A stretch of DNA of 64,000 bases. It comes from Afipia sp. OHSU_II-C1 (GTDB taxonomy: Bacteria; Pseudomonadota; Alphaproteobacteria; Rhizobiales; Xanthobacteraceae). The translations under genes were made by a program, and so were the position numbers. The stretch covers positions 310,001 through 374,000 of the forward strand of contig NZ_APJI01000016.1 in assembly GCF_000497575.1 (NCBI RefSeq), given 5' to 3'. Shown here in pieces: positions 1 through 64,000 of this stretch (the stretch's first letter is position 1; each line of letters opens with the position of its first letter). The notes below the pieces were generated by a model. The model was not told the DNA's origin, ran no database searches, and saw nothing but the letters and a program-made list of their open reading frames with translations.

Positions 1-1
1 C

Positions 2-1825
2 ATTCAGCCAGAGGGCAAGCGGCTCGCCATTTTGACGAATGGTGGCGGCATCGGCGTTCTTGCTGTTGATCGGCTGGTCGAGCTCGGCGGAATTCCGGCC
101 GAGATCTCACCATCGGTGCAGGCGCAGCTTGATTCCGCTTTGCCCCCGACATGGTCCGGCGATAATCCGGTCGATATTGGCGGCGATGCTGATGCGGCCC
201 GCTATGCAGCGGCGCTGAAAGTTTTGCTGGCTGATTTCGGCAACGATGCAATCCTCGTGATGAACGTGCAGACGGCAATCGCTTCTTCAAGCGACATTGC
301 GAAGAGCGTTGTACGTGTCGTTGCCGCCGACCGTGAAAAGCGCTCGGTATCGAAGCCTGTTCTCGCGGCTTGGGTCGGGGCTGATGGCGATATTGCCAAG
401 ACATTCAATGACGCGTCGATTCCCAGCTACTCCACCGAGGATGACGCCGCACGGGGCTTCATGTATCTGGTGCATCATCGTGAAGTTCGCGAGGAACTCG
501 CCCAGGTTCCACCAAGCTTGCCGGCCGAGTTCGTCCCGGATGCTGCTACGGCACGCAAGGTTGTCGAGGACGCCGTTGCGGCGGGGCGCTCCTGGCTCGA
601 CCCGATCGAGGTGAAACGGCTGTTCGATGCCTATCAAATTCCCATGGTGCCGACGCTTGCTGCCGCCGATGCCGATCAAGCAGCCGCGCTGGCTTCACCC
701 TTCCTCGCGCAGCGAATGAAGGTCGTTGTGAAGGTCTTGTCTCGGGACATCACGCACAAGTCAGATGTTGGCGGTGTCGTGCTCAATCTCTCCGATGCAG
801 ATAGCGTACGTACCGCCGCCGGGGGTATTCTGGCGAGGGCGAGGGCGAAGCGTCCGGATGCGAAACTAGCAGGCGTTATCGTGCAGCCGATGATATTGCG
901 GCCAAACGCGCGAGAATTGATCCTGGGAATCGCGGACGATCCGACCTTCGGGCCGGTTATCGTGTTCGGGCATGGCGGAACAGCGGTTGAGGTCATTAAC
1001 GACAAGGCATTGGCTCTGCCACCTCTGGATCTGAGATTAGCTCACGATCTTATCGAACGGACACGCATCTCGCGGCTGCTTCATGCTTACCGAAATGTGC
1101 CGGCCGTCAATCGGGATGATGTCGCGCTCACGCTGGTCAAGCTGGCCCAGCTGGCAGCCGATCTACCGCAGGTGCGCGAACTTGATATCAATCCGCTGCT
1201 GGCTGACGACAGCGGCGTACTTGCGGTCGATGCACGGGTCGCTATTGGACCAACCCTGCGGAAGTTCGCCGGGCCGGGGAATGCGAGATTCGCAGTTCGG
1301 CCCTATCCGTCGGAATGGCAGCGGCACCTTGACCTCAAGGATGGCTCACAGGTTTTCGCTCGCCCGATCCAGCCAACCGATGAGCCGCTACTTCGCGAAT
1401 TTCTCCAGAATGTCAGCAAACACGATCTGCGGTTGCGATTTTTCGGCGCAATAAAGGAATTCACTCATCCGTTCATCGCCAGGTTGACCCAGATCGACTA
1501 TGCGCGCGCGATGGCGTTTGTAGCCTTCGATCAATCGGGCAAGGAAATTATCGGGGTCGTCCGGCTTCATTCCGATTCAGTTTACGACAATGGCGAATAT
1601 GCAATCCTCCTGAAATCGTGCCTCAAGGGACACGGACTTGGATGGGCGCTGATGCAGCTAATCATTACGTACGCTCGTTCCGAAGGCCTTAAGCGGATTT
1701 CCGGTGAAGTTCTTCAGGAAAATACTGCCATGCTGGAGATGTGCCGCGAGTTGGGATTCAGCATAAGGACGGCAGCCGGTGATCCAGACCTTTGCGATGT
1801 CACGTTGACGCTGGACACCCGGTAA
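2..1825 (+). CDS. Pat-type protein lysine acyltransferase (acyl-CoA synthetase-like + GNAT fusion), 5' truncated
   Basis: The frame is already open at the left edge, so only the last 607 residues are present; the TTG at 32 is internal. The visible part begins inside the CoA-ligase region (ILTNGGGIGVLAVD). It continues with an ATP-grasp domain from about visible residue 235 (VVVKVLSRDITHKSDVGG) and ends in a GNAT acetyltransferase domain from about residue 445. This order is that of the Pat protein acetyltransferases, which acetylate acyl-CoA synthetases on lysine. Roughly 290 N-terminal residues should lie to the left. A plain ADP-forming acyl-CoA synthetase would lack the GNAT tail. Its substrates here are inferred from the family. 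Confidence 0.85.
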   Translation: MQPEGKRLAILTNGGGIGVLAVDRLVELGGIPAEISPSVQAQLDSALPPTWSGDNPVDIGGDADAARYAAALKVLLADFGNDAILVMNVQTAIASSSDIAKSVVRVVAADREKRSVSKPVLAAWVGADGDIAKTFNDASIPSYSTEDDAARGFMYLVHHREVREELAQVPPSLPAEFVPDAATARKVVEDAVAAGRSWLDPIEVKRLFDAYQIPMVPTLAAADADQAAALASPFLAQRMKVVVKVLSRDITHKSDVGGVVLNLSDADSVRTAAGGILARARAKRPDAKLAGVIVQPMILRPNARELILGIADDPTFGPVIVFGHGGTAVEVINDKALALPPLDLRLAHDLIERTRISRLLHAYRNVPAVNRDDVALTLVKLAQLAADLPQVRELDINPLLADDSGVLAVDARVAIGPTLRKFAGPGNARFAVRPYPSEWQRHLDLKDGSQVFARPIQPTDEPLLREFLQNVSKHDLRLRFFGAIKEFTHPFIARLTQIDYARAMAFVAFDQSGKEIIGVVRLHSDSVYDNGEYAILLKSCLKGHGLGWALMQLIITYARSEGLKRISGEVLQENTAMLEMCRELGFSIRTAAGDPDLCDVTLTLDTR

Positions 1826-1872
1826 TCCGATACAGGAACCGCTTCGTTTGGTCTCTGGTGCCTGTTTCGGTA

Positions 1873-1886
1873 TTGATGTGGGTCAA
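1873..1886. promoter_or_regulatory. FixK/FNR-type binding site
   Basis: The sequence TTGATGTGGGTCAA fits TTGA-N6-TCAA, the consensus of FixK/FNR/Anr regulators. It lies 100 bases upstream of the K+ channel gene, in the only intergenic space available to it. Control by low oxygen is inferred. Confidence 0.55.
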
Positions 1887-1986
1887 TCGGCTGCGCTTTC
1901 CACACGGTACCAGATAATCCAGCCACTCAATACGACGGGCCTGCTGATCCGCTCGCCGTTGCCACATTTCGGCGAAAGGCTGCGTT

Positions 1987-3174
1987 ATGACCTACCGCAC
2001 TGCGTCCTCGCGGACGCGCAGGCGTCTCTACGAAATTTTGGAAGCCTCGCCGCATGAGACGCGATCTGGAATGCTGGTAACCTGGCTCATCGCTTCCCTT
2101 GTTGTGGTGAGTCTATGTGGAACAGTGCTGGAGTCGGTGCCGCACTTGAACGACAAGTATGGAAGCTTATTTCACGCCATCGAGATCATCAGCCTCATTG
2201 CATTCAGTATCGAATACGCCGCCCGAATCTGGGTCGCCCCGGAGCATGTACCTTACCGGGAGCTGAGTGAGCGTACCGTGCGTCGCAACTACATCCTGAG
2301 CGGGCAGGGAATCGTTGATTTTCTAGCAATTGGTCCCCTTTGGGGCGCGATGCTGGAAACGGCAGATTTTCGTGTCCTGATCGTGCTCCGGGTGCTGCGC
2401 GTAATGAAATTCAGCCGATATTCGTCCGGGATGAACTCCCTGCTCGATGTACTCTGGAGCGAGCGGCGCGCCCTGATCGGCTGCCTCGTCATCCTGATTT
2501 GCGCCACGCTGGTGTCGGCGGGTGCCATGCATGCAATCGAGGGGACGATCCAGCCCGACAAGTTCGGGACCATACCGGACGCTATGTGGTGGTCGCTCGT
2601 CACACTCAGCACGATTGGATATGGCGATGTCGTTCCGGCAACCGCGACCGGAAAGATGGTGGCTGCGGTCATCATTGTTGGAGGTGTTGTCATGATCGCA
2701 CTTCCGGTCGGCATCGTCGCTAATGCATTCTCGGACGTCATCCATCGGCGCGACTTCATCGTCACCTGGAGCATGGTCGCGCGCGTGCCGATCTTTTCTC
2801 ATTTGACCGCTGGCGACATCGCCCATGTGATGCAACTGCTGCGCGCCCGGCAAGTCGAAAAGGGGGAGATCATCGCTCGCCGAGGTGACGTCGCACATGC
2901 GATGTACTTCGTCACGGAGGGCGAGGTCGAAATCGAGCTTCGACCCGGTCAGTCGGTGAAGCTCGGGGCAGGGCAGTTTTTCGGTGAGCGCGCTCTGCTC
3001 AGAAAGACCTCGCGATCGGCAACTGTCATCGCCTGCGCGCGTTCCAGGCTTCTGGTGCTCGACGCTTCGGACCTGAGATCGCTAATTTCCCGCGACCCCC
3101 ATATTGCCGAACATATCGACAAGATTGCCTCCGGGCGGACTGGTCATGAGGCTAAGGCGCCAATACCAAGCTAG
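1987..3174 (+). CDS. Cyclic-nucleotide-gated potassium channel (MloK1-like)
   Basis: This 395-residue inner-membrane channel has six predicted transmembrane segments. An S4-like stretch with spaced arginines lies at 128-145. The pore helix is followed by the K+ selectivity filter TIGYGD at 209-214. A C-terminal cyclic-nucleotide-binding domain spans about 268-385 and keeps the phosphate-binding cassette (FFGERALL, then RSATV), so ligand binding looks intact. The layout matches Mesorhizobium MloK1, gated by cAMP. The ATG has an AAAGG Shine-Dalgarno at 1974. The gene is followed by a universal stress protein gene, and a FixK-like site lies upstream, suggesting induction at low oxygen. Confidence 0.9.
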   Translation: MTYRTASSRTRRRLYEILEASPHETRSGMLVTWLIASLVVVSLCGTVLESVPHLNDKYGSLFHAIEIISLIAFSIEYAARIWVAPEHVPYRELSERTVRRNYILSGQGIVDFLAIGPLWGAMLETADFRVLIVLRVLRVMKFSRYSSGMNSLLDVLWSERRALIGCLVILICATLVSAGAMHAIEGTIQPDKFGTIPDAMWWSLVTLSTIGYGDVVPATATGKMVAAVIIVGGVVMIALPVGIVANAFSDVIHRRDFIVTWSMVARVPIFSHLTAGDIAHVMQLLRARQVEKGEIIARRGDVAHAMYFVTEGEVEIELRPGQSVKLGAGQFFGERALLRKTSRSATVIACARSRLLVLDASDLRSLISRDPHIAEHIDKIASGRTGHEAKAPIPS

Positions 3175-3186
3175 ATCTTGATCGGT

Positions 3187-3200
3187 TTGCGATGAATCAA
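3187..3200. promoter_or_regulatory. Candidate FixK/FNR-type site
   Basis: TTGCGATGAATCAA fits the relaxed rhizobial FixK pattern TTG(A/C)-N6-(T/G)CAA. It lies 58 bases before the universal stress protein start, so that gene may have its own promoter. The left half is imperfect. Confidence 0.35.
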
Positions 3201-3258
3201 GAAGCGCGCCCGCGTTCGACGATAACGAAGGAGGAGATTTTTTGAAAAGGAGTTCGCT

Positions 3259-4107
3259 ATGGCATTCGAGGACATTCTGGTTTCCCTGACCACTTATCCC
3301 GAGCGAACAAAGCCATCCGGGATCGATGATGCTGTCGCGCTCGCTGCCGCGCTCGAATCTCGTATTTCTGCCATCGCTTGCGAGGTGAAAGTGCCAGCAC
3401 CAGCTAGTCCACTGGGAAGCGCGTTGCTGAATGTCCCGGCGCTCGTAAGCGCCGAGCTGAAGAAAAGTGTGGCCGCTGCCGCGCAAGAACTGGCTGAATT
3501 CCAGAAAGCCGCTGAGCAAAGGGGTGTGTTTCAGGAGGTCATTCTGGAAAAATGCACGACGCCGGAATTTCCCGATCTGGTCACCGACTATGCGCGTCTC
3601 CGGGATCTCACCGTTGTCCCGATGCCAGATGTCGATACCGTCGAGCGATGGCTCGCCGAAACCCTGATCTTCGGTTCTGGGCGGCCCACGGTTGTTCTGC
3701 CGCAACGACCGAGATGGAGCAAGGCGGTTGCCTTGAACACGGTGGTCGTCGCTTGGGATTTCAGCCGAAATTCCGCGCGCGCGGTGGCAGACGCCTTGCC
3801 GCTCCTTAAGAAAGCGAAGTTGGTCTGCATACTGACGGTGAACAATGAGAAGGTGTTTACCAGCGGACGCTCTGGCGCGGAACTTGCTAAATATTTGGCG
3901 CGTCACGGCATCAATGTGGTTCTCGACGAAGTCGATGCCGCGGGCCGCGACATCGCCACTGTGTTTGAGTCGCATTTGACGTTGCGCGATGCAGATCTCC
4001 TGGTGATGGGAGCCTATGGTCATTCGCGTTTTCGCGAATTTGTTCTCGGGGGCGCCACCAGAAGCATGCTCGTGCGTCCACCGGTTCCGGTGTTTCTCTC
4101 GCATTGA
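3259..4107 (+). CDS. Universal stress protein, tandem UspA domains
   Basis: This is a 282-residue cytoplasmic protein with two Usp folds. The second (about 155-282) is well conserved and ends in the nucleotide-binding motif G-x2-G-x9-G-(S/T), read here as GAYGHSRFREFVLGGAT. The first half is more degenerate. The ATG is preceded by AAGGAG at a normal distance. It follows the channel gene in the same direction with an 84-base gap. In rhizobia, tandem Usp proteins are commonly under FixK/FNR or stress control, which fits the two sites seen upstream. The target process is not evident from sequence. Confidence 0.9.
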   Translation: MAFEDILVSLTTYPERTKPSGIDDAVALAAALESRISAIACEVKVPAPASPLGSALLNVPALVSAELKKSVAAAAQELAEFQKAAEQRGVFQEVILEKCTTPEFPDLVTDYARLRDLTVVPMPDVDTVERWLAETLIFGSGRPTVVLPQRPRWSKAVALNTVVVAWDFSRNSARAVADALPLLKKAKLVCILTVNNEKVFTSGRSGAELAKYLARHGINVVLDEVDAAGRDIATVFESHLTLRDADLLVMGAYGHSRFREFVLGGATRSMLVRPPVPVFLSH

Positions 4108-4872
4108 TGCATGTGTGCGCGACGATTGAATCCAACGATTGTCGCTGCCTACGGTGCGTTTGCGGCGACCAAGCCGTTCTGGCAAGGGCACCATTGATGT
4201 GATGCCGGTTCCTAACCGGAACTAACCGCGCCTCTGATACAGATCAAAGGCTTTCTTGCAAGCCAAGGAATTCGCCCGGAGACGGGTGCTATCAGTATTG
4301 GGCCCCCAGCCAAAATAGAAAATAAATCAAATATTTATAGATGGTCGCGGCGTTGTTTCGCGAGCGTGATTGTCATTACTCAGCCTAGGGCCGCCTGCAT
4401 CTGCGATGCGGTTCTCACCGCGCTCCCTCACAAGGTCGCACGGCGTGAGCAATCACAGGGTCGCTTACGCACACGCAGATTCTTTAGCCGTTACTCCGGC
4501 CTTGATGACATCGCCAAAGGGCTCGCATTTTTCGGCGCGAGGTTTCTCGATCCGCCCGTGCGATAACGGGATCGCTTGCACCCGCGATACTTCCTGCCGG
4601 TTGCAGCGATCGTTGTGCTTGTGCTGGGCCATGACGGAATTCGCGAGCAGCGCAGAGAAAGTGAACGCTTTAACACCTGCTGTGTCGCTTCCCAGCACCG
4701 CAGGCGGGCATCGTCGCCGCGGTCATCGGCCCGTCGACGTCCGCTTTTGTCAACATCTTGAAGCAAAGGTCCCCAAGGAGGGATTATGTTGCGACGCAAC
4801 AACAAACCGGCTCGCTTCTTTGACGTGTTTGATGCATTCTATCTTGGAACTCACGTTTGAGCGGGGTTTGGG
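4108..4872. other. 765-base gap with no convincing gene
   Basis: No frame here has a recognisable protein with a credible ribosome binding site. Visible structure: a 15-base odd palindrome CCGGTTCCTAACCGG at 4205-4219, a near FixK/FNR site at 4234-4247, and an AT-rich patch around 4315-4345 that contrasts with the surrounding GC-rich DNA. A small RNA or a decayed gene is possible but unsupported. Confidence 0.5.
4234..4247. promoter_or_regulatory. Near-consensus FixK/FNR-type site without an obvious target gene
   Basis: CTGATACAGATCAA differs by one base from TTGAT-N4-ATCAA. It is about 625 bases from the next clear start (4873) and downstream of the stress protein gene, so its target, if any, lies in the gap. 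Confidence 0.35.
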
Positions 4873-5742
4873 ATGGCACATGTTGGCGAGAACTACGTCC
4901 GGTTGGTCGGAGGCGATCTTGTATCGTCGGTCATTACCGACACGCCGAGCATGCGCATCGAAGTGCTTCGCAGGGAAACAGTAGGACGAATGCATTGGCA
5001 TTTTCGCCAGCCGGAGCTGTCACTGTTCTGGTTCGGCAAGGGAGCCGAACGCCTGAGAGCCACGATTGACGGACGGCCGGTGGAGCGCTGGTTTCCGGGC
5101 AAGTCGAAGCTCGCGATCTTCCCCGCCGCCATCGAGATCGAAGGTGAGTGGAATGTCGGGCCGACCCTCGACTACACGGTGGTGTTCCTGAACCCGTCTT
5201 TCGTGGGTGAGCGCCTTCAACAGGCAATTACGAATCCCACAGTGGCTTTTGAGCACGACGGATTGACCCGCGGCCTCGCCGAACTCTGCCGTGAGGCAGC
5301 CTCGCCGGATAACGTTTTCAACCTCATGGCGGAGGGATGGTCGATTCAGGCACTGGCCCATATTTCCCGGGTCAGCGAAAGAAGTCAGCAGGCGTCCAGC
5401 GAGTTGCGGGGCGGTTTGCCTGGCCGCAGTCTTCGGCGCCTTGAGGAATATGTTCGGGAGAATCTGACCCAGCCGATCTGTCTTGCGGAACTTTCGGAGA
5501 TCGCGGGGCTGAGCAAGCGGCATTTCCTGCGGGCGTTTCAGGAAAGCGTCGGCGTGACGCCCTATAGCTACGTTCTTTCGCGCCGGATCGATGAAGCGAA
5601 GCGCCGACTGTCAGATACGGAAGACAGCATTGTCGATGTCGCCCTCGCGACCGGTTTCAGCCACGCCCAGCATTTCTCTACAAGTTTCAAGAAAGCGACC
5701 GGTGTGACGCCATCCGCGTTCCGTCAGCGCTGTCTGTCGTAG
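4873..5742 (+). CDS. AraC-family transcriptional regulator
   Basis: This 289-residue protein has a cupin-like N-terminal sensing region and a C-terminal double helix-turn-helix at about 185-285. The HTH part carries the typical AraC signature: LAEIAGLSKRHF-like first helix pair, GVTPYSYVLSRR linker, then IVDVALATGFSHAQHF and GVTPSAFR. The gene stands immediately before the ABC transporter operon in the same direction. Two identical 11-base direct repeats one 20-base step apart lie between them, which is how AraC proteins usually bind. It is therefore the likely activator of that operon. The inducer is unknown. Confidence 0.9.
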   Translation: MAHVGENYVRLVGGDLVSSVITDTPSMRIEVLRRETVGRMHWHFRQPELSLFWFGKGAERLRATIDGRPVERWFPGKSKLAIFPAAIEIEGEWNVGPTLDYTVVFLNPSFVGERLQQAITNPTVAFEHDGLTRGLAELCREAASPDNVFNLMAEGWSIQALAHISRVSERSQQASSELRGGLPGRSLRRLEEYVRENLTQPICLAELSEIAGLSKRHFLRAFQESVGVTPYSYVLSRRIDEAKRRLSDTEDSIVDVALATGFSHAQHFSTSFKKATGVTPSAFRQRCLS

Positions 5743-5772
5743 GCAGCAACCCTCTCTGACATGCGCCGACCG

Positions 5773-5803
5773 GTTTTTCCGGACTAAATGGCGTTTTTCC
5801 GGA
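5773..5803 (+). promoter_or_regulatory. Direct-repeat operator, likely for the adjacent AraC regulator
   Basis: GTTTTTCCGGA occurs at 5773-5783 and again, identical, at 5793-5803. The spacing is exactly 20 bases, about two helical turns. It lies between the AraC-type gene and the substrate-binding protein gene at 5941. Confidence 0.55.
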
Positions 5804-5940
5804 AGTCCTGGCGCTATCCTGCAAGTCAGGATCAGCCTCCCGATCTAACACTATCCCACAAAAATCCACGCAGACCGCGGCCGCTCGGCCGTGGTCAAGC
5901 GGGAGTTTCGGGGCGGAACGCCCGGCATAGGGAGAGCGGG

Positions 5941-7152
5941 ATGGTAGTTTCTTTCAAGGGATACACGCGCATTGGGTTTGCCGCAGCAATAGGCCTTGCG
6001 GCATCGGCCAGCGTAACGACGCATGCGCAGGAAAAGACACCGATCAAGATCGGGCTGATGCTGCCCTACAAGGGGGTCTATGCTGTCCCGGCGGAAAGCA
6101 TCGACCGCGGCTTTCAAGTCGCGTTGGAGGAGTTCGGCAACAAGGCGAGCGGTCGTCCCATCGAGATTATCCGCGCCGATGATGAGCTGACCCCAAGCGT
6201 GGGAGTTCAGAAGTTCAACAAGTTCGTGCAGTCCGACAAGGTCGATCTCGTCGCGGGGGTCGTTGGCTCGAATGTCGGTATCGCGATCTCCGAACTGGCC
6301 GACAAGAACAAGATGCCGATGGTGTTTGCCAATGCATTCGCCGACGAGATCACGGGCAAGTTCTGCAGCCCATACATCGCTCGCACGTCTTTCAGCGCCA
6401 ATGGCTTCGAGTACGCTTCCGGCAAGTATTGGGCCAGCAAGGGGATAAAGACTGCCGTCACAATGGGGCCTGATTACTCCGCGGGCCGTGCGTTCATCGG
6501 CGGATTCAGGCGCGGCTTCGAGGACAACGGCGGCAAGGTGATCGAGGAAATCTGGACACCCTTCCAGAAGACCAAGGACTACAGCGCCGCGCTGACGCAG
6601 GCTGCAAACTCTGGCGCGCAAATTATTTACGCCTTCTATGCAGGCGCGGAAGCAATCCAGGTCGTCAAGCAGCACGCCGATTTCGGACTACGGACCAAGA
6701 TCCCCCTGATTGGCGACCACTGGGTTTATGACGAAGCGCTTTGGCCGGCCCTGGGCGATCTGGCTCTGAATGCGCAGCACGTTGCCACGCATTATCCGGG
6801 TATCCCCACCGAAGCGAACCAGAAGTTCGTGAAGGCCTATACCGCGAAGTACAAGCAGGAACCCGACGTCAGCGCGGAGCTTGGCTATGACAACGGCAAG
6901 GCGATCATGCTGACACTTGAGAAGCTCGGCGGCCAGATGCCGGAAGATCGCGCCAAGTTCATCTCCACGATGCGCGACCTGACGTTCGACGCTCCGCGTG
7001 GAAAGATCAAGTTCAATGCGCAGAACAGCGCGTTGCTTGAGAAGGTCTATGTGATCGAGATCGTCAAGGGACCCGACGGCAAGATGCAGCGTAAATCGCT
7101 GGATCAGTTTCCGGGAGCGGGCGATCTGCCGGGTTGCACGAAATCGTTCTGA
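5941..7152 (+). CDS. ABC transporter periplasmic substrate-binding protein (branched-chain amino acid type)
   Basis: This 403-residue Peripla_BP_6 protein begins the transport operon. The ATG at 5941 is chosen over an upstream in-frame start because GGAGAG precedes it and because a Sec signal peptide follows directly (residues 1-29, ending THA). The mature start KIGLMLPYKGVYA is typical of LivJ/UrtA/aromatic-acid binding proteins. The family binds amino acids, urea or aromatic and aliphatic acids; the ligand cannot be read here. The CoA-transferase downstream suggests an organic acid. A strong hairpin follows the stop codon. Confidence 0.9.
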   Translation: MVVSFKGYTRIGFAAAIGLAASASVTTHAQEKTPIKIGLMLPYKGVYAVPAESIDRGFQVALEEFGNKASGRPIEIIRADDELTPSVGVQKFNKFVQSDKVDLVAGVVGSNVGIAISELADKNKMPMVFANAFADEITGKFCSPYIARTSFSANGFEYASGKYWASKGIKTAVTMGPDYSAGRAFIGGFRRGFEDNGGKVIEEIWTPFQKTKDYSAALTQAANSGAQIIYAFYAGAEAIQVVKQHADFGLRTKIPLIGDHWVYDEALWPALGDLALNAQHVATHYPGIPTEANQKFVKAYTAKYKQEPDVSAELGYDNGKAIMLTLEKLGGQMPEDRAKFISTMRDLTFDAPRGKIKFNAQNSALLEKVYVIEIVKGPDGKMQRKSLDQFPGAGDLPGCTKSF

Positions 7153-7158
7153 TCCGAG

Positions 7159-7185
7159 GCGAGCTTCGCTTCCGGCGAAGCTCGC
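7159..7185 (+). promoter_or_regulatory. Intercistronic hairpin after the binding-protein gene
   Basis: The arms GCGAGCTTCGC (7159-7169) and GCGAAGCTCGC (7175-7185) pair perfectly over 11 bases around a 5-base loop. Only a short T-run (CTTT) follows, so this is more likely an mRNA-stabilising or partial-termination element than a full terminator. It would favour more binding protein than permease. Confidence 0.65.
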
Positions 7186-7208
7186 GCTTTCTCGACGTTG
7201 TGTGAAAC

Positions 7209-8087
7209 ATGCAGCTTTTTCTGATTCAGCTTCTTAATGGCGTCCAGCTAAGCATGCTGGTGTTCCTGCTCGCGGTCGGCCTTACGCTGATCTTCGGGTT
7301 AATGAACATCCTCAATCTGGCCCACGGCGCGTTCTTCACGATGGGCGCTTACTTCGGGCTGGTTATTGCCAACAAGACCGGCTCGTTCTGGCTTGCGCTG
7401 CTGATAGGCCCGCTGCTGCCGTTCCTGGCGGGCTTTGTGCTGCAACTCTTCGTTCTGCAACCGCTGGCTCAGCGCGGACGCTCGACGCATCTCGATCTTG
7501 CCTTGCTAACGTTCGGCCTGCTGTTCGCAACCGCGGGTGCCGTCGAGTACATCTACGGATCGGCATTTCACAGCATTGCCACGCCCGATTTCCTCAAAGG
7601 CCGTGTTGCCTTGCTGGGCATCGAATATCCGCTCTATCGGCTTTTCATCATCGCGGTTGGCATTGCCATCGCTGTCGCGCTTGTCCTGGTCATCGACCGT
7701 ACGTTGATCGGTGCCACGCTGCGGGCCGGTGTCGACAACCGTGAGATGGTCACGGCGCTCGGCATCAACATCAATGTTCTGTTTGCGCTGGTGTTCGGGT
7801 TCGGTTCCGCTCTCGCCGGCTTTGCGGGTGTCGTCGCCGCACCGGTCATGAGCATCTACTCCAACATGGGAATCGGAATCGTCGTGACGACGTTCGTGGT
7901 CGTGGTGGTGGGCGGTCTCGGCAATCTCAGGGGGTCGTTCTATGCATCGCTTATCGTGGGTATGACCGATACGTTTGCCCAGGCTTACCTTCCGGAGGCT
8001 GAGCTTTTTGCGATTTATGCCCTTCTGATTGCAGTGATGATCTTTCGTCCACAGGGCCTTTTTGGCGCGGTGGGGAGGGTCGCATGA
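7209..8087 (+). CDS. livH: ABC transporter permease, LivH type
   Basis: This 292-residue membrane protein has about eight hydrophobic segments. The N-terminus reads LLNGVQLSMLVFLLAVGLTLIFG-like, then MNILNLAHGAFFTMGAY, the hallmark of LivH permeases. It pairs with the LivM-type protein to form the membrane channel. Its stop overlaps the next start as ATGA, showing translational coupling. The distance of 56 bases from the binding-protein gene is filled by the hairpin. Confidence 0.92.
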   Translation: MQLFLIQLLNGVQLSMLVFLLAVGLTLIFGLMNILNLAHGAFFTMGAYFGLVIANKTGSFWLALLIGPLLPFLAGFVLQLFVLQPLAQRGRSTHLDLALLTFGLLFATAGAVEYIYGSAFHSIATPDFLKGRVALLGIEYPLYRLFIIAVGIAIAVALVLVIDRTLIGATLRAGVDNREMVTALGININVLFALVFGFGSALAGFAGVVAAPVMSIYSNMGIGIVVTTFVVVVVGGLGNLRGSFYASLIVGMTDTFAQAYLPEAELFAIYALLIAVMIFRPQGLFGAVGRVA

Positions 8088-9088
8088 GCGCAGATATCAT
8101 TCTTGCACGGGACAACGGTTCCAGCGGGGTGAAGCGTCTGTCGCTTCCAATGTCGCGTCGCGCTTGCGCGGTGTTGTTCGCGCTCTTCGGCGTCGGCCTT
8201 TGCGCGCTGCCGTCGTTTTCCTCCGGCTATGTCATGACACTGGCGGTCGAAGTCATGATCGCGGGTGTATTTGCATCCGGCATCAACCTTCTGACCGGGT
8301 ACACGGGCCTCGTATCGCTCGGACAGGCGATGTTTCTCGGGTTCGGTGGATACGGCATCGCGATCGGAACGGCGCTGCTGGGGTGGCCGCTGTGGGTTTC
8401 TGCGCCGGTCACGCTGGTGGTGGTAGCTGTAATTGCTGCTGCCATTGGCGCAATCTGCACGCGGACGCGCGGCGTCGAGTTCCTTCTGATCACGCTGGCA
8501 TTTTCCCAGATGTTCTATGGCGCGATGATCAAATTGCGGTGGACCAACGGCTCTGACGGCATGACGGGAATTCCGCGCCCCGATCTGTCATGGCTCGCTG
8601 TGAGCGCGGACAATCCAACCAGCTTCTACTATTACGTCCTTGTTGTTGCTGCTGTTGCGTTGCTGGCGCTGTGGCGCATCGTAACGTCGCCTTTCGGAAG
8701 TGTCCTGGTCGGCATCCGCGAAAACGAGCGGCGCATGATATCGATGGGATATGCGGTCGCCAACTACAAGATTGGATCGTTTGCTCTTGCTGCCGTGATT
8801 TGCGCTGTCGCGGGGATCCTGCAGTCGCAGTACACCTATTTCATCAATCCCGATGCGATGAGCTGGCAGATGAGCGGTGAGGGCGTGCTGATGGTCATCA
8901 TCGGTGGCGCTAATGTCATCCTTGGGCCGTTTGTCGGGGCCGCCGTCTTTGTCGTTGTCAAGCAGGCGCTGAGCATGATCACCGAGGAATACAACTTGTT
9001 CTTCGGCATCTTCTTCATGCTTGTGGTTGCGTTTTTCCGCGGCGGTGTTCTCGGCGCCATCACTGCGCTGATCGGAAAGCGGCAATGA
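8084..9088 (+). CDS. livM: ABC transporter permease, LivM type
   Basis: This 334-residue permease carries the LivM signature NLLTGYTGLVSLGQAMFLG and then GIRENERRMISMGYAV before the last segments. It has about nine hydrophobic stretches. It overlaps livH upstream and livG downstream by four bases each, so the three subunits are translationally coupled. GGGGAGGG lies just before the start. Confidence 0.92.
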   Translation: MSADIILARDNGSSGVKRLSLPMSRRACAVLFALFGVGLCALPSFSSGYVMTLAVEVMIAGVFASGINLLTGYTGLVSLGQAMFLGFGGYGIAIGTALLGWPLWVSAPVTLVVVAVIAAAIGAICTRTRGVEFLLITLAFSQMFYGAMIKLRWTNGSDGMTGIPRPDLSWLAVSADNPTSFYYYVLVVAAVALLALWRIVTSPFGSVLVGIRENERRMISMGYAVANYKIGSFALAAVICAVAGILQSQYTYFINPDAMSWQMSGEGVLMVIIGGANVILGPFVGAAVFVVVKQALSMITEEYNLFFGIFFMLVVAFFRGGVLGAITALIGKRQ

Positions 9089-9831
9089 GCGCGCTTGAGA
9101 TCAGAAATCTACGCAAGGCCTTTGGCGGGCTTCAGGTTATCAGCGACCTCGACCTGAAGGTGCCGACGGGTCAGCGCCATGCCGTGATCGGGCCGAACGG
9201 CGCCGGCAAGACCACGCTGTTCAACATCATCACGGGATGGCAGCCGCCGACCAGCGGTGAAATTCTCATTCATGGCGTCCCGGTGCAGCAGGGGCGACCA
9301 GACCTTGTTACGCGAGGTGGGCTGTCTCGGTCTTTCCAAAAGAACATGCTGCTCGAGAGCGTTACGGTGCTCGAGAACCTACGCGTTGCCTGCCAGGCGT
9401 TTGATGCGTCGCGGCGCTCGGTATTTCGCTCTTGCGCGTCATTTTCGGATGTCGTCGGCAAAGCGCGTCTCGCCGCCGAGCAAATGCACCTTGACTCCGT
9501 GCTGCATCGGAATGTCAACGAGCTGTCCTACGGACAGAAGCGCCAGCTCGAGGTGGCGATCGCACTCTGTGCCGAACCGAAGATCCTGCTGATGGACGAG
9601 CCGGCGGCCGGAACGTCACCCGATGAGCGCGCCAGCTTGATCAAGCTGATCAATGGCCTGTCAAGTGAGCTGACTATCGTTCTGGTCGAACACGATATGG
9701 ATGTCGTGTTTGCGATCTGTGATGTCATTACGGTGCTGAGTTACGGCAAGGTGCTTGCAACAGGAACGAAGCACGAGATTCAGTCCAATCCCCAGGTGAT
9801 CGAAGCATATCTGGGGCAGCACCATGCTTAG
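9085..9831 (+). CDS. livG: ABC transporter ATPase, LivG type
   Basis: This is a 248-residue ATPase with Walker A GPNGAGKTT near residue 36, a variant signature LSYGQKRQLEVA, and Walker B ILLMDEPAAG. The GLSRSFQK stretch and the C-terminal AYLG ending are typical of LivG. It works as a heterodimer with the LivF-type ATPase encoded next, with which it overlaps by eight bases. Confidence 0.93.
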   Translation: MSALEIRNLRKAFGGLQVISDLDLKVPTGQRHAVIGPNGAGKTTLFNIITGWQPPTSGEILIHGVPVQQGRPDLVTRGGLSRSFQKNMLLESVTVLENLRVACQAFDASRRSVFRSCASFSDVVGKARLAAEQMHLDSVLHRNVNELSYGQKRQLEVAIALCAEPKILLMDEPAAGTSPDERASLIKLINGLSSELTIVLVEHDMDVVFAICDVITVLSYGKVLATGTKHEIQSNPQVIEAYLGQHHA

Positions 9832-10525
9832 GGTCGAACATCTTCACACCTACTATGGTGAAAGCCACATTCTGCAAGGCGTCGATCTCTCCGTGTCTGC
9901 CGCGCAGTGCGTGGCGCTGCTCGGACGTAACGGTGCCGGCAAGACAACGACGCTGCGTTCGATCCTCGGTTTGACGCCGGCGCGAGGTGGCCACGTTATT
10001 TTCAATGGAACCGATATTACGCGTTTGCCGACACATCGAATTGTGAAGTCCGGCATCGCTTTCGTGCCTGAGGACCGCGGCATTTTCCCGACAGTGACTG
10101 TTGAGGAACATCTTGCCATTGCTCTTGGTGCATCGAAGCATCGGCCGCGGCGCAAGCCAGTGGAGTATGTGTTCGAGATATTTCCGCGCCTTGCCGAACG
10201 GCGCAGGAGCCTTGGCGGGCAACTGTCCGGCGGCGAACAGCAGATGCTGGCAATCGGACGGGCGCTGGTCGCCGGGCCCGATCTGATGATCCTCGACGAA
10301 CCCAGCGAAGGTCTGGCGCCGGTGATTATCGAGAAACTCGAAGCCGTACTCAAGGATATCAAGGCGTCAGGAACCCCCATTCTGCTGGTTGAACAGAACT
10401 ATCATCTCGCCACTCAACTGGCTGACTATGTCTACGTACTTAGTCAGGGACGGGTTCAGTTCGCCGGCGACACGCAATTATTGATCGCAAATGAAGACGT
10501 CAGGCGGACGTATCTGAGTGTGTGA
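9824..10525 (+). CDS. livF: ABC transporter ATPase, LivF type
   Basis: This 233-residue ATPase shows Walker A GRNGAGKTT, the LivF-typical FVPEDRGIFPTVTVEEHL, signature LSGGEQQMLAIGRAL and Walker B LMILDEPSEGLAP. It completes the five-gene transporter. It is followed by a CoA-transferase gene in the same direction. Confidence 0.93.
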   Translation: MLRVEHLHTYYGESHILQGVDLSVSAAQCVALLGRNGAGKTTTLRSILGLTPARGGHVIFNGTDITRLPTHRIVKSGIAFVPEDRGIFPTVTVEEHLAIALGASKHRPRRKPVEYVFEIFPRLAERRRSLGGQLSGGEQQMLAIGRALVAGPDLMILDEPSEGLAPVIIEKLEAVLKDIKASGTPILLVEQNYHLATQLADYVYVLSQGRVQFAGDTQLLIANEDVRRTYLSV

Positions 10526-10578
10526 CGTTCACGGATGGCGAAGGCCGAAGCGAGTTTTTCAGCACGGGAAGTGAAGAT

Positions 10579-11778
10579 ATGCCTGGTCCTTTAAGTGGAG
10601 TGCGGGTCCTTGATCTGACAGCGGTGGTGTCGGGTCCGTATGCGACGATGTTTCTGGCTGATCAGGGTGCGGATGTGCTCAAGATCGAGCCGATCGGCGG
10701 CGATGGCACCCGCCGCAGCCGGAACCTGATCGATGCGGCCGGTGAGTTCTCGGCTCTGTTCGTCTCGTGCAACCGCGGCAAGCGCTCGCTGTCGATCGAT
10801 ATCAAGAGTGATGCAGGGCGTGAGGTCTTGGCCAAACTGGCGTCGCAGGCGGATGTGCTGGTGCAGAACTTCCGTCCCGGCACCATGGAGCGCCTCGGGC
10901 TCGGTCACGAAGAGTTACGCGAAAAGTATCCGCGATTGATCTATGTCTCTATCAGCGGCGTCGGCGACAGCGGGCCTTATGTCAAGAAGCGGGTTTACGA
11001 CCCCATCGTTCAGGCGCTGTCGGGCTTTGCCGACATTCAGGCGCAACCGATCACGAACCGTCCACAGATGATCCGCACCATCGTCTGTGACAAAACCACC
11101 TCGGTCTTCACGGCGCAGGCGGTGTCTTCCGCCCTTTATGCCCGCGAAAAGACGGGCAAGGGCGACCATATCCAGGTGGCCATGCTGGATGCCATGATTT
11201 CCTATCTGTGGCCGGAAGGCATGATGCAGTACACGGTGGTTGGCTCTGAAGCCTCGACAACAGATCCGAACGACCGGCCGGACCTCGTGTTCCAGACCCT
11301 GGATGGTTACATCACCTGTGGAACGATCTCGGATTCAGAGTGGCAGGGCTTCTGCAAGGCATCCGGCGATCCGGAGCTTGCGAAGGACGAGCGTTTTGCA
11401 ACGCCGAGCGCGCGGTTCATCAACGCGACGGCCCGCATCAACACGATGCAGGAATACATTGCCAAGCATACCACAGCCGAATGGCTGGAGCGACTCGACG
11501 CTGCCGACGTGCCATGCTCGCCGATTCTTCGTCGCGCTGAAATCATCGATAACGAACAGGTGGTGGCGCGCGGGTTGATCGAGGAGTTCGAACAGCCGAC
11601 GGTTGGCCGGGTGCGGCAGCCGAAGCCAGCGGCAATCTTCGAGGTCAATCGGGCTGCGATTGGCGGGCCGGCGCCGCGGGTGGGCGAGCACTCTCGCACG
11701 GTCCTACGCGAACTTGGGTACGCGGACGCAGCTATTGACGCAATGATCGCCGACAAAGCGGTCAGGGCGGCCGGATAA
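10579..11778 (+). CDS. Family III (CaiB/BaiF) CoA-transferase
   Basis: This 399-residue enzyme transfers CoA between an acyl-CoA and a free carboxylic acid. The family N-terminus (PLSGVRVLDLTAVVSGPYA) begins right after the ATG at 10579, so this start is preferred over the GTG at 10522 that overlaps livF. The expected nucleophile is Asp171 in VCDKTTSVFTAQ, aligning with the catalytic Asp169 of formyl-CoA transferase. Position directly after an acid-type ABC importer suggests that it activates the imported substrate. The acid itself (for example an aromatic, dicarboxylic or hydroxy acid) cannot be told from sequence. Confidence 0.88.
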   Translation: MPGPLSGVRVLDLTAVVSGPYATMFLADQGADVLKIEPIGGDGTRRSRNLIDAAGEFSALFVSCNRGKRSLSIDIKSDAGREVLAKLASQADVLVQNFRPGTMERLGLGHEELREKYPRLIYVSISGVGDSGPYVKKRVYDPIVQALSGFADIQAQPITNRPQMIRTIVCDKTTSVFTAQAVSSALYAREKTGKGDHIQVAMLDAMISYLWPEGMMQYTVVGSEASTTDPNDRPDLVFQTLDGYITCGTISDSEWQGFCKASGDPELAKDERFATPSARFINATARINTMQEYIAKHTTAEWLERLDAADVPCSPILRRAEIIDNEQVVARGLIEEFEQPTVGRVRQPKPAAIFEVNRAAIGGPAPRVGEHSRTVLRELGYADAAIDAMIADKAVRAAG

Positions 11779-11813
11779 ATGAGCGAACGGTTTCAGCTTC
11801 TGGAGAACGGACA

Positions 11814-12557
11814 GTGACGAATAAAACGAAGGTCGCACTTCTTGTCGGTGCAGGCGATGCTATCGGGGCTGCGGTTGCTCAGAGATTTGCAAAGGGCGGC
11901 TATACGGTCTGCGTCGCGCGGCGCGAGGCTGCCAAGTCGCAGGGGCTTGTCGATTCGATGAAAGCCGATGGACACGACGTCCGCGCCTACAGCGTCGATG
12001 CGCGCAAGGAAGAGGAAGTGCAGAAACTGTTCGCGGATGTCGAGAAGGAGGTGGGCCCAATCGAGGTCTGCCTGTTCAACGCTGGATCGAACGTCAACAA
12101 GCCGCTGCTGGAGACAACAGAGAAGCTGTTCTTCAAAGCCTGGGAACTCGCGTGCTATGCGGGCTTTCTTGTGGGGCGCGAGGCGGCCAAACACATGTCG
12201 GTACGGGGCCGCGGGACCATCCTATTTACCGGCGCAACCGCGAGCGTTCGCGGCGGAAAGGGTTTTGCGGCGTTTTCGGCAGCCAAGTTCGGCTTGCGCG
12301 CCGTCGCCCAGGCAATGGCCCGTGAGCTCGGACCGAAGAATATTCATGTCGTCCATCTCCTGATCGATGCAGGCGTCGACAGCGAAGCTATTCATCAGCG
12401 CATGAAGGCGGCAACCGGAATCAGCGCCAGCGAAATTCCGCCCGACAGCCTGACCAAAACCGCGTCCATTGCCGAGGCGTACTGGTTTGCTCACCATCAA
12501 TCCAAAGACGGCTGGACTCACGAGCTCGATCTGCGCCCCTCGGTGGAGACTTGGTGA
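11814..12557 (+). CDS. Short-chain dehydrogenase/reductase family protein lacking the catalytic Tyr
   Basis: This 247-residue Rossmann protein starts at GTG with GGAGAACGG upstream. The nucleotide-binding motif is GAGDAIG at about 12-18, and the NAG motif is present (LFNAGSN). At the active site the usual Y-x3-K reads FSAAK, so Phe replaces Tyr while Lys is kept; FTGATAS holds the probable Ser. A related SDR branch shares this change. It is either a weak or altered oxidoreductase or has another proton donor. It lies 35 bases after the CoA-transferase and three bases before the GST gene. Confidence 0.8.
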   Translation: MTNKTKVALLVGAGDAIGAAVAQRFAKGGYTVCVARREAAKSQGLVDSMKADGHDVRAYSVDARKEEEVQKLFADVEKEVGPIEVCLFNAGSNVNKPLLETTEKLFFKAWELACYAGFLVGREAAKHMSVRGRGTILFTGATASVRGGKGFAAFSAAKFGLRAVAQAMARELGPKNIHVVHLLIDAGVDSEAIHQRMKAATGISASEIPPDSLTKTASIAEAYWFAHHQSKDGWTHELDLRPSVETW

Positions 12558-12560
12558 AAA

Positions 12561-13208
12561 ATGGCAGGCGATCTTATCCTTTGGGGTGTCGGCACTACGC
12601 GCACGATACGCGCGCACTGGGCACTTCACGAATTGAATCTTCCGTACAGGTCGCGGCCCATCCTTCCGCGATCGGGTGAGACCAAGACGGAGGAGTATAC
12701 GATCCTGAATCCAAGGCAGAAGATTCCGCTTTTGCAGGACGGCGATTTGACCATTGGGGAGAGCGCGGCCATCGTTGCATATCTCGCCAACAAGCATCGG
12801 ACAGGAGACGGAGGGCTCGTCCCAGATTGTCCAAAACTCTATGCGAAGTGGCTGGAATGGTGCTTCTTCATCGTGACCGAGCTGGACTCAACCAGTCTCT
12901 ATGTCATGAGGCGACATGGTACCAACAAGGGACTGGCGCATATCTATGGGGATGCGCCGCATGTTGTTGCGAAGGCAGGCGAATACTTCCGCGAACAGCT
13001 TCGGCATGTCGATGTGGCTTTGTCGGATGGTCGCGATTATCTCATGGGTGCCCAGTTCACCACGGCCGACATACTGCTGACGACTTGCCTGACGTGGGCC
13101 ATCGATTACGGAGTTGGCATTTGCGACAGCGCTGCGCCATACCTTGAGCGTGTCACATCACGTGCGGGATACCGAGCCGGCGAAACAGCGAATTTCGCGG
13201 AAATTTAG
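12561..13208 (+). CDS. Glutathione S-transferase family protein
   Basis: This 215-residue protein has a thioredoxin-like N-terminal domain (about 1-80). It includes the GSH-site pattern NPRQKIPLLQDGDLTIGESAAI (cis-Pro and Glu-Ser), followed by the helical C-terminal domain. It is the last gene of the operon, three bases after the SDR gene. In such settings these enzymes often open rings, remove halogens or isomerise intermediates, but no specific role can be assigned. Confidence 0.85.
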   Translation: MAGDLILWGVGTTRTIRAHWALHELNLPYRSRPILPRSGETKTEEYTILNPRQKIPLLQDGDLTIGESAAIVAYLANKHRTGDGGLVPDCPKLYAKWLEWCFFIVTELDSTSLYVMRRHGTNKGLAHIYGDAPHVVAKAGEYFREQLRHVDVALSDGRDYLMGAQFTTADILLTTCLTWAIDYGVGICDSAAPYLERVTSRAGYRAGETANFAEI

Positions 13209-13227
13209 CGGGCAGCGCAATCGAGCT

Positions 13228-13623
13228 TCAGGATTGATTGGCTGCGCTCGGCAGGGCCTTTCGGTTGCCCCCGAATCTCGTGCGTATCAACGCCATCCCG
13301 GCTTGCAGAAAATACCCCAGCGTTAATCCGGCGAAGACGCCTAGCACCTTGACGCCGGCGTCACGCAGGCGTGCGTGACGGCCTAGCGACGCGACCTGCG
13401 CAAACTCAATGATGAAAACGGCAAGCACAAGCGAAAGCCCGACGATTGAGATTCTGTTTGGGTAGGCGAGAGTGAACAGCATCGCGACTGTGAGAAGGGC
13501 GAAAAATCTTTCAACGCTGCCTGGCAAGTGAGTGACTGGCCGCAATCCGATCGGGCCATCCGTAACAATTACGATTGCGAGGATGGAGGCCCAGGCAAGC
13601 ACTTGGAATATTGTTCTGAGCAT
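13228..13623 (-). CDS. Small VanZ-like membrane protein
   Basis: This 131-residue protein has about four hydrophobic segments and patterns seen in VanZ-like proteins: GPIGLRPVTHLPGSVERFFALLTVA, and later EFAQ and a basic loop GRHARLRDAGVK. VanZ-like proteins are small integral membrane proteins of unclear function. It is convergent with the GST gene (19 bases between stops) and divergent from the polysaccharide locus. It may belong with that locus, but nothing in the sequence proves this. Confidence 0.6.
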   Translation of the reverse strand: MLRTIFQVLAWASILAIVIVTDGPIGLRPVTHLPGSVERFFALLTVAMLFTLAYPNRISIVGLSLVLAVFIIEFAQVASLGRHARLRDAGVKVLGVFAGLTLGYFLQAGMALIRTRFGGNRKALPSAANQS

Positions 13624-13705
13624 GCGCCTTGCTTTGTACGTCTGAGCCGCGTTCTGACGCGCTTATAGAGCCAATTTTATAGATCCGATTATGCCTTGTT
13701 CAATA

Positions 13706-13724
13706 GGTTAACGAAACGTTAACC
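13706..13724. promoter_or_regulatory. Perfect palindrome with CtrA-type TTAA-N7-TTAA site
   Basis: GGTTAACGAAACGTTAACC is a perfect 19-base odd palindrome. It contains TTAA-N7-TTAA at 13708-13722, the full binding pattern of the alphaproteobacterial cell-cycle regulator CtrA. It lies 108 bases before the first gene of the polysaccharide locus. Confidence 0.5.
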
Positions 13725-13831
13725 GAGGCGCTCATTTTGAGGCAAGGTAAGCCTAACAAGCGATGACATTCCGCTTTGTCTTCCTCTTTCGCCTCCGCCA
13801 GCCTACGACTTTAAAAAAAGACGAGGCTCAA

Positions 13832-15259
13832 ATGAATTCATGGCTCGATAGCTCCGATCTGATCGAACTCGCACCGGGAAGCGCGCAGGCGGTTGCCGAT
13901 CGCTTGCCGGTCATTGCTCCTATCATACCGAACAACTCCTCTCCACGCCGCATCAGCATCTTTGGCCTGGGCTACGTCGGAGCTGTATCGGCCGCGTGTT
14001 TCTCGCGTACGGGCCACACGGTTATTGGGCTGGATACCAATGACATCAAGCGGCAGTGCTTCCGCGAGGGAAAGCCGCCGGTTGTCGAGGCCGGTCTTGA
14101 CGACTTCATGCAGCAGGGCGTCCGTTCGGGACGTCTGACTGCGACCGACGATGTCGTTCAGGCGATCCGCGACACCGATATTTCGCTGATTTGCGTCGGT
14201 ACGCCGAGCCGCGATAACGGCAGCATCAACATCGATACCGTCTGCAGCGTCATTGCTGAAATCGGACGCGCGCTTCGGGAAAAGCAGGGCGACCACCTTG
14301 TCATCGTGCGTTCGACGATGATTCCGGGTTCGATGCGCAACACCATTATTCCAATTCTGGAGCGCGAATCCGGTCGCCGCTGCGGCGAGGGGCTCTCGGT
14401 AGCGTACAATCCCGAGTTTCTCAGGGAAAGCACGGCTGTCGCCGATTTCTTTGCACCGCCGAAGACCGTTGTCGGCGCGGATGATCCGGTTGCTGCGCTT
14501 GCGGTCGCGAACCTCTATGAAGGAATTCGCGCGCCGCTTTTCACGGTGTCGTTCGAAGCCAGCGAAATGATCAAGTATGCGGACAACACGTGGCACGCGC
14601 TCAAGGTTTGCTTCGGAAACGAGATCGGGAACATCTGCCAGGCACTGAACATTGACAGCTACGAGCTGATGAACGTGTTCTGCTCAGATACGAAGCTCAA
14701 TATTTCGCCTTACTACCTCAAGCCTGGTTACGCGTTCGGTGGCTCCTGTCTGCCGAAGGACGCGCGCGCGCTGACGTATCTTGCACGTCAGCTCGACGTC
14801 GAGGTGCCGATCCTTTCCAATATCCTGCCCAGCAATCGCAATCAGATCGAAAGAGCGATCAACAAGGTCGTTGCGTTCGGTCAGCGGGATATCGCAGTGC
14901 TCGGATTCAGCTTCAAGCCAGGTACGGACGACTTGCGCGAAAGCCCGCAGGTCGAATTGATCGAACGCCTGATCGGAAAGGGTTTCAATCTCAAGCTCTA
15001 CGATCCGAGCGTCAATCTCTCGGCGCTGACCGGCGTGAACAGGCAATACATCGAGAAGGCAATTCCTCACATCGGTTCGATCATGATGACGTCGCTGCGG
15101 AAAACCGTGGTTGCGGCTGACGTCATTATCATCGGAAACGCATCTCCTGAGTTTCGCAGCATCGAGCCGATGCTCAGCGAGGACCAGATTGTTCTCGACC
15201 TTGCCAGGTTGTGGGCATCTCCAGACATGAAGGCGCGTTATGTCGGAATCAACTGGTGA
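13832..15259 (+). CDS. Nucleotide-sugar dehydrogenase (UDP-glucose/GDP-mannose dehydrogenase family)
   Basis: This 475-residue enzyme oxidises a nucleotide hexose to its uronic acid using two NAD+. ISIFGLGYVG (41-50) is the NAD-binding loop. The catalytic Cys306 sits in FGGSCLPKDARAL. The C-terminal domain contains VLGFSFKPGTDDLRESP. The start at 13832 is preferred because family homology begins soon after it; an upstream in-frame ATG at 13763 would add 23 unrelated residues. The family resemblance is closest to GDP-mannose dehydrogenases such as AlgD, but substrate choice is not certain. A uronic acid in the polymer fits the lyase gene downstream. Confidence 0.88.
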   Translation: MNSWLDSSDLIELAPGSAQAVADRLPVIAPIIPNNSSPRRISIFGLGYVGAVSAACFSRTGHTVIGLDTNDIKRQCFREGKPPVVEAGLDDFMQQGVRSGRLTATDDVVQAIRDTDISLICVGTPSRDNGSINIDTVCSVIAEIGRALREKQGDHLVIVRSTMIPGSMRNTIIPILERESGRRCGEGLSVAYNPEFLRESTAVADFFAPPKTVVGADDPVAALAVANLYEGIRAPLFTVSFEASEMIKYADNTWHALKVCFGNEIGNICQALNIDSYELMNVFCSDTKLNISPYYLKPGYAFGGSCLPKDARALTYLARQLDVEVPILSNILPSNRNQIERAINKVVAFGQRDIAVLGFSFKPGTDDLRESPQVELIERLIGKGFNLKLYDPSVNLSALTGVNRQYIEKAIPHIGSIMMTSLRKTVVAADVIIIGNASPEFRSIEPMLSEDQIVLDLARLWASPDMKARYVGINW

Positions 15260-16523
15260 TACGCGCCTTGTCAAGGACGGACGGCCGCTTCGTGTCCTGA
15301 TCATTGTCGAGAACCTCTCGGTACCTTTCGACCGGCGTGTATGGTCGGAAGCCAAGACCATGGCCAAAGCCGGATGCGTGGTCTCTGTGATCTGCCCGAA
15401 AGGATTTAACGCGCAAAAGAGCTACGAATTCGTCGACGGCGTTCACATCCATCGCCACGGAATGCCCTTCGAAGCCAGGCGTGCTTCGGGTTATCCGCTC
15501 GAATATGGCTGGGCACTGGCCTGCGAATTCTTCCTGAGCTGGAAAGTTCTTTTCGCGCGGGGATTCGATGTGATCCATGCGTGCAACCCGCCGGATACGA
15601 TCTTTTTGATCGGCGGCTTCTTCAAGTTGTTCCTTGGAAAGATGTTCGTATTCGATCACCACGACATCAATCCGGAGCTATACGTATCGAAATTTGGCCG
15701 GAAAGACTTCTTCTATCGGCTGCTTGTGCTGCTCGAGAAGATGACGTTCCTGACGGCGGATATTTCGCTGGCCACGAATGAATCGTATCGCGGGATTGCG
15801 CTGACGCGTGGCGGGATGCGCGATGATAAGGTCTTTGTCGTGCGCTCCGGTCCGGATCTCAATCGTATTCAAATTCTTCCGCCTAATCCGCAGTTGCGGA
15901 AGGGCCGGAATTTTTTGGTAGGCTATGTTGGCGTCATGGGTGCGCAGGAGGGGATTGATCTGCTGCTGAATGCCGTGAAGGTGATTGTGGAAGACTTCCG
16001 GCGATCGGACATTCATTTTGGGCTTGTCGGGGGAGGTCCCGCACTTGAGGAAATGAAGGCGCTGGCGAAAACGCTCGGTGTGCAGGATTTCGTCACATTC
16101 ACCGGCCGCGCCAGTGACCACGACCTGTTCGAAATGCTGAACACGGCGGATGTCTGCGTTAATCCGGACAAGGCTGACGAAATGAACGACAAGTCCACCA
16201 TGAACAAGATCATGGAGTACATGGCGCTGAGCAAGCCGATCGTTCAGTTCGATCTGACGGAAGGGCGGGTTTCCGCGGCCGATGCATCCCTTTACGCGCG
16301 GCACAACGATCCACGGGATATGGCGGGCAAGATTATCGAACTCCTTGACGATCCGGAGCGTCGCGCGGCGATGGGCGCCTTCGGTCGTGAGCGGATCGAA
16401 CGGGATCTGTCCTGGGAGCACGAGGCGCCTAAGCTGCTCGGAGCTTACGCTGCTCTGATCAAGAACAAGACCAATCGGCCCAAGGCAAAAAACCCGGTCA
16501 CTGCGACTCCGCAGGCAAGCTAG
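15240..16523 (+). CDS. Glycosyltransferase family 4
   Basis: This is a 427-residue GT-B glycosyltransferase. The N-terminal domain begins VLIIVENLSVPFDRRVWSEA and includes the acceptor-side DVIHACNPPD. The C-terminal donor domain has GYVGVMGAQEGIDLLL, VGGGPALEEM and the NDKSTMNKIMEYMALSKPIV region. It overlaps the dehydrogenase gene by 20 bases, so the pair is co-translated. It probably adds one sugar to a lipid-linked repeat unit on the cytoplasmic face. Confidence 0.85.
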   Translation: MSESTGDTRLVKDGRPLRVLIIVENLSVPFDRRVWSEAKTMAKAGCVVSVICPKGFNAQKSYEFVDGVHIHRHGMPFEARRASGYPLEYGWALACEFFLSWKVLFARGFDVIHACNPPDTIFLIGGFFKLFLGKMFVFDHHDINPELYVSKFGRKDFFYRLLVLLEKMTFLTADISLATNESYRGIALTRGGMRDDKVFVVRSGPDLNRIQILPPNPQLRKGRNFLVGYVGVMGAQEGIDLLLNAVKVIVEDFRRSDIHFGLVGGGPALEEMKALAKTLGVQDFVTFTGRASDHDLFEMLNTADVCVNPDKADEMNDKSTMNKIMEYMALSKPIVQFDLTEGRVSAADASLYARHNDPRDMAGKIIELLDDPERRAAMGAFGRERIERDLSWEHEAPKLLGAYAALIKNKTNRPKAKNPVTATPQAS

Positions 16524-16537
16524 GATCGTCTGTCGAT

Positions 16538-18556
16538 ATGGCAGGTTCGTTCGGCAAACTTGGATGGTACGTCAATCGGCTCCGGGCCATGAGCATCCCG
16601 GAACTGGGACACCGGCTGCGTGAGGCTGGAAAGCGCCGCATATCAGCGACGCGATCTTATGGCTACTCTGCGTTTGCTGCGGAAGCGACTGATCTTCCGT
16701 TTCTCCCGGTCGATGCCGGCGGGCTCGGGTTGATCGATGCCGACACACGTTCGCTCTGGCGATCGGTTGCGCCGACCGCGACGCGGCCTGGTGTCTATCG
16801 CGCGCTCGCTCATGATTTCGGGTTGTCGAAGGAGATGGACTGGCATCTTGATCCCGCGTCGGGATTGCGCTGGCCGGATACCGCCTACTGTTTCGACATC
16901 GACTTCCGGCACGATCGTCTCCGCGGAGATGTGAAACTTGTCTGGGAACTGAATCGCCTCCAGTTCGTGCCGGTGATCGCGGCGCTGTCCAGACTGGAGA
17001 ATGATGATGAGCTGGCTCAGTCTGCTCTTGATCTGATCGAGAGCTGGATCGATGCGAATCCGCCATTCAAGGGCATCAACTGGATTTCCGGGATTGAGCT
17101 GGCGCTGCGCGTTGTCTCGATCCTGCTGACAATCGGGCTGATCGGCCGAGATCGGGTAGGTGGGCGTCTTTCTCGCAAGATCGGCGCATGCCTGGCGGCG
17201 CATGAATACTGGCTTAAACGTTTTCCATCCCGCTATTCGTCCGCGAACAACCATCTGATCGCGGAGGAGGCGGCCCTCTTCATTCTGGGAACCCTTTGGC
17301 AGGGGACCGCGACCGATCCGCTACAAGCGCGAGATGTGCTGATTGCAGAGGCATTCCGTCAGATTTACGATGATGGCGTGGGTGCGGAACAGTCGCCGAC
17401 TTACACTGCCTTCACGTGCGAATGGTATCTTCTGGCATTTCGCGTTGCGGAGGCCGCTGGCGCGCCGTTTCCCGATGACGTCGTTGCGCGCATCACCGCC
17501 GCCGGCGAACATCTTCGATGGGTGCTTGATGGTGCCGGAAATCACCCCCGTATCGGTGATGACGATGAAGGCCGCGTGATAGCGTCCGGAGCGGGTCATG
17601 AGCCGTTCTATGTCGCATCAATCGTGAGCGGGATCGCGGCCGTGACGGGCCGTTCCGATATTGCTGCCGTTTACGGTGCTCCACAATTGCGAAATCTTCT
17701 TGTCGGCCGGCCGGCCGGCGCACCCGCTTCATTTGTGGGGACGCGTACATTTGAGCGTGGCGGATATACGGTTTCACGAAGCCAGATGAGCGGACGCGAA
17801 TCGCTCGTCGTGTTCGACCATGGTCCGCTCGGCTATCTGTCGATCGCGGCCCATGGACATGCTGATGCCCTGTCGCTGATGCTGCATCTCGATGCAAAGC
17901 CGGTACTCGTCGATGCGGGAACATATCTGTATCATTCCGGCGGCAGGGTCCGCGATCGCCTGCGCGGTACTGCGGCTCACAACACGATTTGCATCAATGG
18001 AGCAGATCAGAGCGAGATATCGGGTGCATTCAACTGGCGGCGGAAGGCTGTATCGAAGTATCTCGGTCTCCGCGAGGCTGGCAGTGACGTTCACGTGTCG
18101 GCCCAGCACGACGGATATGCCCGCGATCATGGACTGTTGTGTGAGCGCACGGTGACCATCGATCCCACCGGGTTGACGGTGACGGACAAGTTGCTTGCGA
18201 CTGGAGACGAGGCATCAAAGCCACTGGTATCGATCGACATCGGATTCCTGTTGCACCCGGACTGCTCGGCGAGGATTGAGGGAGCAGCCATCGTTGTCAC
18301 ATGTGGCGATGAGGTGTTGATGCGCTTCACTTCGGCCAGAGGTGTAACGGCTACGCTTGAAAATGCGGAGTATTCACCGGCGTTCGGGGTTATGCAAAGC
18401 GCAACGCGCCTCGTGTTTCACGCGAATGACCTGCAAACGCGGGAATTCAGCACCCGGATCGAGGTTCAATCTGCTGCCATCAGAGAAAGGGTTTCGCCTG
18501 CCTTGCAGCCTGATCTGGCGCCAGTCCCGAACCTAGCGGCCGCAGGTCTTCGATGA
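16538..18556 (+). CDS. Heparinase II/III-type polysaccharide lyase family protein
   Basis: This 672-residue protein has an alpha-barrel N-terminal half (to about 380), with SSANNHLIAEEAALF as the conserved Asn-His segment. A C-terminal beta-sandwich Hepar_II_III domain carries GHADALSLML, LVDAGTYLYH and GTAAHNTICING. Members cleave uronic-acid polymers by beta-elimination. No signal peptide is visible, so it may act inside the cell or be exported in another way. It is encoded between a glycosyltransferase and the flippase, suggesting a role in editing or degrading the polymer made here. It overlaps the flippase gene by four bases. Confidence 0.85.
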   Translation: MAGSFGKLGWYVNRLRAMSIPELGHRLREAGKRRISATRSYGYSAFAAEATDLPFLPVDAGGLGLIDADTRSLWRSVAPTATRPGVYRALAHDFGLSKEMDWHLDPASGLRWPDTAYCFDIDFRHDRLRGDVKLVWELNRLQFVPVIAALSRLENDDELAQSALDLIESWIDANPPFKGINWISGIELALRVVSILLTIGLIGRDRVGGRLSRKIGACLAAHEYWLKRFPSRYSSANNHLIAEEAALFILGTLWQGTATDPLQARDVLIAEAFRQIYDDGVGAEQSPTYTAFTCEWYLLAFRVAEAAGAPFPDDVVARITAAGEHLRWVLDGAGNHPRIGDDDEGRVIASGAGHEPFYVASIVSGIAAVTGRSDIAAVYGAPQLRNLLVGRPAGAPASFVGTRTFERGGYTVSRSQMSGRESLVVFDHGPLGYLSIAAHGHADALSLMLHLDAKPVLVDAGTYLYHSGGRVRDRLRGTAAHNTICINGADQSEISGAFNWRRKAVSKYLGLREAGSDVHVSAQHDGYARDHGLLCERTVTIDPTGLTVTDKLLATGDEASKPLVSIDIGFLLHPDCSARIEGAAIVVTCGDEVLMRFTSARGVTATLENAEYSPAFGVMQSATRLVFHANDLQTREFSTRIEVQSAAIRERVSPALQPDLAPVPNLAAAGLR

Positions 18557-20028
18557 AAAGCCTGAACGTCGTTCTCTATTTCGGGGCAAATCTCGTGCCC
18601 CGCCTGTCGACCTTCGTCCTGCTTCTGGTATTGACTCGGCTGTTGTCGATGGACGACTACGGAATGTTCGCTCTCATCGTCGTGACAGGCGAAATCCTCG
18701 ATATGGCGACCGGCGGATGGGTGCGGTTGTTTGTATTGAGCAGTGAGAGCAAGGACCGCTTGCCGTCGGCGGGCAGGCTTGGCCGTGCTCTCGTTCTGAC
18801 CGTTGTATCCTGCGTGCTGTCGTTGCTTGGCGCGCTGCTGCTGTCGATCGTCCAGCCAAGTCTGTCCGGGTGGTTCACGGTTGCCGTCGCGGTTTACGTC
18901 CTTGCCTTCGCAGTGCTGCGGCTCGGTTTGACACTGCTGCAGACGCAGCAATGTCACTTGCTATACGCCTGCACCGAGATTGCGCGCGGAGTCTTGTCAC
19001 TTGCATGCGGAGTAGGCGCGGTCCTGGTCATCGAGCCGACTTTCTTTTCTGCCTCGCTTGGAATCTCCCTGGTGACGCTTGTTCTGGGATTGCTGGCCTG
19101 TGCGGTGGCTTTTCGGGATCTGCCATGGCCCTATTTCCCGCGTCAGGGTTATCGCGCGGCCCTGCTGTTCGGAGTTCCGATCGTATCGGTCACGCTGCTG
19201 GCGCAGACGGTCGGTTGGCTCGATCGCTTTATCCTCAATCATGCGCTTGGACCTGCGAGCGTCGGGCTTTATGCGGCCGCCTATGCGCTCGCGAGGCAAC
19301 CGGTTGAGCTGTTCAGTGGGTCGCTGAATCCGTATTTGTTTCCGATGCTTGTCCGCAGCTACTCATCAGAAGGGCGAGAAGCAGCCGGCCGGGTCCAGAG
19401 CGGCAATGTTCTGACGCTGATTCTGCTGTGCGGCGCCGTTGCAGCCGGCATCGCGTTGCTTGCGCAGCCGTTTGCAGAACTGGTGCTGCCGGAGGCTTAT
19501 CGTGCCGAGGCTGTGCGGATCATGCCCTGGATTGCATTTGCCACCCTGTTTGCGAGTTTGAAGAATTTCTGCTTCGACAACGCGTTTTACATCACGAAGA
19601 AGAACTGGCTGCAGTTTGTGAGCATGGCACCGCCTGCGGTGATTTCTCTGTTGCTGGGTTTACTCTTGATCCCGCAGGGCGGTCCGGTGGCCGCTGCCAT
19701 GATCGCGGCTTTTGCCTCGCTCGTTTCACTTGCCGGCAGTGCATTTCTCTCCACGCGCCTGCTGCCATTTTCTGTTCCCTGGAAGGCCATCGCGGGATTG
19801 ACGATCTCGTTCGGGCTTGCCTCCGCGGCAACCCTCGGCATGCGCGTACTTCTGGGCGGACAGCTGCCGCTGATTATATTGTTCGGCGGAACCGCAACGT
19901 TCATGGCGGTTTATGCGTCAACGCTCTCTGCGTCCGGATTTGCCCTGGTGCGGATGCTCGACCGGCCATGGGAAATCTGGCGGGGAGATTCCGTGCCGAC
20001 GGCTACCGCCGAGTCAGTATCGTATTGA
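18553..20028 (+). CDS. Polysaccharide flippase (Wzx/MATE-like oligosaccharide exporter)
   Basis: This 491-residue protein is hydrophobic throughout, with about 12-14 membrane segments and the Wzx-like N-terminus VVLYFGANLVPRLSTFVLLL, then DDYGMFALIV. It should move undecaprenyl-linked repeat units across the inner membrane. The start overlaps the lyase stop (ATGA). Its 3' end overlaps by 26 bases the 3' end of the convergent glycosyltransferase gene. Confidence 0.85.
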   Translation: MKSLNVVLYFGANLVPRLSTFVLLLVLTRLLSMDDYGMFALIVVTGEILDMATGGWVRLFVLSSESKDRLPSAGRLGRALVLTVVSCVLSLLGALLLSIVQPSLSGWFTVAVAVYVLAFAVLRLGLTLLQTQQCHLLYACTEIARGVLSLACGVGAVLVIEPTFFSASLGISLVTLVLGLLACAVAFRDLPWPYFPRQGYRAALLFGVPIVSVTLLAQTVGWLDRFILNHALGPASVGLYAAAYALARQPVELFSGSLNPYLFPMLVRSYSSEGREAAGRVQSGNVLTLILLCGAVAAGIALLAQPFAELVLPEAYRAEAVRIMPWIAFATLFASLKNFCFDNAFYITKKNWLQFVSMAPPAVISLLLGLLLIPQGGPVAAAMIAAFASLVSLAGSAFLSTRLLPFSVPWKAIAGLTISFGLASAATLGMRVLLGGQLPLIILFGGTATFMAVYASTLSASGFALVRMLDRPWEIWRGDSVPTATAESVSY

Positions 20029-21094
20029 ACAGGTCGAGATAGCTATTGATCGCGGTCTGGACGTCGAATGTGCGTGCCCGTGCGATCCGCGGCGCCGGAT
20101 CCCCAGGGTCAGCCAGCGCCTGATTGATGGCCTGTGCGAGCGACTCGATGTCGCCGTTGTCCACGAGCGTGCCGACGCGTCCATGGTCCAGAATCTCATC
20201 CGGGCCTCCGCTTCGTGTCGAGACGACCGGAAGTCCGGAAGCCAGAGCTTCGACAACCACATTGCCGAAGGCCTCCCTGCGCGATGTTAAAGCGAAACAG
20301 CGGGCCTGCGCATAACAGGGCCATGGGTCATCGCGATAGCCGGGAAGTTCCAGTCTGTCTTGAACGCCCAGTTGTTTTGCGCGGGCCAGCAGATTGGCGC
20401 GTTCGGAGCCTTCGCCAAAGATTACGACACGCGCATCTGAGCGCAGACGGGGAAGGGCCTCGACCAGCGCAATAAATCCCTTCTCCGGATTGAGACGGCC
20501 GACGCCGAGCACGACGGGTGGACGCTGGAGAAGGTCGCTATGGCTGGCGGGAATGGCGTTTTCAACGGATACCGGATTGTGGATGCGCGTCAGCTTGCTT
20601 TCGGGGGCATTCCAGTCATCGCGGAGATGATCGAGCAAGCCGTCGGACACACAGACAATTGCAGCAGCGCGCCGCCCAAGCCATGGGGCGAACGAGTAAG
20701 ACATGTGGCCGAGCCGGCCGCGCCCAACGTCGGAGCGTCCGTGATACGAAAGTACGATTCGGGACTGGCCGCCCGCGAACAGGCGCGCCAGAGAAAGCTT
20801 GACGTTTGCCGCGCCTCCGATCGCAAGGACCATGTCCGGCTTCTGCGAGCGCAGGAAGCCGGTAAGGGCGAATACGGAGCTGGCATGCGAATTTCCGAGC
20901 ACGTGGATTGGCACGCCAGGATCGATGAGCGACCGATTCTCGGATGCTTCGAAATCAACGAGCAGGGTGGTCTGCCAGCCAGCCTTGAAGAAGCCGGATG
21001 CCAGCAGGGCTGCTACGCGTTCCGCTCCGCCCCTGTTCAGGGCAGGTACGTAAACCGCGACGTGTTTTGATTGAATAACCATCAATTTGACCAT
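20003..21094 (-). CDS. Glycosyltransferase family 4
   Basis: This is a 363-residue GT-B enzyme. YVPALNRGGAERVAA is the N-terminal GGAER loop, VGRLNPEKGF opens the donor domain, and EAFGNVVVE gives the E-x7-E retaining motif followed by ALASGLPVVSTRSGGPDEIL. Two further in-frame ATGs within the first six codons make the exact start uncertain. It is transcribed against the flippase and divergently from the CapK-like gene, but clearly belongs to the same locus. Confidence 0.87.
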   Translation of the reverse strand: MVKLMVIQSKHVAVYVPALNRGGAERVAALLASGFFKAGWQTTLLVDFEASENRSLIDPGVPIHVLGNSHASSVFALTGFLRSQKPDMVLAIGGAANVKLSLARLFAGGQSRIVLSYHGRSDVGRGRLGHMSYSFAPWLGRRAAAIVCVSDGLLDHLRDDWNAPESKLTRIHNPVSVENAIPASHSDLLQRPPVVLGVGRLNPEKGFIALVEALPRLRSDARVVIFGEGSERANLLARAKQLGVQDRLELPGYRDDPWPCYAQARCFALTSRREAFGNVVVEALASGLPVVSTRSGGPDEILDHGRVGTLVDNGDIESLAQAINQALADPGDPAPRIARARTFDVQTAINSYLDLFNTILTRR

Positions 21095-21180
21095 GCACGG
21101 TTAAGGTAAATGTCCGATTTACCGCGGGCGAAGCATTGGCTGCGGTACATAGTCGTGTTCGCCAAATCAGGGGGAAACCG

Positions 21181-22593
21181 ATGACAGTTCTGGACGTCGC
21201 GCGCGGTGCATATGTCCGGTTGCCGCTATCGACGCGGGCCCAGCTCGGCCGCTTCCTTCGGTACGTGCCAACTTCAATCAAGTTCGGCAAGACCTATCGT
21301 CATTGGCGCAGCGTAATCGATCGCGCAAAAACGGATACAGATTTTGTCCGGTCCTATCGCCAGCAGGCGCTTGGCGAAGTGGTTCAACTGGCGATCCGGA
21401 ATGCGCCTTATTACACCCGCACGCTCAAGCCAGTGGTCGGTCACATCGCGCCCGGCGAACTGTTGGGAAGCGAGGCCTGGTCCCGATTGCCTGTCCTTTC
21501 GCGGCAGACCGTACTCGACCACCGCGACGAGATGTGCACTGTCCCGCTCGATCGTCTTGATCGCGCATCGACCGATGGGTCGTCCGGTGAACCGCTGTCG
21601 ATCATGCTCGATCGCAATCGCAGCCCGATCGAATACGCTTTCATTCACGATGCATGGTCAAGAACCGGGTTTACGGCGCATGACTGGCGCTGCGTTTTCC
21701 GCGGGTTTGATTTGATCGACGGCGAGAACTCCCACATGGAGGTCGAACCGGCGCTTAAAGAACTGCGGTTCTCGGTTTTTCATCTCGATGATACGACGAT
21801 GGCATCATACTTGGCCGCCATTCGTGAAAAGAACATCCGCTTCATTCACGGCTATCCTTCCGCGATAGCGATTTTCGCACAGTATCTGCTCCGGACCGGA
21901 GCGGCGCCGTTGTCGCAGATTCGCGGAATCTTCCCGATTTCGGAAAAGCTGTTTCCACATCAGCGCGATCTTTTTGCACAGGTCTTCGATCAGGCGACCA
22001 CTGTGCCCTTCTATGGATTGAGTGAGAAGGTTGCGTTTGCGGTCGAGCGGGCCAACGAGCCGGATACATATGAGTTCGATCCGATTTACGGCTATACGGA
22101 ACTGGTCGATGACGACGACCGGCCGATCACCACGCCCGGCAAGATGGGCCGTGTGGTGTCGACCGGGTTGATGTTCAGAGGCATGCCTCTCATTCGGTAT
22201 GACACACGCGATGCTGCGCAACTCGTCGAATTGCCGAGCGCGAGTAACAGATACCGACTCGTTCTGAACCACCTGGCGCCGCGGCGAAGCAGCGAATATC
22301 TGGTGAGCCGGTCGGGGTCCCTTATTCCCTTTAACGGGCTGTGTGTGCCGATCGACAGGCATGATCTGACGCGTGAAGTGCAATTCTGTCAGCGTGTTCC
22401 GGGGGAGGTCGAACTCATGGTGGTCACGGAAGGTGGCCAGGAGCCGGATTTTTCGGATTACCTTACCCGAATGACAGAACGTGCCGCGGGCGACCTCACA
22501 ATTCACTTGAAGATCGTCGATGAACTGCCGATGACGGGCAGGGGAAAGCGCAAGTTTATCGATCAGCGGCTGACGATCCCGCACATGACTTGA
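21181..22593 (+). CDS. CapK/PaaK-like adenylate-forming enzyme
   Basis: This 470-residue protein belongs to the phenylacetate-CoA ligase-like branch seen in capsule and exopolysaccharide clusters (CapK). The start at 21181 has CAGGGGGAA before it. The nucleotide loop reads STDGSSGEPLSI, YGLSEK stands for the usual YG-T-E motif, and the C-terminal lysine region is PMTGRGKRKFI. The family activates a carboxylic acid as adenylate or CoA ester; in polysaccharide loci a role in acyl or amide decoration of sugars is suspected but unproven. It converges on the next glycosyltransferase with 15 bases between stops. Confidence 0.8.
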   Translation: MTVLDVARGAYVRLPLSTRAQLGRFLRYVPTSIKFGKTYRHWRSVIDRAKTDTDFVRSYRQQALGEVVQLAIRNAPYYTRTLKPVVGHIAPGELLGSEAWSRLPVLSRQTVLDHRDEMCTVPLDRLDRASTDGSSGEPLSIMLDRNRSPIEYAFIHDAWSRTGFTAHDWRCVFRGFDLIDGENSHMEVEPALKELRFSVFHLDDTTMASYLAAIREKNIRFIHGYPSAIAIFAQYLLRTGAAPLSQIRGIFPISEKLFPHQRDLFAQVFDQATTVPFYGLSEKVAFAVERANEPDTYEFDPIYGYTELVDDDDRPITTPGKMGRVVSTGLMFRGMPLIRYDTRDAAQLVELPSASNRYRLVLNHLAPRRSSEYLVSRSGSLIPFNGLCVPIDRHDLTREVQFCQRVPGEVELMVVTEGGQEPDFSDYLTRMTERAAGDLTIHLKIVDELPMTGRGKRKFIDQRLTIPHMT

Positions 22594-22608
22594 ACAGGAT
22601 ATCTGCCG

Positions 22609-23694
22609 CTACGGCGCTTTGGCGACCTGCAGATAAAGGTCGCGAAGTCGGTCGGCGAATGCCGACACCGTAAAATGCCGTTGGTAGATTTGACGAGAGG
22701 CAGATTGCATCTCACCCAAACGAGAGCGGTTGGTGGCGACTTCAAGCAACGCCGAGGCAATCGGCTCAGGCTCACGTTTGACAAGAAGTCCATTAACTCC
22801 ACCTTCCACGATATCGCGGACGTTGCCGACATCGGTCGCAACAAGAGCTGCGCCGGCACAGGCACCCTCAATCAGGCTGAGCGGCAATGCTTCGGTTCGC
22901 GAGGGCAGGACCACCACGTCGGCTTTGCGCATGTGATCGAGCATTTCGCCGGCTTCGATCCACCCCGTGAACGTCACCTTCTCCTCAAGCCCTGCCTTTT
23001 GGGCCATATCCATGAAGTGCGGGACGTCGCCGTTGCCGGCGACCACGCAGTGCCAGTTATCGGTCGTCTGACGCAGGTGGGCGAGGGCCGGAATCAGGAC
23101 GTGCATACCTTTATTTTCAGTCAGCAGGCCGGAGAAGAGAATCGCCAGCGATCCGGTGTCTGGTTTGGGCAGCACAAGGCCGGTCGCAAAGTCAGGAATT
23201 CCGTTCGGAACGATCGCAATCCGCTCGCGCTGAACGCCAATACGCTCGAAGGCGTCGGCATGAACCTTGCCGAGCGCGACGACGCAATCAGCCTGGTTGG
23301 CGATCGCGCTGAACAATCGACCCGGCACTGTACGCGCGGTGATCTGATCTTCGATAAACTGGCCGTGGAAATGGACAATGGTCCGCGCGCCAAATGCTTT
23401 CGCGAGCTTCAGTATGGCATACTTGCGCGGCAGGCTTCCGCCGGTGGCGAAGTTGATATGGACCACGTGGGGCCGGAATCGGCTCAGCTCAACTCCGATT
23501 TTCGCCAGGATGAGCGGAAATGTCGCAATCCAGCGGTTGCCTCGCGCATCGCCACGCGACTGCGCAAAGCGTAGATCAATGCCGGACACATTCTTGTCGG
23601 CAATGAACTCGCGGAAATAGTGGTAAAGCCGATCGATTCCGCCCTTTCCTGAAGGACCGAATGGCGTGACGCACAGAACGCGGACGGAGGACAT
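22609..23694 (-). CDS. Glycosyltransferase family 4
   Basis: This 361-residue GT-B protein begins with VRVLCVTPFGPSGKGGIDRL. It has HFHGQFIED, the donor-domain start SLAILFSGLLTENKGMH, and the E-x7-E motif EALPLSLIE followed by GACAGAALVATDVGNVRDIV. The start at 23694 is chosen because the first beta strand begins four residues later; an ATG at 23712 and a GTG at 23757 are in frame, and none has a strong ribosome binding site. It is divergent from the polymerase gene, with CtrA-like sites between them. Confidence 0.85.
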   Translation of the reverse strand: MSSVRVLCVTPFGPSGKGGIDRLYHYFREFIADKNVSGIDLRFAQSRGDARGNRWIATFPLILAKIGVELSRFRPHVVHINFATGGSLPRKYAILKLAKAFGARTIVHFHGQFIEDQITARTVPGRLFSAIANQADCVVALGKVHADAFERIGVQRERIAIVPNGIPDFATGLVLPKPDTGSLAILFSGLLTENKGMHVLIPALAHLRQTTDNWHCVVAGNGDVPHFMDMAQKAGLEEKVTFTGWIEAGEMLDHMRKADVVVLPSRTEALPLSLIEGACAGAALVATDVGNVRDIVEGGVNGLLVKREPEPIASALLEVATNRSRLGEMQSASRQIYQRHFTVSAFADRLRDLYLQVAKAP

Positions 23695-23774
23695 TTTCGG
23701 AGTTTCTTGCATTCGTCGCATGCCGCGGCGTTGCACATGGCGGAAACCAGCACCCACCCATACGCACCGTTTGG

Positions 23775-23790
23775 TTAGCCAACTGTTAAC
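23775..23790. promoter_or_regulatory. CtrA-like site between divergent polysaccharide genes
   Basis: TTAGCCAACTGTTAAC fits TTAA-N7-TTAAC with one mismatch in the left half. A second GGTTAA half follows at 23804. It stands 48 bases before the polymerase start and 81 bases before the divergent glycosyltransferase start. Confidence 0.4.
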
Positions 23791-23838
23791 GCGAATTGTC
23801 TACGGTTAATTTCACTGGCCACAATAGCGCAGCTTCCC

Positions 23839-25086
23839 ATGATCCGTTCCGGTTACGCCGTCACCGAGCCGAGCGACAGCCGTATTCTGCTGCGAATGCT
23901 GTATCTGTCATTCGTCTTTTTTGTCTTGCTGAGAATTGGACTTAACGCGCTCATTCTCAACCAGTTTATAAATTATACGACACTGGAAGGGTCCACGATC
24001 GAGAAGATCCATCCAGCGTTCTACGGGATTGGCCTGGTCGCTCTTGGAATCCTGCTTAATTTTCGCATTGAACTGAGCGGGCAGGACGTTGGAATTCTCC
24101 GCGCAATTATCGTTTTCCTGGCAGGCATTTGCGGTCTGCTCCTGATGCTCTCGGTCAGCGGCCAGAGCACGTCATCCGGATACATTCTGGACACTTACAT
24201 CGTTGCGTGCATGGCAATGTTCGTCATGATGACGCTGCCAAATCAATGGCGATCGAACCTCGGTGAATTGATCCTTCTGTTCCTCATTCTGAGCGCACTC
24301 GTCGGCATCGCCGAGTTTGCGCTCAGGACACGCTTGCTGCCTTATGCGGCGGGAGAAGATGTGTTCCGACCGACCGGGCTATCCGATCATCCGTTGCAAC
24401 TGGGGCAATGGTGCGCCGTCGGCATCTGCTTTCTCAGCGTTGCGCGCTGGAGGCCGTCGTTTAAGCTGATGGGCGTTGTGATCCTGCTTGTCGGTGCTTT
24501 GGCGTCCGGAGCGCGTATTGCAAGCCTGGCGGCTTGCGTTTCGTGCGCGCTATTCCTTGTTCTGGAGCCCATGCCTGCGCGATCGCGGGTCGATGCGATC
24601 CAGCGGAAAATGATGCTCGGGATTGCAGGGTTGATCGTGCTGATCACAATCATCGCCGTCATGTTTGCCGTGGGAGCGTTGAGCCGCTTCGAAGGCGGTT
24701 TCGTTGATCAGAGTTCGCTGGCGCGCGTCAGCATTTACGGTGTATTTGACTATCTCACCTGGAAGGAGTTCCTGTTCGGTGCTGATATCGCCCGGGTTCA
24801 GCGGATCGCGCTCGACGTCTTCGGCCTGCCGTTCATCGAAAGTTCTTTCGTCGTCTTCACCGTCCAGTTTGGTTTGATCGGTGCAATTTTGTTCGCATTG
24901 CTGCTTGCCAATCTGTTCCGGGCGCTGCTGAAGGGGCGGTCGGCGATTGTCATGCTGGCCACAGTGATGTTTTTCGCTTTGGCGCTCACCAACAACGCAC
25001 TGTCGGTCAAATCGGCAGATATCCTGATGATCACGCTGTTGACGATATGTGACTTTACCTCTCGATCCGGGCGCTGGATTTCGTGA
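23839..25086 (+). CDS. Polysaccharide polymerase-like membrane protein (VpsF/Wzy type)
   Basis: This 415-residue protein has about ten hydrophobic segments and a larger loop near residue 160-190 (PYAAGEDVFRPTGLSDHPLQLG), as in VpsF and other O-antigen-polymerase-like proteins. The likely role is joining flipped repeat units in the periplasm. Sequence conservation in this class is low, so the call rests on topology, the GLSDHP segment and position in the locus. The stop overlaps the start of the next gene. Confidence 0.72.
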   Translation: MIRSGYAVTEPSDSRILLRMLYLSFVFFVLLRIGLNALILNQFINYTTLEGSTIEKIHPAFYGIGLVALGILLNFRIELSGQDVGILRAIIVFLAGICGLLLMLSVSGQSTSSGYILDTYIVACMAMFVMMTLPNQWRSNLGELILLFLILSALVGIAEFALRTRLLPYAAGEDVFRPTGLSDHPLQLGQWCAVGICFLSVARWRPSFKLMGVVILLVGALASGARIASLAACVSCALFLVLEPMPARSRVDAIQRKMMLGIAGLIVLITIIAVMFAVGALSRFEGGFVDQSSLARVSIYGVFDYLTWKEFLFGADIARVQRIALDVFGLPFIESSFVVFTVQFGLIGAILFALLLANLFRALLKGRSAIVMLATVMFFALALTNNALSVKSADILMITLLTICDFTSRSGRWIS

Positions 25087-26357
25087 TGGTGTGGCTGCTG
25101 CGCATATTGGTGATGACATGCGCGGTGGTGACCATGACGACCGCGCGCGCGGCTGACGGCTCTGATAAGTTCCGGCGAGGCGTTGGTGTGCATCGGCCCC
25201 TTAACTGGGCGTCGGTGTCTCCGCTTGACAGCGCGTTGTATGCGTGGCCGCCGTTTGCAACGGCCGAGCATTATGTCTCGGACGAATTGATCGCGGCGGT
25301 TCAGGCGTCGGGATTTGATTTTGTCCGGTTGACCGTTGATCCGGGACCGTTTCTCCAGATGACAGGCGAGCGGCGCGATGCGCTCGACACCATTTTGCGG
25401 ATGACGATTCAGCGATTTCGCGCGCGACAACTGAGTGTGATTGTCAATTTCCATTCCAATTCCCAGGTCGCTCAATATCGTCCTGAGACGATCTTCATTA
25501 GTGTGGATAGGCCGCTGTTTACGGCCTATGCGGCGGCGATTTCCCGGACGGCGCGACTGCTTGCGGACATGAACGATCCTCGCATCGCGCTGGAGCCTGT
25601 CAACGAGCCACCAGCAGGCTACGACACCACGACAGCAGCTCGCTGGCAGGCTATGATGGAGGTTTTGTATCGAGCCGTCCGCCGCGAGGCGCCGCGCTTG
25701 ACCCTAGTGGTAACCGGCGCCCAGGGAGGCAGCTGGAGAGGGTTGACGCTTCTCGATCCTGCTCCGTTTCACGACGAGAATGTTCTTTTCTCTTTTCACT
25801 ATTACGAGCCTCATCTCTTCACACATCAGGGTGTTGAGTCATCGGAGCCGAGGGAGCGGTTCTGGCGCGATATGCAGGCGTTGCCATATCCGGCGATCAG
25901 GGGAGAGGAGAGCGCAGCCATCCGGATTGTACAGGATCGGATATCGGCAGATTCGGCATTCTCGGTGGCCGACAAATCCCGGCAATCCATCGCGGCAAAG
26001 GCCGCGATCACTGCATACTTTCGCGAAGGATGGAACGCCAAGGTGATCGATGTCGCTTTCGATGCTGTCGCAGCATGGGCTTTGCGGAATGACATCGATA
26101 CCCGTCGCATTCTGCTCGGTGAGTTTGGCGCGACGCGCAATAATCCGGCGTCGAACTCAGCGGGCGAGAGGGCGAGGGCGGCGTGGCTGCTGGATGTGCG
26201 GTGTGCTGCGGAGCGACGGAATTTCCGCTGGTCGATTTGGGAACTCAATGGAAGCGGCGGAATGGCGATCGTTGACCGCGCCGATGAACGCAGGCTGGAT
26301 CGTACGACGCTGGATGCACTCGGCCTTCAAATTCCAAAGCCTGGCTGCCCGTCATGA
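25083..26357 (+). CDS. Secreted glycoside hydrolase family 5 (cellulase-like)
   Basis: This 424-residue protein starts at GTG 25083 or ATG 25086. A signal peptide (about 1-23, ending ARA) sends it to the periplasm. The (beta/alpha)8 barrel shows RLTVDPGPF, VNFHSN, the acid/base Glu175 in LEPVNEPP, SFHYYEP, and the nucleophile Glu347 in ILLGEFGA, so both catalytic residues are present. GH5 enzymes cut beta-linked glucans, mannans and related chains. Within a synthesis locus such hydrolases usually trim or release the polymer, as with CelC/BcsZ or ExoK. The substrate is unknown. Confidence 0.87.
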   Translation: MMVWLLRILVMTCAVVTMTTARAADGSDKFRRGVGVHRPLNWASVSPLDSALYAWPPFATAEHYVSDELIAAVQASGFDFVRLTVDPGPFLQMTGERRDALDTILRMTIQRFRARQLSVIVNFHSNSQVAQYRPETIFISVDRPLFTAYAAAISRTARLLADMNDPRIALEPVNEPPAGYDTTTAARWQAMMEVLYRAVRREAPRLTLVVTGAQGGSWRGLTLLDPAPFHDENVLFSFHYYEPHLFTHQGVESSEPRERFWRDMQALPYPAIRGEESAAIRIVQDRISADSAFSVADKSRQSIAAKAAITAYFREGWNAKVIDVAFDAVAAWALRNDIDTRRILLGEFGATRNNPASNSAGERARAAWLLDVRCAAERRNFRWSIWELNGSGGMAIVDRADERRLDRTTLDALGLQIPKPGCPS

Positions 26358-27838
26358 TCGAGGTAACAGGCAGGCGTAAGGTGACGATATGGCTTAACCG
26401 TGCGCGGTTGTGGCGGTGGCAGCATGAGCTGGTGACGCGTCTTGCGCGGCACCCCGATATCAATCCGGTTGTTCGGTTGGCCGACGGACCGTCGCCGCCT
26501 CGCGCGTTCACCCTGCTCCTGATGCTGGAGAAGTTCGCCTTTCGTCTTCACGACGACCATGCCTGCGATCTTCTTAGTGAGAATGCGTTCGAGCCTTATC
26601 TGGAAACGTGGGACGCGACGGACAGTGGTCGTGTGCTGGATTTGACCGGGCACGCCCAGAACGGTGCCTTGTCGGATCTCAAGATCTTGTACGATGGAAC
26701 GGCATCGGATGATGCGGCTTTGCTGGCGGTGCTGGATGCTCGCAGTCCTGCCTTGACGATTATCGACGGTGAAGGGCGAGCACTCATCGCAGGGCTGCCT
26801 GCCGTTGAAGACAAGACGGTGGCGGTGCGGGCGCTTGATACGATTTTCTCGGCGCTTTTGCAGTTGTGTGTAAAGGCTGTGACTGTGCCGTTGACGGGTG
26901 GTGTGCAATCGTTGTCCAGACCGTCAACGGAAAACCCAATGCATTCTGGCCGAGTGCTGTCGTTTAGCGCAACAGCACTTGCCAGCAAATTGAATGTCCG
27001 TATTGCCCGGCTCTGTCATGAAGCGCCGCGGTGGTTTGTTGCGTGGCGGCAGATAGATGCAATGGAACCGAGAACATCTTTGCCAGGTGCGGGCGCCTAC
27101 CATCGATTGGCTGATGACGGCGGGCGGTACTATGCCGATCCTTTTCTGTTCATTGCGGATGGGCGGACGCATCTCTTCGTCGAAGAGTTCGACCAGATGT
27201 CAGGAAAGGGACTGATCTCGGCATCGGTGTTGGGATCCGGCGGCTTCGAGCGGCCAAAACCTGTCCTGGAAACGCAATCCCATTTGTCATACCCGCATGT
27301 CTTCGCCCATGCCGGTGCAATATGGATGATCCCGGAATCCCTGCAGTCGAGAACGGTCGACCTCTATCGCGCCGAGCGCTTTCCGGATCGCTGGGTTCAT
27401 GAAGCAACTCTGCTGCAAAATGTCGAAGTTTCGGATGCGACTGTCTGCCAGCACGGCGGGTTGTGGTGGATGTTCGCGGCGACACGAAGCTGGCGCGGTT
27501 CAAACTGGGATACGCTCAGCGTTTTTTGGGCGCCGGAACTGATCGGTCCGTGGCAACCGCACGCCGGCAATCCGATTCTCCTCGATCATCGTTGCGCCCG
27601 CCCGGCGGGCGATTTCTTTCACCACGACGGCGCGCTGTGGCGGCCCGCACAGGACTGTTCGGAAGGCTACGGCACGGGTCTGGCGTTCTGCCGTATCGAT
27701 TTGCTGGACCTGGAGAATGTCCGGCAAAGCGTACAGAAAACCGTACGGGTGCGGGATGGAGGCGTGAGGCGCGGGCCGCACAGTCTGAATCGTACAAGCA
27801 CGATCGAAACCATCGATCTTTATGGAGCCTCGGCCTAG
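26354..27838 (+). CDS. GINT1_N/GH43-like beta-propeller protein of the polysaccharide locus
   Basis: This is a 494-residue protein. The first 230 residues or so are of unknown nature, with an alpha/beta look. The second part (about 240-490) reads YYADPFLFIADGRTHLFVEE, then SYPHVFAHAGAIWMIPES and WWMFAATRS. This is the five-bladed propeller pattern found in the N-terminal domain of plant GINT1-type glycosyltransferases and in bacterial polysaccharide clusters, related to GH43 folds. It overlaps the GH5 gene by four bases. No signal peptide is visible. It may transfer or bind a sugar or acyl group; the activity is undetermined. Confidence 0.6.
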   Translation: MIEVTGRRKVTIWLNRARLWRWQHELVTRLARHPDINPVVRLADGPSPPRAFTLLLMLEKFAFRLHDDHACDLLSENAFEPYLETWDATDSGRVLDLTGHAQNGALSDLKILYDGTASDDAALLAVLDARSPALTIIDGEGRALIAGLPAVEDKTVAVRALDTIFSALLQLCVKAVTVPLTGGVQSLSRPSTENPMHSGRVLSFSATALASKLNVRIARLCHEAPRWFVAWRQIDAMEPRTSLPGAGAYHRLADDGGRYYADPFLFIADGRTHLFVEEFDQMSGKGLISASVLGSGGFERPKPVLETQSHLSYPHVFAHAGAIWMIPESLQSRTVDLYRAERFPDRWVHEATLLQNVEVSDATVCQHGGLWWMFAATRSWRGSNWDTLSVFWAPELIGPWQPHAGNPILLDHRCARPAGDFFHHDGALWRPAQDCSEGYGTGLAFCRIDLLDLENVRQSVQKTVRVRDGGVRRGPHSLNRTSTIETIDLYGASA

Positions 27839-27898
27839 CCGATACGTGCTCTGGGGCAGCGATCAGACGGCCAGCCGGACCCGGTCCTTCAAGCAATA

Positions 27899-27910
27899 TT
27901 AACCATAACC
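27899..27910. promoter_or_regulatory. CtrA-type half site
   Basis: TTAACCATAACC contains TTAACCAT, the better conserved half of the CtrA consensus. It lies about 112 bases upstream of the chain-length gene in a 183-base intergenic space. It is only a half site. Confidence 0.25.
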
Positions 27911-28021
27911 GGGCCAAAGTGCTTACAAGCTCGATGTGTTGGTTCGGGTGACCTTGTTGCGTTCAGGCAGTCCCATGCGTATGCGGTCAAGTCCGTCGTT
28001 CTCGATGCGCTCAGCAGGTGC

Positions 28022-30055
28022 ATGCGCATGGCAATGACAATCGACATGCGCGAGGCGCCGTCCGCGGTCATCGATTTCCGGGGCCTTGCGACTGCCTTTG
28101 GCCGCCGCAAGAAGCTTATCGCCGCCATCACCGGCATATGTACGTTGCTGGCGCTGGTGATCGCTCTTTTCATGACCCCCAGATATGTCTCGCAGATCAA
28201 GATCTTGATCGATCCGCGCGGGCTCCAAATTCTTCCAAATGATCTCAGTCCGGCTGCGGCGTCTGCCGATGCAACGTTCGCAGTGGTCGAGAGCCAGGTC
28301 CAGGTCATCACCTCGACCGAAGTGCTTGAGAAGGTCATTGCCAAACTCAACCTGATCAGCGATCCGGAGTTTGTTGCGGGTGATGGCGGGGACTCGGCAG
28401 TATCTTCGTCTGAGGGTGATGCGCGCACCAGAGCCGTACTCCGCACGCTGCGCAAACGGATCGATGTTCGCCGCCCGGATCGCACATTTGTTCTCGATGT
28501 TTCGGTGTGGACGTCGTCTTCGCCAGAGAAGTCGAAGCGAATCGCAGATGCAATTGCCCAGGCCTATCTCGAAGTGCAACTGCAGATGCAAACCGAGGCT
28601 GCGAGCCGCACGGCGAAAGCTCTGGAATCTCGTTTGAGCACGTTGCGTCAGAACCTGACGAATGCGGAGAAACAGGTCGAAACCTATCGCATTCAGAACA
28701 ACCTGGTCGGCGGGCAGGGAAATCTCCTGAGCGAGCGCGAACTGACCGATCTGACCAACCAGCTTTCCGCGCAGAGGATTCGCGGCGCCGAACTGCTGGC
28801 CCGGATGGAGATTCTGCGCAAGCGCAACGCGAATAACCCGCCGATCGACACAATTGCCGAGGCGCTTCAGTCCCAGACCATGTTCGATTTGCGTGCGCGT
28901 TACGCTGAAGCCAAGAAGGCCGAAACTGACAGCGCTGTATCGCTTGGTCCGCTGCATCCTGCAGTTATCACGGCTCGTGCGCAGGTTAAGCAGATTCGCG
29001 AACTCATCGATGTCGAACTCGCGCGAATTCAGCGGAGTCTTGAAACCGAGTATCAGCGGACAAAATCGGTTGAAGGCGAACTCAACCGGCAGATTATCGC
29101 GGCACGGCAGGTTTCGGCGTCGGGACAACCGCCTGTTCAGAAATTGAAGGATCTTGAGAACGACGTCGCGGCGCAGCGCGTTGTGTATGAAACGTTGCAG
29201 CGCCGCGCCAAGGAAGTCCGCGAAGAGGGAATGCTGGATCGGACAAATTCCCGCGTTATTTCCCCGGCGGCCATCCAGCCGGCCCAATACGTTGTTCCCC
29301 GAACTCTGGTTGTCGGAGGCGGGCTTGTGATCGGACTGCTTGCGGGAGTTTTCGCCGCGGCGTTCCTCAACCAGTTTGAGGGCGGCAGGGATGAAGACAG
29401 GTCCCTGCACGAGCGCAGCGAGATATTCAATCTGGCGACCGTGTCCCGTAAGGCGGTTTTGGCGGCAAGCCGCGCTGCTTCGAATGAAAAGTCCATTCAT
29501 GTCGATGGACTTGGCGAACTGCCGGGCATACTCACGCAGGCTTTGGAGAAGTCACCCGGCGCGATCTTGATCGTCGGAGCCGATGGTCCGGCTGCAAGCA
29601 GCGCATTCACATTGGCGCTGGCGAAACAGTTCGCCGAGCGCGGCATGCGTGCCCTGACTGTCGACGCAACCGAGACCAGGCAGATTTCAAAGCTGCTTGG
29701 CCTGGAAGGCAGGCCGGGTTTTTTCGACGCGATGCGAACCCCGGTTGCCTTGGATCAGCTTGAAGTTGAAGTCGGCGAGCTTCGCGTCCTTCCTGCCGGC
29801 GTGCGTGGCAGCCAGGAGGCTTTGCCCCAGACTGCGTTGTCGACGCAGAACGGCTGTGCCCTTGCCTACAACGGAACAACGCTGATCGACGGGGGAGCCA
29901 TCGACGGTCAGGACTTCGCGTCCCTTCTTTCCGTGGTGGGAATTATTCTGGTTGTGGTCGACGCCGGCAAAACCTCGCACCGCAAGGTTTCGAGTGCCCT
30001 TCAAACAATGAACCCTTACCAGACGCGTCTGGTCGCCACAGTGATGCAAACCTAG
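28022..30055 (+). CDS. Polysaccharide co-polymerase/chain-length protein (GumC/ExoP-like) with degenerate kinase domain
   Basis: This 677-residue inner-membrane protein has a Wzz domain with TM1 at about 33-53, long periplasmic coiled coils at about 190-400, a Pro-rich end and TM2 at about 429-450. A cytoplasmic domain of BY-kinase shape follows. The P-loop position near 518 reads VGADGPAASS, without the G-K-S/T that binds ATP, and no C-terminal Tyr cluster is seen. It therefore controls chain length and export but probably cannot autophosphorylate. The first ATG is given; others follow at codons 3 and 5. It is the last gene of the locus. Confidence 0.87.
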   Translation: MRMAMTIDMREAPSAVIDFRGLATAFGRRKKLIAAITGICTLLALVIALFMTPRYVSQIKILIDPRGLQILPNDLSPAAASADATFAVVESQVQVITSTEVLEKVIAKLNLISDPEFVAGDGGDSAVSSSEGDARTRAVLRTLRKRIDVRRPDRTFVLDVSVWTSSSPEKSKRIADAIAQAYLEVQLQMQTEAASRTAKALESRLSTLRQNLTNAEKQVETYRIQNNLVGGQGNLLSERELTDLTNQLSAQRIRGAELLARMEILRKRNANNPPIDTIAEALQSQTMFDLRARYAEAKKAETDSAVSLGPLHPAVITARAQVKQIRELIDVELARIQRSLETEYQRTKSVEGELNRQIIAARQVSASGQPPVQKLKDLENDVAAQRVVYETLQRRAKEVREEGMLDRTNSRVISPAAIQPAQYVVPRTLVVGGGLVIGLLAGVFAAAFLNQFEGGRDEDRSLHERSEIFNLATVSRKAVLAASRAASNEKSIHVDGLGELPGILTQALEKSPGAILIVGADGPAASSAFTLALAKQFAERGMRALTVDATETRQISKLLGLEGRPGFFDAMRTPVALDQLEVEVGELRVLPAGVRGSQEALPQTALSTQNGCALAYNGTTLIDGGAIDGQDFASLLSVVGIILVVVDAGKTSHRKVSSALQTMNPYQTRLVATVMQT

Positions 30056-30061
30056 CCGCAA

Positions 30062-30763
30062 TTACGCGGTACCCAGCGGCCAATCGGACAGGACCGTAAA
30101 GTTGGACGTCGTATCGCTTTGGCGCAACAGCGCCAGGCGATCAACTGATACCGATTGAAAATCCAGCGCCACAAAACGCTTCTGCAAGGCAGTCAGAATT
30201 TTCGCGCGCGGCTCGGGGGAGAGAGAACCCGTCAGCGTCATATGAAAGCGAAAGTCCTCGAACACATAGGGATAGCCCCAGCGATCCAGGTGCATAACCT
30301 GCACGTCGGTTAGCGCGGACACGTTGCGCCGTTCGCGGTCCTCGGGTGTCAGCGGTGCGCGGAAGTCGTCGAAGGCCGTGACGCAATCAGCGGCAAGTTT
30401 TTGCAGGTCGGGGCAAGGGTCGCGCGGTACAATGGCGACGAAGCTCCCGATGGAGCGAACAACAGGCGTGATCCGGGGGATGACACGCGACTTGCGCGAA
30501 AATTCCTCCATGGCTCCGGCAAGCTCGTCTTCAGTCTTGCCGGAGCGGAGGTTTATGGGAGCCTTCAGCGTGGCGTGAAAGCCGTATTTGCGCGGATCGG
30601 CCGTGAGTTGTTTCCAGCCTTCGATTTCCGCTTCGATGCCGTCGGCGAAGGGCAGCGGCTTGCCTGTATACGCATCGTACCCGAGCAGGTCCGCGCCGAA
30701 GCGATAAAGTGCACCTTGCGCTGAAGGTACAAAGTAGATGGCGTAGCGGGGATATCGCGGCAT
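30062..30763 (-). CDS. DUF1045 phosphonate-operon 2H phosphoesterase family protein
   Basis: This 233-residue protein has the two H-x-T-L motifs of 2H phosphoesterases: HATL at His63 (GFHATLKAP) and HMTL at His174 (FRFHMTLTG). Members of this group are found in C-P lyase operons. They are candidates for handling the ribosyl cyclic phosphate made by PhnJ, in place of PhnP, which I do not find here; this is inference. It is the last gene of a minus-strand phosphonate unit and ends seven bases from the convergent polysaccharide gene. Confidence 0.8.
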   Translation of the reverse strand: MPRYPRYAIYFVPSAQGALYRFGADLLGYDAYTGKPLPFADGIEAEIEGWKQLTADPRKYGFHATLKAPINLRSGKTEDELAGAMEEFSRKSRVIPRITPVVRSIGSFVAIVPRDPCPDLQKLAADCVTAFDDFRAPLTPEDRERRNVSALTDVQVMHLDRWGYPYVFEDFRFHMTLTGSLSPEPRAKILTALQKRFVALDFQSVSVDRLALLRQSDTTSNFTVLSDWPLGTA

Positions 30764-30786
30764 GGAAGTCCTGAGTAACCGCTCGC

Positions 30787-31977
30787 TCAGGCCGGTTCAA
30801 CCCTACGTAATGCGGGTATAGCCGACAAAATCCGCTCAGGTTCGGTGAGGTGAACCACGCGCCCGCCGGTCACTGCCGCGACCACGCGCGGCCTGAGCGG
30901 TTCCCGCGCATCGACGAGGATGACGTCGGCCCGCTTTCCGGCAGCGATCTGCCCGCGATCGTGCAAGCCTGTTGCGGCCGCAGGAGCACCGGAGATCAGC
31001 GCCCAAGCTTGCTGGAGTGGGAGGATGCTGTCCGCGGCCAGCAGGAAAGCCGCATGCAGGGGGGCCGGATAGTAATAGTCCGAGGCCAGAATAGAGCAGA
31101 GACCCTTGCTCACCATATCCGCTGCGCTGGTCCACCCTGTATGGCTGCCGCCACGCACAACATTCGGCGCACCAAACACCGTGAAATCGCCGCTCTCGAT
31201 GGCCGAGCGCGCCGTCTCTTCGTTGATCGGGAATTCCGCGATATCGATGCCCAGCTCGCGGAAGCCATAGCGCTGCTCCGGTGATTCATCATCGTGCGAC
31301 AGTAATGGAACGCCATGGTCCCGGGCGATCGAGGCGAGCCTTGCAATCGAGGCTGGAACGTCGCCCGCCCTGGCCATCACCCGCTCGACCAGTTTGTCGA
31401 ATTCGCTTTCGCTGAGCCCGGAGCGCTCCACCATGCGAGCGCGCTTCTTCGGATTGCTCATCGACGCGGCGGTCATATGCATATGGTCATTGAAGGCAAG
31501 CAGGTCGACGCGTCCGGCGGCCAGCCATTCGGCGATGGTGGGCTCGGCGTCGAGGTTGAATGTCTCCTGCCGCAGATGAAAGCGCGTGTCGGCAGCAAGC
31601 CGAGGCTGCATGTCTTCGATGGCATTGAGCAGGCGGTGTGCGTTCTCGGTTCCGCGCAGGCCGGGCTCCCACGACCATGTGGTGGCATGGAAGACGGTGG
31701 TGATGCCGTTCGCAATCGCCTGACGGTCGCTGTCGACCAATGCCATATCGATCGGAAAATCGACGCCGGGACGGGGCATCATCTGGCGTTCAAAAGCGTC
31801 GCCGTGCATATCGACGATACCGGGCAGAGCGATCAGGCCATCGCTGTTGAGGCGGACGGAAGCCGATCCGCTGCGGGACGAGACTTCCGCAATCCTCCCA
31901 TCTGCAACATGAATGGATGCATCGATGAGATCGCTTCCGATCAGTGCTTCGCCGCCTTCAATCAGTACATCCATCAT
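30787..31977 (-). CDS. phnM: PhnM-like alpha-D-ribose 1-methylphosphonate 5-triphosphate diphosphatase, paralogue 1
   Basis: This 396-residue protein is an amidohydrolase-fold PhnM. The ATG at 31977 is chosen because it overlaps the upstream stop as ATGA and has GAAGG before it. Conserved blocks are [59 protein letters not shown] and [10 protein letters not shown]. The first metal-site motif is HGDAFE, whereas the second PhnM of this window has HTDHLE. This suggests a different substrate range or a division of labour. It sits between the hexapeptide transferase and the 2H phosphoesterase. Confidence 0.85.
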
Positions 31978-32633
31978 GTGCCAACTGCCTTCAATGTTTG
32001 ATCCACTGATGCGACGCATCGGTATTTCTCGACAAAGCCTTCAACCGGGAGATTTCTGAAATCGGGCAACGCGGTCCTCAACCGTTCGTGCGGCCAATCC
32101 CACCATGACAGCGCTATCAGTTCATCCGCGATACGTTCTGAAAATCGCCGCCGGATCGGCTTTGCCGGGTTTCCGCCAACGATCGTATAAGCCGGGACAT
32201 CCTTGGTGACGACGGCTCCGGCCGCGATCACAGCTCCGGTGCCGATGTTCCGGCCCGGCAGTACAATGGCGCCGTGTCCGATCCAGACATCGTGACCGAA
32301 CGCCACGTGATGACCGCGCCGCCAGGCAAAGAATTCTGACTCATCGGATTCGCCGGGGAAATAGGCGCTGGCGCGATAAGAAAAGTGCGCCTGCGATGCG
32401 CGATGCATTGGATGATTGCCGGGGTTGATCCTCGTCATCGCCGCGATAGAGCAAAACTTTCCAATGGTGGCGTACGCGATCTGACTGTCATTCACGACGT
32501 AGGAATAGTCGCCGAGCGTGACCTCGTGCAGAACGGTACGGGCGCCAATCTCGCAATAGGCTCCAGCGCTGCTGTCATGCAGCCGCGCAGTCGGATCGAT
32601 GAGGGGGACAGCGGATAATATCTTGCCGGCCAT
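31974..32633 (-). CDS. Phosphonate-cluster hexapeptide-repeat acetyltransferase (DapH/xenobiotic type)
   Basis: This 219-residue left-handed beta-helix acyltransferase has repeats such as [32 protein letters not shown], the catalytic-region [25 protein letters not shown] and [19 protein letters not shown]. This is the chloramphenicol-acetyltransferase-like group that recurs in phn operons. It may acetylate aminoalkylphosphonates before C-P cleavage, a job done by PhnO elsewhere. The start at 32633 (MAGKIL) is chosen because family homology begins there; a longer in-frame start at 32756 adds 41 unrelated residues. It is divergent from phnC. Confidence 0.8.
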
Positions 32634-32798
32634 GAATGAAGTTCTCGATACGGGTGTTGCGCGCGGCGATGTTCGGTGCACTTGGCGAGGACAACATCTC
32701 TTCATGACGTTTCGTGACGACATCGTGAAAGTTGGATGACATTGGCTTTTCGTCACAGCATTTTCTATTTCCGGGTAGAGCGTCTGCCACAGGCGTGA

Positions 32799-32816
32799 AT
32801 GTCACACAACTGTAGG
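32799..32816. promoter_or_regulatory. Candidate Pho box in the phnC divergent promoter region
   Basis: ATGTCAC-ACAA-CTGTAGG has two 7-base repeats separated by 4 bases, like PhoB sites (CTGTCAT-N4-CTGTCAT). The second repeat is weak. The first repeat is identical to that of the stronger site before phnG. It lies between the acetyltransferase and phnC. Confidence 0.35.
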
Positions 32817-32862
32817 AAACCCACGCTAGCGAGGTGAGAGGATATTCAGACGGAGTCGGCGC

Positions 32863-33675
32863 ATGCTTGAGGTGGACGGATTAACGTGCCGGTTTGGCGC
32901 GAAGACGGCCGTCGATAATGCCTCTTTCTCGATTGAACCGGGATGCTTCGTTGGCGTGATCGGTCGTTCAGGAGCCGGAAAATCGACGCTGCTGCGTATG
33001 ATCAATCGGCTGGAGAAGCCGACCGGCGGGCGCATTCTGTTCGAGGGCGTTGATGTAACCGCCCTGCAGGGACGCGATTTGCGTCGCTGGCGTGCACGCT
33101 CGGCGATGATCTTCCAGCAGTTCAACCTGGTTGGGCGGCTGGATGTTCTGACCAATGTTCTGATGGGGCGGCTTGCGGGCGTGCCGCAGTGGCGGTCGCT
33201 GATCCAGCTCTGGCCGGAGGATGACAAGGCCATTGCGATTTCCGCGCTCGAGCAGTTTGACATGATGCCGATGGCCGCGCAGCGCGCCGATCAGCTTTCC
33301 GGCGGTCAGCAGCAGCGCGTGGCGATCGCCCGTGCACTGGTCCAGCAACCCGACATTATTCTGGCGGACGAGCCGATCGCGTCGCTTGATCCGCGCAACA
33401 CGCGGATCGTGATGGACGCGCTGCTGCGCATCAACAAGCATTTCGGTATCACCGTAATATGTAATCTCCACTCGCTCGATCTGGCGCGGACATATTGTGA
33501 TCGCCTGATTGGCATGTCTGCGGGCCGCGTGGTCTTTGATGGCGCTCCTGCCGCGCTCACAGATACGATCGCGCGCGAGCTCTACGACCTTGAGGCCGGC
33601 GAGGTGATGGATGAGGCTCCGAACTTTGCGCCTGGAACACTGGCGCCGGCTTTCCCGGCCGCCGCTGTTGCATGA
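32863..33675 (+). CDS. phnC: Phosphonate ABC transporter ATPase
   Basis: This 270-residue ATPase shows Walker [10 protein letters not shown] near residue 32, Q-loop [15 protein letters not shown], signature [15 protein letters not shown] and Walker [14 protein letters not shown]. The [17 protein letters not shown] stretch is typical of PhnC. The start has CGGAG upstream. It powers the PhnE permeases for uptake of alkylphosphonates and phosphite-like compounds. A 99-base gap with a UUCG hairpin separates it from phnD. Confidence 0.93.
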
Positions 33676-33693
33676 GCGTGCCAGTGTCGTGAA

Positions 33694-33709
33694 GCAGTCT
33701 TCGGACTGC
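33694..33709 (+). promoter_or_regulatory. UUCG-tetraloop hairpin between phnC and phnD
   Basis: GCAGTC-TTCG-GACTGC forms a perfect 6-base stem closed by a C(UUCG)G tetraloop, an unusually stable loop. No T-run follows. It may stabilise the phnD message or block decay. Confidence 0.5.
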
Positions 33710-33774
33710 GTCATGATTTGAGTCACCGAATTCGACCCTGAACCCCTTCGATAATCGACCACACAGAGGATACC

Positions 33775-34713
33775 ATGATCAATCGCCGTATCGTCATTGC
33801 GGGCGCCGCCGCGCTCGCCCTCAGCGCCACAGCAGCGTCTGCTCAGGACTGGAAGACCAAGTATCCTGAGCTGACGTTCGCCGTTGTGCCAGCCGAGAAC
33901 GCATCGGGCGTGACGGAGCGCTGGGCGCCATTCATTTCCTATCTGAGCAAGGAACTCGGCGTTAAAGTGAATCTCCGTATCGCCAACGACTACGCGGCGG
34001 TGATTGAGGGGCAGCGAACCGGAACTATCCACATTGCGAGTTACGGCTCGGCATCGTTTGCTCGCGCGCGTCTGACCGGGGTGCATACCGATGCGTTCGC
34101 CCATGATCGCAACATCGACGGCACTACCGGCTATTACTCCATGTTCTTCGTTCTGGCTAAGGGCCCTTACAAGAGCATCGACGATCTGAAGGGAAAGAAT
34201 CTCGGTCTGGTCGATCCGAATTCCACTTCCGGCAACAACGTTCCGCGCTTTGAGCTGAACAAGATGCAGATCACCGATGCGGAATCATATTTCGGCAAGG
34301 TGGTGTTCACCGGCAGTCACGAGAATGCGCTCCTGGCGCTCTCGCAAGGGACCGTCGATGTTGCCGCCAACCAGTGGACGGCCGATAACGACTCGACCCT
34401 TGCACAAATGCTGACCAAAGGCATGCTCAAGAATGCAGACGGTTCGGCGATGAAGAAGGAAGATTTCCGCATCGTTCACAAGTCGGCACCTATTCTGAAC
34501 GGCCCATACGCCGTTCTGACCGACATGCCGGCCGATCTGAAGGCAGGCATCGAGAAGGCCTTCTTTGAAGCTCCCACCAAGGACAAGGTGGCTTTTGATC
34601 GGCTGTCCGACGGACAGAAGAAGGACTTTGCGCCGGCCACCACCAAGGATTGGGATGGCATGATCGAACTGATCAAGTTCGTCGACAGCCTTCGCAAAAA
34701 GAAGGCATCCTGA
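33775..34713 (+). CDS. phnD: Phosphonate ABC transporter substrate-binding protein
   Basis: This 312-residue periplasmic protein has a Sec signal peptide at 1-23 (ending ASA). The mature part shows the PhnD/TauT-type pattern LTFAVVPAENASGVTERWAP, LGVKVNLRIANDYAAVIEGQ, then DPNSTSGNNVPR for the phosphonate-binding loop and NQWTADND. GAGG precedes the ATG. It captures phosphonates for PhnCEE. Hairpins on both sides of the gene suggest a separately stabilised message. Confidence 0.93.
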   Translation: MINRRIVIAGAAALALSATAASAQDWKTKYPELTFAVVPAENASGVTERWAPFISYLSKELGVKVNLRIANDYAAVIEGQRTGTIHIASYGSASFARARLTGVHTDAFAHDRNIDGTTGYYSMFFVLAKGPYKSIDDLKGKNLGLVDPNSTSGNNVPRFELNKMQITDAESYFGKVVFTGSHENALLALSQGTVDVAANQWTADNDSTLAQMLTKGMLKNADGSAMKKEDFRIVHKSAPILNGPYAVLTDMPADLKAGIEKAFFEAPTKDKVAFDRLSDGQKKDFAPATTKDWDGMIELIKFVDSLRKKKAS

Positions 34714-34718
34714 CTGAC

Positions 34719-34752
34719 GAAGGGCCGGGCGGACCTACCTGTTCGGCCCTTC
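34719..34752 (+). promoter_or_regulatory. Hairpin between phnD and phnE
   Basis: GAAGGGCCG (34719-34727) pairs with CGGCCCTTC (34744-34752) over 9 bases, with a 16-base loop, followed by CTCTTT. It could act as a partial terminator giving more PhnD than permease. Confidence 0.5.
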
Positions 34753-34779
34753 CTCTTTCGCTCATAGAGCGGTTTTGTT

Positions 34780-35664
34780 TTGACAATCAGTCTTTCCAGC
34801 TATCCGCCCCAGCAGATCGCGGCGCTCCAGGCCGCGTATAATGCAGCTATTTCACGCAAGCGTCTGCGCTTCGCAGCGGGCCTTGTTGTATTCGTCGCAT
34901 TGCTGATCGTCGCAGGATTTGGCGCCGAGGTGGCGCCGAAAGTTTTTGTGGAGAAGATCGGGAACTTTGTTGGTTACTTCGACCGCATTCTGAATCTTGA
35001 CACGGGCAAACGCGTCTGGACCGATCCCGCCGAATGGTTCTGGGGCTGGCAGAAATGGCTGAAGCTGCTCGCGGAAACGCTGCTGCTGAGCTATGTCGGC
35101 ACCACTATCGGCGCGTTCGGCGCATTTGGGCTCAACTTTTTCGCCGCCGCCAACCTGTCGCCGAATCCGGTTCTGAGGTTCGTCGTGCGGAGGTTGCTGG
35201 AGTTTTGCCGCACGGTTCCAAGTATCGTATTTGCGCTCATTTTCGTGATTGCCTTTGGCCTCGGCCCGATGGCGGGTGTGCTGGCCATTGCGATTCATTC
35301 GATCGGTGCGCTGGGCAAGCTTTATTCGGAGCAGGCTGAAAATATCGACATGAAACCGCTCGAAGGTGTCCGCTCCACCGGTGCGAGCTGGTTGTCTGCG
35401 GTCCGCTTCGCGGTCCTACCGCAGGTGATGCCAGGATTTGCGAGCTACACATTGCTGCGGTTCGAGATCAATGTACGCGAAGCGTCAGTGATGGGCTTCG
35501 TCGGCGCGGGCGGTATCGGCCAGGAACTGGTCGTGGCGGTGCGCAAGTTCTTCTACTCCGACGTCAGCGCGATTTTGATCATGATCATCATCACGGTGTT
35601 TATTATCGATATCTGCACCGGCTGGTTGCGCGGGAGGCTTTTCGGATCGGATCAGCGCGCATGA
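34780..35664 (+). CDS. phnE: Phosphonate ABC transporter permease, first copy
   Basis: This 294-residue membrane protein starts at TTG 34780; no ATG or GTG lies nearby in frame. The length then matches PhnE. It has about six segments and the conserved PhnE blocks RRLLEFCRTVPSIVFALIF and GALGKLYSEQAENID, plus VGAGGIGQELVVAVR near the end. The stop overlaps the second phnE as ATGA. Two permease copies probably form a heterodimer. Confidence 0.92.
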   Translation: MTISLSSYPPQQIAALQAAYNAAISRKRLRFAAGLVVFVALLIVAGFGAEVAPKVFVEKIGNFVGYFDRILNLDTGKRVWTDPAEWFWGWQKWLKLLAETLLLSYVGTTIGAFGAFGLNFFAAANLSPNPVLRFVVRRLLEFCRTVPSIVFALIFVIAFGLGPMAGVLAIAIHSIGALGKLYSEQAENIDMKPLEGVRSTGASWLSAVRFAVLPQVMPGFASYTLLRFEINVREASVMGFVGAGGIGQELVVAVRKFFYSDVSAILIMIIITVFIIDICTGWLRGRLFGSDQRA

Positions 35665-36512
35665 CACCCGAAACCCGAGATCCGAAGGAGCTTGCGATTC
35701 AGTATCCGGACCTTTTCCGGGGATCGCACGCTGTCCGCCTGAAGACCCTCGCTGTCGCGCTGGCCGCGATTGCGCTGTTTTTCTTCGGCTGCTGGTATCT
35801 CGAATTTTCGGTTGACCGTCTCGTGACCGGTTTCAGGCAACTCGGCTGGTTCATCACCCTGATGATTCCACCCGATCCCGGCACATCGTTCCCGACCTAT
35901 TTGGTGGCGATGGGGGAAACGCTCTCCATCGCTTTTCTGGGTACACTGCTGGCTGCGGTGCTGGCGCTTCCAGTGAGCCTGCTTGCGGCGCGAAACATCA
36001 TTCCGTCGGTTTTCCTTCGTTTTCCCGTACGGCGTTTCCTGGATTCGATCCGGGGCGTAGATACACTGATCTGGGCGCTGGTATGGATCAATGTTGTGGG
36101 GCTCGGACCGTTTGCCGGTGTGTTGGCAATCGCGACCTCGGATTTCGGCGCGTTTGGAAAGCTTTTCTCCGAGGCTATTGAAGGGGCGGACCGCAAGCAG
36201 GTCGAAGGTATCCGCGCGGCAGGCGGAAATAAGCTTCAGGAGATTCGCTTCGGCCTGATGCCGCAGGTTCTTCCGGTGCTTGCGGGACAAATCCTCTACT
36301 TCATCGAATCCAACACGCGCTCGGCCACCATCATCGGCATCGTCGGTGCAGGTGGCATCGGACTGCAACTGGCCGAGCAGATCCGCGTACTGGAATGGCA
36401 GAAGGTTTCGACCCTGATCCTGATGATCCTGGTGGCGGTCGCGGTGATTGACTTGATTTCAAGCCGGCTGCGCTTTGCCATTATTGGCCGGGCAGGCGAA
36501 GTACGGGCCTGA
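35661..36512 (+). CDS. phnE: Phosphonate ABC transporter permease, second copy
   Basis: This 283-residue permease has the blocks RRFLDSIRGVDTLIWALVWI, FGAFGKLFSEAIEGADRK and GIVGAGGIGLQLAEQIRVLEW. It resembles the first copy in layout but clearly differs in sequence. It is translationally coupled to that copy. The gene ends 10 bases from the convergent phnF stop, closing the uptake operon. Confidence 0.92.
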   Translation: MTPETRDPKELAIQYPDLFRGSHAVRLKTLAVALAAIALFFFGCWYLEFSVDRLVTGFRQLGWFITLMIPPDPGTSFPTYLVAMGETLSIAFLGTLLAAVLALPVSLLAARNIIPSVFLRFPVRRFLDSIRGVDTLIWALVWINVVGLGPFAGVLAIATSDFGAFGKLFSEAIEGADRKQVEGIRAAGGNKLQEIRFGLMPQVLPVLAGQILYFIESNTRSATIIGIVGAGGIGLQLAEQIRVLEWQKVSTLILMILVAVAVIDLISSRLRFAIIGRAGEVRA

Positions 36513-36521
36513 TTTCTTCAG

Positions 36522-37253
36522 CTATTGATTTTCGATGACGAACTGAACCCGCTCGGCGGCAAAGCGCGAACGTGAGGTAAGCAGCGGCCTTCCGTCCGGT
36601 TCTCCATCGAGGCTGTCTACCACCAGTACGGGACGACCTAGCGCGAGGTCGAGCCGCGCGGCATCGCCGGCCTCTGCGACCGCGGCAGTGATCTTGGTCC
36701 AGTCGCGCCGGTAGTCCCGCACACCGAAGTGAGCCACCAGCTTGGTGGTTGATCGCAGTTTCTCGTAGATTTCCGCGCCGCCGGGGAAGCGGTCCGCGCT
36801 CATCCACTTCGTCCCAACACAAATCGGAATCCGGTCCGCAGTACGCAGAGCATCGATGCGCAGCAGCGGGGCGCCGGTCTTGAGGCCGAGGCGCTTCGCC
36901 AAATCCTGCGATGCAGCTTCGATCGATGAATGCAGCAGCTTTCCGTCGGCTTCATGCCCGTCAGCGCCGACGATTTCCGAGAAGCGCGTTCGCGAGCGCA
37001 GCGGATAGGCGATGCGCGGGGCTTCCACATATGTGCCGCTGCCGCGCTCTGCGCGGACCAGGCCGCGTTCGGCTAGTGCTGCCAGCGCACGCCGCACCGT
37101 ATGACGGTTGACGCGATGGATTTCCGCAATCTCCAGTTCACCGGGAAGGCGCGTATCGCGGGCATAGGTTCCGTCCGCAATGGCCTGCTCGATAGAATCC
37201 GCTACGCGGCGCCAGAGTGCGACACCTGTCGTTGGCTCTCCGGACAAACTCAT
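36522..37253 (-). CDS. phnF: GntR/HutC-family regulator of the C-P lyase operon
   Basis: This is a 243-residue protein. The N-terminal winged helix (about 10-78) reads RVADSIEQAIADGTYARDTRLPGELEIAEIHRVNRHTVRRAL-like. The C-terminal UTRA ligand domain (about 95-235) includes GAPLLRIDAL. It is divergent from phnG, and a strong 10-base inverted repeat in the shared promoter contains GTCTA/TAGAC, consistent with a GntR operator. It likely represses phnG-N and itself until phosphonate or phosphate starvation is sensed. Confidence 0.9.
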   Translation of the reverse strand: MSLSGEPTTGVALWRRVADSIEQAIADGTYARDTRLPGELEIAEIHRVNRHTVRRALAALAERGLVRAERGSGTYVEAPRIAYPLRSRTRFSEIVGADGHEADGKLLHSSIEAASQDLAKRLGLKTGAPLLRIDALRTADRIPICVGTKWMSADRFPGGAEIYEKLRSTTKLVAHFGVRDYRRDWTKITAAVAEAGDAARLDLALGRPVLVVDSLDGEPDGRPLLTSRSRFAAERVQFVIENQ

Positions 37254-37307
37254 GAACGTATCCGCGTCTTTCGACGGCTAGTTCCGGACGCTGTGAAAAT
37301 CATGTCG

Positions 37308-37325
37308 ATGTCACCAGTTTGTCAT
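37308..37325. promoter_or_regulatory. Pho box upstream of phnG
   Basis: ATGTCAC-CAGT-TTGTCAT fits the PhoB pattern of 7-base repeats with a 4-base spacer, matching CTGTCAT at 5 and 6 of 7 positions. It lies 58 bases before the phnG start and just upstream of the likely PhnF operator. Confidence 0.6.
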
Positions 37326-37339
37326 GGCGCTGCGTTACG

Positions 37340-37365
37340 AAGTTGTCTACTAACATAGACAACTT
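37340..37365. promoter_or_regulatory. Palindromic operator, probably for PhnF
   Basis: AAGTTGTCTA (37340-37349) and TAGACAACTT (37356-37365) form a perfect 10-base inverted repeat with a 6-base spacer. It ends 18 bases before phnG, where bound repressor would block the promoter or translation start. The GT-TA/TA-AC core is usual for HutC-type GntR regulators. Confidence 0.65.
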
Positions 37366-37383
37366 GGAGTCGGCAAGCCGGAC

Positions 37384-37842
37384 ATGACAGAACCGCCAGT
37401 CACATCAGAAACCAGTCGTCGCGCCGCGATGTCAGTGCTGGCGCATACGCCAACAGAGCGGATTTTGTCCTCTCTCGAAGCATTCGATGTCCCGCCGCAC
37501 GAGGCTGTCCGGCAACCCGAGAGCGGTCTTGTCATGATCCGGGGGCGGATCGGCGGCGACGGTGCCCCGTTTAATCTCGGCGAGGCGAGCGTTTGCCGCG
37601 CCGCGGTGCGGCTGGCCTCGGGCGAACTTGGCTTTGGTTATGTGCTGGGACGGGATGGCGAAAAGGCGAGGCTGGTCGCTCTGTGCGATGCGCTGATCCA
37701 GAACCCTGGATTCAAGGCCGAGGTCGAACAGAATATCATCGCGCCGTTGCGTCGCGAACTCGAAGACGCCCGATCCCGTCAGGCGGCGGAGACAGCGGCG
37801 ACGCGGGTCGATTTCTACACTCTGGTCAGAGGTGAGGGATGA
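37384..37842 (+). CDS. phnG: C-P lyase core subunit PhnG
   Basis: This 152-residue protein contains RAAMSVLAHTPTERI, the MIRGRIGGDGAPFNLGEASVCRAAVRL block and GYVLGRDGEKARLVALCDAL, all typical of PhnG. It forms the PhnGHIJ core complex that attaches phosphonate to ribose triphosphate. It is the first gene of the eight-gene lyase operon and overlaps phnH by four bases. Confidence 0.95.
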   Translation: MTEPPVTSETSRRAAMSVLAHTPTERILSSLEAFDVPPHEAVRQPESGLVMIRGRIGGDGAPFNLGEASVCRAAVRLASGELGFGYVLGRDGEKARLVALCDALIQNPGFKAEVEQNIIAPLRRELEDARSRQAAETAATRVDFYTLVRGEG

Positions 37843-38459
37843 CGATGACACTTCATGCCAGTCTCGGATCGGGTGGTGGCTTTGCCGATCCGGTGCAGTC
37901 GTCGCAGTCGGTGTTTCGCGGTGTGATGGATGCGCTGGCGCGTCCCGGTTCAGTTCACACGATCGCCGAACCTGTCCATACGCCATCTCCAATGATGTCA
38001 GGTACGGCTGCTATTGCGCTGGCTTTGTTCGATCATGACACGCCGATCTGGATGGACGATCGCTTCTCTGCCGAGCTCGAAATTGATGCGTGGCTGCGGT
38101 TTCACACCGGTGCGCCACTGACACGTGATGCATCTTACGCAAGCTTTGCATTGATTCACGGTGGCGTAACATTGCCGGACTTTGAAACCTTTGCGCTCGG
38201 AACGCCGGAATACCCGGATCGCTCGACCACACTGGTGGTTCAGGTCGATTCGCTCACCGAAGGACCGGAACTGGTGCTGAATGGTCCCGGTATTCGTGGC
38301 TCGGCCACATTGCGCGCGGGGGCGCTGCCTTCGGGCTTTCCCGGACGGATGCGAGCCAACCGCGCACTGTTTCCGCGGGGTGTCGATCTGCTGCTGGTTT
38401 GCGGATCGGAACTGGTGGCGATGCCGCGTAGCACGATCGTTGCTGTGAAGGAGGTCTGA
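37839..38459 (+). CDS. phnH: C-P lyase core subunit PhnH
   Basis: This is a 206-residue protein. SQSVFRGVMDALARPGSVH near the start and LLLVCGSELVAMPRSTIV at the end are characteristic of PhnH, a structural homologue of PLP-transferases without PLP. It sits within the PhnGHIJ complex. Its stop is three bases before the phnI start. Confidence 0.95.
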   Translation: MTMTLHASLGSGGGFADPVQSSQSVFRGVMDALARPGSVHTIAEPVHTPSPMMSGTAAIALALFDHDTPIWMDDRFSAELEIDAWLRFHTGAPLTRDASYASFALIHGGVTLPDFETFALGTPEYPDRSTTLVVQVDSLTEGPELVLNGPGIRGSATLRAGALPSGFPGRMRANRALFPRGVDLLLVCGSELVAMPRSTIVAVKEV

Positions 38460-38462
38460 TCC

Positions 38463-39569
38463 ATGTACGTTGCTGTTAAAGGCGGCGAACGCGCGATTGA
38501 GAATGCTCATCGGCTGCTTGCGCATGAGCGGCGTGGCGATCCCGCTGTCCCTGATCTTTCGTTAGGACAGATTTCCGGACAGCTCACGCTGGCGGTCGAT
38601 CGTGTCATGACCGAAGGTTCACTTTATGACCGCGAACTTGCCGCGCTGGCGATCAAGCAGGCGCGAGGCGACATGATCGAAGCGATCTTTCTGCTCCGTG
38701 CATTCCGCGCGACGTTGCCGCGCTTTGGTGCGACCGAACCGCTCGATACCGCAAACATGCAGGTGCGACGCCGTATTTCTTCGACATTCAAGGATGTGCC
38801 CGGCGGGCAGATTCTTGGGCCGACATTTGACTATACTCATCGGCTGCTCGATCCATCACTCACCGAAGGCGCGACCATCCCGGAACCAGCACTGGGTGAC
38901 GTTGACGAGGCGCCAATGCCGCGCGTGACCGATATTCTCGGCGCAGACGGTCTGATCGAGCCTTCACCCGAGGCAAATACCGACCAACCTGTCGGAGACC
39001 TGACCCGTGAGCCGCTGAGCTTTCCAGCGGATCGCGACCTGCGCTTGCAAAACCTGGCGAGAGGCGACGAGGGCTTTCTGCTGGCCTTGGGCTATTCGAC
39101 CCAGCGCGGTTTTGGCCGGACGCATCCATTCGCAGGCGAGATTCGCTTCGGTGAGGTTGAGGTCGAGTTCGTCGCGGAAGATGCCGGCTTCGCGGTGCCG
39201 CTCGGGTCGATCACGCTGACCGAATGCCAGATGGTCAATCAGTTCAAGGGCGCGGCCACGCAAGCACCGTGCTTCACCCGCGGCTACGGCCTTGCCTTTG
39301 GGCAGAGCGAACGCAAGACCATGTCGATGGCGCTGGTGGACCGTTCGTTGCGTGCGCGCGAGCTGGGCGAAGAATCGCGCTCGCCCGCGCAGGATGAGGA
39401 GTTCGTGATGTCGCATTCCGACAACGTGCAGGCGACGGGATTCGTCGAGCACTTGAAACTCCCGCACTATGTGGATTTCCAGTCCGAACTCGGCTTGCTG
39501 CGGAAGCTGCGCAAGGAATTCGAGGCCGCGCGGGGGAGTGACGTTTCGCTCGCGGAGGCCGCCGAATGA
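38463..39569 (+). CDS. phnI: C-P lyase subunit PhnI (nucleosidase/transferase)
   Basis: This 368-residue protein begins MYVAVKGGERAIENAHRLL and contains DRELAALAIKQARGDMIEAIFLLRAF-type and GYSTQRGFGRTHPFAGEIR blocks, all PhnI hallmarks. With PhnGHL it swaps the adenine of ATP for the phosphonate. The stop overlaps phnJ as ATGA. Confidence 0.95.
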   Translation: MYVAVKGGERAIENAHRLLAHERRGDPAVPDLSLGQISGQLTLAVDRVMTEGSLYDRELAALAIKQARGDMIEAIFLLRAFRATLPRFGATEPLDTANMQVRRRISSTFKDVPGGQILGPTFDYTHRLLDPSLTEGATIPEPALGDVDEAPMPRVTDILGADGLIEPSPEANTDQPVGDLTREPLSFPADRDLRLQNLARGDEGFLLALGYSTQRGFGRTHPFAGEIRFGEVEVEFVAEDAGFAVPLGSITLTECQMVNQFKGAATQAPCFTRGYGLAFGQSERKTMSMALVDRSLRARELGEESRSPAQDEEFVMSHSDNVQATGFVEHLKLPHYVDFQSELGLLRKLRKEFEAARGSDVSLAEAAE

Positions 39570-40441
39570 ACGCGCCCGTTTACAACTTCGCTTATCTCGA
39601 CGAGCAAACAAAACGGATGATCCGCCGCGCCATCCTTAAGGCCATTGCCATTCCGGGCTATCAGGTGCCGTTCGCCAGCCGCGAGATGCCGATGCCGTAT
39701 GGCTGGGGCACCGGTGGCGTGCAGGTGACAGCTGCCATCCTCGGACAGGGCGATACGCTGAAAGTGATCGATCAGGGGTCCGACGACACGACCAATGCGA
39801 TCTCGATCCGAAAATTCTTTGAGAAAACAGCGAACGTTAAGACCACCACGGTGACCTCGGACGCAACCGTGATCCAGACGCGTCACCGTATTCCGGAGAC
39901 GGCGCTCAATGACAATCAGGTTCTGGTCTACCAGGTGCCGATTCCGGAACCGTTACGGTTTCTCGAACCGCGCGAGACCGAAACGCGGCGCATGCACGCG
40001 CTTGGGGAGTACGGCTTGATGCACGTCAAGCTGTATGAAGACATCGCGCGCCACGGCCACATCGCTACAACCTATGCCTATCCGGTGAAGGTCAACGAGC
40101 GATATGTGATGGATCCATCGCCGACGCCGAAGTTCGACAATCCGAAAATGGATGACTGTGAGGCTTTGCAATTGTTTGGTGCCGGACGCGAGAAGCGCAT
40201 CTATGCGATTCCGCCGCATACCAAAGTCACATCGCTCGATTTCGAGGATCATCCGTTCGAAACCTACCGTTTCGACGCGCCTTGCGCATTGTGCGGATCG
40301 AAGACGTCCTATCTCGATGAAGTCGTGGTCGACGATAAGGGCGGCCGGATGTTCGTGTGTTCCGATACGGACTATTGCGAAACACGCCGCGCGGATGGCC
40401 ATAAGGGTGCCGGTTTCGGCGCCGACCATCGGGGGATGTGA
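39566..40441 (+). CDS. phnJ: C-P lyase, radical SAM subunit PhnJ
   Basis: This 291-residue enzyme cleaves the carbon-phosphorus bond. Four cysteines at 240, 243, 265 and 271 give the CX2CX21CX5C pattern that holds the Fe-S cluster in PhnJ, with the same spacing as in E. coli. Gly31 in IPGYQVPF lies where the glycyl radical residue is expected. GWGTGGVQVTAAI is also conserved. It is intact and placed correctly between phnI and phnK. Confidence 0.96.
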   Translation: MNAPVYNFAYLDEQTKRMIRRAILKAIAIPGYQVPFASREMPMPYGWGTGGVQVTAAILGQGDTLKVIDQGSDDTTNAISIRKFFEKTANVKTTTVTSDATVIQTRHRIPETALNDNQVLVYQVPIPEPLRFLEPRETETRRMHALGEYGLMHVKLYEDIARHGHIATTYAYPVKVNERYVMDPSPTPKFDNPKMDDCEALQLFGAGREKRIYAIPPHTKVTSLDFEDHPFETYRFDAPCALCGSKTSYLDEVVVDDKGGRMFVCSDTDYCETRRADGHKGAGFGADHRGM

Positions 40442-41223
40442 TGCGCGACAACGATCAGCCGCTGCTTGTCTGTGAAGGCCTGAGCAAGTCCTACGGCCGG
40501 CATATTGGCTGCAAGGACGTTTCATTCCAGCTCTACCCCGGCGAAGTGCTCGCAATTGTCGGCGAGTCCGGTTCGGGGAAATCCACGTTGTTGCAGATGC
40601 TGTCGACGCAGCTTCAACCTAGCAAGGGCCGTGTGTCGTATCGCATGCGTGACGGGATCACCCGCGATCTCGCGACGCTGGGTGAGGCGGAGCGGCGCTT
40701 TCTGTTTCGCACCGACTGGGGCTATGTCCATCAGGACCCGGCGATGGGTTTGCGGATGGCTGTATCGGCAGGCGCCAATGTCGGCGAACGGCTCATGGCG
40801 GTAGGCTGGGGTCATTACGGTAAAATTCGTGAGACGTCGTCGTCTTGGCTGGAGCGTGTCGAAATCTCGACCGATCGGATCGATGACGCGCCCAAGACTT
40901 ATTCCGGCGGCATGCGCCAGCGGCTTCAGATCGCGCGCAACCTGGTTACCGAGCCGCGCCTCGTCTTCATGGATGAGCCGACGGGAGGGCTTGATGTCTC
41001 AGTTCAGGCGCGCCTGCTCGATTTGGTGCGCGGACTGGTCAACGAACTGGGGCTCGCGGTCGTTATTGTGACGCATGATCTCGCGGTGGCTCGGCTGTTG
41101 TCGCATCGGGTCATGGTGATGAAGGGTGGCGAGGTGATCGAGACGGGCCTGACCGATCAGGTGCTTGACGATCCGCATGAGCCCTACACCCAGCTCCTTG
41201 TTTCCTCGATCCTGCCGGCATGA
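40441..41223 (+). CDS. phnK: C-P lyase ABC-type ATPase PhnK
   Basis: This 260-residue ATPase has Walker A GESGSGKST, the PhnK-specific WGYVHQDPAMGLRMAVSAG, signature YSGGMRQRLQIARNL and Walker B LVFMDEPTGGLDVS. It docks on the PhnGHIJ core rather than on a permease. The ATG at 40441 shares its A with the phnJ stop; a GTG one codon earlier is also possible. Confidence 0.94.
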   Translation: MRDNDQPLLVCEGLSKSYGRHIGCKDVSFQLYPGEVLAIVGESGSGKSTLLQMLSTQLQPSKGRVSYRMRDGITRDLATLGEAERRFLFRTDWGYVHQDPAMGLRMAVSAGANVGERLMAVGWGHYGKIRETSSSWLERVEISTDRIDDAPKTYSGGMRQRLQIARNLVTEPRLVFMDEPTGGLDVSVQARLLDLVRGLVNELGLAVVIVTHDLAVARLLSHRVMVMKGGEVIETGLTDQVLDDPHEPYTQLLVSSILPA

Positions 41224-41230
41224 GGGTCCT

Positions 41231-41929
41231 ATGTCTCCGATGATTGAGATATCAAACGCGAGCAAGACATTTACGATGCATCTGCAAAACGGTGTGCGGC
41301 TGCCGGTTGTGTCCGGCGTGTCCATGCAGGTTAGTGCCGGAGAGTGTGTCGTACTTTCTGGCCCATCGGGTGCCGGAAAATCGTCTATCCTGAAAATGAT
41401 TTTCGGCAACTATCGTTGCGATCAAGGCCGCATCTCGGTACGCCATAATGAGACGATGATTGATGTCGCGACGGCTCAGCCGCGGGATATTCTGCGGGTC
41501 CGCAGGCAGACTATCGGCTATGTGAGTCAGTTCCTGCGCGCGGTGCCCCGGGTTGCAACCCTCGACGTTGTTGCCGAACCGCTCGTCGCGCATGGTGTCG
41601 CTCGTGACGAAGCCTGTGCGCGGGCGGGAAAGCTACTGCGTCGACTCAATATCGCGGAACGGCTCTGGACCCTGCCGCCGTCAACTTTCTCCGGCGGAGA
41701 ACAGCAGCGCGTCAACATTGCACGCGGCTTCATCTCCGATATGCCGATCCTGTTGCTGGATGAGCCGACGGCTTCGCTCGACGGTGTCAATCGCAAGATT
41801 GTCGTCGATCTGGTTGCTGAAAAGAAAATACGCGGTGTGGCGCTGGTCGCCATCGTCCACGACGACGAAGTCCGAAATCTGATTGCCGATCGAATTATCG
41901 ACGTCACGTCGTTCGCGGCGGCAGCGTAA
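41231..41929 (+). CDS. phnL: C-P lyase ABC-type ATPase PhnL
   Basis: This 232-residue ATPase has Walker A GPSGAGKSS, signature FSGGEQQRVNIARGF and Walker B ILLLDEPTASLD. The start at 41231, with TGAGGG before it, gives the typical PhnL N-terminus (IEISNASKTFTMHLQNG); an earlier in-frame start at 41165 would run into phnK. PhnL is needed for the ribose-triphosphate phosphonate synthesis step. Confidence 0.94.
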   Translation: MSPMIEISNASKTFTMHLQNGVRLPVVSGVSMQVSAGECVVLSGPSGAGKSSILKMIFGNYRCDQGRISVRHNETMIDVATAQPRDILRVRRQTIGYVSQFLRAVPRVATLDVVAEPLVAHGVARDEACARAGKLLRRLNIAERLWTLPPSTFSGGEQQRVNIARGFISDMPILLLDEPTASLDGVNRKIVVDLVAEKKIRGVALVAIVHDDEVRNLIADRIIDVTSFAAAA

Positions 41930-41939
41930 GAGGAAAAGA

Positions 41940-43097
41940 ATGGTCTCCGAACGGAATGAAGGTGTCCTTGGTAATGCGCGCGTGGTCCTGAAGGACCGGG
42001 TCATCGAACAGGGCTGGGTTGCGATTGTTGGTGGGAAAATCGCCGAGGTTGGCGAGGGTGACGCGCCCAGGGGTAGCGAGGACATGGGTGGCGATCTTTT
42101 GATGCCCGGGCTGATCGAATTGCATACCGATCACCTGGAGGCGCACTACGTCCCGCGGCCCAAGGTGTTCTGGGACCCGGTGGCGGCAGTGGTGTCTTAT
42201 GATGGACAGCTAGCAACCAGCGGTATCACAACGGTTCTGGATTCCTTGCGCGTCTGGCGCGAGGAGGGCGCTGAGGACGTGGACGGTCAGGCCGGCGTTC
42301 TGGCCGGGGCTATTTCCTCGGCGCGAGAGGCGAAACTGCTGCGGGCCGAGCATTTCCTGCATCTGCGCTGTGAAATTCCGATGCCAAGCGTTGTCGAGGA
42401 AGCGAAGGAACTGGTTGGCCGGCCGGACGTGCGGCTCATGTCGCTGATGGATCACACGCCCGGCCAGCGCCAGTTCCGCGATGAGGGTAAACTGCGCGAC
42501 TACTATCGCGGCAAGAGTGGCGGCCTGACGGATGCGGAACTCGATGTGATGTTTGAGCGCCGTTTTGTCTATCAAAAGACCTACGGCGAAACGAATATGC
42601 GCGCCATCGTCGCGCTCGCACAGAGCTACGGGATACCGCTCGCCAGCCATGACGACACCACCGAGGAAAATGTCATCGACGCCATCCGCGATCGGGTGTC
42701 GGTCGCCGAATTCCCAACCACCATGGAGGCGGCGAGGGGGCTTCATCAGGCGGGTATCGCCGTCTTAATGGGGGCGCCCAACGTCGTGCGCGGCGGTTCT
42801 CACTCGGGAAATATTGCCGCGATCGATCTCGCCCGCGAAGGACTGCTCGACATCATGTCGTCCGACTATATCCCCTCAAGCCTGCTGATGGCAGCGATGC
42901 AACTGCCGAAACATGTGCCGGCGATCGATCTGGCGGCGGCGGTGCGAACCGTTACCAAAACAGCAGCCGAAGCTGTTGGGCTTGCCGACCGGGGTGAAAT
43001 CGTTGCCGGCAAACGCGCCGATCTGATCCGCGTGCATCTTGCACAGGATCTGCCGGTGGTGCGCAGCGTGTGGCGCGAAGGACATCGCGTAGCATGA
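41940..43097 (+). CDS. phnM: PhnM, alpha-D-ribose 1-methylphosphonate 5-triphosphate diphosphatase, operon copy
   Basis: This 385-residue amidohydrolase removes pyrophosphate from the PhnGHI product. The ATG at 41940 has AGAGGAAAAG upstream. LMPGLIELHTDHLEAHYVPRP carries the HTDHLE metal motif, followed by [25 protein letters not shown] and IMSSDYIPSSL. It lies in the normal place before phnN and overlaps it by four bases. A second PhnM is encoded 10 kb away in the same cluster. Confidence 0.95.
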   Translation: MVSERNEGVLGNARVVLKDRVIEQGWVAIVGGKIAEVGEGDAPRGSEDMGGDLLMPGLIELHTDHLEAHYVPRPKVFWDPVAAVVSYDGQLATSGITTVLDSLRVWREEGAEDVDGQAGVLAGAISSAREAKLLRAEHFLHLRCEIPMPSVVEEAKELVGRPDVRLMSLMDHTPGQRQFRDEGKLRDYYRGKSGGLTDAELDVMFERRFVYQKTYGETNMRAIVALAQSYGIPLASHDDTTEENVIDAIRDRVSVAEFPTTMEAARGLHQAGIAVLMGAPNVVRGGSHSGNIAAIDLAREGLLDIMSSDYIPSSLLMAAMQLPKHVPAIDLAAAVRTVTKTAAEAVGLADRGEIVAGKRADLIRVHLAQDLPVVRSVWREGHRVA

Positions 43098-43672
43098 CCG
43101 ACATCGCGACACTGTCCGTGCCAGGCACGGATTTGATCGGACCGGGCCGGCTGGTTCTGATCGTAGGGCCCAGCGGAGCGGGCAAGGATACGTTGATCGG
43201 GCTGGCGCAAGCTGCCTGTGCGGGCGACTCCAATGTCGTCTTTCCGCAACGGATTGTGACGCGCGAGGCGTCGTCCTTCGAAAACAACGAAGCAGTCAGC
43301 CCGATGCGGTTCGGCCAGATGCTTGCACACGGCGACTTCGCCTTCCAGTGGGAAGCGCATGGCTTGCGCTATGGCGTGCCGCGCTCGATCGTGGATGACA
43401 TCCGGGCCGGACATGCCGTCGTCGTGAACGCGTCTCGCACCATTGTCGAGTTTGCGCGCAGATCGTATGCCAACGTCACGGTGGTCTCGGTGACGGCTCC
43501 ACCGGAGATACTTGCACAACGTCTTGCCGCGCGCGCACGGTCCAGCGACGGCCAACTCGACGGCAGGCTCCGCAGGGCGGTTGCTGCCCCGGCGGCTGAT
43601 GTCGTGATCAACAATATCGGCCGCGCGGAGGACCATGCAGCCGAACTGTTGAAAGCCATCGGCCGTACCTGA
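43094..43672 (+). CDS. phnN: Ribose 1,5-bisphosphate phosphokinase
   Basis: This 192-residue kinase makes PRPP from ribose 1,5-bisphosphate, the last step of C-P lyase salvage. Walker A is GPSGAGKDT, followed by guanylate-kinase-like RIVTREASSFENNEAVS and FQWEAHGLRYGVP. The start at 43094 overlaps the phnM stop as ATGA and brings the length to the family norm. It ends the operon. Confidence 0.93.
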   Translation: MTDIATLSVPGTDLIGPGRLVLIVGPSGAGKDTLIGLAQAACAGDSNVVFPQRIVTREASSFENNEAVSPMRFGQMLAHGDFAFQWEAHGLRYGVPRSIVDDIRAGHAVVVNASRTIVEFARRSYANVTVVSVTAPPEILAQRLAARARSSDGQLDGRLRRAVAAPAADVVINNIGRAEDHAAELLKAIGRT

Positions 43673-43698
43673 GACCGTGTTGCAGCGGCCGCAGAGCC

Positions 43699-44034
43699 CT
43701 AGGCCATCGTGCCGGCATAACGCGGTAATTCCGCGGACTTGTCCGGTTTAAGCACGCCCATCACGGCGCGCGCGTGTCCGAGGCTGATAACCGCTATGTC
43801 GCGGGTGGGCTGGCCGGCGCGCGGCTGCGCTTTCTCGATCAGCAACAGGCCGCCTTCCTCGTAAATTTTGACACTGCCCACACCGGTCCAGAGCGTTTCG
43901 CGGGCATCGAAGAAATCTTCAACGCTCTCCGTTGTGAATGCGATCTGTTCGATCGCGAGTTTGTAGCCGAGGCGTTCGAAACGGCTGACGATGTCTGCAT
44001 CGGACATTTTGATGCGTGTGCGGGGCAGGCTCAA
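43699..44034 (-). CDS. Hypothetical small protein between phn and pqq
   Basis: This is a 111-residue protein with no family I recognise. A TTG start at 44034 is supported by GGGAGG nine bases upstream; the ATG at 44007 has no such site. It is mixed alpha/beta in appearance, has no signal peptide or membrane segment, and carries a segment GGLLLIEKAQPRAGQPTRD. It converges with phnN and is divergent from pqqA. The good ribosome site and codon pattern favour a real gene, but its function is unknown. Confidence 0.55.
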   Translation of the reverse strand: MSLPRTRIKMSDADIVSRFERLGYKLAIEQIAFTTESVEDFFDARETLWTGVGSVKIYEEGGLLLIEKAQPRAGQPTRDIAVISLGHARAVMGVLKPDKSAELPRYAGTMA

Positions 44035-44372
44035 CTTGGGTTTCCTCCCTACGGGTCAATGCGGGAGAGCGCCGTTGCTCGGTCCAAAGGTGCATCGATC
44101 AGGGTGCTTGTGCAAAGAATCGCGCCGTTCATGGCGTCGTTGTTGGCCCTAGGTTCAAGCGGACAGGTATCCAAGTAAAGCCCATTGTTTGGAAAATTAT
44201 CCGGCGTCGTGCGGGCGGAACGGAAATTGTTGCGTTGCACACTCTCGAGGTGCGGTCACAAACTTGTGCCGGAGGCTCCAGAAAATGGATGACACCACCC
44301 CGAATGTCCGTGTTAGCCTCGGAGTCGGCGGTGGCGCAAAGTCCCGCCCGGAATGGGAAGGAGACCAAGAAA
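44035..44372. other. Intergenic region upstream of pqqA
   Basis: These 338 bases separate the hypothetical gene from pqqA and must hold the pqq promoter. No FixK, sigma-54, Pho or palindromic site stands out. AAGGAG at 44358 serves pqqA. Confidence 0.5.
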
Positions 44373-44453
44373 ATGGCCTGGAAGACTCCAAAGATTGTCG
44401 AAGTCCCAGTTGGTATGGAAATCAACATGTACGCCTGCGCGGCGCGGAAGTAA
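44373..44453 (+). CDS. pqqA: PQQ precursor peptide
   Basis: This 26-residue peptide is the precursor of the cofactor pyrroloquinoline quinone. The core EVPVGMEINMY holds the Glu16 and Tyr20 (E-x3-Y) that PqqE crosslinks. AAGGAG lies 10 bases before the ATG. It is 176 bases upstream of pqqB, and an imperfect hairpin with a T-run lies between them. This fits the need for more peptide than enzymes. Confidence 0.95.
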   Translation: MAWKTPKIVEVPVGMEINMYACAARK

Positions 44454-44510
44454 GCCGCGTACCGCTATCAGTCCAGTAGCTGAGCTGTCCGGTTTGCGTC
44501 AGGAATTCTT

Positions 44511-44545
44511 CCCGTCGGGAGCGTTCCTGCGCGACGCCGGTTTTT
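44511..44545 (+). terminator. Imperfect terminator-like hairpin between pqqA and pqqB
   Basis: CGTCG (44513-44517) pairs with CGACG (44532-44536), with flanking CC/GG pairing across a small bulge. TTTTT follows at 44541. It is probably a leaky attenuator rather than a full stop. Confidence 0.35.
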
Positions 44546-44629
44546 CTTGCGTCTGTGACACCGAGTTCCGTGACGTGAGATATCGTCACGATGAAGTTCG
44601 GTCGCATTGATCGAGCGCGGAGCTTTTTT

Positions 44630-45553
44630 ATGCGCGTCGTCGTTCTTGGGGCTGCGGCGGGCGGCGGTGTTCCTCAATGGAATTGTAATTGCGAGGTCTG
44701 CCGCGCGGCCCGCGGCCCCCAGCCTGAACTGCAGGCGACCCAGGCCTCGATTGCCATAAGCGCCGACGGAGAGCACTGGTTTCTGATAAACGCCTCGCCT
44801 GACTTGCGCCAGCAGGTGATCGCGACGCCACAGCTTCATCCCAAGCCTGGCCATCTCCGCCATAGCCCGATTTCCGGTGTTATCCTGACCAACGGCGAGG
44901 TCGATGCTGTGGCCGGGCTTTTGTCGCTCCGTGAGGGCTGGCCATTCACGATCTATGCCCATCAGCGCGTGCTTTCCGTTCTCAAGTCGAACAGCATTTT
45001 CAACGTGCTCGACGAGAAGCGGGTGCGGCGCCAGCCGATTGAGTTTGATACGGCGTTCGAACCCGTGCTTCCGGACGGGTCACCGTCGGGGCTCGAAATC
45101 CTGCCGTTTGCCGTGCCGGGTAAGCGCGCCTGGTATCTCGAAAGCGCGCCACAACCTGAGAGCGACGAGCCCGGCGATACGCTCGGGTTGCGGATCGCAG
45201 ACAAAAGAAGTGGAGAATATCTTTATTTTCTGGCGGCCTGCGCAGCACTCACTCCCGATTTGCGGCAGCGCCTTCAAGACGCGCCCCTGATCTTTTTCGA
45301 CGGCACACTCTGGCGCGACGATGAGTTGATCGCGGCCGGACTGGGGGCAAAGACCGGACAGCGCATGGGGCATATGGCGATGTCGGGGGAGAATGGCGCC
45401 CTCGCGGCGCTTGCGGACCTTGGCATCGCTCGCAAGATTTTTCTGCATATCAACAATTCGAATCCGGTTCTGTTTCCTGACTCAGCGGAGCGCAAAGCGG
45501 CGGAAAAATCAGGGTGGCAGATTCCTTCGGACGGAATGGAGATCACCATTTGA
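44630..45553 (+). CDS. pqqB: PQQ biosynthesis protein PqqB
   Basis: This 307-residue metallo-beta-lactamase-fold protein begins VVVLGAAAGGGVPQWNCNC, with the CNC-EVC cysteines typical of PqqB. GGAG at 44619 supports the ATG at 44630 rather than one at 44591. PqqB hydroxylates the tyrosine part of the crosslinked precursor. The stop overlaps the pqqC start. Confidence 0.95.
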   Translation: MRVVVLGAAAGGGVPQWNCNCEVCRAARGPQPELQATQASIAISADGEHWFLINASPDLRQQVIATPQLHPKPGHLRHSPISGVILTNGEVDAVAGLLSLREGWPFTIYAHQRVLSVLKSNSIFNVLDEKRVRRQPIEFDTAFEPVLPDGSPSGLEILPFAVPGKRAWYLESAPQPESDEPGDTLGLRIADKRSGEYLYFLAACAALTPDLRQRLQDAPLIFFDGTLWRDDELIAAGLGAKTGQRMGHMAMSGENGALAALADLGIARKIFLHINNSNPVLFPDSAERKAAEKSGWQIPSDGMEITI

Positions 45554-46314
45554 TCGCAACGAGTGTGTTCGCATTGAAAGCAGGAACGCCGCTCGCTTCT
45601 GCGGAAGATCTTGAAGCGGCGCTGCGGCAGATTGGAGCAACGCGGTATCACAATCTGCATCCCTTTCACCGGCTGTTACATGGCGGCAAATTGAACAAGG
45701 GGCAGGTGCAGGCCTGGGCGCTAAATCGCTACTATTATCAAAGTTCCATTCCCATCAAGGACGCGGTGGTGATCTCGCGTTTCCGCGATCGCAACATCCG
45801 GCTCGAATGGCGGCACCGCATCGAAGATCACGACGGCGATATTGGCACCGAAGGTGGCATCGAGCGCTGGCTCAAGCTGACCGAAGGTCTCGGGCTGGAC
45901 AGCGCTTATGTGGAATCCGCCGAAGGCATCCTTCCGGCGACGCGTTTCGCTGTCGATGCTTATGTTCATTTTGTTCGCGACAAGACGCCGCTGGAGGCGA
46001 TTGCCTCGTCACTGACCGAACTGTTCGCGCCGAACCTGCACGAGGAGCGAATCTCGGGAATGCTCGCGCACTACGATTTCATCAATCCGAACATTATGAG
46101 CTACTTCAAGCGGCGAATGGAGCAGGCGCCGCGAGACGCGAACTTCGCGCTCGATTTCGTCAAGCGCCATGCCTCTACACCGGAGGAGCGGGAAGCCGTC
46201 TGCAATGCGCTGATTTTCAAGACCAACGTGCTCTGGGTCCAGCTCGACGCGCTCTATCATGCATATGTCGATGGCCACATCCCGCCGGGCGCTTTCGTGC
46301 CGGAGCAGGGCTGA
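45550..46314 (+). CDS. pqqC: PQQ synthase PqqC
   Basis: This 254-residue all-helical oxidase performs the final ring closure. YHNLHPFHRLLHGGKLNKGQVQAWALNRYYYQ-type and RIEDHDGDIGTEGG blocks are diagnostic. A TTG start at 45550, overlapping the pqqB stop as TTGA and preceded by GGAG, gives the right length; a GTG at 45565 is an alternative. The last base of the stop is shared with the pqqD start. Confidence 0.95.
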   Translation: MIATSVFALKAGTPLASAEDLEAALRQIGATRYHNLHPFHRLLHGGKLNKGQVQAWALNRYYYQSSIPIKDAVVISRFRDRNIRLEWRHRIEDHDGDIGTEGGIERWLKLTEGLGLDSAYVESAEGILPATRFAVDAYVHFVRDKTPLEAIASSLTELFAPNLHEERISGMLAHYDFINPNIMSYFKRRMEQAPRDANFALDFVKRHASTPEEREAVCNALIFKTNVLWVQLDALYHAYVDGHIPPGAFVPEQG

Positions 46315-46628
46315 TGGCATTGCGAAGCCGCCGGATCGACATAACTGAAGAGAGCCGGCCTGTGCTGGCCCGGCATGCCAGACTCAAGTTTGATGAGGCC
46401 CGGCAGGTCTGGGTCATTTTGGTGCCGGAGCGGGTGCTAGCACCGGACGAGATTGCAGTTGAAATCCTGCAGCTTTGCGACGGCGTACGCAGCGTGAATC
46501 AGATCATCGATGTGCTCGCTGCCAAATATGCCGCCGATCGTGGTACGATTGGCACGGACGTTATCGCCATGCTGCGCGATCTCGCCGAGAAGGGTTTCCT
46601 TGCGGAGGCACGGGACACGAAACCATGA
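46314..46628 (+). CDS. pqqD: PqqA peptide chaperone PqqD
   Basis: This 104-residue winged-helix-like RRE protein contains RPVLARHARLKFDEARQVWVILVPERVLAPDE-type sequence, LCDGVRSVNQIIDVLAAKY and DVIAMLRDLAEKGFL, as in PqqD. It presents PqqA to PqqE. The ATG at 46314 shares a base with the pqqC stop, and its own stop overlaps pqqE as ATGA. Confidence 0.94.
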   Translation: MALRSRRIDITEESRPVLARHARLKFDEARQVWVILVPERVLAPDEIAVEILQLCDGVRSVNQIIDVLAAKYAADRGTIGTDVIAMLRDLAEKGFLAEARDTKP

Positions 46629-47827
46629 GTCCGACGCTCACCGATGTTTCTCCTGTTCACGCCCGGCCGGTGGACGGACTGGCGGTTCTGGAGCAGCGCA
46701 AATCGCAGGCGGAGACGTTTGGAATTCCCCTGGCTGTTCTGGCGGAGCTGACGCATCGCTGCCCACTGCAGTGTCCGTACTGCTCGAACCCTGTGGAACT
46801 GGAGCGCGGCGGTGCGGAACTCACCACTGTCGAGTGGAAGCGAGTGCTGAGCGAACTCGCGGCCATTGGAGTGCTTCAGATTCATTTTTCCGGTGGTGAA
46901 CCCACGGCGCGGAAGGATCTGGTGGAACTGGTTCAGCATGCGACCGATGTCGGCCTGTACACGAACCTCATCACCTCGGCTGTCCCGTTAACCAAGGACA
47001 AGCTTGCAGCTCTGGCCGATGCCGGACTTTGTCACGTGCAGATCAGCTTTCAGGGTAGCGAGCAGGGTGTGGCCGATCGCGTCGCCGGATTGAAGGATGC
47101 GCACGCCAGGAAGATCGATGTGGCAGGCTGGACGCGTGAACTCGGCTTGCCGCTGACGGTCAACGCCGTGATGCATCGCCAAAATTTGTTCCAGCTTGCT
47201 GATATCATCCAGATGGCGGTCGATCTCGATGCCGATCGGCTGGAAGTCGCCAATGTGCAGTATTACGGCTGGGCGCTGAAAAACCGCGCTGCGTTGATGC
47301 CGACGATGGAACAGATCGAAGAGACCTCCCGGATCGTCGAGGAAGCCGAGGCGCGGCTGAAGGGCATTCTGGCTATCGACTACGTCGTCCCGGATTACTA
47401 CGCGCTGCGTCCAAAGAAATGCATGGGCGGCTGGGGGCGGCAGTTCTTCAATATCTCGCCGTCGGGCAAGATATTGCCATGTCATGCGGCGGAAACGATC
47501 ACCGGTCTTGCGTTTGAATCTGTGCGGGACCATTCCATCGCGTGGATCTGGCAGAACTCGGAAGCGTTCAATCGCTATCGCGGCACAGGCTGGATGCCGG
47601 AGCCGTGCCAAAGCTGTGAATACAAGGAGATCGATTACGGCGGCTGCCGCTGTCAGGCATTCGCGCTGACTGGCAATGCCGGCAACACCGATCCGGCCTG
47701 CGCGTTGTCGCCGGCACACGAGCAAATTTTCAAGACTGCGATGAACGAAGCTGTCGGGGGTAACAGCCGCTTCGTCTATCGTAACTTTGCCGGCGGCACA
47801 CCCGAGGCTGATACGCATGGGACCTGA
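46625..47827 (+). CDS. pqqE: PqqA peptide cyclase, radical SAM PqqE
   Basis: This 400-residue enzyme forms the Glu-Tyr carbon bond in PqqA. Cys46, Cys50 and Cys53 make the radical SAM CX3CX2C motif (HRCPLQCPYCSNP), followed by HFSGGEPTARKDL. A C-terminal SPASM part contributes further cysteines, including CHAAETI and PEPCQSCEY-type sequence. Its 3' end overlaps the peptidase gene by 11 bases. Confidence 0.96.
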   Translation: MSPTLTDVSPVHARPVDGLAVLEQRKSQAETFGIPLAVLAELTHRCPLQCPYCSNPVELERGGAELTTVEWKRVLSELAAIGVLQIHFSGGEPTARKDLVELVQHATDVGLYTNLITSAVPLTKDKLAALADAGLCHVQISFQGSEQGVADRVAGLKDAHARKIDVAGWTRELGLPLTVNAVMHRQNLFQLADIIQMAVDLDADRLEVANVQYYGWALKNRAALMPTMEQIEETSRIVEEAEARLKGILAIDYVVPDYYALRPKKCMGGWGRQFFNISPSGKILPCHAAETITGLAFESVRDHSIAWIWQNSEAFNRYRGTGWMPEPCQSCEYKEIDYGGCRCQAFALTGNAGNTDPACALSPAHEQIFKTAMNEAVGGNSRFVYRNFAGGTPEADTHGT

Positions 47828-48797
47828 CTCTGCGGATGCACGCCCGTTGGGCAAGGCTGACAGGTTTGCGCCTCTGACTGCGCAGCATCTCGCGGCAGGT
47901 CAGGGCCATGAGCTTTATGTGGAGACTGTCGGCCGCGCTGACGGCATTCCGGCGGTCTATCTACATGGCGGCCCCGGCAGCGGTTGTCAGCCGGACCATC
48001 GCCGCTTGTTCGATCCTTTGCGGTTTCATGCGGTGCTGTTCGATCAACGAGGAGCAGGCAGGAGCCGTCCCAAGGGATCGCGCGAGGCCAATACGCTGCC
48101 GCATCTGATCGCAGATATGGAGCTTATTCGTAAAACGTTGGGCATCGAGCGATGGCTGGTTGTCGGTGGGTCGTGGGGCGCGACTTTGGCCCTTGCCTAT
48201 GCACAAATGCATCCGTCGCGCGTCAGCGGCATAGTGCTACGCGCGACCTTTCTCGGCACGCGAGAAGAGCTGGAATGGACATTTGTCGGTGGCTTGCGGC
48301 GCTTCTACCCTGATCTGAACGATGACTTTCTCAGCGTGCTGCCGCCGGACGAACGCGACCAGCCGCTCGATGCGTACTGGCGGCGCATTCTCGATTCGGA
48401 GCCAGCCGTACACGGACCGGCGTCCCGCGCCTGGCACGACACCGAGCGCATTCTGTCGGAACACAAGCCTTCGAAAACAAGGCTCGATCTCGCCGCGGTA
48501 GCGAATGATGCACGCGGCCTTCCATCCTCGCCGTTCATGGAAGCGCATTACTTTCAAAACGGCTGCTTCATGAACCCCGGACAACTTTTGGAAAATGCCG
48601 GACGTCTGAAGGGCATTCCGGGAGTTGTCGTGCAAGGCCGCTACGACCTCCTGTGTCCGCCGTCGACTGCCCATGTGCTGCTAGCGGCATGGCCCGATGC
48701 CCAGCTACGAATGGTGGAGACCGCAGGGCACTCGCTGTACGATCCTGGGGTCAGGGGTGCCGTCGTTGCAGCCATCGAAGAGCTGTCACGCGCCTAG
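47817..48797 (+). CDS. pip: Proline iminopeptidase (alpha/beta hydrolase, S33)
   Basis: This 326-residue peptidase removes N-terminal proline. HGGPGSG (50-56) is the oxyanion hole, Ser119 sits in VVGGSWGATLALAYA, and the Asp and His are in GRYDLLCPP and ETAGHSLYDP. The ATG at 47817 overlaps pqqE by 11 bases, so expression is coupled. A role in trimming the cyclised PqqA, as proposed for other peptidases near pqq genes, is a reasonable inference. A housekeeping function is the alternative. Confidence 0.85.
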   Translation: MGPDSADARPLGKADRFAPLTAQHLAAGQGHELYVETVGRADGIPAVYLHGGPGSGCQPDHRRLFDPLRFHAVLFDQRGAGRSRPKGSREANTLPHLIADMELIRKTLGIERWLVVGGSWGATLALAYAQMHPSRVSGIVLRATFLGTREELEWTFVGGLRRFYPDLNDDFLSVLPPDERDQPLDAYWRRILDSEPAVHGPASRAWHDTERILSEHKPSKTRLDLAAVANDARGLPSSPFMEAHYFQNGCFMNPGQLLENAGRLKGIPGVVVQGRYDLLCPPSTAHVLLAAWPDAQLRMVETAGHSLYDPGVRGAVVAAIEELSRA

Positions 48798-48849
48798 CGG
48801 ATAACAGTTCGTCTCGCTCACACGCGTGATGGGTGCGCGTCGCGCACGC

Positions 48850-49194
48850 TTACTTTGGCAGCGTGACGTCGACCGTTATCCCGGAATACCAGGCAGCGAG
48901 ATCTGCGATGTCGGCGTCCGATAGCGGTTTCGCTACAACATTCATATTCTCCTCCTTGCGCTCTTCGGAGCGGAAGGCTTTGAGTTGTTTTTCCAGATAC
49001 ATTGCAGGTGAACCCGCGATGTTGGGGGCCATAGGCATCTTGGAAACCCCGTCGATGCCGTGACAGGCCGCGCACATTTGCGCCTTCTTTCGTCCAGCCT
49101 TGGCGTCCCCCGCGGCCTGCGCTGTGACCACCCCGAGCAGAACCAGCAGGCCGGCCAGATATGGTCCGGTGTGTTTGTTTGGTTTTGATTGCAT
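48850..49194 (-). CDS. Class I cytochrome c (c553-like), periplasmic
   Basis: This 114-residue protein has a signal peptide (about 1-28, ending AQA), a heme site CAACH at 41-45 and a likely axial Met84 in EENMNVV. It lies 73 bases downstream of the sugar dehydrogenase gene in the same direction. It is the likely electron acceptor from that PQQ enzyme to the oxidase. Confidence 0.87.
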   Translation of the reverse strand: MQSKPNKHTGPYLAGLLVLLGVVTAQAAGDAKAGRKKAQMCAACHGIDGVSKMPMAPNIAGSPAMYLEKQLKAFRSEERKEENMNVVAKPLSDADIADLAAWYSGITVDVTLPK

Positions 49195-49267
49195 GAACTG
49201 CTTTTCTTGTTGCTGGATCGGCTCTGCCGTGAACCGGAGAGCTGGTTCACGGCAGGCGACGTGTCCC

Positions 49268-50545
49268 TTACTTCTCTTCGTAGGTGATACGATACAGCGC
49301 GCCGGCGAGATCGTCCGACACCAGAAGTGAGCCGTCGCGCAGCGTTGCGACGTCTACCGGGCGACCGGTGTATTCGCCATCCGGCGTCAACCAGCCAGAA
49401 GCAAAGACTTCGGTCTTGTCCGCGCTGCCGTCAGGTTTGAGCGACGTGAACATGATGCGTGCGCCGATCGGGTCCGTGCGATTCCACGACCCGTGCTGGG
49501 CGGAGAAGATGCCGCCACGGTACTTCGCCGGGAAAGATTTGCCGTTGTAGAAGATCATGCCGAGGTCAGCGGCATGGGCGTCCATCTCCACTTCAGGATA
49601 GACCACATTGGCGGGCGGAGTATCGGCCTTGTATTCAACGGTGCGAACCTTGCCGCCGCCGAAATAGGGGAAGCCGAAGTTCTGCCCGGCTTGGGTGATG
49701 CGGTTCAACTCGCCGGGAGGGATGTTGTCGCCCATTCCGTCGACCTGATTGTCCGTAAACCAGAGCTGGTTATTCTTTTGATTGAAATCCATGCCGACCG
49801 AGTTGCGGATGCCGGTGGCATAGACTTCGCGGTTCTTGCCGTCCTGATCCATTCTGATGATCCCGCCAATGCCATTCTTCGCGAAGCCATCGAGCTTGTT
49901 CTTCGCCGGCACGTTGAAAGGCTGTCCCAGCGAGATGTAAATCTTGTTGTCGGCCCCGACGCGGCAAACGCGCGCTGTGTGGTTGAAGCTTTCGTCCTCT
50001 TTCGGGATCAACTCGCCCTGAGGGACGATGACGGCCACTGCGATGTCGGGGCTTTCATAGAAGAATTCTGCCGCCGGGAAGTTGAGAACGCGATTCTGTT
50101 CGACAACGAAGAGGAAGCCATCCTTGGAGAAGCAGACGCCATTCGGAATGGTGAAATTCACTGAAGGCGCGAACTCCTTCACTTCTTCCGCAAAGCCAGC
50201 CTTGCCGCGGTCGGTCACCGCATAGACCTTGCTCTTCCGCGTCCCGACGAACGTCACGACGCCTTGCGGTCCTACGGCAATATGCCGCGCGTCTGGCACG
50301 AGCGCATACAGACTGATCTTGAAGCCGGGCGGTAGTTTGATCTTGGCAAGGTTCGCCTTGATCGCGTCGACCTTGCGGCCCGTCTGCGGAACAGTCGGAA
50401 TTTCCGTAACGCCTGTTTTCTGAAAATTACCGAGCTTGTCGAGGTTGTTGTTTGGCGACTGAGCTGACGCCGAAATCGCCGAAGCGCAAAGAAACGCTGC
50501 GGCAGCAACCGAATTCAGGGCATGATGTTTGAAAGCGTAAAACAT
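49268..50545 (-). CDS. PQQ-dependent sugar/sorbosone dehydrogenase family protein (GSDH beta-propeller)
   Basis: This 425-residue periplasmic protein has a signal peptide (about 1-28, ending ASA). The six-bladed propeller of the soluble glucose/sorbosone dehydrogenase family is seen in VGTRKSKVYAV, NGVCFSKDGFLFVVEQNRV, YATGIRNSVGMDFN, DNQVDGMGDN and SAQHGSWNRTDPIGARI. The start at 50545 has GGGAGG before it; a longer in-frame version lacks a signal start. It probably oxidises a sugar or aldehyde with PQQ made by the adjacent pqq genes. The true substrate is not determinable here. Confidence 0.87.
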   Translation of the reverse strand: MFYAFKHHALNSVAAAAFLCASAISASAQSPNNNLDKLGNFQKTGVTEIPTVPQTGRKVDAIKANLAKIKLPPGFKISLYALVPDARHIAVGPQGVVTFVGTRKSKVYAVTDRGKAGFAEEVKEFAPSVNFTIPNGVCFSKDGFLFVVEQNRVLNFPAAEFFYESPDIAVAVIVPQGELIPKEDESFNHTARVCRVGADNKIYISLGQPFNVPAKNKLDGFAKNGIGGIIRMDQDGKNREVYATGIRNSVGMDFNQKNNQLWFTDNQVDGMGDNIPPGELNRITQAGQNFGFPYFGGGKVRTVEYKADTPPANVVYPEVEMDAHAADLGMIFYNGKSFPAKYRGGIFSAQHGSWNRTDPIGARIMFTSLKPDGSADKTEVFASGWLTPDGEYTGRPVDVATLRDGSLLVSDDLAGALYRITYEEK

Positions 50546-50740
50546 GATTTTGTCCTCCCGGCAGGGTGTCATTTTTGGCGTTTTACGGGGTGAGAGCCTA
50601 TCGCAGGTTTGCGCCGGCGCAAGACGACCTGCGCGTAAAATCATTCTGGCGGCGCAGCATGGAAAATTCTATCGCGTGATTGTGATTTGCGATTGCAGCC
50701 CAGCGGCGGTGTCGGCGCGGCATGACCGGTCGTGAAGCAA

Positions 50741-50768
50741 AAAGGCCGCCCGGTGCGGGGCGGCCTTT
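50741..50768 (-). terminator. Intrinsic terminator of the phytase-like gene
   Basis: AAAGGCCGCCC (50741-50751) and GGGCGGCCTTT (50758-50768) form an 11-base stem. Read on the minus strand the stem is followed by TTTTTGC, a proper T-run. It lies 23 bases after the stop at 50792. Confidence 0.85.
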
Positions 50769-50791
50769 CATTGCGTTTGTTAAAATTGAAA

Positions 50792-52144
50792 TCAGCGGGC
50801 CTTCAGGAACTCCGCAACATTCAGCAGCACGAACTCGTTGTCGTCAGCCTTGTTGGGCTCACGGCTCGTGGAGAATGGCAGATTGTTATCGTTGCCGACG
50901 ATGATGTGGGTCTGATCGACGATATCGACGTTTTCGATCGTCCAGAACGGGAAGGTAAGGGCGCCATTGTTCAGCGGCTTGCGCGCCTTCTTGTCAGGAT
51001 CGGCGATCTTCATCAGGTCGATATAGCCGATCTTGCGAACCGGGCCGTTTGCATTGGCGTCTGTCATTTCGATCTTGTAGACGCGCTTGAACTTGGCGAG
51101 ATCGTGGAAGCAGTCTGGCTTCTTCGGACCCTCGCAAGCCTTGTCGGCGGTGCCTTCGCCGTTATCGCGCTCGATGATCATCGCAGTGGTCGCATCGATC
51201 ATGTTGAAATCGCCGATCGCGAGGCCATTGCTCTCGAGCACATACTTCCAGTGACGGCCGGTCCACTTGCCTGCGCCGACATCGAACTCGAGAATGCGCA
51301 GATATTCCTTGCCCTCAGCGGTCTTTTCCCAGTCCTTCTTCTCGGCGTCCCAGGCCGGGCCTTCGAGCAGCGGATAAAGGAACTTGCCGTCCGGAGAGGC
51401 GGCCATGCCCTCGTAACCCTTCGAGCGGCGGATGTTGAAGGCCACCGGGGTGGTCGGGGTCGCTGGCGACGTGATCGCATAGTGGTCGGGCGAGCGGGCG
51501 GGCTTGCCATCGATTTCGGTTTCGAACACGGCCTCGACCTTGCCGGTGCGATCGGCACGGATCAGGTAGGGACCGAATTCGTCGCCGATCCAGATCTTGT
51601 CGCCGATCGGCTGGAAGCTCTCGGTATCGAAGTCCGAGCCGGTCAGGTAGCGGGATTCCGTGCCTTCGTTGGCGATGCGGAAAGGCACCTTCTTGTCGGG
51701 ATCGCGCAGGAAGACGGTGGAGACACGCTCAACCGCGCCTTTGGTCCAGTCGATGCGGTAGTTGTTCAGGAAGAGCATGGCGTCCGGCGAGTTCGCCTTG
51801 CTACCGAAGCCGTTGTCCGAGATCACCCAGAACGTGCCATCAGCGGCTTTCTTGATTCCGGAGTGGCCCTGCAAGGGCTGGCCCTTGAACGGCAACTTGA
51901 CGCCAGTCGGGCGGTCGAAGGATTTACCCTCGACGCTGCCGATGGCATCGACGCGGGTGCCGGTGGTGAACTTGCCGGAAACCTTCAGGTCCGCGGGGGC
52001 ATCCGCGGGGGCTTCGACAAAGGACTCGGCAGGCATCACGGCGTGGCCGGCAAGGGTGGCGGGGAAGGCTTGACCGGATGTTTGAGCCGCCGCGAGACCG
52101 GGCAGAGCGGTCAGTGCGAGCAACGACAATGTAGCAATGCGCAT
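50792..52144 (-). CDS. Esterase-like activity of phytase family protein, secreted
   Basis: This 450-residue protein has a clear signal peptide (1-20, ending AAA). It shows beta-propeller patterns of the phytase-like esterase family: GHSGIKKAADGTFWVISDNG, DSFDTESFQPIGDKIWIGDEFGPY-like, and a late NGALTFPFWTIENVDIVD. AAGGAGG precedes the ATG. Members are periplasmic or secreted and often appear under phosphate control, but the chemistry is poorly known. It has its own terminator, so it is a single-gene unit. Confidence 0.82.
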   Translation of the reverse strand: MRIATLSLLALTALPGLAAAQTSGQAFPATLAGHAVMPAESFVEAPADAPADLKVSGKFTTGTRVDAIGSVEGKSFDRPTGVKLPFKGQPLQGHSGIKKAADGTFWVISDNGFGSKANSPDAMLFLNNYRIDWTKGAVERVSTVFLRDPDKKVPFRIANEGTESRYLTGSDFDTESFQPIGDKIWIGDEFGPYLIRADRTGKVEAVFETEIDGKPARSPDHYAITSPATPTTPVAFNIRRSKGYEGMAASPDGKFLYPLLEGPAWDAEKKDWEKTAEGKEYLRILEFDVGAGKWTGRHWKYVLESNGLAIGDFNMIDATTAMIIERDNGEGTADKACEGPKKPDCFHDLAKFKRVYKIEMTDANANGPVRKIGYIDLMKIADPDKKARKPLNNGALTFPFWTIENVDIVDQTHIIVGNDNNLPFSTSREPNKADDNEFVLLNVAEFLKAR

Positions 52145-52261
52145 GTAATCCTCCTTGAAGACATGCGCTGCTTGTCGGTGTTCTGTGTGTCAGTGCCGTT
52201 ACGTCGGCGTGACACTTCGATAACTGTAAACGTCTTTTCCGTGCCGTATTGTCGCGGGGGC

Positions 52262-52933
52262 TCAGCCAGGACCTTGCTTGTCGCCGACTGTCGATGCGGC
52301 GGACGGGAATGCTGAAGCCAGGTCAGCGACCTGCTCGGGCGTCAATGTACGGGGATTCATGCCGCGCAGCATCAGATAGAGCTTTGCGGTCTCTTCGAGC
52401 TCTTCCATGGCAAACACGGCGGCTTCTAGCGTGTCGCCGGCAACCACCGGTCCATGATTGGACAGCATCACGCACGAGTACTTGCCGGCAAGCCCCCGGA
52501 TCGCATCGGCGACCGCCGCGTCGCCCGGGCGGTAATAGGGCAGCAGCGCGGTCGTACCGCAGCGCATCACGTAATAGGGCGTCAGTGGCGGCAGCGCTGC
52601 ATGCGGATCGATATCGGGCAGCATGGACACGGCAACGCAGTGGGTGCAATGCAGATGGACGACGGCGCGCGCGTTGCGTCGCGTCTCATAGAGCGCGGCA
52701 TGCAACGGGATTTCCTTGGTGGGCGCATCACCCGACAACAGACGTCCCGAACTGTTCAATCGTGAGATGCGAGCCGGGTCCAGAAACCCGAGGGAGGCGT
52801 TGGTCGGTGTCACCAGCCAGCCGCCGTCATCGAGGCGGACGCTGATGTTTCCTGAGGATCCCGGGGTCAGGCCGCGCTCGAACAACGAGCGGCCGAACTG
52901 GCAAATCTGATCGCGAAGCCGTGTTTCCGTCAT
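52262..52933 (-). CDS. otnC: 3-oxo-tetronate 4-phosphate decarboxylase (class II aldolase family)
   Basis: This 223-residue protein has the class II aldolase/adducin fold: GLTPGSSGNISVR, the metal site HLHCTHC, and LSNHGPVV. The start at 52933 has GGAAGGG seven bases before it. OtnC turns 3-oxo-tetronate 4-phosphate into DHAP and CO2. The otn/ltn genes on the other strand opposite support this over fuculose-phosphate aldolase. Confidence 0.87.
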   Translation of the reverse strand: MTETRLRDQICQFGRSLFERGLTPGSSGNISVRLDDGGWLVTPTNASLGFLDPARISRLNSSGRLLSGDAPTKEIPLHAALYETRRNARAVVHLHCTHCVAVSMLPDIDPHAALPPLTPYYVMRCGTTALLPYYRPGDAAVADAIRGLAGKYSCVMLSNHGPVVAGDTLEAAVFAMEELEETAKLYLMLRGMNPRTLTPEQVADLASAFPSAASTVGDKQGPG

Positions 52934-53071
52934 TCCGTAGCCCTTCCGCATGCCTTTTCTCACGGTTTTCAGGAAGGCTCAAACGCCATTTTGGACGTGC
53001 CGTGGGCCGTGCTACCAAGCAGTCAACGCCCGCCACAAAATGCGCGGGCACACGACAATCCGGGAGATCGT

Positions 53072-53971
53072 ATGCCCACTGGACGCATTGGAGTTGTCGG
53101 CCTCGGTTCGATGGGCCTGGGTATGGCGCTGTCGTTGAAGCGGGCCGGCTTCGACGTTGCGGGCTGCGACGTAGCGGCGGAAGCGGTTGCGCGGCTGGTT
53201 GCTGAGGGGGGCCGCGGCGCGGCGTCGCCGGCCGAAGCGGCGCGGGAGGCCGATGCGGTCGTCAGTGTTGTCGTGAACGCCGTGCAGACCGAGGCGATCC
53301 TGTTCGGCCCGCAAGGTGTTGCGGAGACCTTGCCCAAAGGGTCGGCTTTTATATCGTCCGCGACGATGGACCCGGATGTCGCGCGGCGCCTGGCAAAACA
53401 GCTCGAAGCAACCGGTCGGCACTATCTCGATGCACCGATCAGCGGCGGCGCCCAGCGCGCCGCGCAGGGCGAGCTCACAATCCTGGCGTCCGGCAGCAAG
53501 GCTGCGTTTGCCGGGGCGAGGGCGGCACTCGATGCGATGTCGGCGAAGTTGTATGAACTTGGCGATGAGCCCGGGCAGGGCGCGGCCTTCAAGATGATCA
53601 ATCAGCTTCTGGCCGGCGTGCACATCGCGGCCGCGAGCGAAGCGATGGCGTTTGCGGCAAAGCAGGGTCTCGACATCGCCAAGGTTTATGAGGTCATCAC
53701 AGCATCCGCCGGGAATTCCTGGATGTTCGAGAATCGGATGCCTCACGTGCTGGACGGCGACTACACGCCACGCAGCGCCGTCGATATTTTCGTCAAGGAC
53801 CTCGGTATCATCCAGGACATGGCGCGAACCGCGAAATTTCCGGTTCCGGTCTCGGCGGCTGCATTGCAGATGTTTCTGATGACATCGGCCGCTGGCATGG
53901 GCCGCGACGACGATGCGTCAGTGGCGCGGATGTACGCGCGTGTCACCGGCACGAAATTGCCGGGTGAATAA
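53072..53971 (+). CDS. ltnD: L-threonate dehydrogenase
   Basis: This is a 299-residue beta-hydroxyacid dehydrogenase. GVVGLGSMGLGMA binds NAD, DAPISGGAQRAAQGELTI is the substrate loop, and the catalytic Lys lies in GAAFKMINQLLAGVHIA. GGGAG lies before the ATG at 53072. LtnD oxidises the 2-position of four-carbon acids. It is divergent from otnC and begins the ltnD-otnI-otnK operon; D-erythronate or L-threonate are the family substrates. Confidence 0.88.
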   Translation: MPTGRIGVVGLGSMGLGMALSLKRAGFDVAGCDVAAEAVARLVAEGGRGAASPAEAAREADAVVSVVVNAVQTEAILFGPQGVAETLPKGSAFISSATMDPDVARRLAKQLEATGRHYLDAPISGGAQRAAQGELTILASGSKAAFAGARAALDAMSAKLYELGDEPGQGAAFKMINQLLAGVHIAAASEAMAFAAKQGLDIAKVYEVITASAGNSWMFENRMPHVLDGDYTPRSAVDIFVKDLGIIQDMARTAKFPVPVSAAALQMFLMTSAAGMGRDDDASVARMYARVTGTKLPGE

Positions 53972-54005
53972 AGCAAGTTACAACAACAAGAAACGGAATC
54001 ATCCA

Positions 54006-54800
54006 ATGCCTCGTTTTGCAGCAAATCTCAGCATGATGTTCAACGAAGTGCCGTTTCTCGATCGCTTCGACGCGGTGGCAAAAGCGGGCTTTTCGGCGGT
54101 TGAGTTTCTGTTCCCGTACGAACATTCGCCTGACGAGGTTGGTGAACGGCTTCACCGCAACGGCCTGACCCAGGCGCTGTTCAATCTGTTTCCCGGAGAC
54201 TGGAACAAGGGAGAGCGCGGCTTCGCCGCGTTGCCAGACCGCCTCGCGGATGTACAGGCGAGCGTCCAGCGGGCGTTGCCTTATGCGGCCGCTACCGGCG
54301 TTAAACGACTGCATCTTATGGCAGGCATTGCCGACCGCCGCGATCCGAAAGCGGTCGACGCGTTCCGCCGCTCGGTGGCGTGGACTGCCGAGGCGCTCGC
54401 CAAGGAAGAGATCGATCTCATGCTGGAGCCGATCAATCCGCGCGATGTTCCGGGGTATTTCCTGAACGATTTTGATTTTGCGGCTAGCGTGATCAGTGAC
54501 TTGAAAATGCCAAATCTGAAATTGCAGTTCGATATCTATCATCGGCAGATCGTGCATGGTGATGTTACCGTTGCGCTTCGGCAGATGATGCCGATGATAG
54601 GACATATCCAGATCGCAAGTGTTCCTTCACGTAACGAACCGGCAGGCGAGGAACTGAATTATCCTTTCCTGTTCGAGGAACTCGACCGGCTGGGGTATAG
54701 CGGCTTTGTCGGCTGCGAATACCGTCCAAAAGGCGAGACGTCCGAGGGGCTCGGCTGGTTCGCGCCTTATGCGAAGTCCAGGACTGGAGCGCGCGCGTGA
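54006..54800 (+). CDS. otnI: 2-oxo-tetronate isomerase (hydroxypyruvate isomerase family)
   Basis: This 264-residue TIM barrel begins PRFAANLSMMFNEVPFLDRF and contains LEPINPRDVPGYFL, LQFDIYHRQI, GHIQIASVPSRNEP and GCEYRPKG, with the Glu pair of the family. It converts 2-oxo-tetronate to 3-oxo-tetronate. The gene starts 34 bases after ltnD and overlaps otnK by four. Confidence 0.9.
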   Translation: MPRFAANLSMMFNEVPFLDRFDAVAKAGFSAVEFLFPYEHSPDEVGERLHRNGLTQALFNLFPGDWNKGERGFAALPDRLADVQASVQRALPYAAATGVKRLHLMAGIADRRDPKAVDAFRRSVAWTAEALAKEEIDLMLEPINPRDVPGYFLNDFDFAASVISDLKMPNLKLQFDIYHRQIVHGDVTVALRQMMPMIGHIQIASVPSRNEPAGEELNYPFLFEELDRLGYSGFVGCEYRPKGETSEGLGWFAPYAKSRTGARA

Positions 54801-56071
54801 CGCTGGCTCTGGGCTGTATTGCGGACGACTACACCGGCGCATCCGATCTCGCCAACACGTTGACCCGCTGCGGGCTGCGCACGGTGCAGACCATCGGCGT
54901 TCCGAGTGACGCGCTGCCGCTGCCCGATGTCGATGCCGTTGTTGTATCGCTGAAGAGCCGCTCCATTGAGGCGTCGCAGGCGGTTGCGCGCTCCCGTGAC
55001 GCGGACAAGTGGCTGCGGGCGCGGGGCGCGGCCCATGTCCTATTCAAGATCTGCTCGACATTCGATTCAACGGATGCCGGCAACATCGGGCCGGTGATGG
55101 ATGCACTGCGCACCGATTCCGGCGATGCCATCGTGCTCGTGACGCCCGCGTTTCCCGGAACGGGACGAACGGTCTACCAGGGTAATCTGTTCGTGGGGAG
55201 CGTGCCGCTGAATGAAAGCCCGCTGAAGGATCATCCGCTCAATCCGATGCACGACTCCAATCTTGTGCGGGTGCTGGCGCGGCAGAGTAAATCCAAAGTC
55301 GGTTTGGTTGACCTCGCCACCGTCGCAAAAGGCGCCGAAGCGATCCGCGCAAAGCTGACCGATTTTGCCAAACAAGGCATCGGTGCTGCGATCATCGATG
55401 CCGTGTTCGATCCTGAGCTTGAGATCATTGGTCAGGTTGCGCTCGATCATCGTTTGTCGGTGGGTGCGTCGGGAATGGGCCTTGGGCTCGCCCGCGGTCT
55501 TGTCGCGTCGAGCAGGGTGAGGGCAGCCTCGGCGAGTGCCGATCAAAAGCCGATCGGTGGCCCGGTCGCTTGCCTTGCCGGAAGCTGCTCGCAGGCGACG
55601 CTGACGCAGATCGCCCATGCCGAGAAATCCATGCCGGTGCTGCGGCTCGATCCTGAAAAGATCGTCGCAGGGCCGTCCGAGGTTCAGCGCGCGCTTGGCT
55701 GGTCACGAGAACACCTCGGCAAGGGACCGGTTCTGATCGCGAGCAGTTCGACGCCCGATCAAGTTTCCGCGCTTCAGGCAAAGTACGGCCGCGATGCTGC
55801 AGGCCGTGCCATCGAGCAGGCGATGGCGGCCATCAGTGAAGGTTTGGTCGCCGCCGGCGTCAGGCGCCTCGTGATCGCTGGAGGCGAAACCTCAGGCGCC
55901 GTGGTCGACCGCCTTGGCATTCCGGGTTTTCTGGTGGGACCAGAAATCGCCGCAGGCGTACCGGTGCTGCGGTGCGTAGGCTGGAGCAAGGGCGAGGCGG
56001 TGACGGCGCTGAAATCCGGCAACTTCGGTGGCCCGGATTTCTTCAACGACGCCATCCGCCTGATGCCGTAA
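54797..56071 (+). CDS. otnK: 3-oxo-tetronate kinase (DUF1537 family)
   Basis: This 424-residue kinase has the N-terminal GCIADDYTGASDLANTL and FKICSTFDSTDAGNIGPV blocks and a C-terminal nucleotide-binding part with VIAGGETSGAVVDRLGI. It phosphorylates 3-oxo-tetronate for OtnC. It ends this operon and converges with cynS, with one base between stops. Confidence 0.9.
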   Translation: MTLALGCIADDYTGASDLANTLTRCGLRTVQTIGVPSDALPLPDVDAVVVSLKSRSIEASQAVARSRDADKWLRARGAAHVLFKICSTFDSTDAGNIGPVMDALRTDSGDAIVLVTPAFPGTGRTVYQGNLFVGSVPLNESPLKDHPLNPMHDSNLVRVLARQSKSKVGLVDLATVAKGAEAIRAKLTDFAKQGIGAAIIDAVFDPELEIIGQVALDHRLSVGASGMGLGLARGLVASSRVRAASASADQKPIGGPVACLAGSCSQATLTQIAHAEKSMPVLRLDPEKIVAGPSEVQRALGWSREHLGKGPVLIASSSTPDQVSALQAKYGRDAAGRAIEQAMAAISEGLVAAGVRRLVIAGGETSGAVVDRLGIPGFLVGPEIAAGVPVLRCVGWSKGEAVTALKSGNFGGPDFFNDAIRLMP

Positions 56072-56072
56072 T

Positions 56073-56561
56073 TTACGCTTCCTTGAAACCGTATTCTTGC
56101 TGGTTGCCGGTCGCGCCGTAATACTTGTACGGCAGGAATTTGCCCGACATGGTGATCTTGACGCGATCTCCCTTTGGATTGGCGAGGCGTTCCATGTCCA
56201 TGTCGAAATCGATTGCGGACATGATGCCGTCACCGAATTCTTCCTCGATGAGCGCTTTCCACGCCGGTCCGTTTACCATCACCAGTTCGTAAAGCCGGTA
56301 GATCAGCGGGTCGGTGGGCGGCATCTGGATTCCTTCGCCGCGCATCGGCACCTCATTGATCATCGCTTGTTCGACCTTGGAGAGGCCGAACAGTTTGGCG
56401 GCATTCTCGGCTTGCGGTTTTGTCAGTTTCATCTGGCCGAGGATGGCGCCAACCACCAGCACTTCGGAGTGGCCGCCGATCTGTTCGCAGATATGCTTCC
56501 AGCTCCAGCCGTTCTCGCGCTTGATGTCGAGCAGTTTCTCGGTGAGATCGGATCGCTTCAT
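56073..56561 (-). CDS. cynS: Cyanate hydratase (cyanase)
   Basis: This 162-residue decameric enzyme converts cyanate plus bicarbonate to ammonia and CO2. Active-site residues Arg89, Glu92 and Ser115 have the same spacing as Arg96, Glu99 and Ser122 of the E. coli enzyme. The N-terminal helix-turn-helix-like part (1-70) is normal. It is the last gene of the cyanate operon. Confidence 0.95.
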   Translation of the reverse strand: MKRSDLTEKLLDIKRENGWSWKHICEQIGGHSEVLVVGAILGQMKLTKPQAENAAKLFGLSKVEQAMINEVPMRGEGIQMPPTDPLIYRLYELVMVNGPAWKALIEEEFGDGIMSAIDFDMDMERLANPKGDRVKITMSGKFLPYKYYGATGNQQEYGFKEA

Positions 56562-56587
56562 TTCAATTCTCCAGTTTTGAAAGTTAA

Positions 56588-57502
56588 TCAGGCGGCGCTG
56601 ATCTGGCCGGCCGCTGGCTTATCGGCAGATGCGTTGGTGGTGACGATTGCTGGCTCCGTGAATCCGGGGCGGACAACGGGCACGTTGCGCGGGTCGTGAT
56701 TCTTGTTGGTTTCCACAAACGTCTTGCTGCGTGTGACCAGGAAGTCGATGATGTGATTGCGCAATGCGTAATACTGCGGGTGCCGGTGGAGATCGATGCG
56801 GCCCCGATCCTTCGGCAGCGGATTTTCCAAGACCTCCGCGAGTACAGCGCCGGGGCCGTTGGTCATCAGGAAGATCTTGTCGGCGAGGTAGATCGCCTCA
56901 TCGACGTCGTGCGTGATCATGAAGGCGGTCTGGCCGGTCTCCAGGCAGATGCGGCGAACCTCGTCCTGCAACGTTCCGCGCGTCAGCGCGTCGAGTGCGG
57001 AGAAGGGCTCATCCATCAGCATGATTTTCGGCGTGATCGACAGCGCGCGCGCGATACCGACGCGCTGTTTCATGCCGCCGGACAACTCTGAGGGCCTTTT
57101 GTGCTCGGACCCGGTGAGACCGACAATGTCGATGAACTTCTGGGCATGGGCACGAACGCGCGCCTTGTCCCACTTGCGCCATTTGGATGAAACCGCGTAG
57201 GCGACGTTGCCCATCACCGTGCGCCACGGCAACAAAGCATGACTCTGGAAAATCACGGCTCGATCGAGGCTGGTGCCCTCGATAGCCTGACCGTCCACGA
57301 TCACGGTGCCTTCGGAGGGTTCGTCCAGCCCGGCAAGAATGTTAAGAACGGTGGTCTTGCCGCAGCCGGAATGGCCGATCACGCAACCGAACTCTCCGCG
57401 CGGCATCGACAGCCAGAGGTTCTCGAAGATGGTCGTCTTCCCGCCATCCGGTGCCGGATAGTGCTTGGCGATGCCTTCGATAGAGATAAATTTCTCGATC
57501 AT
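56588..57502 (-). CDS. Nitrate/cyanate-type ABC transporter ATPase
   Basis: This 304-residue ATPase has Walker A GHSGCGKTT, FQSHALLPWRTVMGNV, signature LSGGMKQRVGIARAL and Walker B IMLMDEPFSALDALTR, the pattern of NrtD/CynD/SsuB proteins. The start at 57502 has GGAG at the right distance and lies five bases after the permease stop. A C-terminal tail of about 40 residues beyond the ATPase core is of unknown use. Confidence 0.9.
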   Translation of the reverse strand: MIEKFISIEGIAKHYPAPDGGKTTIFENLWLSMPRGEFGCVIGHSGCGKTTVLNILAGLDEPSEGTVIVDGQAIEGTSLDRAVIFQSHALLPWRTVMGNVAYAVSSKWRKWDKARVRAHAQKFIDIVGLTGSEHKRPSELSGGMKQRVGIARALSITPKIMLMDEPFSALDALTRGTLQDEVRRICLETGQTAFMITHDVDEAIYLADKIFLMTNGPGAVLAEVLENPLPKDRGRIDLHRHPQYYALRNHIIDFLVTRSKTFVETNKNHDPRNVPVVRPGFTEPAIVTTNASADKPAAGQISAA

Positions 57503-57506
57503 TACA

Positions 57507-58346
57507 TCACTCCGGGAACGTGACCATGCGCGTGAACCGCGCAAGGATCTGGTCGAACATCATTCCGACCAGACCGATGACCAGAATGGCGATGATGACG
57601 TTGGTGATCGATAGGTTGTTCCACTCGTTCCAGACGAAGTAACCGATGCCTGTACCACCGACGAGCATTTCAGCCGCGACGATGACAAGCCAGGCAATGC
57701 CGATGGAGATGCGCATGCCGGTCAGGATGGTCGGCGCAGCGGCGGGAAGGATCACCGTGAAGGCGCGGCGCATCGATCCGACCTCGAGCGTTCGTGCAAC
57801 GTTGATCCATTCCTTGCGCACGGCGGAGACACCGAACGCCGTGTTGATCAGCATCGGCCAGATCGCGCAGATAAAGATCACGAAGATCGCGGAGGTGTTG
57901 GAATCCTTGATGGTGTAGAGCGCCAGCGGCATCCAGGCGAGGGGAGAGATAGGTTTCAGAACCTGAATGAAAGGATCGAGTGCCTTGCTGATCAGCGGCG
58001 ACATGCCGATCAGGAATCCGAGCGGGATCGCCACAATCACGGCGAGGAAGTAACCCAGCAACACGCGGGCAATCGAATAGCCGAGCTGGATACCAAGGCC
58101 CTTGTCATTCGGGCCGTTGTCGTAGAAGGGGCTCTTGATATGCTGCCAGAGCTTAGCGCCGACATCGAGCGGTCCCGGCATTGCCGATTTGCCCTGGGTC
58201 GCGGTCACACCCATCAGCTTTGCGTATTCCGGGCTCATGGTCGCGACCGACCCGCTGCCGCGCGTGGCAAGATGCCACGCGCCGATTAAGGCGAGGAAGA
58301 TCGCAATCGACAGCACGGCCGCGCGAAGTTTCAGCGACGAGGTCAT
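57507..58346 (-). CDS. Nitrate/cyanate-type ABC transporter permease
   Basis: This 279-residue permease has about six segments. Its BPD_transp_1 loop is preceded by WPMLINTAFGVSAVRKEWINVARTL and followed by GIAWLVIVAAEMLVGGTGIGYFVW, as in NrtB/CynB. The periplasmic loop after TM1 is longer than usual (about residues 30-85). It lies two bases after the binding protein gene. Confidence 0.92.
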   Translation of the reverse strand: MTSSLKLRAAVLSIAIFLALIGAWHLATRGSGSVATMSPEYAKLMGVTATQGKSAMPGPLDVGAKLWQHIKSPFYDNGPNDKGLGIQLGYSIARVLLGYFLAVIVAIPLGFLIGMSPLISKALDPFIQVLKPISPLAWMPLALYTIKDSNTSAIFVIFICAIWPMLINTAFGVSAVRKEWINVARTLEVGSMRRAFTVILPAAAPTILTGMRISIGIAWLVIVAAEMLVGGTGIGYFVWNEWNNLSITNVIIAILVIGLVGMMFDQILARFTRMVTFPE

Positions 58347-58348
58347 GC

Positions 58349-59731
58349 TTAGCTCGCCTTGCTGATCTTGAAGCTCTTGAGGTAATCCTCAGGCTTTGCC
58401 GGATCGAAAGGCTTACCCATCACGCTGAACGATTTCGTGATAGTTGTCGGGGGCGTCAGACCAACTTCCTTCATGAGTTTTGCCGTATCGGTGGCGAGGT
58501 AGACCTGGCTCGCGACACCGGCGTAGTCGACGTCACCCTTGATCTGTCCCCAACGCTTCATCTGGGTCATGATCCAGACTGCGAACGACTGCCAAGGGAA
58601 CGGATCGAAATCGACGCGGTTCGGCTGCGTCACGATGTTGCCGAGTCCATCGGCGAAGGTGCCGGTGAGAATCTGCTCGAGCACGATTGGCGGCTGGTTG
58701 AGATAATTCGCTGGCGAGATCGCCTCCGCGATCTGCTTGCGGTTCTCGGCCTTGTGGGCGAACGCCGTCGCATCGATGATCGATTTCAGCAGCGCGGCAT
58801 AGGTGTTCGGCATCGTGGTGACGAATTCCTTGGACGCCGCAAACGCGCAGCAAGGATGGCCCTCCCAGATATCCTTCGTCAGAATGTGGATGAAGCCGAC
58901 GCCATCATACACAGCACGCTGGTTCATCGGATCTGGACCGAGGAAGCCATCGATGTTGTCGGCGCGAAGATTGGCGACCATTTCCGGCGGCGGCACCGCG
59001 CGGATCTGAACGTCGGTATCGGGATCGATGCCGTGCTCCGCCAGGTAGTAGCGCAGCAGGTAGTTATGCATCGAGTAGTCGAAGGGCACTGCGAACTTGA
59101 AACCCTTCCAGCCCTTCGGGTTGCGCTTGTCCTTGTGCTTGATGGCGAGGGTGATGGCCTGACCGTTGATGTTTTCGACTGCGGGCATGGTATAGGGGAT
59201 CGGATTGGAGCCGGCGCCCATTGAGATGGCGATGGGCATAGGCGAGAGCATGTGCGCCGCGTCGTATTCCTTGTTGATGGTCTTGTCGCGGATGACAGCC
59301 CAGCCGGCAGTCTTGATCACTTCGACGTTGAGGCCTTGCTTTTCATAGAAGCCCATCGGTTTTGCCATGATGATCGGCGTGGCGCATGTGATCGGAATGA
59401 ATCCGACCTTGAGGTCCTTCTTTTCAAGCGGCGCGCCCTGCGCGAAAACCTCGGTGGCGGTCTTCAGGGGAAAAAACTGCGAGACAGCGGCGACGGCAGT
59501 CGCAGCGCCGACCGATTTCAGGAACGCGCGGCGTGCGACGTCTTGCGGAAACATCGCGCGCATGACGGCCGATGCGACGACGCCTTCATAGCGCTGCTCG
59601 TCGCCCAGTGAGGCAACGGTCTGGAGTTGGAGTGCTGCATCGTGCTCCGCGTCGTTCGCGTGCTGGCCGCAAGCGCAGCCGAAAGAGGAGAGGCGACGGT
59701 TTGGATCGAATGGATTGTCGAAGGTGGACAT
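58349..59731 (-). CDS. Nitrate/cyanate ABC transporter substrate-binding protein (NrtA/CmpA type), Tat-exported with long N-terminal extension
   Basis: This is a 460-residue protein. AGGAGG precedes the ATG at 59731. The first 66 residues contain FGCACGQHANDAEHD with Cys19, Cys21 and His24. Only then comes a twin-arginine signal RRAFLK (67-72) and a hydrophobic stretch. The NrtA-like domain has FIPITCATPIIMAKPMGFYE, AAHMLSPMPIAISMG and DNIDGFLGPDPMNQRAV. It begins the operon with the permease, ATPase and cynS, so cyanate is the likely ligand; nitrate or bicarbonate are alternatives. Confidence 0.9.
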   Translation of the reverse strand: MSTFDNPFDPNRRLSSFGCACGQHANDAEHDAALQLQTVASLGDEQRYEGVVASAVMRAMFPQDVARRAFLKSVGAATAVAAVSQFFPLKTATEVFAQGAPLEKKDLKVGFIPITCATPIIMAKPMGFYEKQGLNVEVIKTAGWAVIRDKTINKEYDAAHMLSPMPIAISMGAGSNPIPYTMPAVENINGQAITLAIKHKDKRNPKGWKGFKFAVPFDYSMHNYLLRYYLAEHGIDPDTDVQIRAVPPPEMVANLRADNIDGFLGPDPMNQRAVYDGVGFIHILTKDIWEGHPCCAFAASKEFVTTMPNTYAALLKSIIDATAFAHKAENRKQIAEAISPANYLNQPPIVLEQILTGTFADGLGNIVTQPNRVDFDPFPWQSFAVWIMTQMKRWGQIKGDVDYAGVASQVYLATDTAKLMKEVGLTPPTTITKSFSVMGKPFDPAKPEDYLKSFKISKAS

Positions 59732-59763
59732 GAAACCTCCTGCATGGCGTTTCAGTCCACTAC

Positions 59764-59778
59764 GCAAGCTGCGTGCCA
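59764..59778 (-). promoter_or_regulatory. Sigma-54 promoter of the cyanate operon
   Basis: On the minus strand the sequence reads TGGCAC-GCAGC-TTGC, an exact match to the -24/-12 consensus TGGCAC-N5-TTGC. It lies 33 bases upstream of the binding protein start, leaving a short leader with AGGAGG. A sigma-54 activator is encoded divergently. Confidence 0.85.
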
Positions 59779-59835
59779 TTCCCGTTTCGCGCGATTTATC
59801 AATAAGCCTACGCTGCAGCGGTAATATTGTCGGTT

Positions 59836-59847
59836 ACGAAATTTCGT
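59836..59847. promoter_or_regulatory. Palindrome, upstream activator site 1
   Basis: ACGAAATTTCGT is a perfect 12-base palindrome about 60 bases upstream of the -24 element. It shares the TACGA/TCGTA arms of the second palindrome. Confidence 0.6.
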
Positions 59848-59872
59848 GTTACATGATTATTCGTAGGTCAAT

Positions 59873-59886
59873 TACGATATTTCGTA
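59873..59886. promoter_or_regulatory. Palindrome, upstream activator site 2
   Basis: TACGATATTTCGTA has perfect TACGA/TCGTA arms. A further TTCGTA half lies at 59860. The site ends 10 bases before the activator's own start codon, so binding would also block its expression. Confidence 0.6.
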
Positions 59887-59896
59887 GTGAGGGTTT

Positions 59897-61825
59897 ATGG
59901 ACTTCTCCTTGTCCCCGATACCGGAGAGGGGCCCCGATCTGTGGGGCGCCGCGTTCGATTTTTCGGCCGAGCCGACGATGTTGCTGGATCCTCATGGCGA
60001 CCGCATCGTGGAGGCCAATCCCGCCGTATGCGCGTTGCTTGGATACGACCGTGCACTGCTCCGGCAGATGAAGATCAGCGCCTTGCATGCCGGTCAGGTG
60101 CCGGCGCTGATTGTGTTCACCCAGGCAGTGTTCGACAGGGGCTCATTCTGGACCACGTCGCTGACACCGCGTCATGCCGCGGGTAACAAGCTGCGGCTGG
60201 AATATACCGGGTCGCTCATCCCGCAGGAGGGCACGCCGCTAGTGCTGCTGGCGATGAGTGACCTCGAACAGCGTCGCCGGCGGTTTGTCGACGTTACGGC
60301 GGAGGATCACATGCGCGGCGGTATTGCTGCCTGGCAACGCGTGGAGCGTGTCTTCCGTGATATCGAGCGCGAGAACCAGTTGATCCTGCGCGCGGCGGGC
60401 GAGGGCATCTATGGGGTCAACGCCGAAGGCAAGACCACATTCGTCAATCCGGTCGCCGAGCGCATTCTCGGCTGGTCGGCGGAGGAGCTAGTCGGCACCA
60501 ATATTCACGCGACCGTGCATCATACACACCACGACGGCAGGCATTATCCGCACGAGGACTGTCCGATCTATGCCGCGTTCCGCGACGGCGCGGTACATCA
60601 GGTGGATGACGAGGTGTTCTGGCGCAAGGACGGCACGCCGGTCTGGGTCGAATACACGTCCACGCCGATCCGCGATCGCGGCGTGGTGGTTGGCGCGGTG
60701 ATTGTGTTCCGCGATGTCAGTCAGCGCCGCGAAGCTGATGAAAAGCTTCGCGCGGCGCTCGCCGAGGTTGACCAGCTGCGCGAGCGTCTTGAGCAGGAAA
60801 ACGCCTATTTGCAGGAAGAAATCCGCACCGAAACCAACCCGCGCGGCATCATCGGGCGTACCGCGGCAGTGCAGAAGACGCTGCGGCAGGTCAGCCTCGT
60901 TGCGCCGACTGACGCGACCGTAATGATCACCGGCGAATCCGGGACCGGCAAGGAACTGATCGCACGGGCTATCCACGAGGCGAGCCAGCGTAGCGACCGC
61001 CCGCTGATCCGGGTCAACTGTGCAGCCATTCCGCGCGAACTGTTCGAGAGTGAATTTTTTGGCCATGTCCGCGGCGCGTTCACCGGGGCGTTGCGCGATC
61101 GTGTCGGACGGTTTGAACTGGCCGACGGTGGGACGTTGTTTCTCGATGAAGTCGGTGAAATTCCGCTGGAGCTCCAAGGCAAGCTGCTGCGCGTGTTGCA
61201 GGAAGGGCATTTCGAGCGCGTTGGTGAGGAGCGGACACGCGCCGTCAATGTCCGCGTTATTGCGGCGACCAATCGCGAACTGAAGCAGGAAGTGAAGCAG
61301 GGGCGCTTTCGCGAGGATCTCTATTTCCGGCTCAACGTGTTTCCGGTTGAAACCGTGCCGCTGCGCGACCGTCGTGAGGACATCCCGTTACTCGCGCAGC
61401 ATTTCCTGAGCAGCGAGAGCAAATCGCTCAAATCCAACCTTCGATTATCGGAAGGCGATGTGCGTCGCCTGATGCAGTACGACTGGCCGGGCAACGTCCG
61501 CGAGTTACAGAATGTGATCGAACGCGCCGCCATTCTGGCCCAGAACGGCCGGCTGCGGATCGATCTGCCCATTCAGCAAACCGGAACCGAACTCCCCGTA
61601 GCGTCACGGCGTCCCAGGAATGGCGCGCCTCAAGTTATCATGACGGACGATGAGATGCGGGAGCACGAACGCAACAATATCCTGGCCGCGCTGAAGGCAT
61701 CCGGCGGCAAGGTTTTTGGCAAGGACGGCGCGGCGGAACTGCTTGCGATCAAGCCGACCACCTTGGCATCGCGCATCAAATCGCTCGGCATTTCGGCACG
61801 AAACCTCGATTCGCCAATGCGTTAG
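59897..61825 (+). CDS. Sigma-54-dependent activator with two PAS domains
   Basis: This 642-residue regulator has PAS domains at about 15-115 and 155-270. The second carries [18 protein letters not shown], a His/Cys-rich pattern seen in some PAS sensors. A coiled linker follows to about 310. The AAA+ domain has Walker A GESGTGKE (346-353), the sigma-54 contact GAFTGA (393-398) and Walker [11 protein letters not shown] Fis-type helix-turn-helix ends the protein (about 595-640). There is no receiver domain, so it is not a classical response regulator. It is divergent from the cyanate operon and likely activates it. Confidence 0.92.
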
Positions 61826-61908
61826 GCAGGGCTTGCCCGTTGTTAGCGCTTGATAGAGGCTTAGCCAGGTGTTCTGCTCAAAAAACAAGCCACTGAGGTT
61901 GTTGCGCA

Positions 61909-64000
61909 GTGTCCATCGCCGTCGCCCTGCATCACGTCACACATTATAGGTACGACCAGCCCGTCAGCCTCGGCCCGCAGGTCATCCGGTTGCGGCCGGC
62001 GCCACACTCGCGCACACGGGTTTCCAGCTATTCGCTGAAGGTTTTGCCCGAGAAGCATTTCGTCAACTGGCAGCAGGACCCGCAGGGGAACTGGCTCGCG
62101 CGCTTCGTGTTTCCCGAGCCGACGTTGGAATTCAAGATCGAGGTGGACTTCATCGCCGATATGGCGGTGGTCAATCCGTTCGATTTTTTTGTCGAGCCGT
62201 ACGCGGAAACGTTTCCATTTCAATATCCGGCTGACCTTGCCGACGAGCTTACGCCGTATCTGAAGACCGAGCCGGTCACCCCGTTGCTCGCGGAATATCT
62301 TGCGAGCATTCCGCGCGGACCGACCAACACCGTAAACTTCCTTGTTGAGCTCAACGCGAAGCTGCGCGACAGGATCAACTACGTCATCCGTATGGAGCCG
62401 GGGATTCAGACGCCAGATGAGACGCTGCGGAGCGGCGCGGGCTCTTGTCGCGACTCCGCGTGGCTCTTGATTCAGGCGCTGCGTCATCTTGGGTTGGCGG
62501 CTCGCTTTGTCTCTGGTTATCTCATTCAGTTGCGTCCGGACATCGACCCGTTGCAAGGGCCTCGTGAAGTCGAGGCTGATTTCACCGATCTTCATGCATG
62601 GGCCGAGGTTTATCTGCCCGGCGCCGGATGGATCGGTTTCGACTTGACGTCGGGCATGCTGACAGGCGAGGGGCATATCCCCGTCGCGGCTTCGCCGCAT
62701 TACCGGACTGCTGCGCCAATCAGCGGCAATGTCAGTTCGGCCAATGTCGATTTCGGATTTGAGATGAAGGTGACGCGCGTCAACGAAGCGCCGCGTATCA
62801 CCAAACCATTCTCTGATGACTCATGGCGGCGTCTCGACGCGTTGGGCGAGAAGGTGGATGCCGACCTCGCAGCCGACGATGTGCGGCTGACCATGGGCGG
62901 CGAGCCGACATTCGTTTCCATGGACGATCTCGAATCCGCTGAGTGGAATATTGCCGCGGTTGGTCCGACCAAACGTGGCATTGCCGATGATCTCATCCGC
63001 CGCTTGCGCACCCGCTTCGCGCCGGGTGGTCTGCTGCATTACGGGCAGGGTAAGTGGTATCCCGGTGAAAGCCTGCCGCGCTGGGCTTTCGGGCTCTTCT
63101 GGCGCAAGGACGGCGTGCCGATTTGGCGCAATCCTGATCTGATCGCGCCGATGGACGGGCCACGCTCCGCGAAGATCGAGCAGGCGGAAAAATTCGCAGC
63201 GGGCATTGCAGAAAAACTCGGCATCGATGCAGGCAATGTGCTGCCGGCCTATGAGGATCAGGCGCACTGGCTTTTGAAGGAGAACAGCCTTCCGGGCAAT
63301 GTCGATCCGAGCGATTCGAAGCTGGCCGATCCGGAAGAACGCTCGCGCATGGCGCAGGTGTTTCAGCAGGGACTGAACGTGCCGCGTGGCTTCGTGCTGC
63401 CGGTACAGCGCTGGAATGCGAAGGCGGCCAGCCGCTGGCGGAGCGAGAAATGGAATCTCCGGCGGGGAAATCTGTTCCTGATGCCCGGCGATTCGCCACT
63501 GGGTCTGCGGCTGCCGATGAATTCGCTGCAATGGATTCCGCCGGAGGATTATCCCTACATCGTCGAACAGGATCCGACGGAAGAACGCGAAGCGCTGCCG
63601 GTGTTCGATGCTACGGCTGATTCATCCGAGCCGGTCGCTCGGCCGCCCGTATTCGATGGTGGAGAATTGGCCGATGGCGGGCCGCGCCAGTTCATTCAGG
63701 AGCAGCAGGCTGGCGGAAAGGGCGGTGTCCGCACGGCGCTGTCGATCGAGATTCGCGACGGCATTCTCTGCGCGTTCATGCCGCCGGTGGAGAAGCTCGA
63801 AGACTATCTCGAATTGATCGCGGTGGTGGAGGCAACCGCAGAAGACATGAAGCTGCAGGTTCATGTCGAGGGTTATGCGCCGCCTTACGATCCGCGTGTC
63901 GAGGTCATTAAGGTCACTCCCGACCCCGGCGTGATCGAGATCAACATTCATCCGGCGAAGAACTGGCGCGAAATCGTCGATACGACCATCAGTCTCTATC
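61909..64000 (+). CDS. Transglutaminase-like/DUF2126 protein, 3' truncated by the window
   Basis: The frame stays open to the right edge, giving 697 visible residues. The start is a GTG at 61909, with GAGG upstream. It begins IAVALHHVTHYRYDQPVSLGP, the N-terminal beta domain of bacterial transglutaminase-like proteins. The core has the triad Cys180 (GAGSCRDSAW), His229 (DLHAWAEVYLPG) and Asp245 (GFDLTSG). The DUF2126 part follows from about 320 with TMGGEPTFVSMDD and GPTKRGIADDL. Family members are large (about 1100 residues) and may be peptidase-like or act on amide bonds. Their substrates are unknown. Confidence 0.9.
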   Translation, partial: MSIAVALHHVTHYRYDQPVSLGPQVIRLRPAPHSRTRVSSYSLKVLPEKHFVNWQQDPQGNWLARFVFPEPTLEFKIEVDFIADMAVVNPFDFFVEPYAETFPFQYPADLADELTPYLKTEPVTPLLAEYLASIPRGPTNTVNFLVELNAKLRDRINYVIRMEPGIQTPDETLRSGAGSCRDSAWLLIQALRHLGLAARFVSGYLIQLRPDIDPLQGPREVEADFTDLHAWAEVYLPGAGWIGFDLTSGMLTGEGHIPVAASPHYRTAAPISGNVSSANVDFGFEMKVTRVNEAPRITKPFSDDSWRRLDALGEKVDADLAADDVRLTMGGEPTFVSMDDLESAEWNIAAVGPTKRGIADDLIRRLRTRFAPGGLLHYGQGKWYPGESLPRWAFGLFWRKDGVPIWRNPDLIAPMDGPRSAKIEQAEKFAAGIAEKLGIDAGNVLPAYEDQAHWLLKENSLPGNVDPSDSKLADPEERSRMAQVFQQGLNVPRGFVLPVQRWNAKAASRWRSEKWNLRRGNLFLMPGDSPLGLRLPMNSLQWIPPEDYPYIVEQDPTEEREALPVFDATADSSEPVARPPVFDGGELADGGPRQFIQEQQAGGKGGVRTALSIEIRDGILCAFMPPVEKLEDYLELIAVVEATAEDMKLQVHVEGYAPPYDPRVEVIKVTPDPGVIEINIHPAKNWREIVDTTISLY

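Follow-up and report, generated by a model that had tools for sequence, protein, structure and literature searches.

The 165-bp gap between cynA (minus strand, ATG at 59731) and cynF (plus strand, ATG at 59897) in the 64-kb window, by which we mean the whole stretch of DNA that was analysed, is very probably the enhancer-promoter of a CynF-type cyanate operon, in which three CynF dimers on an array of palindromes would reach the sigma-54 polymerase by a short, phase-constrained loop. In this reading, for which we infer binding, hexamer, signal, start site and autorepression, CynF dimers would bind three TTACGA-N4-TCGTAA-type palindromes whose centres lie 89.5, 106.5 and 127.5 bp upstream of the start, and the array would serve as a scaffold on which the three dimers form the active AAA+ hexamer upon a signal at the PAS region. 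The signal is presumably cyanate, by analogy with Pseudomonas strain CECT5344, and nitrogen status, acting through ammonium repression, may be a second input. The hexamer would contact the sigma-54 polymerase at TGGCACGCAGCTTGC over a DNA loop of about 60 bp, leading to an open complex and to transcription of cynABDS. The operon and the type of regulator are known; the three-site array and the ladder of array-promoter distances that we describe here are additions of the present analysis.

The cyn operon, CynF and the intergenic region

Four genes follow one another on the minus strand: cynA (58349..59731), encoding a substrate-binding protein with a Tat-type signal (Pfam NMT1_2, 286 bits), whose start codon was picked from AGGAGG and conservation; cynB (57507..58346), encoding an ABC permease (TIGR01183, 232.3 bits, cut-off 209.05); cynD (56588..57502, start codon provisional), encoding an ABC ATPase (ABC_tran; TIGR01184, 287.5 bits, just below the cut-off of 291.8); and cynS (56073..56561), encoding cyanase (TIGR00673, 142.3 bits, cut-off 113.3; Cyanate_lyase). 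The divergent sigma-54 activator gene adjoins cynA-cynB-cynD-cynS in that order, and the same order is found in relatives. Because cynB passes the cut-off of a model for nitrate transporters and the family models name the transporter after nitrate, the label "cyanate transporter" rests on linkage to cynS, which points to cyanate as the probable substrate. CynA also has a Cys-motif N-terminal extension ahead of its Tat-type RRxF signal, seen in the window, in L003, L054, L066 and L080 (loci carry L numbers here and below) and in others. By a strict pattern the motif takes the form CxCGxH in 44 of 68 loci and CxCxxC, mainly in gammaproteobacteria and Thalassospira, in 10 (both forms, 54/68), and a separate count of a strict C-x-C-G-..-H pattern gave 48/68, all of these being undercounts, since several of the other 14 loci carry the motif after DPF, not NPF. 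It looks like a metal site.

On the plus strand, cynF (59897..61825) encodes a 642-aa activator with a PAS-PAS-AAA+(sigma-54 interaction)-Fis HTH layout, whose closest relatives among the matches listed are Afipia CynF proteins at 93-95% identity. Its domains are two PAS stretches, a sigma-54 interaction domain (Pfam Sigma54_activat, 245.5 bits, cut-off 20.2), an AAA+ lid and a Fis-type HTH, and a Pfam domain search found neither a receiver nor a GAF domain. The translation contains the GAFTGA loop, of which G393, A394, T396, G397 and A398 are invariant in 40 sequences, and the genome (5.08 Mb in 42 contigs) has one rpoN gene (TIGR02395, 433.8 bits, cut-off 277.35). With its AAA+ sigma-54 interaction domain carrying GAFTGA, its HTH and RpoN in the genome, CynF has the features of a bacterial enhancer-binding protein. 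An AlphaFold2 model built with 40 relatives (mean pLDDT 78, pTM 0.41) has a pair of PAS-like regions with helices connecting them, the AAA+ domain and the HTH; a structure search aligned activators mostly over AAA+ and returned nothing on the sensor. Within PAS2 (60506-60562, residues 204-222) lies a conserved H-x3-H-H-x3-DG-x2-YP-x3-CPIY stretch, in which H204, H208 and C222 are invariant in 40 sequences and which may bind a ligand or a metal. The idea that the cyanate sensor is a heme- or metal-binding PAS was considered and set aside, the evidence for it being a weak similarity to DosP.

The first-pass annotation had described the divergent gene as a PAS-AAA+-Fis activator, in agreement with these domains, and had placed an exact TGGCAC-N5-TTGC 33 bases before the transporter gene on the minus strand. 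This sigma-54 -24/-12 promoter element of cynABDS is indeed present, as TGGCACGCAGCTTGC (59764..59778, minus strand, 0 mismatches), 33 bases ahead of cynA, with the -12 C at 59764 and a predicted +1 at 59752. It is the sole exact match to the sigma-54 pattern in the 64-kb window, where 8 matches with at most one mismatch were found against 5.4 expected. Genome-wide, however, the exact element has 11 matches and a backwards control pattern also has 11, so that the string is no better than chance and was rejected as stand-alone evidence; its value at 59778-59764 is its place, orientation and conservation. From the predicted +1, the cynA leader would be 21 bases long, with AGGAGG at 59741-59736. 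A consensus scan for a sigma-70 promoter of cynF gave no hit.

Upstream of the sigma-54 element are three candidate CynF sites, none with an assigned strand: the promoter-proximal site 1 (TACGAAATTTCGTG, 59835..59848, one mismatch, centre -89.5), the middle site 2 (CATGATTATTCGTA, 59852..59865, degenerate with two mismatches, centre -106.5) and the distal site 3 (TACGATATTTCGTA, 59873..59886, no mismatch, centre -127.5). Sites 1 and 3 are the two TACGA/TCGTA palindromes that had been placed about 90 and 130 bases upstream of the expected start; both are real, but the count of activator sites is three, the degenerate palindrome between them having been overlooked. Among the matches listed, TACGATATTTCGTA is the only exact palindrome match in the genome, and the two ACGA-N4-TCGT cores of the 64-kb window both lie inside the 165-bp gap (1.4 expected per 64 kb). 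Site 2 scores 13.6 bits with the motif model, compared to 23.6 and 24.2 bits for the other two sites; in Afipia loci L001-L003 the same position has 0-1 mismatch, and the core of site 2 is intact in the same-genus genomes G585 and G623. Site 3 ends 10 bp ahead of the cynF start codon, so that CynF bound there may also repress its own gene. A lone palindrome elsewhere, TACGAAATATCGTG (C5:191859; L114), overlaps a reading-frame end and was taken for chance.

Conservation of the array beside CynF

Recurrence of the palindromes before orthologous loci had been put forward as a check on the first-pass annotation, and when this comparison was run, the sigma-54 element and the palindromes were found again at the same place, giving strong comparative support to its reading of a sigma-54 promoter served by an enhancer-binding protein. 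In the nearest-relative set, the best 80 CynF loci of a longer list, cynA is divergent in 67, cynS takes its place in 8, and neither is nearby in 5 (L028, at a contig edge, L065, L071, L072 and L076). CynF faces cynS alone in L036, L040, L043-L045, L053 and L078. In the five Methylobacterium/Methylorubrum loci among them, the leader from the predicted start to cynS is 131-155 nt long; most Bradyrhizobium relatives have a cynA leader of about 21-24 nt. In some gammaproteobacteria, an FNT (formate/nitrite-transporter) gene and cynS stand opposite the CynF relative in place of cynABD, in the order FNT-cynS in L109 and L110 and cynS-FNT in L112 and L113. The FNT gene is above the Pfam cut-off for L109, L112 and L113 and under the NCBIfam fnt cut-off, and from its place beside cynS the encoded protein is a candidate cyanate channel.

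The spacing of the sites is nearly constant. In 94 non-duplicate arrays, fitted with spacings restricted to 20-23 bp (sites 3-2) and 17-18 bp (sites 2-1), the centres of sites 3 and 2 are 21, 22 or 23 bp apart in 53, 29 and 12 arrays, and those of sites 2 and 1 are 17 or 18 bp apart in 86 and 8. A wider first fit (18-26 and 13-21 bp) gave the same spacings except at L055, L065 and L069, and at L026, L030 and L035, where the stretch was too short. Left out of the 94 were L028 (contig edge), the duplicates L090, L092 and L097, and L069 and L106, for which an array was not obtained. Below the array, the best sigma-54 element has 0, 1, 2 or 4 mismatches in 34, 50, 9 and 1 of the 94 loci, that is, 0-2 mismatches in 93/94; the element with four mismatches, at L065, was judged spurious. 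L065 (5880-5934, Pseudomonas gingeri) is a NitA-like gene with no adjoining cyn genes and with a pair of palindromes separated by about 41 bp, and the search upstream of it gave no good sigma-54 element; it was counted in the 94 (distance 84.5) and excluded from the tree and 107-array ladder analyses described below. L055 has no good site 1, and the weak arrays that were kept are L102 (score 16.5), L055 (18.5), L067 (24.7) and L061 (29.3).

Loci drawn from a broader sample gave the same picture. CynF was present at E<=1e-150 in 20 of 398 evenly drawn Pseudomonadota genomes, the source genome included; three of the 19 others duplicated earlier loci, leaving 16 to be tested with the model fixed beforehand. 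Fourteen of these had array scores of 37-69, while L102 scored 16.5 and L106, a short match, -0.1. The maximum among 193 control stretches, a random 15% of the tiled stretches from the first loci taken on one strand, was 5.2.

Linkage to CynF was examined in 119 genomes of the family. A strict 17/21 array (at most 3 mismatches) occurs in 27 of them and CynF in 39, and in 27/27 genomes the strict array adjoins CynF, which in one is cut by a contig end; the backwards array pattern was found in none of the 119. The 13 CynF genomes lacking a strict array all have cyn genes and a sigma-54 element with 0 or 1 mismatch, and seven of them fit three sites at 17/22, including L119 and L121 with a weak middle site. 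Fourteen loci beyond the strict pattern were picked in this way, 13 as pattern misses and one for its missing CynF. L115-L118, which come from one genus and encode a short CynF, carry two sites at a spacing of 17 bp; three sites fit in L119-L121, also with a short CynF; L123 has two good sites and L122 weak ones. The short CynF proteins of L115-L118 and L119-L121 have open frames of 502-528 aa that match from residue 144-159 and lack the first PAS domain, which makes L115-L121 a natural test of the role of PAS1. The 80-nearest, 398-genome and 119-family sets overlap in species or genus and are therefore not fully independent. A class-wide search for a zero-mismatch array found 0 in 190 genomes, the source genome included, which says little given so strict a pattern and so diverse a sample.

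Relation to known sigma-54 activators

The cyanate system closest in layout is cynFABDS of Pseudomonas pseudoalcaligenes (oleovorans) CECT5344. According to the accessible part of its description, a divergent Fis-family sigma-54-dependent regulator and a putative sigma-54 promoter before cynA are present, a CynF mutant has no cyanase activity, and the system is cyanate-induced and ammonium-repressed (PMC6627978). The window and CECT5344 thus have in common, as far as that text goes, the divergent sigma-54-dependent Fis-family regulator, the cynABDS order and the sigma-54 promoter before cynA, whereas activator sites are not mentioned in the portion examined (PMC6627978). The activator of the window is an orthologue of this CynF. 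Because control by CynF is already published there, the proposal of the first-pass annotation that the window represents a different control mode for a cyanate operon is not supported. The accessible part of a 2025 comparative study likewise lists cyanate lyase as one of the functions linked to sigma-54, with enrichment in alpha- and gammaproteobacteria (PMC12316311). In the Pseudomonas loci L066 and L068, whose CynF is 60% and 58% identical to that of the window, the array is centred at -89.5, -106.5 and -129.5 and is accompanied by a weaker TGGTAC-N5-CTGC element. Among the papers listed by a literature search with few subscription papers in its coverage, none was found to report CynF/NitA sites or the ladder, and within the same coverage a text search for four palindrome strings found no paper containing them.

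In architecture, CynF resembles NorR, for which three enhancer sites are described, in the part of the source seen, as a necessary scaffold for a higher-order oligomer (PMC2941729). By sequence inspection, GTCA-type inverted repeats occur three times in the E. coli norR-norVW region, near -87, -111 and -132, so that both systems combine a divergent activator with three sites ahead of a sigma-54 promoter, and their layouts agree in the number, position and extent of the sites. They differ in that NorR, from the portions of the sources seen, has a GAF domain (PMC2941729), a GT-N7-AC site (PMC4987338) and spacings of 24 and 21, whereas the corresponding features of CynF are PAS domains, a palindrome of the TACGA type and spacings of 17-18 and 21-23. 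CynF was not assigned to NorR itself (374.4 bits against a cut-off of 476, with the match confined to residues 285-632, and PAS in place of GAF), nor to NifA (375.4 bits, cut-off 528.85) or FhlA (357.9 bits, cut-off 830), and the CynF HTH gave no match to NorR. The HTH of E. coli FhlA, on the other hand, is 53% identical to that of CynF over 38 aa, and the FhlA site given in the part of the source seen, CATTTCGTACGAAATG (PMC4987338), has an ACGAAAT half in common with the CynF site, with its TTTCGT-ACGAAA order the reverse of the CynF ACGAAA-TTTCGT. The E. coli hycA-hypA gap contains no match to the CynF motif (the highest score being 0.7 bits), so the likeness to FhlA is confined to the half-site. 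From the NorR-like layout together with the FhlA-like HTH and half-site, we propose three-dimer assembly and short-loop contact for CynF.

The same palindromes also occur beside NitA, described in the accessible text on nit1C nitrilase clusters as a Fis-family sigma-54 regulator (PMC11049912). NitA-type proteins of L071, L072, L076 and L098 are 55-56% identical to CynF, and the HTH of L072 is 74% identical over 42 aa. Their targets differ, being the MSMEG_0572, nitrilase, radical SAM and GNAT genes of nit1C clusters in L072 and L098, where the nit1C families were confirmed for four proteins and one protein, respectively; L071 and L076 were grouped with NitA by the tree and the sigma-54/array layout, not by their neighbours. 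The NitA arrays lie farther from the sigma-54 element, at -123.5 or -132.5 to -133.5, with spacings of 22-23 and 18.

Array-promoter distances and alternative explanations

While the internal spacing is nearly fixed, the distance between array and promoter varies in steps. This distance was taken from the centre of site 1 to the predicted +1, with the promoter set to the best sigma-54-like element lying no more than 160 bp from the array, for 107 arrays that include 14 extra loci (L115-L128, the weak L122 among them). With +1 sites predicted throughout, the distances form a ladder: 67.5 bp (1 array), 78.5 (1), 88.5-93.5 (61), 100.5-104.5 (33), 109.5-115.5 (6), 122.5-123.5 (2) and 132.5-133.5 (3). 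The off-rung loci are L119 and L121, which are related and both at 109.5. Grouped into 73 spacer clusters, the 107 arrays have a best period of 11.1 bp (R 0.77), reached in 0 of 20,000 smoothed nulls at each of four bandwidths, and the best-fitting ladder has a step of 10.8 bp, from which the rms deviation is 1.25 bp. At 75% spacer identity (61 clusters), R is 0.76 (0/20,000 nulls); at 60%, the clustering joins nearly everything, leaving just 5 clusters, and significance is lost (1822 and 2252 of 20,000 nulls). Parsimony on a tree of 93 CynF proteins gives 34 changes of distance, comprising 23 of 1-3 bp, nine of 9-13 bp, one of 21 bp and one of 24 bp, and none of 4-8 or 14-20 bp; the 24-bp change is that of L055, whose incomplete array (distance 67.5) was kept in the analysis. 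With a loop this short, contact would depend on which side of the helix the array presents to the polymerase, in line with distances that have changed mostly by 1-3 bp or by about whole turns. On balance, we favour the view that the enhancer of CynF and NitA is a rigid unit for three dimers, with spacings almost constant at 17-18 and 21-23 bp, and that evolution has shifted it relative to its promoter, between about -68 and -133, by essentially nothing but whole helical turns.

An 11-bp ladder could also arise from shared ancestry and a few events, instead of from selection on helical phase. The loci are indeed related, the tree holds only 11 large changes, one of which (L055) stems from an incomplete array, and significance is lost with clustering at 60% identity. 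Nevertheless, the large changes fall on separate branches, the distances span 67.5-133.5 bp without a single change of 4-8 or 14-20 bp, and the 73 spacer clusters were matched by none of the nulls, so that ancestry as the whole explanation appears rather improbable to us.

The site count and the identity of the bound protein can be questioned as well. It is conceivable, though unlikely, that only sites 1 and 3 matter, two dimers being sufficient and the rest of the hexamer coming from solution, with the middle palindrome a relic: site 2 is poor in the window and also weak at L119 and L121, and L115-L118 are relatives with two sites only. Yet these two-site relatives keep the 17-bp pair, which is the spacing of sites 1 and 2 and not of sites 1 and 3, and site 2 is well kept in Afipia L001-L003 and exceeds 10 bits at most loci in the first fit. 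Palindromes centred on N4 are common for other regulator families, and the array could in principle bind a different protein, for example a CRP/FNR-type or nitrogen regulator, with CynF acting elsewhere. That the strict array occurs only beside CynF in the 119 family genomes, that it recurs beside NitA, with its quite different targets and closely similar HTH, and that the CynF HTH and half-site resemble those of FhlA render this highly improbable. We therefore retain CynF as the protein that would bind all three sites.

With a CynF/NitA motif defined and the internal spacing of the three-site enhancer almost constant, site mutation, footprinting and target prediction become easy. Hexamer placement over short loops is usually tested with engineered spacers; the 11-bp ladder offers an evolutionary handle on how enhancer-binding hexamers are placed relative to the sigma-54 polymerase when the loop is short. 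If the whole-turn reading of the ladder is true, the internal geometry of the enhancer would be held far tighter than its distance from the promoter, and these loci would record, in natural sequences, the phase constraint on looping by a single activator family that is common to the cyanate and nitrile/cyanide pathways.
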